Assembly: GCA_021647905.1 (NCBI GenBank)
Contig: JAKITW010000013.1
Coordinates: 1 to 46,724, forward strand
DNA: 46,724 nucleotides
From: Desulfobacterales bacterium
GTDB lineage: Bacteria; Desulfobacterota; Desulfobulbia; Desulfobulbales; BM004
Direction: 5' to 3'
Part shown: positions 1-46,724 of the stretch, piece by piece
How the letters are laid out: the number at the start of each line of letters is the position of its first letter
How positions within the stretch are numbered: the stretch's first letter is position 1
Program-made: the position numbers and the translations under genes
The notes under the pieces: generated by a model
The model's database searches: none
What the model was told of the DNA's origin: nothing
The model's input: only the letters and a program-made list of their open reading frames with translations

Positions 1-2472
1 GTCGAAATCCGGCAAGACTTCAAGAAGCAATCCGTCCTCTGCCCATAGAGGCACAGCCACCACTGACGGATTGCCAAGTCGTGTCTGCGCCACAAGCGTG
101 GTATGCAAACCAGGTTCATCCTCATCCGCCTTCTCGAATTGCACATCCTTCCACGATGCGTCATCCGGAAAACCAATGATAGCCTGATTGGCCTGACCCT
201 GTTTGGCAACCTTTTCCCCGTCTCCGTCCATCAAAGCCTTTTCCAGTCTTTCCAAGAGTGAATCGGGTACTTGCACCATCTCTTCGTAGACCGCTTGCAC
301 CAGGGTGTCGATCTCATCCGGCAGGGTTAACTCCTGTTTCTCCTGCAAAAGGCACCAGGTCCGCAAGAGGAGCTCTTCACGATATACCGCCCCCCACCAG
401 AGTGGTTTCCCGAAAGAAGGTGGCTCGTCCCCGACGAGTCCGGCAACCAAGAGTTGAGGCTCTGGTATCGGCCGGAATTCCCTTGTGTGCCTCCACAACC
501 GCCCGGCCCGTTGAAGGACAAGATCGACGGGGGCGAGGTCCGTGGCTATCACATCGAAATCAAGGTCAAGGCTCTGTTCCGCCACCTGGGTGGCGATGAG
601 GATTTTCCGGCCGGACCGTCCCCCATCCTCGCCGAAGGTAGCCAAGGCCAGTTCCTCACGTTTCTGCCGTTGATTGGAAGGGAAACGGGCATGAAAAAGA
701 TAGATTTCTGTCCCGTCAGTTAAGCGTTTCCCGACAGATTGCCCTTGTGCCTTGATTGTCTCACCATTCGGGAAAAGCCTGTACAGCTCCTGAGCACGTT
801 GCACCGTGTTGACCAGGGCCAGCCCCAAGCCGCCATTTGCAAGTTTTTCCTCCAATGCTGAACGTATTGCCGGTAGATCCGACGAGATTCCAAACAGGTT
901 TATTTTCAAACGCCGAGCGGGGTCTGCCTCGAAATGGACCTGATCGACTCTGCCAGAGTGGAACATGGAGAGACGAGGGTACTCCACCTCATGCGCGGGA
1001 AGATCGGTATTGACAACCTCCGCCAATTTGCGCCGGATCGACGGGGGCATGGTCGCGGAGAGCAGCACAATCGATGAGCCCAGCGCCAGCAACCAGCGCA
1101 TCAAGTGAATCAGTAATGTGCCGGTGTAGGCATCGTAGGCATGAATTTCATCGAAAACCACCACCCGATTTGCAAGCCCCCACAAACGGACAAAGTTGTG
1201 CCGAACCGGCAGAATGGGCAACAAAGCCTGGTCCACTGTGCCAACACCATATTCCGACAGGAGCGCCCGCTTCTTGGAAGTGAACCATTCCCCGGCCCGG
1301 ATCTCGCCTCCGGTATCGGGATCGTGGATGCCGGAAAGACGCAGATTCTGAAAGGTGTCATTAAGTAGCGTGGCGCCATGCACCAGTTGCAGATCGAGCT
1401 TCCGGTTGCCTCCCTGGCCGGATAAAAACCTGAGGGTTCGTTTGAACATGGCGTTCCCTGTGGCCTTGGTCGGTAGAGCCACATAGAGCCCTCGATGGCC
1501 GCACTTGCGCTGTAGCTCCAGATGTGCGTAGAAAGCGGCCTCTGTCTTCCCCTCTCCCATGGGTGCCTCCACCAACAGAATGGCAGGCTTTGTCAGTGCT
1601 GCAAGGGCCTCGCTGACCGCTTGCTGCAACGGACGGGGAGAAAAGCTGAAAACTTCCTCGAAGGGCCTGGATTCTTGGGAAAGCTGAGTTCGTGACTCCC
1701 AGCCGATTGCGTTCAATGCCTTTTCCGCCTTAACTCTGCTCTTTCGAAACCAGCCAGGGAGGTCAGGGCAATCATCAGGACAACCGAAGGGAAACCATTC
1801 TTCATTGGAACCAATCCAATCGGCAAAACTCGTAAGTCCCGCCAGCAACATAAATTCAGGCCCGGAAATGGTCGGCTTTGAGGGTAGTACTGAAGGGTTG
1901 AAAACCCCAAGCAAAGCCTCCGCAAGGCCATGACGAGCTTGTGTCCAATCATTCCTTACTTCTTCAAGTCGCTCGCCCCTGCCAACATAAATTTCTAGCG
2001 ACGCCTTATCTTTCGCGTTTTCTGAGGCCCGATTGCCATGATGACAACCAACCGCATCCGCCGCCAGTTCGGCCAAATCTTCCGGCCATTCCCGGTCACG
2101 CAGAATCTCTGCCAAAGCAATCTGACCAACAAATCCGTGTCGGATGACGATATTCGGACTTCGTGGAAGACGCAAACCTGTCTTAGGAAGCAGCTCCGGC
2201 CACTTGGACTGAAACCCCGGACAAGACTTTCCCAGATCATGGCAGGATGCCAGGAACAAGAGCCACGGGCGTGCCTCCCCCCAGCCCATCCCCAATATTG
2301 CCGCCATCATGTCACGTGTCTTCTCTGGTTCACGTGCCAGTATCGCGTCCACACTGGCAGCAACATCTAGCAAGTGAAGGATGAGGGGGTGCCACTCTGA
2401 ATCCCCATTTCTGGACGTCTTTGCCCACAAGTATCCAAATATTTTGTCCAACCCAATCCTCTTGATTTTCAT
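1..2472 (-). CDS. cas3: CRISPR-associated HD-nuclease/helicase Cas3 (C-terminus beyond window)
   Basis: Cas3 is the ssDNA nuclease-translocase of type I CRISPR systems, recruited by Cascade to degrade the non-target strand. The frame is open from an ATG at 2472 to base 1 without a stop (824 codons seen). The HD nuclease half comes first: WHPLILH at residues 27-33, CHDLGK with H78/D79, and CHH at 143-145. The superfamily-2 helicase half follows: Walker A MGEGKT with K309, Walker B DEIH at 441-444, SAT at 472-474, and the motif VI region QRAGRLWRH at 654-662. [14 protein letters not shown] just before it is characteristic of Cas3. The LWAKTS...HPLI N-terminus resembles type I-E Cas3; that subtype is inference. 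The ATG overlaps the TGA of an upstream 41-codon ORF (ATGA), which suggests translational coupling. Any Cascade genes and the array would lie left of base 1; none is visible here. Confidence 0.93.
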
Positions 2473-2594
2473 TCCTTCCCAACCGCTGCCACATCCAGAC
2501 AGTGATAAGGCAGCAAATGATATCGCAACGGTTGGCCTTCCTCGGCTTTTTCCGCCTTGCCCCAATAGTTAAAAAACCGTTCGAACCGTTTCAT
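2469..2594 (-). pseudogene. Remnant of a second cas3: 41-codon ORF with the start of an HD domain
   Basis: A short ORF (ATG at 2594, TGA overlapping the cas3 ATG) encodes [14 protein letters not shown] followed by [17 protein letters not shown]. This matches the N-terminus of E. coli-type Cas3 (YWGK...[13 protein letters not shown] as I recall it), including the first HD-domain histidines. It therefore looks like the first 40 residues of a different Cas3 from the intact gene that follows. Its first codons (MKRFERF) are written by the GTTTRAAC-type repeat DNA upstream. The rest of that second cas3 is absent. Either it is decay after recombination at the shared LDVAA region, or it is a translated leader peptide that couples ribosomes onto cas3. 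I favour a remnant. Confidence 0.65.
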
Positions 2595-2692
2595 TGTTTA
2601 AACCGTTTGTTGAACTAACTGTTTAAGCGTTTAAACCGTTTCAGCCGCTTAAGCGTTCCAGCGTTCAAACCGTTTGAGCGTTTGGGCCGTTA
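2569..2692. repeat. Degenerate GTTTRAAC-type short repeats, left of the S23 gene
   Basis: About 120 bases are built almost entirely of 8-9-mers related to CGTTTAAAC, CCGTTTGAAC and GCGTTCCAGC, in both orientations, many centred on the palindrome GTTTAAAC. The block begins inside the cas3-remnant 5' end and stops at the stop codon of the four-helix-bundle gene. Similar stretches are at 3143-3206 and 20780-20826. Confidence 0.8.
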
Positions 2693-3136
2693 CTTTTTCA
2701 GATACGACTGCAGCATTGCGTCAAATTCTTCCATTTCAGGATCTTTCGGTTTCTTGTATTTCTGGCCCTTAAACTTGCTCCTCTTCAGGTGCTCGATAAA
2801 CTTGTGCAACATGATCGACAGTTTCCGGTGCTGATCTATCAGTATCTCTGCCTTTTCCCGGACGATATATCCCTGGTCCTGGGCCACATAGAGTTGGCAG
2901 CGCACCTCGCCACAGCTCCCCTTGGCAATGGCAAGAAATTGGATGAATTCCTGGTTGCCGCCCCGTTCGTACCCCTCGGCGATGTTGGACATCACAGACA
3001 CCGAGGCACGGCGGATCTGGTCTCTGAGGCCGTAGTCCTTGGCAAAATTCCCCTTGGCGGTCGCGGCATAGATCTGGTTGGTCAACACCCTTGCCAGTTT
3101 CCAGGTTTCCAGGTCTTCGAAGTTTTTCACGATCAT
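2690..3136 (-). CDS. Four-helix-bundle protein of the S23 / 23S rRNA-IVP family
   Basis: A 148-residue protein with the family's hallmarks: a start like [19 protein letters not shown], then [25 protein letters not shown] in the second helix region, and a hydrophobic heptad pattern through [22 protein letters not shown]. The family was named from ORFs in intervening sequences of 23S rRNA genes, but many members sit elsewhere on chromosomes. The molecular role is unknown. The start has GAGGTATAACA upstream. Both flanks are GTTTRAAC-type repeats, so gene plus repeats look like one cassette. The charged C-terminal tail ([15 protein letters not shown]) is longer than in many relatives. Fold assignment is confident; function is not. 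Confidence 0.88.
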
Positions 3137-3142
3137 TGTTAT

Positions 3143-3206
3143 ACCTCGTTTGAGCCGTTCCAGCGTTTAAACAGTTTAAACCGTTGGAACCGTTTGAACG
3201 GTTACT
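3143..3206. repeat. Degenerate GTTTRAAC-type short repeats, right of the S23 gene
   Basis: The same 8-9-mer vocabulary as at 2569-2692 (CGTTTGAGCC, GCGTTTAAACAG, CCGTTTGAACGG) fills the gap between the S23 gene and the truncated ORF6N gene. Confidence 0.8.
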
Positions 3207-3208
3207 TC

Positions 3209-3565
3209 CTAAAACCCGATTTTCCGCTTCGGTTTCTCATCCGTGTCCAGCAACTGCCGGATCGCCTTAAAGACTATCTGGAAGTTCTCGTCGTACTCGG
3301 CGAGTCTGTTTTCCAGGATTTCGAGCCGGTCGGCAAACTCCTTGTGGCCGGCAACCATTTCGCGAAGCTTCACAAAGGCCCGCACCACATAGATACTGAC
3401 CTCGACGGCTCTCTTCGTTTTCAGGATCGACGCGACCATCAAGGCCCCGTGTTCGGTAAATACAAGGGGAGAATATCTTCTTCCACCATGACCGGCAGCA
3501 TCACTTGAGGTCGCAAATTGCGATCTCAAGTTTTGTCGGTCTCGTAACAACCCGAAAGGCTTCAA
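3209..3565 (-). pseudogene. 5'-truncated ORF6N-domain gene (C-terminal part only)
   Basis: Residues NLRSQFATSS, RRYSPLVFTEHGALMVAS and VVRAFVKLREMV, plus the KRKIGF end, match the second half of ORF6N proteins, phage- and plasmid-associated DNA-binding proteins. The N-terminal ORF6N DNA-binding core (usually about 70 residues ahead of this) is missing. At the break, around 3534, the frame runs into a 101-bp inverted-repeat element. A TTG within that element (3565) keeps the frame open and would add MKPFGLLRDRQ. I see no ORF6N N-terminal coding beyond the element at 3636-3755, so this is loss rather than simple insertion. It is probably non-functional, although the coiled-coil C-terminal part (residues 60-105) could still be made. 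Confidence 0.75.
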
Positions 3566-3635
3566 ATGCCACCTAATAACATCAACTACTTACAACATGA
3601 CACACGTCCGTCTCGCAGGTTGTTGCGAGACCGAC
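3535..3635 (-). repeat. 101-bp inverted-repeat element, copy 1 (both ends intact)
   Basis: The ends are near-perfect inverted repeats: GTCGGTCTCGCAACAACC at 3635 (minus) and GTCGGTCTCGTAACAACC at 3535 (plus). Just inside the 3635 end lies GCGAGACGGAC, which can also pair with that end. The middle carries ACGTGTGTCATGTTGTAA and GGTGGCATTTGAAGCC, shared with the copies at 10756, 12028 and 26488. No transposase is present. Confidence 0.85.
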
Positions 3636-3755
3636 AAATGTTATTGGATTGCGGACAGAAGAACAATGCTAGATTATTACCAGGGTTTTGATAGGCAAAA
3701 CCTAGTAGTCGGCCTGATGGTTTACCGGACCGGGGACCAACGGCGGAACAGGTCC

Positions 3756-5222
3756 TCAGCTCCGGGCACCAAGCAGGTCGAGCAGGCGGGCGTGGATATT
3801 ATCAAAGCCGCCGTTGGAGAGGATGGCGATCACGTCGCCCGGTATTGCGCTACGGCGGAGATGGTCAAGAATTTCGTCGGTATCGGCAAAGTAAAGGGCG
3901 TCCCGGCCGCGGCTGGCAAGATCCGCCACCAGTTGTTTGCTGGAAAAGCGTTCCCCGGGCGGCACCTTGTGCAGGGCCGGCGGCTCGCGGACAATGACCA
4001 TATCGCTGTGGTCAAAACAGCCGGCATAACGCCCCTGGAAAACGTTGCGCATCGAGGTGTTGGTGCGGGGCTCAAACACGGCTATCAGCCGCCGCCCCTG
4101 GTATGCCTCGCCTAATGCGGCCAGGGTCTCCCGCACCGCGGTGGGGTGATGGGCAAAATCATCGATCACCGTGATCCCGTCCACCTCGCCGCGCACCTCC
4201 TGCCGCCGTTTGACCCCCTTGAAAGAGGCCAGCCCGGCGGCCGTTGTTTCCGGACCGATGCCGAGCCGGTGCAGCACAGCAATGGCCGCCAGTCCGTTCA
4301 GGCCGTTATGGCGGCCAGGCATCGGGCTTGCAAAATCACCATAGAACTCATCCCGGTATTGGACCCGGAAGGTCGTGCCCCGGGGGGTTACCCGCAACTC
4401 CTCCAGTTGCCAGTCCGCATCCGCTCCCTGGCCGTAGCTCTCCACCCGGCAGCGGGCCTGGGACACGATCTCCCGCACCACCGGATCATCGGCACAGGCG
4501 ATGATGCAGCCGTCCCCGGGCATGATCGCCACCAGCCGTGCAAATGATCTTTTCACCGCCTCCAGATCTTCATAGATATCGGCATGGTCGAACTCGATAC
4601 TGGTGATGATCGCGATCTCGGGCCGGTAATGGAGAAACTTGGGTCCCTTGTCAAAAAAGGCGGTGTCATACTCGTCGCCCTCAAGTACGAAAAAAGGGCT
4701 GTTGCTGGTGTTGAAATTGCGGCCGAACTCCTGGACCAGGCCGCCGATCATGAACCCGGGGGTATTGCCGGCCGCATGGAGCATGACCGCCAGCATGGAG
4801 GAAGTGGTGGTCTTGCCGTGGGTGCCGGCCACCACCAGCGGACGCTTGCCGGCCAGAAAAAAGGTCCGGATCGCCTGGGGAAAGGACAGATAGGGAATCC
4901 CGGCCGCGGCCAGGGCAACGGCCTCGGAATTCTTCCGGGTGACGACATTGCCGACCACCACCAGGTCGGGCCGGGGAACAAGGTTCTCCGGCCCATGGCC
5001 GCTGATCACCGGGATCCCCAGCCGGGCCAGAAAATCGCTCATCGGCGGGTAGACCTGCCGGTCGGAACCGGTGACCTTGTACCCCTGGCCATGGAGCAGA
5101 CCGGCCAATGCGCCCATGCCGGTGCCGCAGATGCCGATCAAGTGGATATGACCGATGGAACCAGGGACCCGGTTCAGGTCGGGAGAAAGTTGCGCGCCTT
5201 GGTCAGCAGCCGGGAGATTCAT
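3756..5222 (-). CDS. mpl: UDP-MurNAc : L-Ala-gamma-D-Glu-meso-DAP ligase (Mpl), peptidoglycan recycling
   Basis: Cytoplasmic Mur-ligase family enzyme that reattaches the recycled tripeptide L-Ala-gamma-D-Glu-meso-DAP to UDP-MurNAc using ATP. The start HIHLIGICGTGMGALAGLL is the nucleotide-binding fold typical of MurC/Mpl. The ATP loop is AGTHGKTTTSS, followed by VLEGDEYDTAFFDKGPKF, which distinguishes Mpl from MurC, then EFDHADIYEDL and the C-terminal FEPRTNTSMRN. I chose the ATG at 5222 (488 aa); an in-frame ATG at 5282 adds 20 Arg/Pro-rich residues with no family match. The E. coli protein is about 457 aa. It sits downstream of a small conserved ORF and tRNA-Ala on the same strand and indicates meso-DAP peptidoglycan. 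Confidence 0.93.
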   Translation of the reverse strand: MNLPAADQGAQLSPDLNRVPGSIGHIHLIGICGTGMGALAGLLHGQGYKVTGSDRQVYPPMSDFLARLGIPVISGHGPENLVPRPDLVVVGNVVTRKNSEAVALAAAGIPYLSFPQAIRTFFLAGKRPLVVAGTHGKTTTSSMLAVMLHAAGNTPGFMIGGLVQEFGRNFNTSNSPFFVLEGDEYDTAFFDKGPKFLHYRPEIAIITSIEFDHADIYEDLEAVKRSFARLVAIMPGDGCIIACADDPVVREIVSQARCRVESYGQGADADWQLEELRVTPRGTTFRVQYRDEFYGDFASPMPGRHNGLNGLAAIAVLHRLGIGPETTAAGLASFKGVKRRQEVRGEVDGITVIDDFAHHPTAVRETLAALGEAYQGRRLIAVFEPRTNTSMRNVFQGRYAGCFDHSDMVIVREPPALHKVPPGERFSSKQLVADLASRGRDALYFADTDEILDHLRRSAIPGDVIAILSNGGFDNIHARLLDLLGARS

Positions 5223-5320
5223 GGGGTTCCGTTGGCAAGGCCTGGGGGAAACGGACCGGACAACCGGCCGCCGCGGCTGCAAGATGCGGCCGCGGCTAGC
5301 CCGCTGAAGAGAAAAACGGG

Positions 5321-5512
5321 CTACGAGCGAACAGTATCGTGGACCGACCGGTAGATGGAGTCAAAGGTCTCGCCAAAGTTGCCCGGCGAAAGACGGCCCA
5401 CCTCAATGAACTTGACCACGATCTCCTTGGCAACCTTGAGAATCGCCTCATCGGATACCGGTTTGATCTGGGAGTCCGGCCCTGGTAAGGGGATGTTTTT
5501 CTTTCCTGTCAT
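5321..5512 (-). CDS. Small conserved protein of unknown function (63 aa)
   Basis: The 63-residue frame from ATG 5512 (MTGKKNIPL) contains DEAILKVAKEIVVKFIEVG then RLSPGNFGETFDSIYRSV, an acidic-start helix and a second helix separated by a Ser-Pro turn. It has the feel of a conserved short protein from Desulfobacterota genomes, but I cannot name a function. A longer upstream frame (to 5629) would cross the terminator hairpin at 5531-5578 and is rejected. It lies 98 bases upstream of mpl in the same direction and directly after the tRNA-Ala terminator, so it probably has its own promoter or depends on read-through. Confidence 0.6.
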   Translation of the reverse strand: MTGKKNIPLPGPDSQIKPVSDEAILKVAKEIVVKFIEVGRLSPGNFGETFDSIYRSVHDTVRS

Positions 5513-5523
5513 GGAGTCACCAT

Positions 5524-5585
5524 AAAAAAAACCTCTGCTGCCGGAAGAAGGCCGTTTCTTTACCAGGACAGCAGAGGTATTTTTC
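5524..5585 (-). terminator. Strong hairpin terminator after tRNA-Ala
   Basis: A perfect 10-bp stem (ACCTCTGCTG at 5531-5540 with CAGCAGAGGT at 5569-5578) is followed on the minus strand by eight T (A-run at 5523-5531 on plus) and on the plus strand by ATTTTT. It is properly placed to end the tRNA-Ala transcript and could act in both directions. Confidence 0.82.
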
Positions 5586-5659
5586 TCATAGGAAAAACCG
5601 ACAAGGCCCTCCCTAAAGAACCGGTTCAAACAGCCTCGGCCGAGGCCATGGAAGTATGG

Positions 5660-5736
<77 letters not shown>

Positions 5737-5793
5737 ATTCCCGAAAGGAGACCCGGACAGCGCCCGGGACGGCCCCCTGCGAAAACAGGGCTT

Positions 5794-5822
5794 GGATACC
5801 ATGTTTGCCGAACCGGTGTCAA
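5794..5822 (-). promoter_or_regulatory. Putative sigma70 promoter for tRNA-Ala
   Basis: Minus-strand TTGACA (5817-5822), a 17-base spacer, then GTATCC (5794-5799). The -35 box is perfect and the -10 weak. It lies about 58 bases upstream of the tRNA 5' end. Confidence 0.45.
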
Positions 5823-5862
5823 GTTTTTTCTCCGGGAACCGAGGCTGGGCAAGGTATAGCAC

Positions 5863-5893
5863 TTGCCAAGCCCATCATACTCTGTTAGAGTAT
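5863..5893 (+). promoter_or_regulatory. Candidate mreB-operon promoter with palindrome over the -10
   Basis: TTGCCA (5863-5868), 17 bases, TAGAGT (5886-5891). A perfect 7-bp palindrome, ATACTCT-GTT-AGAGTAT (5877-5893), covers the -10 region as a repressor operator might. The regulator is unknown. Confidence 0.4.
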
Positions 5894-6086
5894 TTCGTCT
5901 TTATTCGGACCTGTTACCCTGCCTGGCGGCACCCCGGGCAAGCGACCGCCGGGGGACTCCGGAAAGGGTGGTTGCCGATGACATGGTTCCAGCAAGTTCG
6001 GGCGGTTCCGGTTCATTTCAGGGGCGCCGCCATTCCTGTCCCCGGGCGGACCGATCTTCAATCTTTTCCTTAACAATTTCTTTTGA

Positions 6087-7148
<1,062 letters not shown>

Positions 7149-7244
7149 CGCACCCCGTGACCCTTACCGCCGCTTTCCGCCCGTCCTCCGCCGCCAGTGC
7201 CGGCCGTCTTCTGCCTGTCACCGGGAGCGCCGGGGGGTGACATC

Positions 7245-8084
7245 ATGAGGAAACAACATGGCAGACAACGCCCCGGACAGTATAAGGTACTGCTTTACGG
7301 GGCCCTGCTCACCCTGATCCTGATCCTGATCATCTCCACCGTGGGAAGACAGGAGTTCGGTTCCTCCCATAAATTCTCCCTGGAACTGATCGGGCCGCTC
7401 CAGTCGATGGTTTCCCGGGCCACTGATTTCAGCCGTGAACTCTGGCAGGACTATTACGCCCTGCTTGACGTCCGTGACGAGAACAAACGACTCCGGACCG
7501 AGTTACAAAAGGCCCAGGAACGGAACAACCAGTACCGGGAGGCCGCCGCGACCAACGAAGGTCTGCGCCGGCTGCTCCACTTCAAGGAATCACTACCCCT
7601 GCCCACCTTGACCGCCCGGATCATCGGCAAGGACCCCTCCCTCTGGTTCCGGACCATCATCGTTGACCGCGGCAGCAAGGACGGGCTGGCAAAGGGAATG
7701 CCCGCGGCCACGGCGGCAGGGATCGTCGGCGAGGTCCTCGGCACCTCGCCCAACTATGCCAAGATCCTCCTGGCCACCGACCCGAACAGCGCCATTGACG
7801 TGCTGCTCCAGCGCGGCCGGACCCGCGGCATTTTAAAGGGCCAGGGCAGCGACCGCTACCGGCTGCACTATGTGATGAAGAACGCGGACGTGGTCAAGGG
7901 CGACCGGGTGGTGACCTCGGAAATGGGCGGGATCTTTCCCCAGGGATTGCTGGTGGGCACGGTTTCCAGGGTGTACCAGGACCAGCGCTCCATGTTTCAG
8001 GAGATCGAGGTCGAGCCGGCCGTTGATTTCAGCCGGCTGGAAAACGTCATTATCATCATGAAAAAAAATTCTCCGGCCCAATAG
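7245..8084 (+). CDS. mreC: Rod-shape protein MreC
   Basis: Bitopic inner-membrane protein whose periplasmic part links MreB/MreD to PBP2 and RodA. A basic N-terminus (MRKQHGRQRPGQYK) is followed by a single membrane helix (LLYGALLTLILILIIS). Next come a coiled coil (DENKRLRTELQKAQERNNQ) and the beta-rich domain with IVDRGSKDGLAKGMP and GDRVVTSEMGGIFPQGL, both typical of MreC. I chose the ATG at 7245 (279 aa) because GGGGGTGA precedes it. A start at 7197 would add 16 residues ahead of this site. Confidence 0.96.
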   Translation: MRKQHGRQRPGQYKVLLYGALLTLILILIISTVGRQEFGSSHKFSLELIGPLQSMVSRATDFSRELWQDYYALLDVRDENKRLRTELQKAQERNNQYREAAATNEGLRRLLHFKESLPLPTLTARIIGKDPSLWFRTIIVDRGSKDGLAKGMPAATAAGIVGEVLGTSPNYAKILLATDPNSAIDVLLQRGRTRGILKGQGSDRYRLHYVMKNADVVKGDRVVTSEMGGIFPQGLLVGTVSRVYQDQRSMFQEIEVEPAVDFSRLENVIIIMKKNSPAQ

Positions 8085-8098
8085 CCATCCACTGACCC

Positions 8099-8641
8099 AT
8101 GTCCGTTCTGGTCTTTCTCCTTATCGGGGTTCTGCTGCTGGTCATCCAGACCTCGCTACTGCCGGTGCTGCCGACCTGGCTGGGGCGGCCGGAGTTCACC
8201 TTTCTGCTCATCGTCTTCATCCCCTCGCGACTGGACCTGGTCCGGGGGGCGGTGGTGGTTTTTTTCATCGGGCTGTTGACGGATATCTTTTCCGGGATAT
8301 TCCTGGGTCTCTATCCCATCACCTATCTGCTGATTTTCTTCACCCTGAAGACACTGTACCGTTATATGGCGATCAATGATTCCCTTTACCGGGCCCCGGT
8401 GGCAGCGGCCGCCTATCTCCTGGGCAGCGGACTGATGTTCGTCGCGGCCACTGTTTTCGGCCCGGGCGGCAGCCCTGAATGGTCCTGGGGGCCGCTTCTG
8501 CTCCAGACGCTGATGATCGCCATCCTGGCCATGCCCTGCTTCACCCTGTTCGACTATTGCTGGCAGCGGACAACGACCAGACCCAAAACCCGCTGGTCCC
8601 TGTTCAACAAAAAGCAGAACCACAACCGGTTCCGCACCTGA
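8099..8641 (+). CDS. mreD: Rod-shape protein MreD
   Basis: Integral membrane protein of the elongasome, 180 aa, with five or six hydrophobic segments, beginning LVFLLIGVLLLVIQTSLLP. The conserved stretch GLLTDIFSGIFLGLYPITYL is present. The C-terminus is short, basic and cytoplasmic (KTRWSLFNKKQNHNRF). It follows mreC by 14 bases and precedes mrdA by 18. Confidence 0.93.
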   Translation: MSVLVFLLIGVLLLVIQTSLLPVLPTWLGRPEFTFLLIVFIPSRLDLVRGAVVVFFIGLLTDIFSGIFLGLYPITYLLIFFTLKTLYRYMAINDSLYRAPVAAAAYLLGSGLMFVAATVFGPGGSPEWSWGPLLLQTLMIAILAMPCFTLFDYCWQRTTTRPKTRWSLFNKKQNHNRFRT

Positions 8642-8659
8642 GCCGAAGCGCAGCAGCCG

Positions 8660-10546
8660 ATGAAGTTCAAGAGAAGGCGGATTGACGCCAGAATATACCG
8701 GGTCGACGAAGAAGAGTTGACCAATCTCAAGCGCCGGACCGATATCGCCGCCATGGTGATCATCAGCCTGCTGGCGCTGATCATTGCCCGGCTCTGGTTC
8801 CTGCAGATTCACAGCGGCCCGCTTTACAAACAACTGGCCGACACCAACCGGGTCCGGGTCCTGGACATCCCCGCTCCCCGGGGCAATATCCTTGACCGCA
8901 ATGAAAAAATCATCGTTACCAACCGCCCCTCTTTCAACCTTGTCTGGAACAAGGAAGACACCCCTGACCCGGAGGCGATGATCCAGCGTCTTTCCCGGAT
9001 CACCGGCGTGGACATCGCTGTCTTTCTCGAACGGATCCGGGCCGCCGCCGATCTGCCCCGCCATATTCCCGTCACCCTTAAGGAGGACATCCCCTGGCAT
9101 ACCCTGGCCGCGGTGGAAAACAACCACCTGGAACTGCCCGGCATCCGGATAGTGGCCCTGCCCATCCGCGACTACCCGCACCAGGACCTTGCCGGCCACC
9201 TGATCGGTTACCTTGCCGAAATCAACCCAAAAGAACTGAAGGAAAAACAATGGGACAACTATGGGCGCGGCGACCAGATCGGCAAGATGGGGATAGAAAA
9301 ACTGTTCGAGGAGTATCTGCGCGGTGAAAAGGGCAGGCAGTACATGGAGGTGAACGCCCAGGGCTTTGAACAGCGCCGCCTCAAGGGGATCGGCGCCCTG
9401 CCCGGCAACGACATCCAGTTGACCATTGATCTTGATCTCCAGGCCGTTGCCGAACAGGCCATGGTCGGCAAGGCCGGGGCAGTGGTGGCCATGGAGGTGG
9501 ACAGCGGCCGGGTTCTGGCCCTGGCCAGTTCACCCACCCTGCCGCTGCATCAATTCCTGGGCGGCATCTCCAGCAAAAACTGGCGGGCACTGCTCAACAA
9601 CCCCCTCCATCCCCTGATCAACAAACCGATCATGGGCCAGTACCCGCCCGGTTCCACCTACAAGATCGTCACTGCCCTGGCCGGGCTCTCCGAGGGGATC
9701 GTCACCCCTGACACCGTGTTCTACTGTTCCGGGTCCCTGGAGTTCGGCAACCGCAGGTACGGCTGCTGGAAAAAAAACGGCCACGGCCCGGTCAATCTCA
9801 ACCGCGCCCTGGTCGAGTCATGCGATGTCTATTTTTACCAGGTCGGCCAACGGCTGGGCGTGGATCTCCTGGCCAGGTATGCCGAGGGCTTCGGCCTGGG
9901 CCGGAAGACCGGGATCAAACTGGAGCATGAAAAAGAAGGCTTGGTCCCCACCACGTCCTGGAAAAAAAGACGCAAAAAGGTGGCCTGGCAAAAGGGTGAG
10001 ACCTTGTCAATTGCCATCGGCCAGGGCTTCAACCTGACCACCCCGCTGCAAATCTGCCGGATGACCGCGGCCGGCGCCAATGGCGGCACCCTCTACCAAC
10101 CGCAGCTGATCGAGCTGATCCAGCGGGCGGACGGAACGGTTGCCAAACAGTTCAGCCCGGTTGCCGAGGGCCGGGTGGCGGGCAATAAACGTTTCCTGGG
10201 CCTGATCGACAAGGCCCTGGTCGGGGCGGTGAACGACAAACACGGCACCGGCCGGGCCGCCAGACTGGAGAAGATTACCGTGGCCGGCAAGACCGGCACC
10301 GCCCAGGTGGTTCGCCTGAGCCGGTACAAGGATGTGGCTGAAGAGGATGTCCCCTATAAATACCGGGACCATGCCTGGTTCACCTGCTTTGCCCCGGCGG
10401 ACAAGCCGGAAATCGCGGTGACCGTGCTGGTGGAACACGGCGGTCATGGCGGTTCGGTTGCCGGCCCCATTGCCAAACAGGTGCTGGCCGAGTATTTTGG
10501 CATAGATCTGGAACCAGCCCCGGACATGGCCGAGGCGACCCATTAG
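8660..10546 (+). CDS. mrdA: Penicillin-binding protein 2, elongation transpeptidase
   Basis: Class B PBP that cross-links lateral-wall peptidoglycan together with the glycosyltransferase RodA. 628 aa. A single N-terminal membrane helix (MVIISLLALIIARLWFL) leads into the pedestal domain with PAPRGNILDRN. The transpeptidase motifs are all present: STYK with catalytic S332 and K335, SCD at 387-389, and KTGTAQ beginning K544. The FTCFAPADKPEIAVTVLVE strand is typical. It is co-directional with mreD and rodA, though rodA is 333 bases away across repeats. Confidence 0.97.
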   Translation: MKFKRRRIDARIYRVDEEELTNLKRRTDIAAMVIISLLALIIARLWFLQIHSGPLYKQLADTNRVRVLDIPAPRGNILDRNEKIIVTNRPSFNLVWNKEDTPDPEAMIQRLSRITGVDIAVFLERIRAAADLPRHIPVTLKEDIPWHTLAAVENNHLELPGIRIVALPIRDYPHQDLAGHLIGYLAEINPKELKEKQWDNYGRGDQIGKMGIEKLFEEYLRGEKGRQYMEVNAQGFEQRRLKGIGALPGNDIQLTIDLDLQAVAEQAMVGKAGAVVAMEVDSGRVLALASSPTLPLHQFLGGISSKNWRALLNNPLHPLINKPIMGQYPPGSTYKIVTALAGLSEGIVTPDTVFYCSGSLEFGNRRYGCWKKNGHGPVNLNRALVESCDVYFYQVGQRLGVDLLARYAEGFGLGRKTGIKLEHEKEGLVPTTSWKKRRKKVAWQKGETLSIAIGQGFNLTTPLQICRMTAAGANGGTLYQPQLIELIQRADGTVAKQFSPVAEGRVAGNKRFLGLIDKALVGAVNDKHGTGRAARLEKITVAGKTGTAQVVRLSRYKDVAEEDVPYKYRDHAWFTCFAPADKPEIAVTVLVEHGGHGGSVAGPIAKQVLAEYFGIDLEPAPDMAEATH

Positions 10547-10652
10547 TTACTGAGAAGTTCGAACTGCAGTGTCAATCGTCCGATGTTTTGTTAGAGGACA
10601 ATCCTGAATTTCAAACTGGACAGAAGTAAAAACTTGGACATTCATCAAGCTT

Positions 10653-10734
10653 TTGAACCGCAGAGGACGCGGAGGACCGCAGGGGGTGGCTTTTAAAATA
10701 ACTTTACTCTGCGACCCTCTGCGTCCTTAGCGGT
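10653..10734 (+). repeat. AGAGGACGC-type stem-loop repeat, copy A
   Basis: TTGAACCGCAGAGGACGCGG begins an imperfect ~80-base palindrome ending CCTCTGCGTCCTTAGCGGT. The first 57 bases recur, inverted and with few differences, at 46625-46682. It lies between mrdA and rodA. Confidence 0.75.
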
Positions 10735-10755
10735 AAAAAATTGTTATTCATCATT

Positions 10756-10859
10756 GTCAGTCTCGCAACAACCTGCTCGACGGACGTGATTCGTCTTGTA
10801 ACTTGTTGATTTTATTGGGTGGCATTTGAAGCCTTTCGGGTTGTTACGAGTTCATCATC
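10756..10859 (+). repeat. ~101-bp inverted-repeat element, copy 2
   Basis: Shares with copy 1 the left end (GTCAGTCTCGCAACAACCTG), the core GGTGGCATTTGAAGCCTTTC and GGGTTGTTACGAG near the right end. It continues TTCATCATC, as in copy 3. The internal arm reads GCTCGACGGAC, so the short left hairpin is weakened. It ends 20 bases before the rodA ATG. Confidence 0.85.
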
Positions 10860-10879
10860 ATTCGCCTTTTGTGAAAAAA

Positions 10880-11989
10880 ATGTTTCGTTTTGATCGACGG
10901 CTGCTGTTTAATTTCGACTGGGTGATGCTCTGCGTGGTGGCGGTGATCGCCTCCATGGCCCTGATCAACCTCTACAGTTCCAGCTACACCGGCAACGGCG
11001 CCTCGGCGGTATTTCTCAAGCAGCTCTATTTCTATCTCTTCGGCTTCGGCCTGATCCTGATGATGATCAGCTTCGACTACCGCAGCCTGCTCCTCTGGAA
11101 CTATCCGCTCTACACAGCGGTCATTCTTCTCCTCCTGGCCGCCCTGCTTCTCGGCGGCGACGTTGCCCACACCCAGCGCTGGATCAACCTCGGTTTCTTC
11201 CGGCTGCAACCCTCGGAACCGGCCAAGCTGATGCTGGTCATCACCCTGGCCAGCTACTATTACCGCAAGGATACCGGCAAGGGTTTCACCCTGCGCGAAC
11301 TGGCGGTCCCGGCCCTCTTGACCGGCCTGCCCTTTGTCCTGATTCTCAAGCAGCCGGACCTGGGCACCGCCCTGATGCTGGGCGCGATCTTCGTCTCCAT
11401 GACCCTGTTCGTCAAACTGCGCTGGTCCACCCTGGCCACCCTGGGCGGGGGCTGCCTGGCCGCCATTCCCATTGGTTGGAAATTCTTTTTAAAGCCCTAT
11501 CAGCGGCAGCGGATCGAGACCTTTCTCAACCCGGAGGCAGACCCGATGAACAGCGGTTACCATATCATGCAGTCCAAGATCGCGGTGGGCAGCGGGCTCA
11601 AATTCGGCAAGGGCTATCTCAAGGGGACCCAGGGCCACCTCCACTTCCTGCCCGAACGGCATACCGACTTCGCCTTTTCGGTCTGGGCCGAGGAGTGGGG
11701 CTTTGCCGGCAGCCTCTTCCTGGTGGCGATCTACTTTTTCATGATCCTCTGGGGCCTGAATATCGGTATCTCCTCCCGGGACAAATTCGGGGTCCTGCTG
11801 GCCTTCGGCATTGTCTCGTTGATCTTCTGGCAGGCGATCATCAACCTGTTCATGGTCATGGGCCTGCTGCCGGTGGTGGGCATCCCCCTGCCCCTGTTCA
11901 GCTACGGCGGCTCGTCGCTCCTGACCACCCTGCTCGGGATCGGTCTGCTGATGAATATCCGAATGCGCCGTTTTCAAGGAAAAGGGTGA
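10880..11989 (+). CDS. rodA: SEDS peptidoglycan glycosyltransferase RodA
   Basis: Polytopic SEDS-family enzyme that polymerises lipid II into glycan strands with PBP2. It has about ten membrane helices, starting FNFDWVMLCVVAVIASMALI. Family landmarks are RWINLGFFRLQPSEPAKLM, PEADPMNSGYHIMQSKIAVG, FLPERHTDFAFSVWAEEWG and the end PLFSYGGSSLLTTLLGIGLL. I chose ATG 10880 (369 aa). The frame stays open back to a TTG at 10826, but those 18 codons are written by the inverted-repeat element upstream. Confidence 0.96.
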   Translation: MFRFDRRLLFNFDWVMLCVVAVIASMALINLYSSSYTGNGASAVFLKQLYFYLFGFGLILMMISFDYRSLLLWNYPLYTAVILLLLAALLLGGDVAHTQRWINLGFFRLQPSEPAKLMLVITLASYYYRKDTGKGFTLRELAVPALLTGLPFVLILKQPDLGTALMLGAIFVSMTLFVKLRWSTLATLGGGCLAAIPIGWKFFLKPYQRQRIETFLNPEADPMNSGYHIMQSKIAVGSGLKFGKGYLKGTQGHLHFLPERHTDFAFSVWAEEWGFAGSLFLVAIYFFMILWGLNIGISSRDKFGVLLAFGIVSLIFWQAIINLFMVMGLLPVVGIPLPLFSYGGSSLLTTLLGIGLLMNIRMRRFQGKG

Positions 11990-12027
11990 GCGATTTTTTC
12001 AGAAAAACGGTATGGTTTCAGTTTATT

Positions 12028-12130
12028 GTCGGTCTCGCAACAATCGCTCGACGGACGTGTATCATGTTATAATTTGTTGATTTCGTTCGGTGGCATTTGA
12101 AACATTTCGACTTTTAGCGATTTCATCATC
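12028..12130 (+). repeat. ~101-bp inverted-repeat element, copy 3
   Basis: The left end GTCGGTCTCGCAACAATCG, then GACGGACGTGTATCATGTTA and GGTGGCATTTGAAACATTTC, match the other copies. The right end has drifted (TTTTAGCGATTTCATCATC). It lies 68 bases before the LysM gene. Confidence 0.82.
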
Positions 12131-12198
12131 GTTAAACACCAACCTGGTTCGGGAAGACGGCAAGCTCTTCCCACCACATCCGGCAAAGGAACACGGTT

Positions 12199-13407
12199 AT
12201 GAAGAAAATAATCCTCTTCACCAGCCTGGCCCTGATCGTATCCCTGGCCGCTGGCCCCCGCACCACCCTGGCCAAGTCTGACTGCGGCCATCGAGTGGTC
12301 AGGGGCGACACCCTCTGGCAGATCAGCGACACCTATCTCGCCGATCCGCTGCTCTGGCCGACGATCTGGCGGAACAACCCGGAAATAAAAAATCCCGACC
12401 TGATCTTTCCGGAACAGATGCTCAGGATTCCGGGCCAGAGCACTGTCTGCACCAAGTACCAATGCGTCTACCAGGTAGTCAAGGGCGATACCCTCTGGCA
12501 TATCAGTTCCATCTACCTCCGCGACCCGATGCTCTGGCCGAGGATCTGGCAGAGCAATCCCGAGATCAAGGACCCGGACCTGATCTTTCCCAAACAACGG
12601 ATCCGGGTGCCCTGTGCTGAAGAAAAAAGAACCCAGGCGGTTGCAATCCCTGGGATCGAATCCAGCCGGCCGCCCCTGGCCCCGGCCCGGCCGGAGCCGG
12701 AAAAAGGGCTGGAGATCGGACCGCCGGCCGGGACCCCGGGCGGTCCCAATCCGGTGCTCACCCAAAGCGAGGCTGACAGCCAGACCAAGACCGATGTCTT
12801 TGGCCCCGGGCTCGGGGTGGTGGTAAAAGAACCGGTGGTCTGGGGCCGGGTGATCGGCCAGGACAACGGCTGGAGCACGGCCGGGGCCAACGAAACGCTG
12901 CTCATCGACAGCACCGGCGCCACGGTCGGACAACGCTACGGCGTCTATCGGGACCTGGGCCAGGTCCGTCATCCCAAAACCGGAAAAAAGATGGGGCACC
13001 TGGTCGTCGAGGTGGGCGTGGTCGAGGTTACGGCCCTGGGATCACCAAGCCACACCGCCCGGATCGTATCGATCTTTCAGGAGATAAGCAGCAACGACTA
13101 TCTCGGCCCGCTGCCCCGGCAACAGGTGGTACCGATGCCTGTTGATCAACTGCGGCCGGACTTGAGCGGCACGGTGATCGCCCTCTTTAACCTGCGTAGC
13201 GTTGTTGCCGGCCGCGACATCCTTTACCTGGACCGGGGCGCCGGGGACGGCCTGGAGCCGGGCGACATACTCTATATCAGCAAGGAACGGAACAAAAAAA
13301 GCGCGGTCCGGGTGATCAGGGTCACGGACAGCACCGCAACCGCCATGGTGCTGCCCACCACCAACGGGTTCGTGTTTCCCGGCGACCGGCTCGCCGCGGT
13401 GCCATGA
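12199..13407 (+). CDS. Secreted protein with two LysM domains
   Basis: LysM modules bind the N-acetylglucosamine backbone of peptidoglycan. A signal peptide is clear (MKKIILFTSLALIVSLAAG, cleavage likely after TTLA). LysM 1 (residues ~33-83, VVRGDTLWQISDTYLADP) and LysM 2 (~92-142, VVKGDTLWHISSIYLRDP) are near copies, each ending NPEIK(N/D)PDLIFP. A Pro-rich linker (~150-190) leads to a beta-rich C-terminal region (~210-402) containing DRGAGDGLEPGDILYIS, with no catalytic motif. AAAGGA precedes the ATG. Its place after rodA suggests a periplasmic wall-binding role in growth or envelope integrity; the exact job is not known. Confidence 0.9.
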   Translation: MKKIILFTSLALIVSLAAGPRTTLAKSDCGHRVVRGDTLWQISDTYLADPLLWPTIWRNNPEIKNPDLIFPEQMLRIPGQSTVCTKYQCVYQVVKGDTLWHISSIYLRDPMLWPRIWQSNPEIKDPDLIFPKQRIRVPCAEEKRTQAVAIPGIESSRPPLAPARPEPEKGLEIGPPAGTPGGPNPVLTQSEADSQTKTDVFGPGLGVVVKEPVVWGRVIGQDNGWSTAGANETLLIDSTGATVGQRYGVYRDLGQVRHPKTGKKMGHLVVEVGVVEVTALGSPSHTARIVSIFQEISSNDYLGPLPRQQVVPMPVDQLRPDLSGTVIALFNLRSVVAGRDILYLDRGAGDGLEPGDILYISKERNKKSAVRVIRVTDSTATAMVLPTTNGFVFPGDRLAAVP

Positions 13408-13420
13408 TTCAGGGGACTGT

Positions 13421-13558
13421 AAAAAGTGAAAAGTGAAAAGTAAAAAGTGAATAGTGAACAGTGAACAGTGGCTTGGTTGCCGAATTTTTGCCTGTGACAA
13501 TCAGTAGTTTTTCACATTTCACTGTTCACATTTCACTGTTCACATTTCACTGTTCACA
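13421..13558. repeat. AGTGAAC heptamer inverted array between convergent genes
   Basis: The left arm (13421-13470) is a run of AGTGAAA / AGTGAAC units. The right arm (13511-13558) is the inverted series CATTTCACTGTTCA repeated three times. Together they can form a long hairpin between the LysM gene and hemH, which converge here. The right arm ends over the hemH stop codon. Confidence 0.85.
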
Positions 13559-14531
13559 GCCATTTCTTCTTCTTTCCCGCCTCCAGGACCAGGTCCCGCA
13601 GCGCCCGGATGAACCGGGGATCGAGGTTGAGCGACCCGGTCCGCTTCAGTTCCATGCCCAGGGACCGGGCCAGGTCCCGGTAGAGGATATCGATTTCGTA
13701 CAGGGTCTCGACATGGTCCGAGACAAAACTTATCGGCACCATCAGTACCTGGCGGCAGCCTTGCCGGGCCAGCCGTTCCAGGGTCTCCGGGGTTGACGGG
13801 GCCAGCCACCGCACCGGCCCGCTCCGGCTCTGAAAGCAGAGGGTGCCGGTCTTGCCGGTCTTCTTTTCCACCGCGGCAATGGTCCTCCGGATCTGGTCCA
13901 GATAGGGATCACCCTGGTCAATGAACTTCCTGGGCAGGCTGTGGGCGCTGTAGACCAGCCGGGTCGGCCCGGCCTTTATCCCGGCCAGACCGGAGGTGAT
14001 CCGCTCGGCCAGGCAATCGACATAGTCGGGCTGCTCCGGCCATTCCCGGATCTCGGCCAATTCAAGGCCCGGGGCGATGCGGGCCGCGGCCTGCCGGAGA
14101 TCGTCGATTGAGGAACCGGTGGTGGCCACCGAATAATGGGGGTACAGGGGCAGGGCCACGGCCCGGGAAATTCCGGCATCAACCAGCTCGCCCAAGGCCA
14201 CGGCGCCATCCGGCTGCCAGTAGCGCATGGCCATCACCACCTGGAACTCGCCATATTCCTTGAGCTGCGCGGCCAGGGCCTGTCCCTGGCCGGCGGTGAT
14301 CCTTGCCAGCGGCGAACCGCCGCCGATGAGATTGTAGGCGGCCCGGCTCTTCGGGGCCCGCCGATGGGCAATGAACCGGGCCAGGGGCTTCTGCAGTAAT
14401 TTCGGCCCCAGGCGGATGATCTTGCGGTCGGAAAAAAGGTTGCAGAGAAAGGGCTCCACATCCGCGGGTTTTTCCGGCCCGCCCAGGTTGAGCAGGATAA
14501 CGCCGATGGGTGGTGGCATGTGCGTACTCAC
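13554..14531 (-). CDS. hemH: Ferrochelatase
   Basis: Inserts Fe2+ into a porphyrin in the last steps of haem synthesis. 325 aa, family-typical. GVILLNLGGPEKPADVEPFL opens the fold. The metal-site region is YSAHSLPRKFIDQGDPY, the histidine being conserved (families usually read SAHG/SLP). FQSRSGPVRWLAPST and MVPISFVSDHVETLYEID, with the conserved glutamate, complete the site. The start is either GTG at 14531 or ATG at 14519. It is transcribed toward the LysM gene and ends inside the heptamer array. No other haem gene is in the window, so protoporphyrin versus coproporphyrin substrate cannot be settled here. Confidence 0.96.
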   Translation of the reverse strand: MSTHMPPPIGVILLNLGGPEKPADVEPFLCNLFSDRKIIRLGPKLLQKPLARFIAHRRAPKSRAAYNLIGGGSPLARITAGQGQALAAQLKEYGEFQVVMAMRYWQPDGAVALGELVDAGISRAVALPLYPHYSVATTGSSIDDLRQAAARIAPGLELAEIREWPEQPDYVDCLAERITSGLAGIKAGPTRLVYSAHSLPRKFIDQGDPYLDQIRRTIAAVEKKTGKTGTLCFQSRSGPVRWLAPSTPETLERLARQGCRQVLMVPISFVSDHVETLYEIDILYRDLARSLGMELKRTGSLNLDPRFIRALRDLVLEAGKKKKWL

Positions 14532-14617
14532 GGATTTGCGTTAAAAAGTGGCTGCCGGCCAAAGCAGCTATGTTGTTAGCTGCCACGGGCAGGCCGGTTA
14601 ACCAGGTTGCCCATGCG

Positions 14618-14974
14618 CTACTTGCTGACCGGACACTGGAGACACATTAATTTTTTCAGGTTGTCCTTTACGGCCTTCCGGTCCCTGGCGGCAAGACCAC
14701 CTGTTCTTTTAATGATAAGGCGGCTGTCCAGGGTGAAAAGTTTCATCCGTACCTTGGAGGGAGCCGGGAGGCCGGCCTTTTTTAAACTTCCGATGGGTGT
14801 ATCCAGCGGCCAATCGGGATTATTCACACTGGTAATCATTGCCAAGACACAGTTTTCAGCAGGATCGTTAAAGCTCTCAAAATCAGACAATACCAGGGCC
14901 GGCCGCTTTTTCTCCGCGGTTTTATCCGTAAAGGGAAAAGGCACAACCACAACATCAAAAATTTTATAAGTCAC
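14618..14974 (-). CDS. PemK/MazF-family toxin
   Basis: PemK/MazF toxins are sequence-specific mRNA endonucleases. The frame YKIFDVVVVPFPFTD, then KKRPALVLSD, is the family start (beta strands with the conserved RPALVLS). CVLAMITSV follows, and LFTLDSRLIIKRTGGL near the end corresponds to the K(L)FT...I.K..G.L motif. I chose GTG 14974 (118 aa), which overlaps the antitoxin stop by 11 bases. The frame is open to 15037, but that would overlap the antitoxin far more. It is the second gene of a two-gene unit with its own promoter at 15233-15261. Confidence 0.9.
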   Translation of the reverse strand: MTYKIFDVVVVPFPFTDKTAEKKRPALVLSDFESFNDPAENCVLAMITSVNNPDWPLDTPIGSLKKAGLPAPSKVRMKLFTLDSRLIIKRTGGLAARDRKAVKDNLKKLMCLQCPVSK

Positions 14975-15197
14975 GGTAAGCCTCTTCGTCGTATTGTGAC
15001 GACCATTCGGAGAACGTACCCACAAGCGCCTTGGCAAACTCGAGGTCGATCGGTGTTGCCTTGCGGATCATAACCTTTTGATTTTCAGTAACTTCAAAGG
15101 CTACCGCGTCGCCCGGCCGCAGCCCTAAAAGTTTTCTGATCTTTCCAGGAATAGTTGCCTGGCTTTTGCTGGTAAGTTTGCTCATTACGGCTTCCAT
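14964..15197 (-). CDS. AbrB/MazE-type antitoxin (SpoVT-AbrB fold)
   Basis: 77-residue partner of the PemK-like toxin. The N-terminal swapped-hairpin DNA-binding domain is clear: SKLTSKSQATIPGKIRKLLG then LRPGDAVAFEV. The acidic C-terminal tail (FSEWSSQYDEEAYRDL) is the likely toxin-binding part. The ATG at 15197 has GGGAGTGGTGAC ahead of it; an alternative ATG (MSKLTSK) is four codons inside. The palindrome in its promoter fits autorepression, as is usual for such pairs. Confidence 0.9.
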   Translation of the reverse strand: MEAVMSKLTSKSQATIPGKIRKLLGLRPGDAVAFEVTENQKVMIRKATPIDLEFAKALVGTFSEWSSQYDEEAYRDL

Positions 15198-15232
15198 GTC
15201 ACCACTCCCTTGCTTGATTAACTCCTGGTATG

Positions 15233-15261
15233 ATAGTAATACCGTATTACCTTACTGTCAA
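15233..15261 (-). promoter_or_regulatory. Toxin-antitoxin promoter with palindromic operator
   Basis: On the minus strand: TTGACA (15256-15261), exactly 17 bases, TACTAT (15233-15238). The perfect 15-base palindrome GTAATAC-G-GTATTAC (15236-15250) fills the spacer and reaches the -10, an ideal autorepression site. Transcription would start about 30 bases before the antitoxin ATG. Confidence 0.8.
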
Positions 15262-15501
15262 ACTTTTTTAGATGAAAGTCGCCGCCAAGCGCCGTCCTTG
15301 CCATGCCGGAGTGACGCCTTTGATTATTTCGTTGTGTCCAGCCGTTTTTCTGTCTTAGGTGGTTCTTGTGGTATTGCGGTCGGAGAAATGCTTGCGGATC
15401 CGGGCCGGTCCGGGCTATAACATGGGGGGATCGGCCCGGGCCGCAAACAGCGCCATGCCCTCCTGTTCCGCACACGACCAAAACTTCACCAGGGGAAAAA
15501 C

Positions 15502-18177
15502 ATGCCCGCTCTCCCGCCGATCTATCTCATTGATGGCAGCGCCTATATCTACCGGGCCTATCATGCCATTGCCCCGCTCTCGAACAAGAGCGGGCTGCCC
15601 ACCCATGCGGTGCTGGGCTTTACCAATATTCTCCTCAGGGTGCTGCGCGATAAGGCGGTGGAGTATCTGGCCGTGGCCTTTGACGCCAAGGGTCCCACCT
15701 TCCGCCATGCGGCCTATCCCCGGTACAAGGCCAACCGGCCGGCAATGCCCGACGACCTGATCCCGCAGATCCCCTATATCAAGGAGTTGGTCAAGGCTTA
15801 CAATATCCTCGCCCTGGAGCAGCAGGGGGTGGAGGCCGACGACCTGATCGCCTCGGCGGCCGTTGCCCTGTCCCGGACCGGCCATCCGGTGGTGGTGGTC
15901 TCCGGCGACAAGGACCTGTTCCAACTGGTATCCGACCGGGTAAGCCTGTGGGAGCCGATGAGAGACCTGCACTATGATCCGGCCGCGGTCCATGAAAAAT
16001 ACCAGGTGACCCCGGAGCAGCTGCTCGATTTTTTTGCCCTGATCGGCGATGCCGGCGACAATGTGCCCGGGGTGCCCGGGGTGGGTCCCAAGACCGCGGA
16101 AAAGCTGATCAACCAGTTCGGCTCCCTGGAGGCTCTCTATGCCGATCTGGCCCGGCTGGGCAAGAAAAAACTTACCGAAAAGCTGGCTGCCAACCGCGAG
16201 GCGGCCTTTCTCTCAAAAAAGCTGATCCGGCTCAAGGAAGATGTCCCGGTGCCGCTGGAGCCGGCGGCCTATCAGCGGCAGGAACCGGATATTGTCCGGC
16301 TCAAGGAACTGTTCAGCGAACTCGGCTTCACCCGGCTGCTCAAATCAGAGGTCCCGGCCGGGTCGGTGGGCCGGTCCGGCTTCGTCCTGGTGCAGGACCA
16401 GGACTCCCTTGAACAGATGCTCGGGGAGTTTGACAAGGCCCCTTTCCTGGTGGTCGATACCGAGACCTCCTCCCTGGACCCGCTCACCGCCGACCTGGTC
16501 GGGATCTCGCTCTGTATCTCGGCCGGGCAGGCCTTTTATATCCCGGTCGGCCACCGGGACGAAACCGGCGAACTGCTCCCCGGGCAGATGAAACAACAAA
16601 CGGTCCTGGACCAGCTCCGGCCCTGTCTCGAAGACCCGGAGCTGGCCAAAATCGGCCATAACCTCAAGTTCGACTACTCTGTTTTTCTTACCCATAAGAT
16701 CCGCTTGGCCGGGCCGTTATGGGATACGATGATCGCCTCCTACCTCCTGGAACCGTCGCGCCGCACCCACGGCCTGGACGACCTCTGCCGGGAACACCTG
16801 GACCTGGCCCTGACCAGTTTCGCCGAGGTGACCGATAAGGACAAACGGCCGGACAGCTTTGTCCGGGTAAAACTCGAAGCAGCCAGGGACTATTCCTGCG
16901 AGGATGTCTATGCCACCTGCCGGCTGTGGGAGTTGTTCAGGCCAAGGCTGGAACAAGACGGGCTCTGGCCGCTTTTTGCCGAGCTGGAGATGCCCCTGGT
17001 ACCGATCCTGGCCAATATGGAACGGACCGGGATCATTGTTGACAGTAAACTGCTGGCCGATCTGTCCACCGAGTTCGCGGCCCAGCTCGATGAGCTGGAA
17101 AAGGAGATCCATCACCTGGCCGGCGGCCCGTTCAATATCAACTCCCCGCGGCAACTGGGCGAGGTCCTGTTCGACAAACTCAAATTACCCCACGGTCGCA
17201 AGACCAAGACCGGCTTTTCCACCGATGTCAAGGTGCTGCAGAAGCTGGCCCATGTGGAGATCGTCCAGCAGGTCATGGCCTATCGCAACCTGGCCAAGCT
17301 GAAATCCACCTATGTGGATAAGCTGGCCTCCCTGGTCCACCCGGTCAGCGGCCGGCTCCATACCTCCTTCAACCAGACCGTCACCGCCACCGGCCGGTTG
17401 AGCAGCAGCAACCCCAATCTCCAGAATATCCCGATCCGGACCGCGGCAGGGCAGCGGATCAGGGAGGCCTTTGTCCCGGCGGTCGGCCATTTTTTTATCG
17501 CCGGCGACTACTCCCAGATCGATCTGCGGGTCCTGGCCCATTACTCCCAGGACCCGGCGCTTTTGGCCGCCTTCCGTTCAGGCGAGGACATCCACGCCCG
17601 CACCGCGGCCGAGATCTATATGGTCTCGCCGCTGTTGATCACCCCTGAGATGCGGCGGGTGGCCAAGACCATCAATTTCGGCATTGTCTACGGAATGAGC
17701 AGTTTCGGGCTGGCCAACCAGCTCGACCTGAGCCGGAGCGCGGCCCAGACCTTTATTGACCGTTATTTTGCCCATTACGCCGGGGTTAAACGCTTCATGA
17801 CCGATATCGTTGACCAGGCCCGGCGAGACGGGTATGTCACCACCCTGCTCAACCGGCGCCGCTTTCTCCCGGACATCAACAGCCGCAACCGGAACCAGCG
17901 GGAGTTTGCCGAACGCACCGCGATCAACACCCCGATCCAGGGCACGGCCGCGGACATCATCAAGCTGGCAATGATCAAGGTGGACGCGGCCCTGGCCCGG
18001 GCGGAAATGAACGCCCGGATGCTGCTGCAGATCCATGACGAACTGGTCTTCGAGGCGCCGGAGGACGAGGTGGAACAGACAAAGGGGCTGGTCAGGGAGG
18101 CAATGGAATCGGTGCTCACCCTGGACGTGCCGCTGGTGGTCAACATGGCCAGCGGAAAAAACCTGGCGGAGGTATAG
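15502..18177 (+). CDS. polA: DNA polymerase I
   Basis: Family A polymerase for Okazaki-fragment processing and repair gap filling; 891 aa with all three domains. The 5' nuclease (1-~290) has YLIDGSAYIYRAYHA, EADDLIA and GDAGDNVPGVPGVGPKTA. The 3'-5' proofreading domain (~310-500) keeps DTETSSLDP, IGHNLKFDYS and YSCEDVYAT, so it looks active, unlike many Gram-positive PolAs. The polymerase (~510-891) has TATGRLSSSNPNLQNIP, DYSQIDLRVLAH, RRVAKTINFGIVYGM and QIHDELVFE. The ATG follows CAGGGGAAAAAC. It stands alone, divergent from the toxin-antitoxin pair. Confidence 0.98.
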   Translation: MPALPPIYLIDGSAYIYRAYHAIAPLSNKSGLPTHAVLGFTNILLRVLRDKAVEYLAVAFDAKGPTFRHAAYPRYKANRPAMPDDLIPQIPYIKELVKAYNILALEQQGVEADDLIASAAVALSRTGHPVVVVSGDKDLFQLVSDRVSLWEPMRDLHYDPAAVHEKYQVTPEQLLDFFALIGDAGDNVPGVPGVGPKTAEKLINQFGSLEALYADLARLGKKKLTEKLAANREAAFLSKKLIRLKEDVPVPLEPAAYQRQEPDIVRLKELFSELGFTRLLKSEVPAGSVGRSGFVLVQDQDSLEQMLGEFDKAPFLVVDTETSSLDPLTADLVGISLCISAGQAFYIPVGHRDETGELLPGQMKQQTVLDQLRPCLEDPELAKIGHNLKFDYSVFLTHKIRLAGPLWDTMIASYLLEPSRRTHGLDDLCREHLDLALTSFAEVTDKDKRPDSFVRVKLEAARDYSCEDVYATCRLWELFRPRLEQDGLWPLFAELEMPLVPILANMERTGIIVDSKLLADLSTEFAAQLDELEKEIHHLAGGPFNINSPRQLGEVLFDKLKLPHGRKTKTGFSTDVKVLQKLAHVEIVQQVMAYRNLAKLKSTYVDKLASLVHPVSGRLHTSFNQTVTATGRLSSSNPNLQNIPIRTAAGQRIREAFVPAVGHFFIAGDYSQIDLRVLAHYSQDPALLAAFRSGEDIHARTAAEIYMVSPLLITPEMRRVAKTINFGIVYGMSSFGLANQLDLSRSAAQTFIDRYFAHYAGVKRFMTDIVDQARRDGYVTTLLNRRRFLPDINSRNRNQREFAERTAINTPIQGTAADIIKLAMIKVDAALARAEMNARMLLQIHDELVFEAPEDEVEQTKGLVREAMESVLTLDVPLVVNMASGKNLAEV

Positions 18178-18310
18178 TTTTTGATAAGGTGAGTTTTTCT
18201 GTCGAGTTGATCTTCTGCAAATGGTTCATCTAAACGCTTACAGGCCGGTGGTTTCCGCCTGCGCCACGGCCACCGAGGGCAAGCTGAAAAAACATAATGG
18301 AGGTTTGACG

Positions 18311-18769
18311 ATGAAATCGTTCCTGTTCGGACTGTTCGCGTTTGGTCTTATGTTTCTCCTTGCAAACACGGTCCAGGCGGCCGACATTACCAACGGCAGC
18401 CTGGTGGAGTTGAAGGATTTCGGCCGCATGGCCCGGTATGACAAGACCACTGACGCGCCGGCCACCGGCGCAACCCCTGAGGACCGGATCAGCTTCCGGG
18501 TCGTGGAGAAGACCTCGGAGATCCCGGCGGCCCGGCCAGGGGACGCCTTTGGCATCTTCTGGCAGGTCTCCCGGCCGGGAGACTACACCCTGGTCCTTAT
18601 TGATCCCCTGGGCGAACGGGTGATCAAGCAGAGTTATCAGCCGAAGATCACCTACCAGCAGACGATCCAGGTCTGCAGCGGCACCAGGCCGGGGCTGCAC
18701 GCCTTTGAGATCCGCTACCAGGGCAAGGTCCAGCTCCGCAAGGAATTTCATCTAACCCTGGCCAGATAA
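18311..18769 (+). CDS. Small secreted protein of unknown function
   Basis: 152 aa from ATG 18311, with TGGAGG eight bases ahead; an upstream in-frame ATG at 18221 has no such site. A strong signal peptide (MKSFLFGLFAFGLMFLLANT, cleavage near VQAA) precedes a ~130-residue domain. That domain contains SFRVVEKTSEIPAARPGDAF, GIFWQVSRPGDYTLVLIDPL and LHAFEIRYQGKVQLRKEF, read as an all-beta, immunoglobulin-like pattern that may respond to a ligand or partner in the periplasm. I do not recognise the family. It follows polA by 133 bases and converges on the ABC-F gene, ending two bases from it. Confidence 0.75.
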   Translation: MKSFLFGLFAFGLMFLLANTVQAADITNGSLVELKDFGRMARYDKTTDAPATGATPEDRISFRVVEKTSEIPAARPGDAFGIFWQVSRPGDYTLVLIDPLGERVIKQSYQPKITYQQTIQVCSGTRPGLHAFEIRYQGKVQLRKEFHLTLAR

Positions 18770-18771
18770 GT

Positions 18772-20772
18772 TCAGTTGCCCAACAGCTCGGCGTAGCAGC
18801 CCTCGATCCTCTCCACCTCGGCCTGGGCGGTCTCCCACTTGTAGTACTGCCGGTCGAGCCGCTCTTCGATTTTTTTATATTCACGGCTGTATCCGGAAAA
18901 GGCCTCCTGGTCCTGGTAGAGTTCCGGGTCGGCCAGTTGCCGCTCCAGTTCCTTTTTCCGGGCCTCCAGTTTTTCGATCTCTGTTTCAGCGGTCTGCGCC
19001 TGGTTCCGGAACGGGGCGATTTTTTTACTCTTCTCCTGGCGGAGCCGGGCCTGGGTCTGGCGGACGGCCCTGCCCCGGGTCCGATCCGGCCCGGATTCCC
19101 CGGCCGACACCCTAAGCGCGGTTACTGGACTCTTTGCCTGCGGCCCGGTCCCGGCCGACAGCCGCTCCTGCTCAAGCCTGGCCAGATAATCGTCGATATT
19201 GCCCTCGTACAGGGATGAGCGGCCATCCTTGATCTCCAGGACCTTGTTGACGAACGAGTTGACAAAATAGCGGTTATGGGAGACCACGATGATCGAGCCG
19301 TTGTACTGCCGCATCGCCTCCTGCAACACCTCCTGGGATTTCATGTCCAGGTGGTTGGTGGGCTCATCCAGGACCAGCAGATTGGCCGGGGTGACGATCA
19401 TCCTGGCCAGGGCCAGCCTGCTCTTCTCGCCGCCGGACAGGACCCGGACCTTTTTGTCCACCTCGTCGCCCTGGAACAGAAAGGCGCCCAGCAGCGACCG
19501 GACCCGGGTCATCGGCATGGTCTCCGCCATCCCCCATACCGTCTCCAGGGCGGTGTAGTCATGGGGCAGTTCCTGGGCCTGGTGCTGGCCGAAATAGGAG
19601 AGGGTGACGTTATGGCCCAGCCGCACCGTGCCCTGGTCCGGCTCAAGCAGCCCGGCCAGGATCTTCATCAGGGTGGATTTGCCGGCGCCGTTCACCCCGA
19701 CCACTGCCAGTTTATCGCCCCGCTGCATCTCAAAACCGAGATCAACAAACACCCGCTGGTCGGCAAAACTCTTGGCCAGCCCCTCCACGGTCAGCACCTG
19801 CCGGCCGCAGTCCGCGGCCAGCGGGAAACGGAAGGAGACCTCCTGTTCGCTTTCCGCCAGTTCGATCCGCTCCATTTTGGCCAGCTGTTTGACCCGGCTC
19901 TGGACCTGTCTGGCCTTGGTTGACTTGGCCCGGAACCGCTGGACAAAACGCATGGTCTGCTTGATCCGGGCCTGCTGGTTCTCATAGGCGGCCCGCTCCA
20001 CCTGGAGCCGAACCTCCTTGTCAGCCACGTATTTGGAGTAATTTCCCTTGTATGCCGTCAACCGGCCCAGGCTCAACTCCCAGGTGATCTCGGTTGTCTT
20101 GTCCAGGAAAATGCGGTCATGGGAGATGATCACCAGGCCGCTGTCGCAGGTGACCAGAAAATTCTCGAGCCAGGTCAGGGAGTCGAGATCAAGATGGTTG
20201 GTGGGCTCGTCCAACAGCAGCAGATCGGGCCGGGCCAGGAGCAGCTTGGCCAGCATCAGCCGCATCAGCCAGCCGCCGCTCAAGGTACGGCTGGGCCGGT
20301 CGAAATCGCTCTCAGCGAAACCCAGCCCCTTCAACACCTTTTCGATCCGGGATTGCACCCGATAGATGTCAATGCCCTCCAGCCGGTGCTGGAGCTGCCC
20401 CTGGCGTTTCAACAGCTGAGAAAATTCCGGGCTCTCCGGGGGGATGGCGGCCAGTTCCCTGTTCACCAGCTCAAGATCCTGCTGCATAACCAGGGCCTCG
20501 GCAAAGGCGGTCTCAGCCTCCTGATAGATGGTGCGCTCCGAGGTCAGACCGCTGGCCTCCTGGGGCAGGTAGGCCACGGAAAAATTGCGCGGCCGGGTCA
20601 CCACCCCACTGTCGGTTTCGATCTGGTTGGCAATGATCTTCAGCAGGGTCGACTTGCCGGCGCCGTTGACCCCGACCAGGCCGATCCGTTCATTGGGATT
20701 GATCCGGGCCGAGACCTCCTTGAACAGGTGCTTGTCGCCGTAGCTGATGTCCAGTTTATTGATGGTGAGCAT
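18772..20772 (-). CDS. ABC-F ATPase (ribosome-associated, Uup/YheS-like)
   Basis: Soluble ATPase with two ABC domains and no membrane part; ABC-F proteins act on the ribosomal E-site region. Domain 1 (~1-250): Walker A GVNGAGKSTL, signature LSGGWLMRLMLAKLL, Walker B LLLLDEPTNHLDLDSL. A linker of ~80 residues (VERAAYENQQARIKQTMRFV) is the tRNA-interaction motif region. Domain 2 (~320-540) repeats GVNGAGKSTL, LSGGEKSRLALARM and LLVLDEPTNHLD. A charged coiled-coil tail (~570-666, ETEIEKLEARKKELERQL) resembles the Uup C-terminus. Assignment among the ABC-F subfamilies would need a tree. Confidence 0.92.
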   Translation of the reverse strand: MLTINKLDISYGDKHLFKEVSARINPNERIGLVGVNGAGKSTLLKIIANQIETDSGVVTRPRNFSVAYLPQEASGLTSERTIYQEAETAFAEALVMQQDLELVNRELAAIPPESPEFSQLLKRQGQLQHRLEGIDIYRVQSRIEKVLKGLGFAESDFDRPSRTLSGGWLMRLMLAKLLLARPDLLLLDEPTNHLDLDSLTWLENFLVTCDSGLVIISHDRIFLDKTTEITWELSLGRLTAYKGNYSKYVADKEVRLQVERAAYENQQARIKQTMRFVQRFRAKSTKARQVQSRVKQLAKMERIELAESEQEVSFRFPLAADCGRQVLTVEGLAKSFADQRVFVDLGFEMQRGDKLAVVGVNGAGKSTLMKILAGLLEPDQGTVRLGHNVTLSYFGQHQAQELPHDYTALETVWGMAETMPMTRVRSLLGAFLFQGDEVDKKVRVLSGGEKSRLALARMIVTPANLLVLDEPTNHLDMKSQEVLQEAMRQYNGSIIVVSHNRYFVNSFVNKVLEIKDGRSSLYEGNIDDYLARLEQERLSAGTGPQAKSPVTALRVSAGESGPDRTRGRAVRQTQARLRQEKSKKIAPFRNQAQTAETEIEKLEARKKELERQLADPELYQDQEAFSGYSREYKKIEERLDRQYYKWETAQAEVERIEGCYAELLGN

Positions 20773-20779
20773 TTTTTTA

Positions 20780-20826
20780 ATTCAGCGGTTTGAACGTTCA
20801 AACGGTTCAAACGGTTCGCACGGTTT
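20780..20826. repeat. GTTTRAAC-type short repeats at the 3' end of the radical SAM gene
   Basis: GCGGTTTGAACGTTCAAACG followed by GTTCAAACGGTTCGCACGG uses the same vocabulary as the repeats around the S23 gene. The last codons of the radical SAM gene (ETVRTV) and its TGA are written by this block. Confidence 0.75.
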
Positions 20827-21871
20827 CAAAAATCGAACCGCTGGCAGGGGAGTTGCCGATAAGTTGCACCGTGTACCGGGCCTGATCCGGCACGATCTCG
20901 ATTTTGGAATCGCTCAACAGCCCCAGGGCCTGGAGCCGCTTTATATTAGAGTTTTTCCAGCCGCGCAGGGCGGATTCGTCCTGCGCGGCCACCGCCAGCC
21001 GGGCCGGGCCGGACCCGGCGAGCAGGCGCCGGGCCGTCTTGAAAAAGAGCCGGGCAAGGACCAGTTCGCCAAAGGCCGGATGATAGGGCCCGGCCACAAC
21101 CTTGGCGGCAAGCTCCGGCAACGGCTGCAAACCCATCCGCGCCACCGGGATATCATGTTGGGCAAAAAAAACCTTTGCCCGGGCCGCCAGGGCCACGGCC
21201 CGGTTCAGGCCCAAGGGCCGGTAGCGGCCAACAGCGGTCAAATCGGCCAGCCCGCTGCCCGCTATGACCACCGTTGGATAGAGCCGGACAAAATCAGGGG
21301 CCAGTTCAGCCACCCGCGCTATCGTGTCAAGGAAGCGCACCGTACTGTCGCCAGGCAGGCCGAGCATCAGCTGGAGCCCCACCCGGATCCCGGCCCGGCG
21401 GAGATGCGCCACCGCCTGGACCACCTGGGCGGCGCCATGGCCGCGCCGGCTGGCGGCAAGCACTTCATCCTGCATCGACTGCACCCCCAGTTCCACCACT
21501 TCCACCCCGTGTCGGCTTAGAAAAGCCGGGGTCTCTTCAACCACATAGTCCGGCCGGGTGGAGAGCCGGAGGGCATCCACCCGGCCGTCGGCCAGATAGG
21601 GGTTAACCGCGCGCAACAATTCTTTTTGCCGGGCCTGGTCCATGCCGGTAAAGCTGCCGCCGTAGAAGGCGACCTGGACCCGGGCCCCGGGAAAACGGCG
21701 GGGCCGGGCCAGCCAGGTATCAATGACCGCAATCACCCCTGCCGGAGTGAGAGTCACTGCCTGGCGGCCGTCATTGTTGCCGATGATCGCATGCTGGTCG
21801 CAGAAAATACAGCGATGGGGGCAGCCCTGGTGGGCAACAAAAACCGGGATTACCAACTGAGAAAAAGACAC
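20807..21871 (-). CDS. Elp3-like radical SAM protein
   Basis: 354 aa. The 4Fe-4S/AdoMet motif is C17-P-H-R-C21-I-F-C24 (CxxxCxxC). It is followed by YGGSFTGMD (as in Elp3/YhcC-like proteins), RPDYVVEE, VELGVQSMQDEVL and GLQLMLGLPGD, the usual radical SAM barrel strands. No GNAT acetyltransferase domain follows; the C-terminal ~100 residues are short and Arg/Ala-rich. The likely role is a radical-mediated modification (RNA or small molecule), substrate unknown. GTG at 21871 shares its G with the rnc stop (TAGTG), so the two are translationally coupled. The last residues come from repeat DNA. Confidence 0.9.
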   Translation of the reverse strand: MSFSQLVIPVFVAHQGCPHRCIFCDQHAIIGNNDGRQAVTLTPAGVIAVIDTWLARPRRFPGARVQVAFYGGSFTGMDQARQKELLRAVNPYLADGRVDALRLSTRPDYVVEETPAFLSRHGVEVVELGVQSMQDEVLAASRRGHGAAQVVQAVAHLRRAGIRVGLQLMLGLPGDSTVRFLDTIARVAELAPDFVRLYPTVVIAGSGLADLTAVGRYRPLGLNRAVALAARAKVFFAQHDIPVARMGLQPLPELAAKVVAGPYHPAFGELVLARLFFKTARRLLAGSGPARLAVAAQDESALRGWKNSNIKRLQALGLLSDSKIEIVPDQARYTVQLIGNSPASGSIFETVRTV

Positions 21872-22620
21872 TATCCGGTCTTGGCCACGGCCGGCAACAG
21901 GCGGTCAAGGTCCTGGAGGGCCGCGGCCGCGGCCTGCTGCTCGGCCTCCTTCTTGCTCCCGGCCCGGCCGCTGGCCAGGACCTGTCCCTGGAAACGGACC
22001 GCCACGGTAAACTGCCGGTCATGGGCCGGGCCCTCCTCCTTTTCCACGCTGTAGGTCGGGGCCTCGTTGTATTGTTCCTGGATCTTCTCCTGCAGCCGGC
22101 TCTTTGCGTCCGCCACCAGCAGGTCCTCCTTGCGGCCCTTGATCAGGGGGGCAAAAAACCGCTCCACCAGGGCCGCGGTGGTATCATAGCCGCTGTCCAG
22201 GAAGATGGCCCCGATCAGGGCCTCGTAGGAGCCGGAAAGAATCGATGGTTTTTGCCGGCCGCTGGTGGCGTCCTCGCCCTTACCGAGAAAGATGGTCTCG
22301 CCCAGGCCGATGCCCCGGGCCATCCCGGCCAGGCCGGCCTCGTTGACCAGGGCCGCCCGGAGCCGGGTAAGCTCGCCCTCCTTCAACTTCGGATATTTTT
22401 GAAAAAGCAACAACCCCACCGCCAGATCCAGCACCGCGTCACCGAGAAACTCCAGGGTCTCGTTGTCCTGGCCGGCCATGCCCTGTTCAAAGGCAAAGGA
22501 ACTGTGGATCAGGGCCCGCTGCAACAGGATCGGCTCCTTGAACCGATAATCCAGACGCGCCTCCAGGGCCGCCAGTCTTTGCCGGTTTTTCCGGGCCATG
22601 GTTTGGATCGTCGCTGCCAT
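21871..22620 (-). CDS. rnc: Ribonuclease III
   Basis: Double-strand-specific RNA endonuclease for rRNA processing and decay. 249 aa from ATG 22620 (GGGGGGAAAAAC ahead); the frame is open to 22680, but those residues are Gly/Pro-rich and not family-like. The signature NETLEFLGDAVLDLAVG holds the catalytic residues, with the Mg-binding E in SYEALIGAIFLDSGYD. A C-terminal dsRNA-binding domain (~170-240) ends SKKEAEQQAAAAAL. It is coupled to the downstream radical SAM gene. Confidence 0.97.
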   Translation of the reverse strand: MAATIQTMARKNRQRLAALEARLDYRFKEPILLQRALIHSSFAFEQGMAGQDNETLEFLGDAVLDLAVGLLLFQKYPKLKEGELTRLRAALVNEAGLAGMARGIGLGETIFLGKGEDATSGRQKPSILSGSYEALIGAIFLDSGYDTTAALVERFFAPLIKGRKEDLLVADAKSRLQEKIQEQYNEAPTYSVEKEEGPAHDRQFTVAVRFQGQVLASGRAGSKKEAEQQAAAAALQDLDRLLPAVAKTG

Positions 22621-22687
22621 GTTTTTCCCCCCGCTTTCCCCTGCCGCGCCGGGACCAGCGCCATTTACCGGAGAAAACACTTTCTGC

Positions 22688-22715
22688 TTGTCAAAAAAAA
22701 TTATCTATGTTTAAG
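22688..22715 (+). promoter_or_regulatory. Putative promoter for tRNA-Cys
   Basis: TTGTCA (22688-22693), 16 bases that are A/T-rich, TTTAAG (22710-22715), about 36 bases ahead of the tRNA. Confidence 0.4.
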
Positions 22716-22751
22716 ATGTCGCCACGAGAAAGCCGATGGTTTCTCAAGAGG

Positions 22752-22827
22752 GGCGGCGTAGCCAAGCGGCTAAGGCAGCGGTCTGCAAAACCGTTATTCA
22801 CCGGTTCAAATCCGGTCGCCGCCTCCA
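22752..22827 (+). tRNA. tRNA-Cys (anticodon GCA)
   Basis: Acceptor arms GGCGGCG and CGCCGCC with encoded T-CCA. The anticodon stem-loop is GCGGT-CTGCAAA-ACCGT with anticodon GCA. The T arm is ACCGG-TTCAAAT-CCGGT. Confidence 0.96.
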
Positions 22828-22840
22828 TGGTGCATCAACA

Positions 22841-22875
22841 AAGGGTCAGCCCTGGCAACGGGCTGACCCTTTTTT
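22841..22875 (+). terminator. Intrinsic terminator after tRNA-Cys
   Basis: A perfect 12-bp stem AAGGGTCAGCCC / GGGCTGACCCTT with a 7-base loop and a following T-run. It also separates the tRNA from convergent nadC, whose stop is 15 bases away. Confidence 0.92.
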
Positions 22876-22889
22876 AATCAGGCCGGTTA

Positions 22890-23729
22890 TCACTGCTTGA
22901 ACTGCATGCTGATATCAACGGCCGGCGCGGAATGGGTCAAGCTGCCCACTGAGATCAGGTCCACTCCGGTTTCAGCGATCTGCCGGACCGTGTCCAGGGT
23001 GACCCCGCCCGATGCCTCGAGCAGGGCCCGGCCGCGGACCAGGATTACCGCCTCGCGCATGGTCGGAATCCCCATGTTGTCGAGCATGATGATATCCACC
23101 CCGCAGGAGAGACAGTCCCGCACCTGCTGGATCGTTGCCGCCTCCACCTCAATCTTCAGGGTATGGGGGATCAGGGGCCGCAGCCGCTGCACCGCCTCCT
23201 GGATCGAGCCGCAGGCCGCGATATGGTTGTCCTTGACCAGGACGCCGTCGGCCAGGTTGTAGCGATGGTTGAAGCCGCCGCCGACCCGCACCGCGTATTT
23301 CTCCAGGGTTCGCAGGCCCGGGGTGGTCTTGCGGGTATCGATGATCCGCACCGGCAGGGGCTTGACCTTGTCCACGAACCGGGAGGTGAGGGTGGCGATC
23401 CCTGAGAGATGCCGGGCCAGGTTCAACGCCACCCGCTCGGCCTTGAACAGGTCGACCACCGGACCCCGTATCGTGAGCAGGACGTCGCCGGCCGCGGCCC
23501 GGGTTCCTTCTTCCTTTACAGAGACAATCTTGATCCCCGGATTCTGAACCAGGAAGACCTCGGTTGCCACCGGCCGGATCCCGGCGCAGACCAGGGACTC
23601 CTTGGCCACCAGCACCGCCTCCCCGGTCTGGTCCGGTTGGAAGATCGCCTCGGTGGTCAGGTCGCCGCCGCCGATATCCTCGGCCAGATAGGCGGCAATC
23701 GCCTGGCGAAGTGGTGTCCGTTCCATCAT
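22890..23729 (-). CDS. nadC: Quinolinate phosphoribosyltransferase (nicotinate-nucleotide pyrophosphorylase)
   Basis: Makes nicotinate mononucleotide from quinolinate and PRPP in de novo NAD synthesis. 279 aa, usual length. AYLAEDIGGGDLTTEAIF opens the protein. ERVALNLARHLSGIATLTS, the basic RIIDTRKTTPGLRTLEKYAV and GGGFNHRYNLADGVLVKDNH line the active site. VDIIMLDNMGIPTMREAV and the end VGSLTHSAPAVDISMQF follow. It lies 48 bases downstream of valS on the same strand, so probably co-transcribed. No nadA or nadB is in view. Confidence 0.97.
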   Translation of the reverse strand: MMERTPLRQAIAAYLAEDIGGGDLTTEAIFQPDQTGEAVLVAKESLVCAGIRPVATEVFLVQNPGIKIVSVKEEGTRAAAGDVLLTIRGPVVDLFKAERVALNLARHLSGIATLTSRFVDKVKPLPVRIIDTRKTTPGLRTLEKYAVRVGGGFNHRYNLADGVLVKDNHIAACGSIQEAVQRLRPLIPHTLKIEVEAATIQQVRDCLSCGVDIIMLDNMGIPTMREAVILVRGRALLEASGGVTLDTVRQIAETGVDLISVGSLTHSAPAVDISMQFKQ

Positions 23730-23777
23730 ATCTATTATTACAGGGAAGGGGTCCAGCCCTCTCCCCTTTCTCCTTGG

Positions 23778-26465
23778 TTAACGGCTTATCTCGCCAAGCC
23801 GGGCCAGACTCTCTTTGATCTTGGCCAGTTTGGCTTGAAACTGTTCCTGTTTTTCCTTTTCCTTGGCCACGATATCCGCCGGGGCATTGGCCAGGAATTT
23901 TTCATTATTGAGTTTAGCGGTCACCTTTTTGGCCAGGGTCTCGACCTTGCCCTTTTCCCTGGCCAGCTTGGCCAGTTCCTGCTCGATATCCACCAGCCCT
24001 TCCAGGGCCACGAATATCTCGATATCGTTATAGATATAGGAGGCGGCCCCCCTGGGACGGCTCCCTTGGCTTAACAGATCGAGATGTTCGGTCCTGGTCA
24101 TCTCCAGGATGGCGGAGAGGTTGGCCCTGATTACCGCCCCCTGGTCCGGGTCCGGGCAGATCACCCCGGCCCTGATCCGGGCCGAGGGATGGATCCCGGA
24201 CTCGCTCCGGATATTGCGCAAGCCGGTGATCACCCCCATCAGCAGTTCCATGGCCTCTTCAGCGGCCGGCGCCTCCCGTTCCGGCCGCACCACCGGAAAG
24301 GGCGCCACCATGATGCTCGTGCGCTCCCCGGGCAGGGCATGCCAGATCTCCTCGGTGACAAAGGGGGTCATCGGGTGCATGATGGTGAGAATTTCCTCCA
24401 GCACGGTCAACAGGACTGCCCGGCCGACGGCCCTGGCCCCGGGATCATCGCCATAGAGATCGGGCTTGATCCATTCCAGGTACCAGTCGCAGAACTCATG
24501 CCAGACAAACTGGTAGGCGCTGTGGGCCGCGTCGTTGAACCGGAAGTCGTCCAGCCCCTTGCGCACCTCGGCCACGGTCCGGTTCAACCGGCTCAGGATC
24601 CACTGATGGGGCAGGGACAGTTCTCCCGGCTTTGCGGCTGCCGAGGTATCGTTGTCCTCCAGGTGCAACAAGGCAAAACGGGCCGCGTTCCAGATCTTGT
24701 TGATAAAGTGACGGTAGCCCTTGATCCGGGCCTCGGACAGCCGCACGTCGCGGCCCTGGGCGGCAAAGGCCGCCATGGTGAAACGCAGCGCATCGGTGCC
24801 GTACCGGTCCATCAGCAGGAGCGGGTCCATCACATTGCCCTTGGACTTGCTCATCTTCCGGCCCTGGGCGTCCCGGACCAGGGCATGGAGGTAGACGTCC
24901 TTGAAAGGGGCCTGGCCCATGAAATGGATACCCATCATCATCATCCGCGCCACCCAGAAGAAGAGGATATCAAAGCTGGTGATCAACACCGAGGTGGGAT
25001 AGAAGATGTCCAGTTCCCGGGTCGAGTCGGGCCAGCCCAGGGTGGAGAAGGGCCACAGGGCCGAGCTGAACCAGGTGTCGAGCACGTCGGTCTCCTGGAC
25101 CAGTTGGGTTGAGCCGCATTGGGGACAGGTATCCGGATCAACGCTGCTGACGATCAACTCACCGCAGTCGCCGCAGGTCCAGGCCGGGATCTGGTGGCCC
25201 CACCAGATCTGGCGGGAGATGCACCAGTCGCGGATATTGTACATCCAGTCATAGTAGGTGTTTTCCCAGGTCCTGGGATGAATCCGGGTATGCCCCTCCT
25301 TGACCGCGGCGATCGCCTTTTCAGCCAGGGGCTTGACCGACACGAACCACTGCTTGGACAGGGTCGGCTCGACCACGGTCTGGCACCGGTAGCAGTGCCC
25401 CACCCCGTGCTGGTACTCTTCCACCTTTTCCAGCAACCCCTGCTCCTCAAGGGCCGCTACCACCTCTTTCCGGCAGGCGAACCGTTCCAGGCCGGCATAG
25501 GCCCCGGCCGCCTCGTTCATCACCCCGTTATCATCCATCACCCTGAGGGCGGGCAGGTCATGGCGGCGGGCTATCTCGAAATCGTTGAGATCATGGGCCG
25601 GGGTCACCTTGAGGGCCCCGGTACCGAACTCCCGCTCCACATGGGTATCAAAGACAATGGGGATCTGCCGGCCGGTCAGGGGCAGGCGCACCGCCTTTTC
25701 CGGCAGTGAGTTATAACGTTCGTCCGAGGGATGCACCGCCACCGCGGTATCGCCGAGCATGGTCTCGGGCCTGGTGGTGGCCACCACCAGATAACCGTTG
25801 CCAATGGTATAGGGATAGCGGATATGGTAGAGCTTGCCCTCGGTGGGCTCGTGCTCCACCTCCAGATCGGCCAGGGCGGTGCGGCAGCGGGGGCACCAGT
25901 TGATGATGTAGTCGCCCCGGTAGATGAGCCCCTGGTCATAGAGCCGGGTAAAGACCTCGCGCACCGCCCGGGAGAGCCCCTCGTCCATGGTGAACCGTTC
26001 CCGCTCCCAGTCGCAGGAGCAGCCCAGCCGCTTGAGCTGGTTGATGATCCGGCCGCCGGACTCCTCCTTCCATTGCCAGACCCGCTCGATGAATTTACGC
26101 CGGCCGAGGTCCTGGCGGCTGGTCTTTTCCAGGGCCAGCTGCCGCTCGACCACGTTCTGGGTGGCAATGCCGGCATGGTCGGTGCCCGGCAGCCAGAGGG
26201 TATTGAACCCATCCATCCGTTTATAGCGGACCAGGATGTCCTGCAGGGTATTGTTCAGGGCATGGCCGACATGAAGGACCCCGGTGACATTGGGCGGCGG
26301 GATGACGATGGAAAAGGCCTGCTTGCCTTGATCCATGGTGCCGCGGAAATGTTTCTCCCGGTTCCAGTACTCGTACCACTTCTTTTCCACGGCCTGAAAC
26401 TCATAGGCCTTGGCAAGCTTGGCCTCTGGTTGCGAGGCCGGTCGGCTATCGGTTGAGGATTTCAT
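23778..26465 (-). CDS. valS: Valyl-tRNA synthetase
   Basis: Class I synthetase charging tRNA-Val; 895 aa. The HIGH-type motif is in PPPNVTGVLHVGHALNN and KMSKS in GRKMSKSKGNVMDP. The editing (CP1) domain lies between, with TTRPETMLGDTAVAVHP. A zinc-like pair CGDCGEL / CPQCGS is present near the middle. The C-terminal coiled-coil arm (LAREKGKVETLAKKVTAK...) is typical of ValRS. The start is 23 bases from copy 4 of the inverted-repeat element; no strong ribosome site is seen. nadC follows. Confidence 0.98.
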   Translation of the reverse strand: MKSSTDSRPASQPEAKLAKAYEFQAVEKKWYEYWNREKHFRGTMDQGKQAFSIVIPPPNVTGVLHVGHALNNTLQDILVRYKRMDGFNTLWLPGTDHAGIATQNVVERQLALEKTSRQDLGRRKFIERVWQWKEESGGRIINQLKRLGCSCDWERERFTMDEGLSRAVREVFTRLYDQGLIYRGDYIINWCPRCRTALADLEVEHEPTEGKLYHIRYPYTIGNGYLVVATTRPETMLGDTAVAVHPSDERYNSLPEKAVRLPLTGRQIPIVFDTHVEREFGTGALKVTPAHDLNDFEIARRHDLPALRVMDDNGVMNEAAGAYAGLERFACRKEVVAALEEQGLLEKVEEYQHGVGHCYRCQTVVEPTLSKQWFVSVKPLAEKAIAAVKEGHTRIHPRTWENTYYDWMYNIRDWCISRQIWWGHQIPAWTCGDCGELIVSSVDPDTCPQCGSTQLVQETDVLDTWFSSALWPFSTLGWPDSTRELDIFYPTSVLITSFDILFFWVARMMMMGIHFMGQAPFKDVYLHALVRDAQGRKMSKSKGNVMDPLLLMDRYGTDALRFTMAAFAAQGRDVRLSEARIKGYRHFINKIWNAARFALLHLEDNDTSAAAKPGELSLPHQWILSRLNRTVAEVRKGLDDFRFNDAAHSAYQFVWHEFCDWYLEWIKPDLYGDDPGARAVGRAVLLTVLEEILTIMHPMTPFVTEEIWHALPGERTSIMVAPFPVVRPEREAPAAEEAMELLMGVITGLRNIRSESGIHPSARIRAGVICPDPDQGAVIRANLSAILEMTRTEHLDLLSQGSRPRGAASYIYNDIEIFVALEGLVDIEQELAKLAREKGKVETLAKKVTAKLNNEKFLANAPADIVAKEKEKQEQFQAKLAKIKESLARLGEISR

Positions 26466-26487
26466 TATTTTGTTTTGTACTCTTTTT

Positions 26488-26589
26488 GTCGGTCTCGCAA
26501 CAACCCGCGAGACGGACGTGTGTCATGTTATAGCTTGTTGATTTTATTAGGTGGCATTTGAAACATTTTTGATTGTTACGAGTCCATCC
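26488..26589 (+). repeat. ~101-bp inverted-repeat element, copy 4
   Basis: Left end GTCGGTCTCGCAACAACCCG, then GCGAGACGGACGTGTGTCAT and GGTGGCATTTGAAACATTTT; right end GATTGTTACGAGTCCATC. The short internal hairpin (GTCTCGC / GCGAGAC) is intact. The left end is 23 bases from the valS start codon (opposite strand), and the right end points to the dgt 3' end. Confidence 0.86.
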
Positions 26590-26631
26590 TTTTTCATTAA
26601 ATGGAAGTTGCTGTCGCTGCCCGGCGGGATC

Positions 26632-27666
26632 TCACAATACACTCCACGGCTTGGGCAGAAATATGTTGGCATAAAGATCCAGGGCATAGCGGTCGGTCAT
26701 CCCGGCAATGAAATCACAGACCCGGCGGTGATCAGCCCCGGTGCCCGCAGCTTCCTCCCCGGGCACCCCGTTTTCAAGAAAATAGGCATAGAGTTCCCGG
26801 ATCACCTTCTCGGCCTTGATAAAATCGTCATGTACTTTGTTGGTATCATAGACGTTATCATACAAGAAACTGCGCAGATCAGTGATTGCGGCGAGCACCG
26901 CCGGGGTCATTGTCAACCGTTTCCCGTTGTTCTCCAGGGTCCTGGAGATAATATCCTTGACCATGGTGCCGATCCGCTGGGAGTTGGTCTGTCCCAACCT
27001 GGAGACAATGTCCCTGGGCAGTTGTTCCTTGCGGATCACCCCGGCCCGGAGGGCATCGTCAAGATCATGATTCACATAGGCGATGATATCCGCCACCCGG
27101 ACCACCCGGCCTTCCATGGTCCCGGGCAGTTCGGATATGTCCGAAGGCAGGATATCTTTTCTGCCCTTGGAATGCTTGAGGATCCCGTCCCGGACCTCGT
27201 GGGTGAGATTGAGCCCTTGCCCCTTTTTTTCCAGGATATCCACCACCCGGAGACTCTGCTCGTAATGGCGGAAACCGCCGGGGAAGAGTTCGTTGAGCAC
27301 TGATTCGCCGGCATGGCCGAAGGGGGTATGACCCAGGTCGTGCCCCAGGGCGATGGCCTCGGTCAGATGGCCGTTCAGGCGCAGGGCCCCGGCCACGGTC
27401 CGGGCGATCTGGGAGACCTCGAGTACATGGGTGAGCCGGGTGCGGTAATGGTCCCCGGTGGGAGCGAGAAAGACCTGGGTCTTGTGCTTCAGCCGGCGAA
27501 AGGTCTTGGAATGGATGATCCGGTCCCGGTCCCGCTGAAAGGCCACCCGGATATCGCATTCCCTCTCCGGCCGCTGCCGGCCCCGGGATCTGCTGCTCAA
27601 GCAGGCGTAGGGGGAAAGGATCTCCGCCTCGCGCTGCTCCATTTTTTCACGTAATGTTCCGGACAT
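26632..27666 (-). CDS. dgt: dGTPase-like dNTP triphosphohydrolase (HD domain)
   Basis: Hydrolyses dNTPs to the nucleoside and triphosphate; the 344-aa form is the shorter, Dgt-like class. FQRDRDRIIHSKTFRRLKHK is the family start. The HD metal site is formed by RLTHVLEVSQ (H) and IALGHDLGHTPFGHAGE (HD). VRVADIIAYVNHDLDDAL adds the final metal-binding aspartate region. It is preceded by 236 non-coding bases and follows the corC-lnt-prfB-glcF-like set in the same direction. Exact dNTP specificity is not readable from sequence. Confidence 0.93.
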   Translation of the reverse strand: MSGTLREKMEQREAEILSPYACLSSRSRGRQRPERECDIRVAFQRDRDRIIHSKTFRRLKHKTQVFLAPTGDHYRTRLTHVLEVSQIARTVAGALRLNGHLTEAIALGHDLGHTPFGHAGESVLNELFPGGFRHYEQSLRVVDILEKKGQGLNLTHEVRDGILKHSKGRKDILPSDISELPGTMEGRVVRVADIIAYVNHDLDDALRAGVIRKEQLPRDIVSRLGQTNSQRIGTMVKDIISRTLENNGKRLTMTPAVLAAITDLRSFLYDNVYDTNKVHDDFIKAEKVIRELYAYFLENGVPGEEAAGTGADHRRVCDFIAGMTDRYALDLYANIFLPKPWSVL

Positions 27667-27902
27667 TTTTTTTCATTCGACAAGGCGAGCTATCCCACCA
27701 GACAGATCTTAACGTAAACATTCAGTAAACCCCCTCCTGTCGGGAAAGGGGTCTTCTTCTACCAACGGCCGCTCCATTAAAAAGGGCCGGCTGTTCATAA
27801 ACAGGCTATCAAACCGGTAAACGCTATCTTTTATCACCGGCGGGCGGTAAGAACAAGAGTTTTTCCTGTTGCGCGACCATCATGCCCGTTTGCCGAAGGG
27901 CA

Positions 27903-29126
27903 TCAAACCGTTGCCAGCAGCCGGTCAAGGAACAGGGCAAGATGCTCGGCCCGGGCCGGGTTTCCCCGGGCGGCAAGCCCCTGTCGCCACTGGAGCAGGC
28001 AGCCGGAACAGGTGGTGACCACGGTCTCGACGGCAAGGGAAGAAAATTCCGCCAGCAGCTGCTCCCGGATCGCCAGCGACATGCCCGGATGGGCCAGCTG
28101 AAAAAGCCCGCCCTGACCGCAGCATCGGGGGCCGTCCGGCAACTCGACCAGCTTGACTTCCGGCAACCGGGCCAGGAGCTGCCGGGGCGGGTCAATGATC
28201 CGGTGGTGAAAACGGAGATGACAGGGATCGTGGTACAGGACCTGGCAACGGGTCCCTGGCATTGCGGCCCGCTTGTCCGGCCCCGGGTTGAGATTATCGA
28301 GAAAATAGGTGGAAAACTCCCGCAGCCGGACCGCAAAGGCCGCGGCCCGGCCGCGCCACTGGTCATCGTCGGCAAGCAGTTCCGGGTAAAAGGCCAGGTG
28401 ACTGTAACAGGAACCGCAGGAGGTGAGAATCAGCTGGTCGTTATCCGCAAAGGCGGCGATATTCTTCCGGGCCAATTGCCGGGCCTCTTCCAGATTGCCG
28501 CCGGCCATGGCGGCCAGGCCGCAGCAGGTCTGGGCCGCGGGCGCTGATGGGGCAGCCCGGCCGCACCGGCTGAGCAGGCGGTCAACGGCCCGGCCGATCT
28601 CCGGCTGGAGATAATTGGCATGGCAGCCGACGAAATAGCCGACCCCGGCATCGGCAGGCCTGTCCCCGCTGGTGCGGGCCCGGTCCGGATCATCGATATA
28701 GCTGACATCGGCCGGGTGCGGCAGCCCGGCCGGATCCAGCGCGGCCAGCCGGAGCCGCAACCCGCTCTCAACGGGCAGAATCCGGGCCAATATCGTCTTG
28801 GCCACGGTTATTCCGCCGAGTAATCCGGGCGATACCATGGCCCGGCGGGCAATGAAGTTAACAAAAGAGCGACCGGAGATGGCGGCGAACCCGGCCCGGG
28901 CAGCGATAATCCGGCCCGGGGTATCCACCTCCCGGGGACAGACGTCGCGACAGGCGCCGCAGAGAAGGCACTTGGAAAATATCTCGGTAAAGAGCCGGGT
29001 CCGCCGCTCCGGCGGCAGGACGTCAAGGAGCTGGTTCCGGCCCCGGGCGCTGAAGGTCTCCCGGCCGGTGACCCGGTACACCGGACAGACCGGCACACAG
29101 GCCCCGCATTTGACACAGTCGTTCAC
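27903..29126 (-). CDS. Two-[4Fe-4S] protein with paired CCG domains (GlcF/HdrD/GlpC-like)
   Basis: 407 aa. Two ferredoxin-type clusters open the protein: CVKCGACVPVCP (residues 4-15) and CLLCGACRDVCP (~53-64). Two cysteine-rich CCG domains follow, marked by TCCGLAAMAGG and, later, HDPCHLRFH plus RCCGQGGLF. This is the architecture of the glycolate/lactate oxidase iron-sulfur subunit and HdrD. Such subunits pass electrons from a flavoprotein to a carrier in or at the membrane. No flavin partner is adjacent, so the substrate is unknown. It starts 21 bases after the prfB stop and is probably in that transcript. Confidence 0.88.
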   Translation of the reverse strand: MNDCVKCGACVPVCPVYRVTGRETFSARGRNQLLDVLPPERRTRLFTEIFSKCLLCGACRDVCPREVDTPGRIIAARAGFAAISGRSFVNFIARRAMVSPGLLGGITVAKTILARILPVESGLRLRLAALDPAGLPHPADVSYIDDPDRARTSGDRPADAGVGYFVGCHANYLQPEIGRAVDRLLSRCGRAAPSAPAAQTCCGLAAMAGGNLEEARQLARKNIAAFADNDQLILTSCGSCYSHLAFYPELLADDDQWRGRAAAFAVRLREFSTYFLDNLNPGPDKRAAMPGTRCQVLYHDPCHLRFHHRIIDPPRQLLARLPEVKLVELPDGPRCCGQGGLFQLAHPGMSLAIREQLLAEFSSLAVETVVTTCSGCLLQWRQGLAARGNPARAEHLALFLDRLLATV

Positions 29127-29147
29127 GCAGTTACCTTGCCGCTGGTG

Positions 29148-30261
29148 CTAGGTCGAGGAGCCGGGTGCGCCGTTCCGGAGGAGATAGGCCTTGATAAACG
29201 GATCAAGGGCCCCGTCGAGCACCGCATCCACATTGCCCACCTCATGGCCGGTCCGGTGGTCCTTGATCATCCGGTAGGGCTGAAGCACATAGGAACGGAT
29301 CTGGCTGCCCCAGCCGATCTCCTTCTTGTCGCCGTGCAGTTCCTGCCGCTGCTCGGTCTGCAGGTCCCGCTCCCGTTCATAGAGCCGGGCCCGGAGCATC
29401 TTCATCGCCATGTCCTTATTGCGATGCTGGGACCGCTCGTTCTGGCACTGGACCACGATATTGGTGGGCAGGTGGGTGATCCGCACCGCGGAGCTTGTCT
29501 TATTGACGTGCTGGCCGCCGGCGCCGCTGGCCCGGTAGGTGTCGATCCGCAGGTCCTTGTCGTTTATCTCCACCTCAATGGCATCATCCAGTTCCGGGAA
29601 GATAAATACCGAGGCAAAGGAGGTGTGGCGGCGGCCCCCGGTATCAAAGGGCGAGATCCGGACCAACCGGTGGATTCCCATCTCGGAACGGAGATAGCCA
29701 TAGGCGTAATGGCCCTTGACCAGGACGGTGACGCTCTTGATCCCGGCCTCGTCTCCGGCCAGATAATCGAGAATATCAGTGCTAAACCCCTTTTCCTCGG
29801 CCCAGCGGAGATACATCCTGAGCAACATCTCCACCCAGTCCTGGGCCTCGGTGCCGCCGGCCCCGGCATGGATGGTCAGAATGGCGTTGCCAGCGTCATG
29901 CTCGCCCTGGAACATGCACTCAAGCTCCATCACCGCCATCTTGTCCGCCAGCCGGTTCAGGGCCTGCTCAGCCTCCTGTTCAGCCTCCGGGTCCGCCTCC
30001 TCCTCGGCCAGGTCAAGCATCACCCCGGTCTCCTCCCAGGTGGCGGCGAGGTCCTTCCAGACATTGACATTTTCCAGGATGCGGCCATGCTCCATCTGCA
30101 CCTTGCGGGCTGCCGCGCCATTGTTCCAGAAATTCGGGGCCGCCAGCATGTGTTCCAGTTGGGCCAGCCGCTCCTGCTTTTTTTCTACATCAAAGATACA
30201 CCTGTAAGGCAAGGAGCCGGTCTTTCAAATCCTGTAGTTTCTGTCTCAGTTCCGCTGACAT
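29148..30261 (-). CDS. prfB: Peptide chain release factor 2, expressed by +1 programmed frameshift
   Basis: RF2 reads UGA and UAA stops. The first frame starts at ATG 30261 (MSAELRQKLQDLKDRLLALQ) and meets an in-frame TGA at 30190-30192 in CTT-TGA. A CAGGTG anti-SD site lies just upstream, as in the classical RF2 autoregulatory slip. A +1 shift on CTTT continues into DVEKKQERLAQLEHML and on to 29148, giving ~370 aa, the usual length. The RF2 stop-recognition SPF is in RISPFDTGG, and the catalytic GGQ in SGAGGQHVNKTSS. A start at 30212 in the second frame alone would be a mis-annotation. lnt lies just upstream. Confidence 0.95.
30188..30205 (-). promoter_or_regulatory. prfB +1 frameshift site
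   Basis: Reading minus: CAGGTG-TAT-CTT-TGA-T. The stop is the UGA that RF2 itself decodes, with the internal SD-like AGGTG three bases ahead of the slippery codon. Confidence 0.93.
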
Positions 30262-30316
30262 GATCGTTCCACTCCCTGAAGATAAGCTGTAAAAACAACG
30301 TTTTTTAGATAGTTAA

Positions 30317-31927
30317 TCAACACCCGTTTGAGCCGTCCCGGCGGTGCCGGGCAAATCCCGTGCCCGCACCCAGCAGCACCACGCCCGCACAGAGCCAGAC
30401 GAACCAGGGTCCATGTCTTACGTAGAAGGTCTTTTCATCCAGCAAGGGGAGCGCGGCCGTGAGATAACAGGGTTCGAACAACGGCGAGGTGGCGGTCAAC
30501 CGGCCCAGCGGGTCCACGAAGCCGCTCACGCCCGTATTGGCCGCCCGGGCCAGGCTCCGTCTGGTCTCTATCGCCCGGAACACCGCATTGGAAAGGTGCT
30601 GCCACGGTGCGCCGGACCGGCCGTACCAGGCATCGTTGGTCTGGTTGACCAGCAGGGTGGCCCCTTGCCGGGCCCAGGCCCGGGCAAGCTCCGGGAAAAT
30701 ACTTTCAAAACAGATTAATACCCCAATCCGGGCCTTCTGACAAGAGAGAGGTGGCCTGGCCGCGCCCGGAGTAAAGTCGCCCACCGACTCCACCAGGGCC
30801 CTGGGCAGGGGGAGATAACGGCGCAAGGGCATGTACTCGCCAAAGGGCACCAGGTGCTGCTTGTCGTAGCGGCCGCTGCTCTTGCCTTGCGGGTCAAGGA
30901 GCAGTGAACTGTTGAAATAGTGGACCTCGCCGGTTGCGGAGGTCTGAAAATAGGGGGTCCCGGTGAGCAGCCAGAGCTGATTGCGTTTAACGAAATCCCG
31001 GCACAGTTCGCCAAAGAGCGGGCTGGTCCGGGGATAAAAGGGCAGCGCGGTCTCCGGCCAGATAAGCAGGGTGTCCGGGTTACCCGTTTCCGCCAGGGCC
31101 TGTTGGGACAGATCCGTATAAATCTCCAGGGTCCGGCGCTGCATCAACGGGTTCCATTTCCGCTCCTGGGGGATATTGCCCTGGACCACGGCCACCTCCA
31201 GGGTCGGGGCCGTGGCAACCACCGCAGCCACCTGGGCACTGCGTAGCCCGTTGTAGAACAGGGCTCCGGCCAGCAGGGCCACGGCCGCGACCAGGGTAGC
31301 CTGGTTCCGCATGGACCGGCACGCCGCGGATTCCGCGCCGGCCGACCGGGGCAGAAAAACCAGAAAAAGCTGAAAAATAAGGCAATTGACCAGGACAATG
31401 AGAAAGGTGACCCCGTAATGACCGGTGAGATCGGCAACCTGGATCAATCCCGGCACCCGGTACTGGGTATAGGCCAGGTCCTGCCAGGGGAACCCGGAAA
31501 AGAGACGGCCGCGGAGAAAATCAAGGACCACCCACAACCATGGCCCTATCCAGAGAAGGGGCAGGTTCCGGCGTTGCCCCCAGGCAACGATTGCGGCAAA
31601 GACGGCAAAATAACCGGCCATGTAGGCGGCGAGCAGAAAAAGGGCGGCCAGGGAAAGCCACCAGGGCAGGTTGCCGTACCGGCCCAGGGCGATGACTACC
31701 CAGGAGAGCAGTACAATGTAGTAGAGTAAGCCGGCAACAAAGCCCAGGCCGGCGGCCCGGACGGGCGACCGGGAACGGATCGCCAGCAGGAGGGGCACCA
31801 GACCGATCCAGGCCAGGGGCCAGAGATCCCCCAGCCCGGGCGCGGCCAGGACAAGGAGCAGACTGCTCACCAGGGCCAGGGCCACCCTGCTGCGATTATG
31901 GCGGAATAAAGGGGCCGGGGTTGTCAT
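30317..31927 (-). CDS. lnt: Apolipoprotein N-acyltransferase
   Basis: Adds the third acyl chain to the N-terminal cysteine of lipoproteins at the inner membrane. 536 aa. At least six membrane helices (residues ~13-220) begin VALALVSSLLLVLAAPGLG. The nitrilase-like periplasmic domain (~245-500) has the triad: E in IWPETALPFYP, K in YDKQHLVPFGEYMP, C in IGVLICFESIFPE. A last membrane helix is near the end (WFVWLCAGVVLLGAG). The final residues (RRDGSNGC) come from a GTTTGAGCC-like repeat at the stop. It follows corC by 44 bases, a common pairing. Confidence 0.96.
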   Translation of the reverse strand: MTTPAPLFRHNRSRVALALVSSLLLVLAAPGLGDLWPLAWIGLVPLLLAIRSRSPVRAAGLGFVAGLLYYIVLLSWVVIALGRYGNLPWWLSLAALFLLAAYMAGYFAVFAAIVAWGQRRNLPLLWIGPWLWVVLDFLRGRLFSGFPWQDLAYTQYRVPGLIQVADLTGHYGVTFLIVLVNCLIFQLFLVFLPRSAGAESAACRSMRNQATLVAAVALLAGALFYNGLRSAQVAAVVATAPTLEVAVVQGNIPQERKWNPLMQRRTLEIYTDLSQQALAETGNPDTLLIWPETALPFYPRTSPLFGELCRDFVKRNQLWLLTGTPYFQTSATGEVHYFNSSLLLDPQGKSSGRYDKQHLVPFGEYMPLRRYLPLPRALVESVGDFTPGAARPPLSCQKARIGVLICFESIFPELARAWARQGATLLVNQTNDAWYGRSGAPWQHLSNAVFRAIETRRSLARAANTGVSGFVDPLGRLTATSPLFEPCYLTAALPLLDEKTFYVRHGPWFVWLCAGVVLLGAGTGFARHRRDGSNGC

Positions 31928-31971
31928 GGGGGACTGGGGGGCAAAGAGGTCAGGGGCAAGAAAAAAAGCAG

Positions 31972-32835
31972 CTATGGTTTCCTGCTTATTTTCACGGTCC
32001 TGATATGCCGTTTGGTGGCCGAGGTCACCTTGAAAACCAGGGGGCCGATCTCCACCACCTCGCCCTTGACCGGCACCCGGCCCAGCTGGTGGGTGATCAG
32101 GCCGCCCACTGATTCGTAGGGCCCTTGCGGGAGGCTGACCTTGAAGAACTCTTCCACCTCCTCGATATCCACCTTGGCGTAGAGCAGGAGAGAACCATCG
32201 GCAAGCTCCTGGCCGGTCCTTTGGTCCTTGTCATACTCGTCGTCGATCTCGCCCACCAGTTCCTCAAGCACGTCCTCCAGGGTGATCAATCCACGGACAG
32301 CGCCGAACTCATCGACCACTATGGCCATGTGGATCTTCCGGGTCTGAAAATCCTTGAGCAGATCAACGATCCGGGCGGTCTCGGACACAAAATAGGCCGG
32401 CTTCACCAGGTCGCGCAGATCCGGGCGGTTCTCGCCCGGGCACATGCAGGCCAGCAGATCCTTGGCATGGAGTATCCCGATGATCTCATCGAGTTCCCCG
32501 CCATATACCGGGATCCGGGTGAACCCCTGGTCCGTGATCAACTGGATCACCTCGGGGATCGATTTCGACACATCCACGCTGGCGATCTCGGAGCGGGGAG
32601 TCATGATCTCGTGGACCAGGGTGTCCCTGAACTCAAAGATACTGTTGATCATCCGGCCTTCCCGGCTGGTGATCAACCCCTGTTCCTCACCCTCTTCCAG
32701 GAGTTCCTGGATCTCCTGTTCCAGGTCTTCGGTGGTGTCCGGGGCGCGGCTTAAACCGATAAAATCCAGAAATTGGTTAAAGAGATGTTTTCTTTCCGAG
32801 GGGCGGGACGGGTCGGGGGGAGGGTCTTTATCCAT
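31972..32835 (-). CDS. CBS-domain CorC/HlyC family protein
   Basis: 287 aa from ATG 32835; the frame is open to 32934, but the extra 33 residues have no family likeness and the usual length is ~290. REGRMINSIFEFRDTLVHEI, then MTPRSEIASVD, marks the first CBS. The second CBS includes KIHMAIVVDEFGAVRGLITL, then EDVLEELVGEIDDEYD. The CorC_HlyC domain (~210-285) ends GPLVFKVTSATKRHIRTVKI. The E. coli relative YbeX/CorC is linked to Mg2+/Co2+ efflux and ribosome metabolism and sits next to lnt there too. A membrane DUF21 domain is absent. Confidence 0.92.
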   Translation of the reverse strand: MDKDPPPDPSRPSERKHLFNQFLDFIGLSRAPDTTEDLEQEIQELLEEGEEQGLITSREGRMINSIFEFRDTLVHEIMTPRSEIASVDVSKSIPEVIQLITDQGFTRIPVYGGELDEIIGILHAKDLLACMCPGENRPDLRDLVKPAYFVSETARIVDLLKDFQTRKIHMAIVVDEFGAVRGLITLEDVLEELVGEIDDEYDKDQRTGQELADGSLLLYAKVDIEEVEEFFKVSLPQGPYESVGGLITHQLGRVPVKGEVVEIGPLVFKVTSATKRHIRTVKISRKP

Positions 32836-33336
32836 AAGATGTTGATGCCGCGATGTTGTACTCAAATCCACCAGGCGCAACAGCATGGAGGAATCCGATT
32901 TTTTCGTTACTGCGGGTAGAGTTACAAAATTCATGGGTAGGGGAAAACAGGGCCGATGTCAAGAAAAAAATTGACGGCCGGCCGGGAAACAGGTATAGAA
33001 ACGCCTCAACCTAAGGGGGTATCATAAACCACCGGCCGGGCCGTCCCCTTGGCAAAGAAGGGACGGAAAGCACAACAACACACCGTACCCCACACAATTT
33101 TTCACACACCGAACAAGGGGATGAACGGTTGTCAACCCACTGATATTCATCCCCTTTCGTTGTCTCCGGGACTGGAGACAAGAGACAATTCCCTTTTCTA
33201 ATTGCGCCGGGCTGATTATAATCCCGGAGTTCAAGTAAAGAAGACGGCAGGCATGCCCACCCGCATCCGTGCGGCAGGGCCCTGGCGAAACAGTCTCCCC
33301 TGGCGGGCGACTTTATTGGCACGAGGACTACGCCCC
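32836..33336. other. Intergenic region between corC and the carboxylase operon, with three stem-loops
   Basis: Holds no credible ORF. Three stem-loops lie in tandem. The first is CCGTCCCCTT / AAGGGACGG (33041-33066, one bulged C). The second is a perfect 11-bp AAGGGGATGAA / TTCATCCCCTT (33115-33156, 20-base loop). The third is a perfect 8-bp TTGTCTCC / GGAGACAA (33160-33181, 6-base loop). A TATAAT at 33217-33222 with a poor -35 may be the carboxylase operon promoter. If so, the hairpins are upstream of the start site and more likely operators, or part of the corC transcript side. Confidence 0.6.
33217..33222 (+). promoter_or_regulatory. Candidate -10 box of the carboxylase operon
   Basis: A perfect TATAAT about 115 bases before the chosen TTG start. 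No convincing -35 is seen, so activator dependence is possible. Confidence 0.4.
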
Positions 33337-34743
33337 TTGAAAGGAAAGGTACTGATAGCCAACCGCGGCGAGATCGCCCTGCGCATCATGCGGGCCTGCC
33401 AGGAACTGGATCTCGATTATGCGGTGGTTTATACGGCAGCGGACGAGGACTCCCAGCACGTTCGCCTGAATCGTGACGGCAACAGCGATAAAAACAAGGC
33501 CTGGCGGGTTCACAGCTACACCGATCCCAACGATATCCTCGCGGTGGCCGACCATACCAACTGTACGGCCATCCATCCTGGCTACGGGTTCTTTTCCGAG
33601 GATTACCGCTTTGCCCGCCGGGTGACCACCCGCAACCGGCCGCTGACCTTTATCGGACCGACCTGGCAGGTGATCAAGGACCTGGGCGACAAGATCAATA
33701 CCAAGCGGATCGCCAAGCAACTGGATATTCCGATCATCCCGGGGACCGACAGCCCGATCTACAACGAGATGGAGGCTGAGGAGATTGCCGAGCAACTCCT
33801 GGCCGAGCAGAAACATCAGGGTATCCGCAACCCCTCCATCCTGGTAAAAGCGGCGGCCGGCGGCGGCGGAATGGGCATTGAGGAGGTTTCCCAGATCGAG
33901 ACCTTTCGCCGGGTCTACCGCCTGGTACAGAACTATGCCAAGCGGCAGTTCGGCGACGGCGGGGTCCTGATCGAGCAATGTCTGCGGGACTACAACCACC
34001 TGGAAGTACAACTGCTCTGCAGCAAGCATGGCGAACGGCTCCATTTCGGCACCCGGAACTGCACCATCCAGTCCACTGGCCGGCAGAAACGGATCGAGGC
34101 GGCGCCCGGCCTTGACAACGACTGTTTTGCCTACAATTTCGATGCCGCCGCCGTGCTGGATCAGATCGTCCACAATTCGCTGAAACTGGCCTCCCACGTG
34201 CGTTATGACAATGTCGGCACCTGGGAATGGATCGTCACCCGGGAGGGCAGGCCCTACCTGCTGGAGGTCAATACCCGGATCCAGGTGGAAAACGATGTCT
34301 CGGCCCGGATCAGTTATGTGAACGACAAACACCCCAACCTGATCAAGGAACAGATCCGGACCGCCCTGGGCGAACGGGTCGGCTACAGCCAGGAGGACGT
34401 CAAGTTCAGGGGCGCCAGCGTTGAACTGAGAATCGTGGCCGAGGACCCCCAGCGCGGCTTTGCCCCCTGGATCGGCACCATCACCAAATTCGACCTGCCC
34501 GGCTACGACTGGTCAGCGGTCTATACCCATGTTCCCAACGACCGGGCCTACCCGATCCCCAGCGATTTCGACCCCAACCTGGCCCTGGCCATCGTCTGGG
34601 GCGATTCCATCCGCGAAGCCAAGGAACGGGCCAGACGATTCCTCAAGGAGACGACCATTGAAGGCCGTAATGCCGGCGGCGCCCCCATTATGACCAATAT
34701 CTCCTATCTGGACAATAATCTGGACCGTCTGTTGACCTTCTGA
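33337..34743 (+). CDS. Divergent biotin carboxylase of an acyl-CoA carboxylase
   Basis: Carboxylates the biotin carrier using ATP and bicarbonate. 468 aa from TTG 33337, where KGKVLIANRGEIALRIMRAC begins and CGAGGA lies ~10 bases ahead. The frame is open to 33202, but the upstream residues are not family-like. The ATP-grasp fold is clear: AIHPGYGFFSEDYRFA and glycine loop GGGGMGI (175-181, the usual RGM replaced by MGI). RQK is at 249-251 and EVNTRIQVEND at 310-320, keeping E310, N312, R314, Q316 and E318 but with HPV changed to NDV. The carrier-binding SAD and SLQ stretches also differ from AccC. It is the first gene of a four-gene operon; acetyl-CoA carboxylase is the simplest role, but another acyl-CoA is possible. 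Confidence 0.9.
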   Translation: MKGKVLIANRGEIALRIMRACQELDLDYAVVYTAADEDSQHVRLNRDGNSDKNKAWRVHSYTDPNDILAVADHTNCTAIHPGYGFFSEDYRFARRVTTRNRPLTFIGPTWQVIKDLGDKINTKRIAKQLDIPIIPGTDSPIYNEMEAEEIAEQLLAEQKHQGIRNPSILVKAAAGGGGMGIEEVSQIETFRRVYRLVQNYAKRQFGDGGVLIEQCLRDYNHLEVQLLCSKHGERLHFGTRNCTIQSTGRQKRIEAAPGLDNDCFAYNFDAAAVLDQIVHNSLKLASHVRYDNVGTWEWIVTREGRPYLLEVNTRIQVENDVSARISYVNDKHPNLIKEQIRTALGERVGYSQEDVKFRGASVELRIVAEDPQRGFAPWIGTITKFDLPGYDWSAVYTHVPNDRAYPIPSDFDPNLALAIVWGDSIREAKERARRFLKETTIEGRNAGGAPIMTNISYLDNNLDRLLTF

Positions 34744-34764
34744 CGAGAACGGGAATAAGCATAT

Positions 34765-37032
34765 ATGGATGACTTACGCAAACGGCTGCTGAAAAACGAA
34801 GAGCGCCTTACCTGCCTTGTCCGGATCAAGGCCGGCGCTCAGTGGGGCAACATCTCCGGTTTCCAGGAAAAGCTCAAGGTTCTGCAGCATTCCTTTTACG
34901 ACCTGAGCGAGATGCAGCTCGACAGTGAACTGCGCAAGATCGAGGCCGGGATCAATTTTATTGAAAAACGCTGTGAAGAGGGCCTCTCCTCCATGGAAGG
35001 GGTGCGGATCGTGCGCAACCCCCTGCGGTTCACCCTGAAGGACATCCTGGAGAACGTCTACGAGGAGTACACCGAACTGGGCGGCGCCGGAGAGACGAGC
35101 ATCGATCCCGCCATGGTGGCCGCCAAGGCCCAGATCGTCCGGCGGGTCAAGAAAAAGCTGGTCTCCCAGCCGGTGATGGTCATCGGCCAGGAAAAAGGCC
35201 ATGGCGAGGAGTTCCGCAACGGCGGTTCATGCAAGCCCTGGGGCAATGAAAAGGCCCTGCGCTACATGCGGGTGGCCGAGACCGAGGGCATCCCGATCCA
35301 TTTCTACATCTTCACCCCGGGTTCCTTTCCAGTGGAGGACTATCCCGGCGCGGCCCAGCAGATTGCCAGGAACCTCTATGCCATGGCCAAGCTGCGGGTG
35401 CCGATGATCTCGGTGATCTCCGAGGGCGGCTCCGGCGGGGCCGAGGCAGTGGGGCTCAGCGATTTCAGGCTGATGTTTTCCCACGGCTACTACTCGGTGA
35501 TCTCCCCGGAAGGCGCGGCCGCCATCGAGGGCAAGATCAAGGAAGGGTCAAAGGTTCCGCCGGAACTGGTCGAGGCCTGCGCCGAGCGGCTGAAGATCAC
35601 CGCCAGGGAGAACCTGGCCCTGGGTACCATTGATCGGATCATTCAGGAACCGCTCCTGGGCGCCCGGCGGGATGACTTCGTCTTTTTCAAGCAACTCAAA
35701 TCCGAGGTGATCCGGGCCACCGACGAGGTGATCCTCAAGACCAAGAGCTTCCGCTCCTTCCGGGCCTACGAGGTAAAGCTGAAAAAGGCCGAAGAGGCCG
35801 CGGCCGAGGAGCCCCAGATCAACATCTCCTGGGACCTGAACCAGGACGAGATCAAGCGGCTGCTCAGCTTCCGTTCGAAAAAATACCGCCACCTGGCCAT
35901 GGACGCCTTTGGCGGCCAACCAACGCCGTCCCTGGCCCTGTACCGAAAGCTCCGGAACATAGCTGCCCGGACCTATTACGGTTTCCGCTACGATCTGCTC
36001 CGCAACCAGCAGAAACAGGTGGAAAAGGTGATCAAGGATGTGTCCGGCGAGGGCTCGATTCTGCTGGATCGAGTCATTGCCCCGTTCCGCCGGGTCTTTG
36101 ATTTCATCAACCGCGAGCAGGCGGATCGACCGGTGGTGGTGACCAAGCAGCCGGGCGACCGGACAAACGGCGAAGACCCCATTGATCTCGAACTGTGGGA
36201 CACCTATACCAGCCCGCTGGCCAACGAGGACCGGACCGTAACCTGCCCCAATGCCGATAAGCACGGCTGCAAGGACCTCTGGGTGCCGGACCTGTACGGT
36301 GAGTTCGCCGGGGTCTGCGAGAACTGCGGCCACCATTTTCCCCTGGAATATGAATGGTATCTGAAGAATCTTTTTGACCCCGACTCGATCCGTGAGTTCA
36401 ACGCCGAGTACCAGTCGCTGAATCCGCTGGCCTATCCCGGCTTTGACAGTCGGCTCAAGGTGGCCCGGGCCAAGACCGGCCGCAACAGCGCCAATATCAC
36501 CTTCTATGCCCGGGTGATGGAAACCGAGCTGGTGGTCACCATGCTCTACAGCGACTTCAGGAACGGCACCGTGGGCGCGGCCGAGGGCGAAAAGTTCGTC
36601 CGGGCCTGCGAAAAGGCCCGGCTCAAGCGGCGGCCACTGCTGGCCTATGTCCATACCACCGGCGGCATCCGGATCCAGGAGGGCAGCATCGGCGTGGTGC
36701 AGATGCCCAAGTGCACCATGGCGGTGCGGGAGTATATCGATTCCGGCGGCCTCTATATCGTGGTCTATGACAACAACTCCTATGCCGGTCCGGTGGCCAG
36801 CTTCCTCGGCTGCTCGCCCTATCAGTTCGCCATCCGCTCCAGCCGGATCGGCTTTGCCGGCCGCCGGGTCATCCGCGAGACCACTGGCGAGGACATCCCG
36901 CCCGATTACCACCATGCCCGCAACGCCCTCAAACGGGGCCATATCCAGGGCATCTGGGATCGGCGCGAGTTCAGGAAGAACCTGCACCGGGCCCTGCTCA
37001 CCATGGGCGGCCGGGCCCTTTATTACCGGTAA
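34765..37032 (+). CDS. Fused carboxyltransferase, alpha then beta domain
   Basis: Transfers carboxyl from biotin to an acyl-CoA. 755 aa. The N-terminal ~320 residues are AccA-like: VMVIGQEKGHGEEF, ALRYMRVAETEGIPIHFYIF, ISEGGSGGAEAVGLSD and YYSVISPEGAAAI. The C-terminal ~270 are AccD-like, with a zinc ribbon C494-x7-C502-x15-C518-x2-C521 and then TVGAAEGEKFVRACEKA and TTGGIRIQEGSIGVVQMPK. The order alpha-beta is the reverse of the gene order usually met in fused two-part carboxyltransferases, and the first zinc pair is CxxxxxxxC rather than CxxC. An ~80-residue unassigned N-terminal helix region and a ~130-residue linker (~350-480) are extra. It follows the biotin carboxylase by 21 bases. Confidence 0.9.
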   Translation: MDDLRKRLLKNEERLTCLVRIKAGAQWGNISGFQEKLKVLQHSFYDLSEMQLDSELRKIEAGINFIEKRCEEGLSSMEGVRIVRNPLRFTLKDILENVYEEYTELGGAGETSIDPAMVAAKAQIVRRVKKKLVSQPVMVIGQEKGHGEEFRNGGSCKPWGNEKALRYMRVAETEGIPIHFYIFTPGSFPVEDYPGAAQQIARNLYAMAKLRVPMISVISEGGSGGAEAVGLSDFRLMFSHGYYSVISPEGAAAIEGKIKEGSKVPPELVEACAERLKITARENLALGTIDRIIQEPLLGARRDDFVFFKQLKSEVIRATDEVILKTKSFRSFRAYEVKLKKAEEAAAEEPQINISWDLNQDEIKRLLSFRSKKYRHLAMDAFGGQPTPSLALYRKLRNIAARTYYGFRYDLLRNQQKQVEKVIKDVSGEGSILLDRVIAPFRRVFDFINREQADRPVVVTKQPGDRTNGEDPIDLELWDTYTSPLANEDRTVTCPNADKHGCKDLWVPDLYGEFAGVCENCGHHFPLEYEWYLKNLFDPDSIREFNAEYQSLNPLAYPGFDSRLKVARAKTGRNSANITFYARVMETELVVTMLYSDFRNGTVGAAEGEKFVRACEKARLKRRPLLAYVHTTGGIRIQEGSIGVVQMPKCTMAVREYIDSGGLYIVVYDNNSYAGPVASFLGCSPYQFAIRSSRIGFAGRRVIRETTGEDIPPDYHHARNALKRGHIQGIWDRREFRKNLHRALLTMGGRALYYR

Positions 37033-37078
37033 CCGCGGCACCGGGCCGCGGCCCCTTACGCTGATTCAGAAAATGACC

Positions 37079-37726
37079 ATGAACCAAGACATCAACTTTG
37101 ACCAGATCCTTGACAAGTACCGGTCCGACCCCTACGAATATGTGGAGATCATCACCCCGCATACCGGCAAGATCCGTTTCCATGTCGAGAACGGCACCGA
37201 GGTAAAGGCGCCGAGCGGCACCTGGCGGCAGAACCCGGGCACCCTTCTCTACACGATCAACCGGGAGCGCAACCCCAAAAAGATTCACTCCACCACCACC
37301 GGGGTGATTGCCGATGTCCGCGGCGATCTGGAAGGCCATTTTGTCGAGGCCGGGGAAAAGATTCTCACCATCCGTCATCCCCTGAAAAAACGGGAGATCA
37401 TCGAGGCCATCCTGCAGAAGGTTCTCTACCTGTTTCCAGCCCCGGAAAACGCCAAGTACTTCTTTTCCATGGAGGTGCAGTCCCGGATCGACAAAAACGG
37501 AGAACGGGATGTCTTTGTCGAGCCTGGTGACGAGATCATCATCATGTCCCTGATGAAACGGGACACCCCGATCCTCTATTCCGGCGAGCCTGGAATCATT
37601 CATTCCGTCTATTTCCAGCCCGGGGTAAGCGTGAAACAGGGCACGCCCCTGCTCGGCGTCTGCGCCCCGGAAAAGCTGCCCCTGGTCAAGGAAATCATCA
37701 ACCACGTCAAAGCGGAATGGGCGTAA
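37079..37726 (+). CDS. Biotin carrier protein with two barrel-sandwich lobes and an SLMKR motif
   Basis: 215 aa from ATG 37079 (an ATG two codons earlier is equally possible; no clear ribosome site). The C-terminal lobe (~135-215) reads VEPGDEIIIMSLMKRDTPIL, then GIIHSVYFQPGVSVKQGTPLLG. This is the hairpin of a biotinyl domain with K160 at the biotin position, but in SLMKR rather than the usual EAMKM. The N-terminal half (~20-105) has the same style of strands (ITPHTGKIRFHVENGTEVKA, and GVIADVRGDLEGHFVEAGEK) without a modifiable lysine motif, so it looks like a duplicated, unmodified lobe. It lies between the carboxyltransferase and the biotin ligase, which supports the role. Its stop codon lies in an inverted-repeat block. 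Confidence 0.85.
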   Translation: MNQDINFDQILDKYRSDPYEYVEIITPHTGKIRFHVENGTEVKAPSGTWRQNPGTLLYTINRERNPKKIHSTTTGVIADVRGDLEGHFVEAGEKILTIRHPLKKREIIEAILQKVLYLFPAPENAKYFFSMEVQSRIDKNGERDVFVEPGDEIIIMSLMKRDTPILYSGEPGIIHSVYFQPGVSVKQGTPLLGVCAPEKLPLVKEIINHVKAEWA

Positions 37727-37883
37727 GCGCTCACAGGGCACCGAACCTGCTTTGTTATCGGCCTGTCCGCATACCGATGTATAGCGAACAGGCCTCTGCC
37801 TCGCATCTCCGGCACCCTGCAAGCGCTTACCAGGCAGGAGGCGACCCGGAGTCCGGCGGGGCTTACCCTGTGAGTGGTTACGA
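37722..37883. repeat. 160-bp inverted-repeat block between carrier and biotin ligase
   Basis: The ends are imperfect inverted repeats: GTAAGCGCTCACAGGGCA (from ~37724) and TACCCTGTGAGTGGTTAC (~37864-37881). Inside are GGCCTGT...GAACAGGCC (from ~37760) and another GCAAGCGCTTACC. The carrier stop codon is part of the left end. No second copy was seen in the window. Confidence 0.6.
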
Positions 37884-38813
37884 ATGGGCATAACCCCTCC
37901 CCTCACCCCCCGACATATCCACCGGATTATCATTGATGAAGAGCTGCCCGGCCGGCGCCAACAAGTTTCGCCGGCCATTGCCGACCGGATCCTCCGCTAT
38001 GGCGCAATAGTCGGCTGCCGGATCGAACATCACCCCCGGCTGGCCCGGGGCATGGACCGGGCCCGGCAGCTGATCCGGAAATGCGAGGAGCAGGACCGCT
38101 CCTTTATGAGCGGCACTGTAATCCTTGCCGATCAGCTCACCCACGGCCGCGGCCGCTTTGAACGGAAATGGCATGCGCCGCCGGGCGGGGTCTGGCTGAC
38201 CCTGGTCCTGGCCAACACCCTGCTCCCCGAAAGCAGCAGGCTCTATCCCCTGGCCGCCGGGGTGGCAACCTGCGAGTTACTGGTCGGCTACGGCCTGCCG
38301 GCCCGGGTCAAGTGGGTCAACGACGTCCTGGTCAACGGCCGCAAGATCGCCGGCATCCTGGCCGAGACCGTGCATGGCGCCCGGTCCGGCGAGGAATACG
38401 TGCTGATCGGAATCGGGCTCAACGCCAACAACGACCGGTTTCCGGACGAACTCCGGGATACGGCCATATCGATGAAAGACCGGCTGAAAAACACAGTGGA
38501 CATCACCTCCCTGGCCGCCCGGCTGCTGGGCAAACTGGCCTGGAATATCGGCCTGCTCCACCATGCCGAGGCCGAGCGTCTCCATGCTCCGGAGGAAGGA
38601 GATGGTCCCGGCCGGGACCATCCGCTCCTGGTCCGCTGGCAGGAACTCACCGACATGGTCGGCCGCCGGGTTCTTTTCGGCCATGATCTCCGGCAAAAAC
38701 CGTTGTTCGAGGCCCGGGTCCTGGGGATCGACCACCAGGGCGGCCTGCTCCTGGAGTTGGACCAGGGCCACCGGATCACCGAATTTTCCGGTGAAATCCT
38801 CTACCTGGACTGA
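37884..38813 (+). CDS. Biotin-[acyl-CoA carboxylase] ligase
   Basis: Attaches biotin to the carrier lysine through biotinyl-AMP. 309 aa. The biotin/ATP loop is LTHGRGRFERKWHAPPGGVW, with VKWVNDVLVNGRKIAGILAE forming the active site and IGIGLNANND after it. The SH3-like C-terminal part (~245-305) is present. There is no N-terminal winged-helix DNA-binding domain, so it should not be a repressor of biotin genes. The ~75 N-terminal residues are unlike the usual STN region (ARGMDRARQLIRKCEEQDRS instead). Its place in the carboxylase operon suggests a ligase matched to the unusual carrier. Confidence 0.9.
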   Translation: MGITPPLTPRHIHRIIIDEELPGRRQQVSPAIADRILRYGAIVGCRIEHHPRLARGMDRARQLIRKCEEQDRSFMSGTVILADQLTHGRGRFERKWHAPPGGVWLTLVLANTLLPESSRLYPLAAGVATCELLVGYGLPARVKWVNDVLVNGRKIAGILAETVHGARSGEEYVLIGIGLNANNDRFPDELRDTAISMKDRLKNTVDITSLAARLLGKLAWNIGLLHHAEAERLHAPEEGDGPGRDHPLLVRWQELTDMVGRRVLFGHDLRQKPLFEARVLGIDHQGGLLLELDQGHRITEFSGEILYLD

Positions 38814-38823
38814 AGGTAACTGA

Positions 38824-39570
38824 TCACGGGTGGTGCAGGGCACCCCAGGCCGGGCAGTCGCGCTGGAGAAGGTACTGGACGTACTGGCGAAACAGGGTCA
38901 TTGCCTCCTTGAGCGAGGCATTGGAGAAATGGAGCCGGTCAAGCCGGTCCCAGGGCGATTCCAGGACATTTTCCAGGAGTTTGGCCGTGCCCGGGGAAAC
39001 CGGCGTCAGGGACGCGGTGGAGCGGCATTGGCCGCAGAGCAGCCCGCCCCGGCTCGGACTGAACCCATAGGGACCGGACGGGGCGTCGATCCGGCCACAC
39101 TTGAGGCAGCCGCTGAGACGGGGTCGATAGCCCATGATCTTCAACAGCTTAGCCTGGAACAGGATCACCACCCGGACCGGGGCCAGCCCCTGGTTGATCC
39201 CGGCCAGGGCCCAGACCAGCAGCGGGAACAACTCCTCGTCAACATCGTTTTCACGGGTCCAGAGCAGGACCTGTTCAACAATCGCCATTCCGGCCAGGTA
39301 GCGGTCATACTGTTCCCGCAGGGAGATGAAAGGGTCGAGAAGCTCGGCCTCGGCCACCCGGACCAGGCTGGACCGGCCCCGGTCGTCGTAGAGAATCTCC
39401 AGCAACGAAAACAGCTCCAGCTTGTTGACGAAACGCCGTTTGCTCCGCTTGGCGCCCTTGGCAATGCCGGTGAGTTTGCCGAGACCAGGGCAGGAGAAGG
39501 TAACGATCTTGTCGGATTCGCCGTGGTCCTGCAGGGCCAGGACCACGGCAACGGTACGTTTAAGGCTCAT
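38824..39570 (-). CDS. recO: DNA repair protein RecO
   Basis: Loads RecA with RecR on SSB-coated DNA. 248 aa from ATG 39570 (LKRTVAVVLALQDHGESDKI). The OB-fold is followed by GKLTGIAKGAKRSKRRFVNK. A zinc-type C-terminal motif is CLKCGR (38 residues before the next region) and CGQC, as in many RecO. The frame is open to 39630, but those residues overlap rodZ more. It is the last gene of surA-rodZ-recO, overlapping rodZ by 11 bases. Confidence 0.94.
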   Translation of the reverse strand: MSLKRTVAVVLALQDHGESDKIVTFSCPGLGKLTGIAKGAKRSKRRFVNKLELFSLLEILYDDRGRSSLVRVAEAELLDPFISLREQYDRYLAGMAIVEQVLLWTRENDVDEELFPLLVWALAGINQGLAPVRVVILFQAKLLKIMGYRPRLSGCLKCGRIDAPSGPYGFSPSRGGLLCGQCRSTASLTPVSPGTAKLLENVLESPWDRLDRLHFSNASLKEAMTLFRQYVQYLLQRDCPAWGALHHP

Positions 39571-40522
39571 CCCGGGATAACCCGCCCGCCCCAGCCAGGT
39601 CCCGGGGGATCGAGATCCTGACGGTTTCACCGGATGCGCCCAGTCTGGGCAGGGGCCGACCGTTGAGGGTCAATTCCACCCCGCCGGCATTGCCGAAGAA
39701 AAAATTCAGGTTGTCATGGGCCCGCCACTCCCGGCCGGTACCCTTGCGAAAGAGCCCCTCCCGGACCGGCTGGTCGTCGATCTGGACCTGGAGCCAGACA
39801 TCCTCGACAAAGCGGACCGTAACCAGAAAGGGAAAACCGGCCGGCTCCTCAACAGCACCCTCCTTGTCCAGGGACAAGGGCTGAGGGGATATATCCCCGG
39901 GCGTTGATGTCGGCTCAAGGGCTGCCGGCAATCCCGCGGACAGCGGATCTTCACCCGCGGGAAAACTATCCACCGGATCCGGAGCAATGGTTACAGCGGC
40001 CGGGGTCATGGACCGGCCCATGACCGGCGCCGGCGCAGAAGCATCCTGGCCGTAAAAACTGGTAAAGCCCAGGTAGCCGGCATAGCCGAGCAGCCCGGCA
40101 AGCAGCAGCAGGGCCAGGAAATAGGCTGGCGCAAAGGAGCGGTTTTTCTTTGCCTCGCGCTTGAGCTTGAGAATATCCGGCAGCGGTTCGTCGCTCTCCG
40201 GGTCAGTGCCCGGACCAGGTCCTGATCCGGACCGCGGCCCGTAACGGGCCAGCACCCCGTCCGCTTCCAGCCCGAGATGCTCGGCATAGAGTTTGAGAAA
40301 GCCCCGGACAAACACCGCGGCCGGCAGATGGGCCCGGCCATCCTCCTCAATGGCCTGGAGAATGACGATCCGGATCCCGGTGGCCGCGGCCACCTCGGCC
40401 AGGGATATCTCCTGCCGGATCCGTTCTTCCCGGAGATAGCGGCCCGCGGTCAGATCAGGCCGCCCCTCACCGGTCTCCCGGGCCGATGGCCGTGGTTCCC
40501 GGGCATGGTCGTTGCTGGACAT
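39560..40522 (-). CDS. rodZ: RodZ-like cytoskeletal/helix-turn-helix membrane protein
   Basis: Links MreB to the envelope in rod-shaped cells. 320 aa from ATG 40522; an in-frame start at 40642 adds low-complexity residues. The cytoplasmic helix-turn-helix (~28-100) reads GRYLREERIRQEISLAEVAA, then FVRGFLKLYAEHLGL. A basic stretch (KLKREAKKNRS) precedes one membrane helix (~136-160, AYFLALLLLAGLLGYAGYLG). The periplasmic tail is Pro-rich and ends in a beta domain (~235-315, FVEDVWLQVQIDDQPVREGL), as in RodZ. The mre genes are 30 kb away, so rodZ is not in their operon here. Confidence 0.9.
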   Translation of the reverse strand: MSSNDHAREPRPSARETGEGRPDLTAGRYLREERIRQEISLAEVAAATGIRIVILQAIEEDGRAHLPAAVFVRGFLKLYAEHLGLEADGVLARYGPRSGSGPGPGTDPESDEPLPDILKLKREAKKNRSFAPAYFLALLLLAGLLGYAGYLGFTSFYGQDASAPAPVMGRSMTPAAVTIAPDPVDSFPAGEDPLSAGLPAALEPTSTPGDISPQPLSLDKEGAVEEPAGFPFLVTVRFVEDVWLQVQIDDQPVREGLFRKGTGREWRAHDNLNFFFGNAGGVELTLNGRPLPRLGASGETVRISIPRDLAGAGGLSRDEP

Positions 40523-40593
40523 GGATCTCCGTTTCCCTTCACCCGGCAGGTCCCGCCGACTCCCCCATGAGCCGGTACTGCTCTGTCCGGGCG

Positions 40594-41586
40594 TTACAAC
40601 AACTCCTGAATATAGGCCTGCTCCCGCAGCTCTTTCAACCACTTCTCGTACTGTTTTTCCAACTCCTGCTGGTAGAGCAGATCCCGGATCTCTTCCCGCA
40701 CCGACTCAAAAGGGGCCACTTCCCCGGCCTCGGTGGAGAGAAGCTTGAAAAACTGGTACCCGGAGCCGATTTCAACCAGGGGGCTGATCTCCCCGGGTTT
40801 CAACTCGGTAATGGTCTCCCGCATATGGGGGGCCATGTCGTCCTGCTTGAAGGTCCCGATATCGCCGCCCTCCGCGGCCGAGGGCAGATCGGAATAGGCC
40901 TTTGCCAGCTCCCGGAAGTTGCCGCCGGCCACGGCCTGGGCCCGGACCTGTTCGGCCCGCTGCCGGGCCTCGGCCTTGGCAGCTGCCAGTTCCTCCGCGC
41001 CCAGGTCCGCCGGCCGTGCCCCCTTGTTCCAGGAAAAACCCATCTGCAGGAGATGGTAGCCGGTGGAAACCCTGTCCGGTCCATAGCGGTGGTCGTAGTA
41101 CTCCCTGGCCTTTTCATCGGTGATTACAATCCTGGAACGGACCTCCATCGAAACCAGCTTGGAGCGCAGGATCTGGGCCCGGATCGCCGGCCGGGGCCCC
41201 TGTTCGCTTCTCCCCGAGGCGGCCAGTTGCCGCTGGAACTCCCGGCGGGACATCCGGTTGCCGCTGACAACCTTGTCATAGGCCTCGTCCACCTCCTGTT
41301 CAGAGACCTCCACCCCGAGTTCCGCGGCCTTCTGGGCGGCAATCCGCTGGTTGATCAGGCTGGACAGCACCTCCCGGCGAGCCCGGGTCAGGGCCCCCTC
41401 CAGTTCGGCCGGCGGAGTCTTTTCAATGATCTGCTGGAAGAAATCCTTGCCCTCGGCATTCAGTTCGGAAAGGGTGATCGGCTCATCGTTGACCACGGCC
41501 ACGACCCGGTCGACAAGCGCGGCCTTGAGCAGCGACGGCGCAAACAGCATCCCGGCACAGAGCAGGGCGACAAACATTCTCTTCAT
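40594..41586 (-). CDS. surA: SurA-like periplasmic peptidyl-prolyl isomerase (single parvulin domain)
   Basis: Outer-membrane protein chaperone of the periplasm. 330 aa with a signal peptide (MKRMFVALLCAGMLFAPSLL, cleavage after KAA). The SurA N-terminal domain (VDRVVAVVNDEPITLSELNA to ~residue 170) is present. One parvulin domain (~172-290) includes FRELAKAYSDLPSAAEGGDI and PGEISPLVEIGSGYQFFKL. E. coli SurA has two parvulin domains; the shorter form is common outside gammaproteobacteria. AAGGA precedes the ATG. The start lies 23 bases from copy 5 of the inverted-repeat element, the same distance as for valS. Confidence 0.92.
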   Translation of the reverse strand: MKRMFVALLCAGMLFAPSLLKAALVDRVVAVVNDEPITLSELNAEGKDFFQQIIEKTPPAELEGALTRARREVLSSLINQRIAAQKAAELGVEVSEQEVDEAYDKVVSGNRMSRREFQRQLAASGRSEQGPRPAIRAQILRSKLVSMEVRSRIVITDEKAREYYDHRYGPDRVSTGYHLLQMGFSWNKGARPADLGAEELAAAKAEARQRAEQVRAQAVAGGNFRELAKAYSDLPSAAEGGDIGTFKQDDMAPHMRETITELKPGEISPLVEIGSGYQFFKLLSTEAGEVAPFESVREEIRDLLYQQELEKQYEKWLKELREQAYIQELL

Positions 41587-41608
41587 CGTATCAGGTATCC
41601 TTAAAATT

Positions 41609-41663
41609 GTCCGTCTCGCAACAACCGGCGAGACGGACGTGTGTCATGTTGTGACTTGTTGAT
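41609..41663 (+). repeat. ~101-bp inverted-repeat element, copy 5 (left half only)
   Basis: GTCCGTCTCGC-AACAACCG-GCGAGACGGAC is a perfect 11-bp hairpin here. It is followed by GTGTGTCATGTTGTGACTTG, as in copy 1; the rest is missing after TTGTTGAT. Confidence 0.85.
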
Positions 41664-41806
41664 CCGGGCGGCGGCCGGAATCCGAACCATGACCGGACCC
41701 GCTCCAGGGGTTACTCCGCCCCAGCGAAAATACTCCATTTATAATGACATCTCAACAGATTTGGCAGTAACACGCCGGCAAGGGGAATTCTCCATGATCC
41801 GGCCGC

Positions 41807-42412
41807 TCACCCCTGGCCGGCCCCATCCCTGAAACTCTTCTCCTTACCCTTGAACAGCCTGTCGATATTGTCCATATGACGCAACCAGATCAACAGGGCC
41901 ATGAACATGGCCAGGCCGACCCGTGGCAATGATCCGTCCAGGGACCAGACCGTCACCGGCATCAGGCCGGCGGCCATGAGGGAACCCACGGAGACATAAC
42001 CGGAAATCAACACCGCCCCGGCAAAAATCAGGACCGCAATTGCGACCGCCCAGGGGCAGAGCACCAGAAAGACGCCCAGGGCCGTGGCCACCCCCTTGCC
42101 GCCCTTAAAGCGGAGATAGACCGGGAAAAGGTGGCCGACAAAGGCGGCTGCGCCGGATAACACCAGCCAGAGTTCCAGGTTGGCAAAATCCCGGAGCAGC
42201 CAGCCGGCGGCAAGCGGCGGCAGCGCCCCCTTGCCGCAATCGGCCAGCAGGGTCAGAACGCCCAGTTTCCTGCCCAGCAACCGGCCGACATTGGTGGCGC
42301 CGATATTGCCGCTCCCGGATTTACGGACGTCGATCCCCGCGCTTCTGGCAAAAAGCAGACCAAAGGGAACCGAGCCGAGAAGATAGGCACAGATGAGAAG
42401 AAGGTACTCCAT
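41807..42412 (-). CDS. plsY: Glycerol-3-phosphate acyltransferase PlsY
   Basis: Membrane enzyme that makes lysophosphatidate from acyl-phosphate and glycerol-3-phosphate. 201 aa, with five or more hydrophobic helices. The conserved loops are KSGSGNIGATNVGRLLGRK and LRFKGGKGVATALGVF, the latter being the glycine-rich acyl-phosphate site. It is divergent from def. The C-terminus (LFKGKEKSFRDGAGQG) is short and charged. Confidence 0.95.
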   Translation of the reverse strand: MEYLLLICAYLLGSVPFGLLFARSAGIDVRKSGSGNIGATNVGRLLGRKLGVLTLLADCGKGALPPLAAGWLLRDFANLELWLVLSGAAAFVGHLFPVYLRFKGGKGVATALGVFLVLCPWAVAIAVLIFAGAVLISGYVSVGSLMAAGLMPVTVWSLDGSLPRVGLAMFMALLIWLRHMDNIDRLFKGKEKSFRDGAGQG

Positions 42413-42750
42413 GGAGTTCCGGCTGGATAGAGGGATTGCTGGTCTTGTTTCTGATTAATGCCCCGGGACCGGTTACCGGGTTGGGATTATCAGGGTGACG
42501 CATCAAACGGTTATGGCACGGCACATCGACCTTACACAAAAAACGACACAAAGACAACAGAACATCACCAGCTGATAACTGGTCACCGGGCCTATAACTC
42601 GTGTCTGTCATTATCTCCGGACCTGCAAGTGGCTTTTTGGTGGAATTTCCGGGCAAACGCTGGTAATATAACCTGTTGATAATCACTACCAGGTCCATTG
42701 ACCAAGACGGTCCATACTTCCTTTCAGCCTGTTTTTTCCATCATAAACCC
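42413..42750. other. Divergent intergenic region between plsY and def
   Basis: These 338 bases contain no credible ORF. I see a small palindrome CCGGT-T-ACCGG (~42468) and an inverted repeat CTGGTA / TACCAG (42660-42692) surrounding an A/T-rich GTAATATAACC that may hold the def-operon promoter. No convincing -35/-10 pair was found. Confidence 0.5.
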
Positions 42751-43284
42751 ATGCCGATCAGAACAATAATCACCTTTCCCGACCCGCTCCTGCGCCGAAA
42801 AACCGAACCGGTAACGGACTTTGACCAATCCCTGGAAAAACTGGTCGCCGACATGGCCGAGACCATGTACGACGCGCCGGGCGTCGGCCTGGCCGCCAAC
42901 CAGATCGGGGTCTGCCGCAAACTGATGCTGGTGGACATCAGCGAAGACCGGGAAAACAAGGCCGAGCGGGAGTATCTGGTGCTGGCCAACCCGGAAATCA
43001 TGGCCAGCGAAGGCGCCCAGATCGATGAGGAGGGCTGCCTGAGCGTGCCTGATCTCACCGCCAAGGTCAAACGCTTCTGGAAAATTACGCTCCGGGCCCA
43101 AGACATCAAGGGCCGGCCCCTGGAGTTTGAGGCGGTAGACCATTTTGCCCGGGTGATCCAACACGAGGTGGATCACCTGAACGGGATTCTTTTTCTCGAC
43201 CATCTCAGCGTGCTGAAACGCTCGCTCTACAAAAAACGGCGCAAAAAACAGCTCCGGCAGGAAAAAGAGGCCCATGGCCAATAG
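42751..43284 (+). CDS. def: Peptide deformylase
   Basis: Removes the formyl group from new proteins. 177 aa from ATG 42751 (PIRTIITFPDPLLRRKTEPV). All three metal-site motifs are there: GVGLAANQIG, EGCLSVP and QHEVDHLNG. The C-terminal tail is basic (KKRRKKQLRQEKEAH), possibly ribosome-contacting as in the E. coli enzyme. The end overlaps the fmt start by 11 bases. First gene of def-fmt-TVP38-larC-pgpA. Confidence 0.97.
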   Translation: MPIRTIITFPDPLLRRKTEPVTDFDQSLEKLVADMAETMYDAPGVGLAANQIGVCRKLMLVDISEDRENKAEREYLVLANPEIMASEGAQIDEEGCLSVPDLTAKVKRFWKITLRAQDIKGRPLEFEAVDHFARVIQHEVDHLNGILFLDHLSVLKRSLYKKRRKKQLRQEKEAHGQ

Positions 43285-44221
43285 ACTGCGGATCATCTTC
43301 ATGGGCACCCCCGGGTTTGCCGTGCCCTCTTTAAAGGCCCTGCTCTCCGGGCCGGACCAGGTGGTTGCGGTGGTCACCCGGCCGGACCGCCCCAAGGGCC
43401 GCGGCAAAAAGCTGACCCCGCCGCCGATCAAAGAGTTGGCCCTGGCCGCTGGCCTGCCGGTACTCCAGCCCACCAGGATCCGGGGCGAGGATTTTCTCCG
43501 GAAACTTGCCGCCTATTCTCCGGATATCATCGTGGTCACCGCCTACGGACGGATCCTGCCCGGCCCGCTGCTGGCCATGCCGCCCCTGGGCGTCATCAAT
43601 GTCCATGGCTCCCTGCTCCCCAAGTACCGGGGCGCGGCCCCGATCCAGTGGGCCCTGATCAACAACGAGACCGAGACCGGGGTGACGATCATCCAGATGG
43701 ACCAGGGATTGGATACCGGCGACATCCTGCTGCCGGCCCGGATCGATATCGCGCCGGACGATACCGCCGGCAGTCTGGCAATCAAGCTGGCCGAGTTGGG
43801 CGGCAGAACGCTTCTCAAGGCCCTGGACCTGCTCCGGGCCGGCAACCTGCGCCCGCGGCAGCAGGACAACGACCTGGCCACCCCGGCGCCGTTGCTCAGC
43901 AAAAAAGACGGCCTGGTTGACTGGCAACAGCCGGCTATTGCGATCAGCGGACTGATCCGCGGCCTTGATCCCTGGCCCACCACCTATACCTATCTCAACC
44001 ATAAACGGCTCCAGCTCTTTGCCCCCAAGGTGGTCCCGGCACCCCCTGACACTCCGGCGCCGGGCACCCTCTGCCGGGCCGACAGGGACGGACTGCTCAT
44101 CGCCACCGGCCAGGACCTGTTACTGGTGCGGGCGGTCCAGCCCGAGGGCAAACAGAGGATGGAGGCGGACGCCTTTCTCCGGGGCCACCCCCTTGAACCA
44201 GGGACCGTGTTCGGCCGATGA
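43274..44221 (+). CDS. fmt: Methionyl-tRNA formyltransferase
   Basis: Formylates initiator Met-tRNA. 315 aa. The start is LRIIFMGTPGFAVPSLKALL. The catalytic region is NVHGSLLPKYRGAAPIQWAL with the invariant N and H, followed by MDQGLDTGDI for the aspartate. A C-terminal OB domain (~210-310) has LDPWPTTYTY. It overlaps def upstream and TVP38 downstream (ATGA), so the genes are translationally coupled. Confidence 0.97.
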   Translation: MANRLRIIFMGTPGFAVPSLKALLSGPDQVVAVVTRPDRPKGRGKKLTPPPIKELALAAGLPVLQPTRIRGEDFLRKLAAYSPDIIVVTAYGRILPGPLLAMPPLGVINVHGSLLPKYRGAAPIQWALINNETETGVTIIQMDQGLDTGDILLPARIDIAPDDTAGSLAIKLAELGGRTLLKALDLLRAGNLRPRQQDNDLATPAPLLSKKDGLVDWQQPAIAISGLIRGLDPWPTTYTYLNHKRLQLFAPKVVPAPPDTPAPGTLCRADRDGLLIATGQDLLLVRAVQPEGKQRMEADAFLRGHPLEPGTVFGR

Positions 44222-44940
44222 AAACGACCCGGGCGCGTATCCTCTTCTGGTTTCTCTTCTTAAGCCTGGCCTCCTTTGCCCTGCTCATTCTGCTGGCCTG
44301 GGACGATACCCTGGCGGGCCGGGTCCTGTTCCATTTCCAGCAGGTCAGGGACAACAGCGTCCGGATCCGGGCCGCGATCCGCGAGTACGGCAACCTCGGC
44401 CCCCTGGTCTTCATGGGCCTGCAGATCCTGCAGGTGATCTTCGCGCCGGTGCCGGGCGAGGCCACCGGCATCCTGGGCGGTTATCTGTTCGGCGCCCTGC
44501 CCGGGTTCCTCTACTCCAGCCTGGCCCTGACCATCGGCTCCGGCCTGGCCTATCTGATGGGCCGGTTGCTGGGCAATGCCTTTCACGACAGAATAACCAG
44601 CACCAGGCTCTATGTACGCTTCAACAAGCTGGTGGTGAGCAACGACTGCATGGTCCCATTTATCCTCTTTCTCCTGCCCGGGTTCCCCAAGGACTCGCTC
44701 TCCTATCTCCTGGGGATGAGCATCATGCCCCTGCGGGTTTTTATCTTCATCGCCGGGGTGGCCCGGCTGCCCGGCACCCTGGTCCTCTCCCTGCAGGGGG
44801 ACCAGTTCTACCGGGAGAACTACCTCGGGCTGCTGCTGATGGTGCTCTTTTCCCTGGCCATTTCGCTGCCATGCTTTTATTATCGCAAGAAAATTTTGAA
44901 ATATCTGCTCAAGTCCCAGAAAAAGTCAGCCCAGAAATAA
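44218..44940 (+). CDS. TVP38/TMEM64 (DedA-like) membrane protein
   Basis: 240 aa, polytopic. It starts with a membrane helix (ILFWFLFLSLASFALLILLA). The conserved core GEATGILGGYLFGALPGF, then GSGLAYLMGRLLGN, is typical of the family, as is LLPGFPKDSLSYLLGMSIMP. Related DedA/VTT proteins have been linked to lipid-carrier or phospholipid flipping across membranes; the exact substrate here is unknown. The last residues are strongly basic (KKILKYLLKSQKKSAQK). The start overlaps fmt's stop. Confidence 0.88.
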   Translation: MKTTRARILFWFLFLSLASFALLILLAWDDTLAGRVLFHFQQVRDNSVRIRAAIREYGNLGPLVFMGLQILQVIFAPVPGEATGILGGYLFGALPGFLYSSLALTIGSGLAYLMGRLLGNAFHDRITSTRLYVRFNKLVVSNDCMVPFILFLLPGFPKDSLSYLLGMSIMPLRVFIFIAGVARLPGTLVLSLQGDQFYRENYLGLLLMVLFSLAISLPCFYYRKKILKYLLKSQKKSAQK

Positions 44941-44952
44941 ACAACCACCACC

Positions 44953-46170
44953 ATGGAGACCGTACCCCCAAAAATCGCCTATGCCGACTGCTTCTCCGGG
45001 ATCAGCGGCGACATGTTCCTGGCCGGGCTGCTGGACAGCGGCCTGCCCGGGGAGGTGCTCCATGGCGGACTGGCCCGGCTCGGGCTGGACCGGGTGGAGC
45101 TGACGATCAGCCGGGAGAAACAGCAGGGGCTTAGCGCCACCCGGGTCCGGATCACGGTGGCCGATGAACAACCGCCCCGCACCTGGAAAAATATCCAAGC
45201 TCTGCTCAAGGAGTGCGAACTTTCCGCACCGGTCAAAAAAAAATCACTGGCCGTGTTTGCGGCCCTGGCCGGGGCCGAGGCCAAAGTCCACGGCTGCCCG
45301 GTGGATGAGGTCCATTTCCATGAACTGGGCGGAGTGGATGCGCTGGTGGATATCGTCGGCACGGTGATCGGCCTGGACCACCTGAAGATCGAGAAAATCA
45401 TCGCCTCGCCCCTGCCCATGCCCAGGGGCTGGGTAACCTGCGGCCACGGCCGATTGCCGCTGCCCGCGCCAGCGGTATGCGAACTTTTAAAAGGGGTGGA
45501 GGTATACGGAGTCGACCTGGATCAGGAACTGGTCACCCCCACCGGCGCGGCATTACTCAAGACCCTGGCCAGCGGGTTCGGGCCGATGCCGCCGATGGTC
45601 ATCGACCGGGTCGGCTATGGCAGCGGCAGCCGGGTCCGCAAGGACGGACGGCCCAACCTGTTCCGGCTGATCATCGGCCAGGCCCTGACCTGTACCGAGG
45701 CCCGGGAGGTGGAGGTGATCGAGACCAACCTTGACGACTGGTCGCCGGAATCCTTTCAGTTTGTCAGTGAACAGCTCTTTGGAGCAGGGGCCCTGGATGT
45801 CAGCATCGCGCCGATCCAGATGAAAAAGGGGCGGCCCGGCTTTCTCCTGCAGGTGTTGGCCGACCCGGCCCATGCCCTGGCCTGCAAACAGCTGATCCTG
45901 ACCGAGACCACGGCCATTGGCCTCAGGTTCCGCATTGAGCAGCGGCTGACCCTGGACCGGACCTTGGGTCATGTGGTGACCCCCTGGGGAAGGGTACAGG
46001 TAAAAAAGGTGGAGACCCCCCGCGGCCCGGTCCTGTATCCGGAATATGAGGACTGCTGCCGGCTGGCCAGGGCATATAAGATCCCCTTGAAAGAAATCTA
46101 TGGCAAGGTGGGCCGGCGGGGCGTGGCGGAGTTTATTCCCATTGCCGATCAAGGAGAAAAAAACAAATGA
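44953..46170 (+). CDS. larC: LarC, nickel-pincer cofactor biosynthesis (nickel insertion)
   Basis: LarC inserts Ni into the pyridinium-dithiocarboxylate pincer cofactor of lactate racemase-type enzymes in a CTP-dependent reaction. 405 aa. It starts AYADCFSGISGDMFLAGLLD. VDEVHFHELGGVDALVDIVG is the best-known segment, followed by GRLPLPAPAVCELLKGV, TPTGAALLKTLASGFG and ETNLDDWSPE. In Lactiplantibacillus the protein is split as LarC1/LarC2 with a frameshift; here it is one ORF. No larA, larB or larE is in the window. Confidence 0.92.
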   Translation: METVPPKIAYADCFSGISGDMFLAGLLDSGLPGEVLHGGLARLGLDRVELTISREKQQGLSATRVRITVADEQPPRTWKNIQALLKECELSAPVKKKSLAVFAALAGAEAKVHGCPVDEVHFHELGGVDALVDIVGTVIGLDHLKIEKIIASPLPMPRGWVTCGHGRLPLPAPAVCELLKGVEVYGVDLDQELVTPTGAALLKTLASGFGPMPPMVIDRVGYGSGSRVRKDGRPNLFRLIIGQALTCTEAREVEVIETNLDDWSPESFQFVSEQLFGAGALDVSIAPIQMKKGRPGFLLQVLADPAHALACKQLILTETTAIGLRFRIEQRLTLDRTLGHVVTPWGRVQVKKVETPRGPVLYPEYEDCCRLARAYKIPLKEIYGKVGRRGVAEFIPIADQGEKNK

Positions 46171-46622
46171 CCACCCTGATCATGGCCATCGCCTCCGGGC
46201 TTTACAGCGGCTACCTGCCCATTGCCCCGGGCACCTGGGGCTCGCTGGTGGGGATCGCTCTTTTTGTTTTACTGAGCAGTCTGTCTTTGCCGGTCTACGG
46301 CCTGGTGGTGGCAGGGCTGCTGCTGGTGGGCTTTTTTGCTGCCAACGGGGCAGAGAAGATCCTGGATAAAAAAGACCCGGGCGTGGTGGTGATCGACGAG
46401 ATCGTCGGCATGCTGATCACCATGACCGCGGCGCCGATAACCCCGTGGGTACTGCTGCTCGGCTTTCTTTTATTCCGGCTCTTTGATATTGCCAAGCCCT
46501 TCCCCTGCAACTGGGTGGATAAGCGGGTCAACGGCGGGATCGGGATCATGCTCGACGACGTGATCGCCGGAATCTACGGATTTATTGTGTTGCAGGGGAT
46601 TTTGTACTTCATCCAGGGGTGA
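46167..46622 (+). CDS. pgpA: Phosphatidylglycerophosphatase A
   Basis: Dephosphorylates phosphatidylglycerophosphate to PG in the inner membrane. 151 aa with four hydrophobic segments. The conserved motifs are GTWGSLVGIALF near the start, KDPGVVVIDEIVGMLITM in the middle and the end GGIGIMLDDVIAGIYGF. It overlaps larC by 4 bases (ATGA). Its stop codon is followed within two bases by a stem-loop repeat. Confidence 0.95.
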   Translation: MTTLIMAIASGLYSGYLPIAPGTWGSLVGIALFVLLSSLSLPVYGLVVAGLLLVGFFAANGAEKILDKKDPGVVVIDEIVGMLITMTAAPITPWVLLLGFLLFRLFDIAKPFPCNWVDKRVNGGIGIMLDDVIAGIYGFIVLQGILYFIQG

Positions 46623-46624
46623 GG

Positions 46625-46682
46625 GTAAAGTTATTTTCAAAAAGCCATCCTCCGCGATCCTCTGCGTACTCTGCGGTTCAAG
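46625..46682 (-). repeat. AGAGGACGC-type stem-loop repeat, copy B (near window edge)
   Basis: The minus strand reads TTGAACCGCAGAGTACGCAG and ends AAAATAACTTTAC, matching copy A at 10653 over about 57 bases. Beyond it the plus strand ends ACCGCGGAGGTCG, likely the start of another unit that runs past the window. Confidence 0.75.
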
Positions 46683-46724
46683 GTTCTCTGTTAAAAACAG
46701 AACGGCTTGTTACCGCGGAGGTCG

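Follow-up and report, generated by a model that had tools for sequence, protein, structure and literature searches.

A divergent four-gene set in a Desulfobacterota bacterium: probable housekeeping acetyl-CoA carboxylase with a companion biotin ligase paralogue

Four divergent genes at one locus

The window analysed here is a stretch of 46,724 nucleotides from a Desulfobacterales bacterium (contig JAKITW010000013.1). On its + strand, at 33337-38813, lie four strongly divergent genes; their products are, in order, a biotin carboxylase (BC), a fused carboxyltransferase (CT), a carrier and a ligase-like protein (Table 1). The set is flanked by minus-strand lnt/CorC-type genes on one side and a recO-type gene on the other, and a promoter and terminator scan of the locus gave no signal above that of shuffled sequences. 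Pfam and NCBIfam recognise all four genes, although the scores of the BC and of each CT half amount to only about 50% of the curated equivalog thresholds. The deviations that a preliminary description of this DNA had named in each of the four proteins are fixed across relatives, and thus none of them can be attributed to a sequencing accident.

Table 1. Position of the four genes and of their distinctive features in the window
Feature	Position	Strand	Remarks
BC subunit	33337..34743	+	468 aa; TTG start at 33337
Fused CT, alpha (AccA-like)-linker-beta (AccD-like)	34765..37032	+	755 aa; ACCA and accD (TIGR00515) matches
Variant zinc site C494-x7-C502-x15-C518-x2-C521, CT beta half	36244..36327	+	four invariant Cys
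Carrier, two biotinyl-type domains	37079..37726	+	215 aa; ATG at 37073 is an alternative start
Hairpin tip R62-E63-R64-N65, N-terminal carrier domain	37262..37273	+	consensus R-[EQ]-x-N; strand-turn-strand 56-62/65-70 in AF2 model
Carrier modification site MSLMKRD	37544..37564	+	putative acceptor Lys160 at 37556-37558; MKR[DE] family-invariant
Divergent biotin protein ligase (BPL) paralogue	37884..38813	+	309 aa; ureido pocket replaced, DNA-binding domain absent
Ligase Arg55, position of E. coli BirA S89	38046..38048	+	R in 84/84 divergent ligases
Ligase Leu85, position of E. coli BirA Q112	38136..38138	+	L/M/V/I in 84/84 divergent ligases
Ligase Lys154, catalytic Lys (E. coli BirA K183)	38343..38345	+	K in 84/84 divergent ligases

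The BC displays the Biotin_carb_N, CPSase_L_D2 and Biotin_carb_C domains of Pfam, and falls far below every NCBIfam BC cut-off (323 vs. 626 bits for accC). We surveyed its residues by aligning 16 family members with 35 other BCs, that is, E. coli AccC (NC_000913) and 34 more. K116, K159, H209, Q233, K238, E276, E288, N290, R292, Q294, V295, E296, R338 and D382 are the same as in E. coli, and the key positions for catalysis with ATP, bicarbonate and biotin match. Since every catalytic and ligand residue that was checked is intact, this BC is divergent, not crippled. A loss of the catalytic Arg R338, suspected from a pairwise view, was rejected upon alignment with E. coli AccC, in which all members have it. 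The two peculiarities singled out in the preliminary description, MGI in the glycine loop and the replacement of HPV by NDV, are real and reflect changes fixed in the family. In the GGGGMGI loop, E. coli R167 is replaced by M in 16/16 members where the 35 others have R or K (one has I), while in NDV the replacement is H297N (16/16), against H in 35/35 others, with P298 changed to D, G or E. The family also exhibits a one-residue insertion together with H236 to R in 14/16 members. In a midpoint-rooted tree, it forms a single clade (100/100 support, stem of 1.75 changes per site) separate from AccC, PYC, PCC/MCC, 2-oxoglutarate and urea carboxylases, an outcome in keeping with the divergent lineage proposed at the outset. 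By sequence, the closest solved structure is the small subunit of a 2-oxoglutarate carboxylase (7kct, 9e-78).

The CT is indeed an alpha-beta fusion, as first described, with an alpha half, a linker and a beta half in that order. The alpha half matches ACCA over residues 30-323 (8e-55) and the beta half accD (TIGR00515) over residues 515-744 (1.6e-47), at 158/319 and 177/357 bits relative to the AccA-type cut-offs and 162/317 bits relative to that of accD. As for the two oxyanion regions, their GGSGG and GG-R-QEG motifs are retained. The zinc pair is genuinely atypical, since 145/148 rows show C-x7-C-x15-C-x2-C, as opposed to C-x2-C-x15-C-x2-C in E. coli AccD.

As for the carrier, Pfam places Biotin_lipoyl at residues 140-185 of the query, and SLMKR does replace EAMKM: the modification motif [SATY][LRF]MKR[DE] occurs in 111/111 rows with letters there. 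The AF2 model, built on 21 sequences, shows the strands of two biotinyl-type barrels, with a weak overall pTM of 0.55 that makes their relative placement tentative; the N-terminal domain is confidently modelled, with pLDDT values of roughly 87-96 over most of residues 21-100. Best Foldseek matches are BCCP domains, and both halves align to biotinyl domains in a small profile comparison, at modest probabilities of 67% and 59%. At the hairpin expected to bear the biotin lysine, the first domain contains no lysine but holds R-[EQ]-x-N, with R and N unchanged in 111/111 rows with letters there. It thus seems to be a pseudo-carrier domain that lacks an acceptor lysine, a trait absent from the preliminary description.

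The probable and only recognisable acetyl-CoA carboxylase of the genome

Acetyl-CoA carboxylase (ACC) is near-universal, and AccABCD is the usual expectation in bacteria. The source genome is a 2.73-Mb draft in 118 contigs, 98% complete, in which the CT family, accD and fused-CT profiles match at this locus only and thus reveal no second AccA, AccD or CT. With no other in the genome, the four-gene set is its only recognisable ACC and hence its standard ACC, not an extra one. An AccAD hidden in the gaps of the draft is possible but unlikely. A search for further BC and birA genes, as the preliminary description had advised, did return one of each: the second BC is part of a PYC-type pair, ~36% identical to the operon BC and accompanied by a PYC/OadA-type subunit bearing EAMKM, and the second BPL, at C12, is canonical.

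Our survey extended over 247 genomes of one phylum (Desulfobacterota). A fused alpha-beta CT is found in 42 of them, representing 16 families, and separate AccA/AccD in 93; none of the 247 has both. Each fused-CT genome has a single match, with the exception of G190 and G230, in which one fusion is apparently split at contig ends, and of G037, which has two full-length fusions (C8:307340-309580 and C1:335409-337661). The divergent carrier is present in 42/42 fused-CT genomes and 4/4 isolates, and in none of 24 canonical genomes or five with neither CT type. In the plasmid collection, no fused CT was found at 80% query coverage. It is because the fused CT replaces AccAD one for one that we identify the enzyme as an ACC, acetyl-CoA itself being its likely substrate. 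The explanation we favor, with a probability of roughly 0.75 for the whole, is that the housekeeping ACC of this Desulfobulbales-like cell, and the only one recognisable in it, is the product of the four genes, that this old lineage stands in place of AccABCD in no fewer than 16 families of Desulfobacterota, and that the ligase most likely acts on the carrier.

That the substrate might instead be propionyl-CoA or another acyl-CoA is improbable. The CT scores far under the curated AccA/AccD cut-offs, and promiscuous acyl-CoA carboxylases occur in Delta-proteobacteria according to Lombard and Moreira (PMC3199775), but the CT is of the AccA/AccD type rather than the PCC type, it takes the place of AccAD one for one, and no other CoA-type carboxyltransferase was seen in the source genome.

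Some genomes of the same order, all from family f2 (G011, G048, G082, G110 and G159), have neither fused CT nor AccA/AccD nor divergent carrier. The best BC of G011 groups with PCC/MCC-type sequences, and malonyl-CoA in this family may come from an acyl-CoA carboxylase of another type.

A ligase paralogue tied to the carrier

The operon ligase scores above cut-off with the BPL family and birA_ligase models, and its AF2 model (pLDDT 90) matches P. horikoshii BPL in Foldseek (2e-23). Both features reported earlier, the missing DNA-binding domain and the altered N terminus, are borne out: the N-terminal winged helix-turn-helix of class II BirA has no Pfam match, the model shows two plain helices there, and in the residue survey the altered N terminus removes biotin-pocket residues. 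Operon-type ligases group together in one clade of 28 tips (100/100 support, stem 0.9), from which BPLs of canonical-ACC genomes are absent. Two BPL genes are present in 35/46 fused-ACC genomes and one BPL in 29/29 others, the divergent copy being found only in fused-ACC genomes. Of the 35 two-BPL genomes, 27 have coordinates that place it no more than about 3 kb from the carrier, and the two occur together at 40/80 further loci. In isolates such as Desulfosediminicola (G247), the carrier-ligase pair adjoins a recO-type gene far from BC-CT, and since the pair persists away from BC-CT, the ligase is tied to the carrier and not to the operon as such. Cultured relatives in which every part is present include Desulfosediminicola flagellatus, Desulfopila aestuarii and Desulfoprunum benzoelyticum. 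At loci L281, L283, L284, L285, L282 and L279, where the ligase is unlinked from the carrier, its neighbours are prfB- and/or MEMO-like genes, and an lnt-type gene is often found in the vicinity.

In SaBPL, four residues form hydrogen bonds with the ureido ring of biotin, and S92, T93 and Q115 are among the ureido-binding set (PMC5039522); contacts in E. coli BirA, including Ser89, Thr90, Gln112 and Arg116, correspond to these (PMC10647483). Across 84 divergent ligases, S89 is replaced by Arg (84/84) and Q112 by Leu, Met, Val or Ile (84/84), Thr90 is variable and Arg116 is often Lys, while R118, R121, W123, K183, G186 and N208, which comprise ATP/phosphate residues and the catalytic Lys, are retained. 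Among the other BPLs, S, T and Q are invariant outside family f40 (41/41), and the f40 proteins have Q112, G115 and R116 in 9/9. These comparisons are based on the alignment and the predicted fold, which agree, since in the AF2 model the Arg occupies the position of the Ser-Thr-Asn motif, at the junction of strand and helix. With ureido residues replaced but adenylation residues and catalytic Lys kept, the divergent ligase is a BPL-fold and probably adenylate-forming protein with a rewritten acyl pocket.

Two families have this ACC without the divergent ligase. In f29, the SLMKRD carrier is kept alongside a single canonical BPL, which groups in the tree with the canonical copies from two-ligase families and so suggests that f29 once had the divergent ligase and then lost it. 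One of its genomes, G026, has an EAMKM pyruvate-carboxylase subunit beside the sole canonical BPL, in addition to its SLMKRD carrier. In f40 (nine genomes), the same ACC is found with one BPL that has a largely canonical pocket and adjoins pyruvate carboxylase in the two genomes examined. The f40 pyruvate carboxylase is itself odd, with a SIMKQ carrier motif and, after the biotinyl domain, a zinc-ribbon-like tail (CPNEACG...CPYCG); it is encoded at L275 (G072), 1859-5689 on the minus strand, and at L194 (G217), 6049-9750, in each case next to the only BPL of the genome. Because both families keep the ACC with a canonical-pocket BPL only, the divergent ligase would not be required for biotinylation, and attaching biotin to the MKR carrier is very probably within the capacity of canonical BPLs. 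Strict ligase-carrier exclusivity, which we also considered, was rejected as unlikely on account of f29 and f40.

This bears on the reading put forward in the preliminary description, a self-contained carboxylase lineage with its own ligase, perhaps orthogonal to the standard biotin proteins of the cell. Taken strictly, the locus would then encode an extra acyl-CoA carboxylase with an exclusive ligase, orthogonal to a standard ACC and BirA. Two ligases and two carrier motifs in one genome are what such a system would look like. However, no standard ACC accompanies it in the source genome or in any of the 42 fused-CT genomes, and in G026 one canonical BPL coexists with both SLMKRD and EAMKM carriers, which makes orthogonality highly improbable. 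It also falls with the very probable biotinylation of the MKR carrier by canonical BPLs. The idea of a co-evolved, self-contained lineage with its own ligase is retained, backed by the BC and ligase clades (both 100/100) and by the carrier linkage.

The divergent ligase is also very unlikely to be the lipoate/octanoate ligase of the cell. While most of the tested divergent-ligase genomes have no LplA/LipB-family gene, and five of these do have GcvH (G025, G189, G014, G002 and G062), GcvH is absent from five other divergent-ligase genomes and from the source genome. The latter has no LplA/LipB-family match either, and nothing in it other than the PYC-type EAMKM domain exceeds the cut-off of PF00364, so a general lipoate-ligase role is unlikely. 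Moreover, G070 has an LplA-family gene together with the divergent ligase, and the ligase family scores as BirA, not as LplA.

Proposed function and comparison with known systems

Our model takes as its basis what was computed, namely gene content, AccA/AccD exclusivity, BC residues, lineage, carrier-ligase linkage and loss of pocket residues. From these we infer that acetyl-CoA is the substrate and that Lys160 carries the biotin, and we assign roles to the pseudo-domain and the ligase. With ATP and bicarbonate, the BC would carboxylate the biotin borne by Lys160 in the C-terminal domain of the carrier, and the fused alpha-beta CT would transfer the carboxyl group to acetyl-CoA, yielding malonyl-CoA for fatty acid synthesis. 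The first carrier domain, with its biotinyl fold but no hairpin lysine, probably has a structural or docking role. The BPL-fold product of the fourth gene, co-inherited with the carrier, most likely acts on it, whether as a biotin ligase whose pocket has been rebuilt or through the attachment or regulation of something else. For basic biotinylation, the canonical BPL very probably suffices.

One serious candidate, which we rate somewhat short of even odds, is that the pocket was rebuilt and the divergent ligase is active on biotin, dedicated to the MKR carrier though not strictly required for it, with the canonical BPL serving pyruvate carboxylase. It is consistent with the carrier linkage and co-inheritance, with the invariant ATP/phosphate residues and catalytic Lys in a BPL fold strongly matched by Foldseek, and with biotin-type carriers being the only plausible targets in the source genome. 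It sits less well with the fate of the four ureido hydrogen-bonding residues of SaBPL (PMC5039522), of which Ser has become Arg, Gln is always aliphatic and Thr is variable, and with f29 and f40 managing without the divergent ligase. Alternatively, and at slightly lower odds, the protein might attach another acyl group to the carrier, or be a carrier-binding regulator or chaperone of the ACC. The ureido pocket lost without exception while adenylation residues are conserved, the canonical pocket of the other BPL in the same cells, and the retention of the carrier in f29 without the ligase would all fit. Against this, a candidate acyl group or regulatory ligand is missing, the BC and CT residues look made for carboxybiotin, and a pure scaffold would hardly be expected to conserve the catalytic Lys. 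The boldest version, in which the ACC lineage captured a BPL-fold enzyme that has abandoned biotin, and now adenylates another acid or senses a ligand so as to modify or regulate the carrier, is less likely than not; if true, malonyl-CoA supply in sulfate reducers and their relatives would be subject to an additional, new level of control.

Whichever role the ligase has, many bacterial families of environmental importance are served by an ACC built in an entirely alternative way. Its companion ligase is a natural case of a normally conserved biotin pocket rewritten with the catalytic residues kept, for which the carrier-keeping families without it offer a clean natural experiment. We found no description in the open-access literature of a fused CT in Desulfobacterota or of a dedicated second BPL with an ACC, and NCBIfam (June 2026) has no equivalog for this alternative build. 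Lombard and Moreira tabulate ACC CT-alpha and CT-beta in delta-proteobacteria without mentioning a fusion, and give one BPL per genome as the rule (PMC3199775).

Among known systems, E. coli-type AccABCD likewise has a separate BC and carrier, AccA/AccD-type CT halves with a zinc site, and the same BC catalytic residues. The differences are the alpha-first CT fusion, the x7 zinc spacing, the two-domain carrier, a BC outside the AccC clade, and the companion ligase. In terms of AccABCD membership, the AccA and AccD halves are recognisable, but scores stay below the equivalog cut-offs and MKR[DE] is found throughout instead of an AMKM carrier. Two-subunit pyruvate and 2-oxoglutarate carboxylases provide the closest solved BC structure (7kct); yet the operon BC forms its own clade, is about 36% identical to the PycA-type BC of the source genome, and works with another type of CT. 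Single-chain acyl-CoA CTs have the beta half before the alpha half. The fused AccD-AccA CTs (e.g. Embleya) and the single-chain PCC-type CTs also unite both halves in one chain, but as beta-alpha, not alpha-beta. PCC, MCC and XCC do not match, since they combine a BC-BCCP fusion with a beta-alpha CT, whereas here the carrier is separate, the CT is alpha-beta and the BC falls outside their groups. Two birA-type genes are reported in one genome of Lactococcus lactis (PMC4861984), hence two BPL homologues as here, but in the present case one of the copies goes with a single ACC lineage and its biotin pocket is altered. Finally, the operon ligase shares with class I BPLs such as P. horikoshii BPL the fold, a GRGR-type loop, the catalytic Lys and the absence of a DNA-binding domain, but differs in that the ureido-binding Ser, Thr and Gln are replaced and in forming its own clade on a 0.9 stem.
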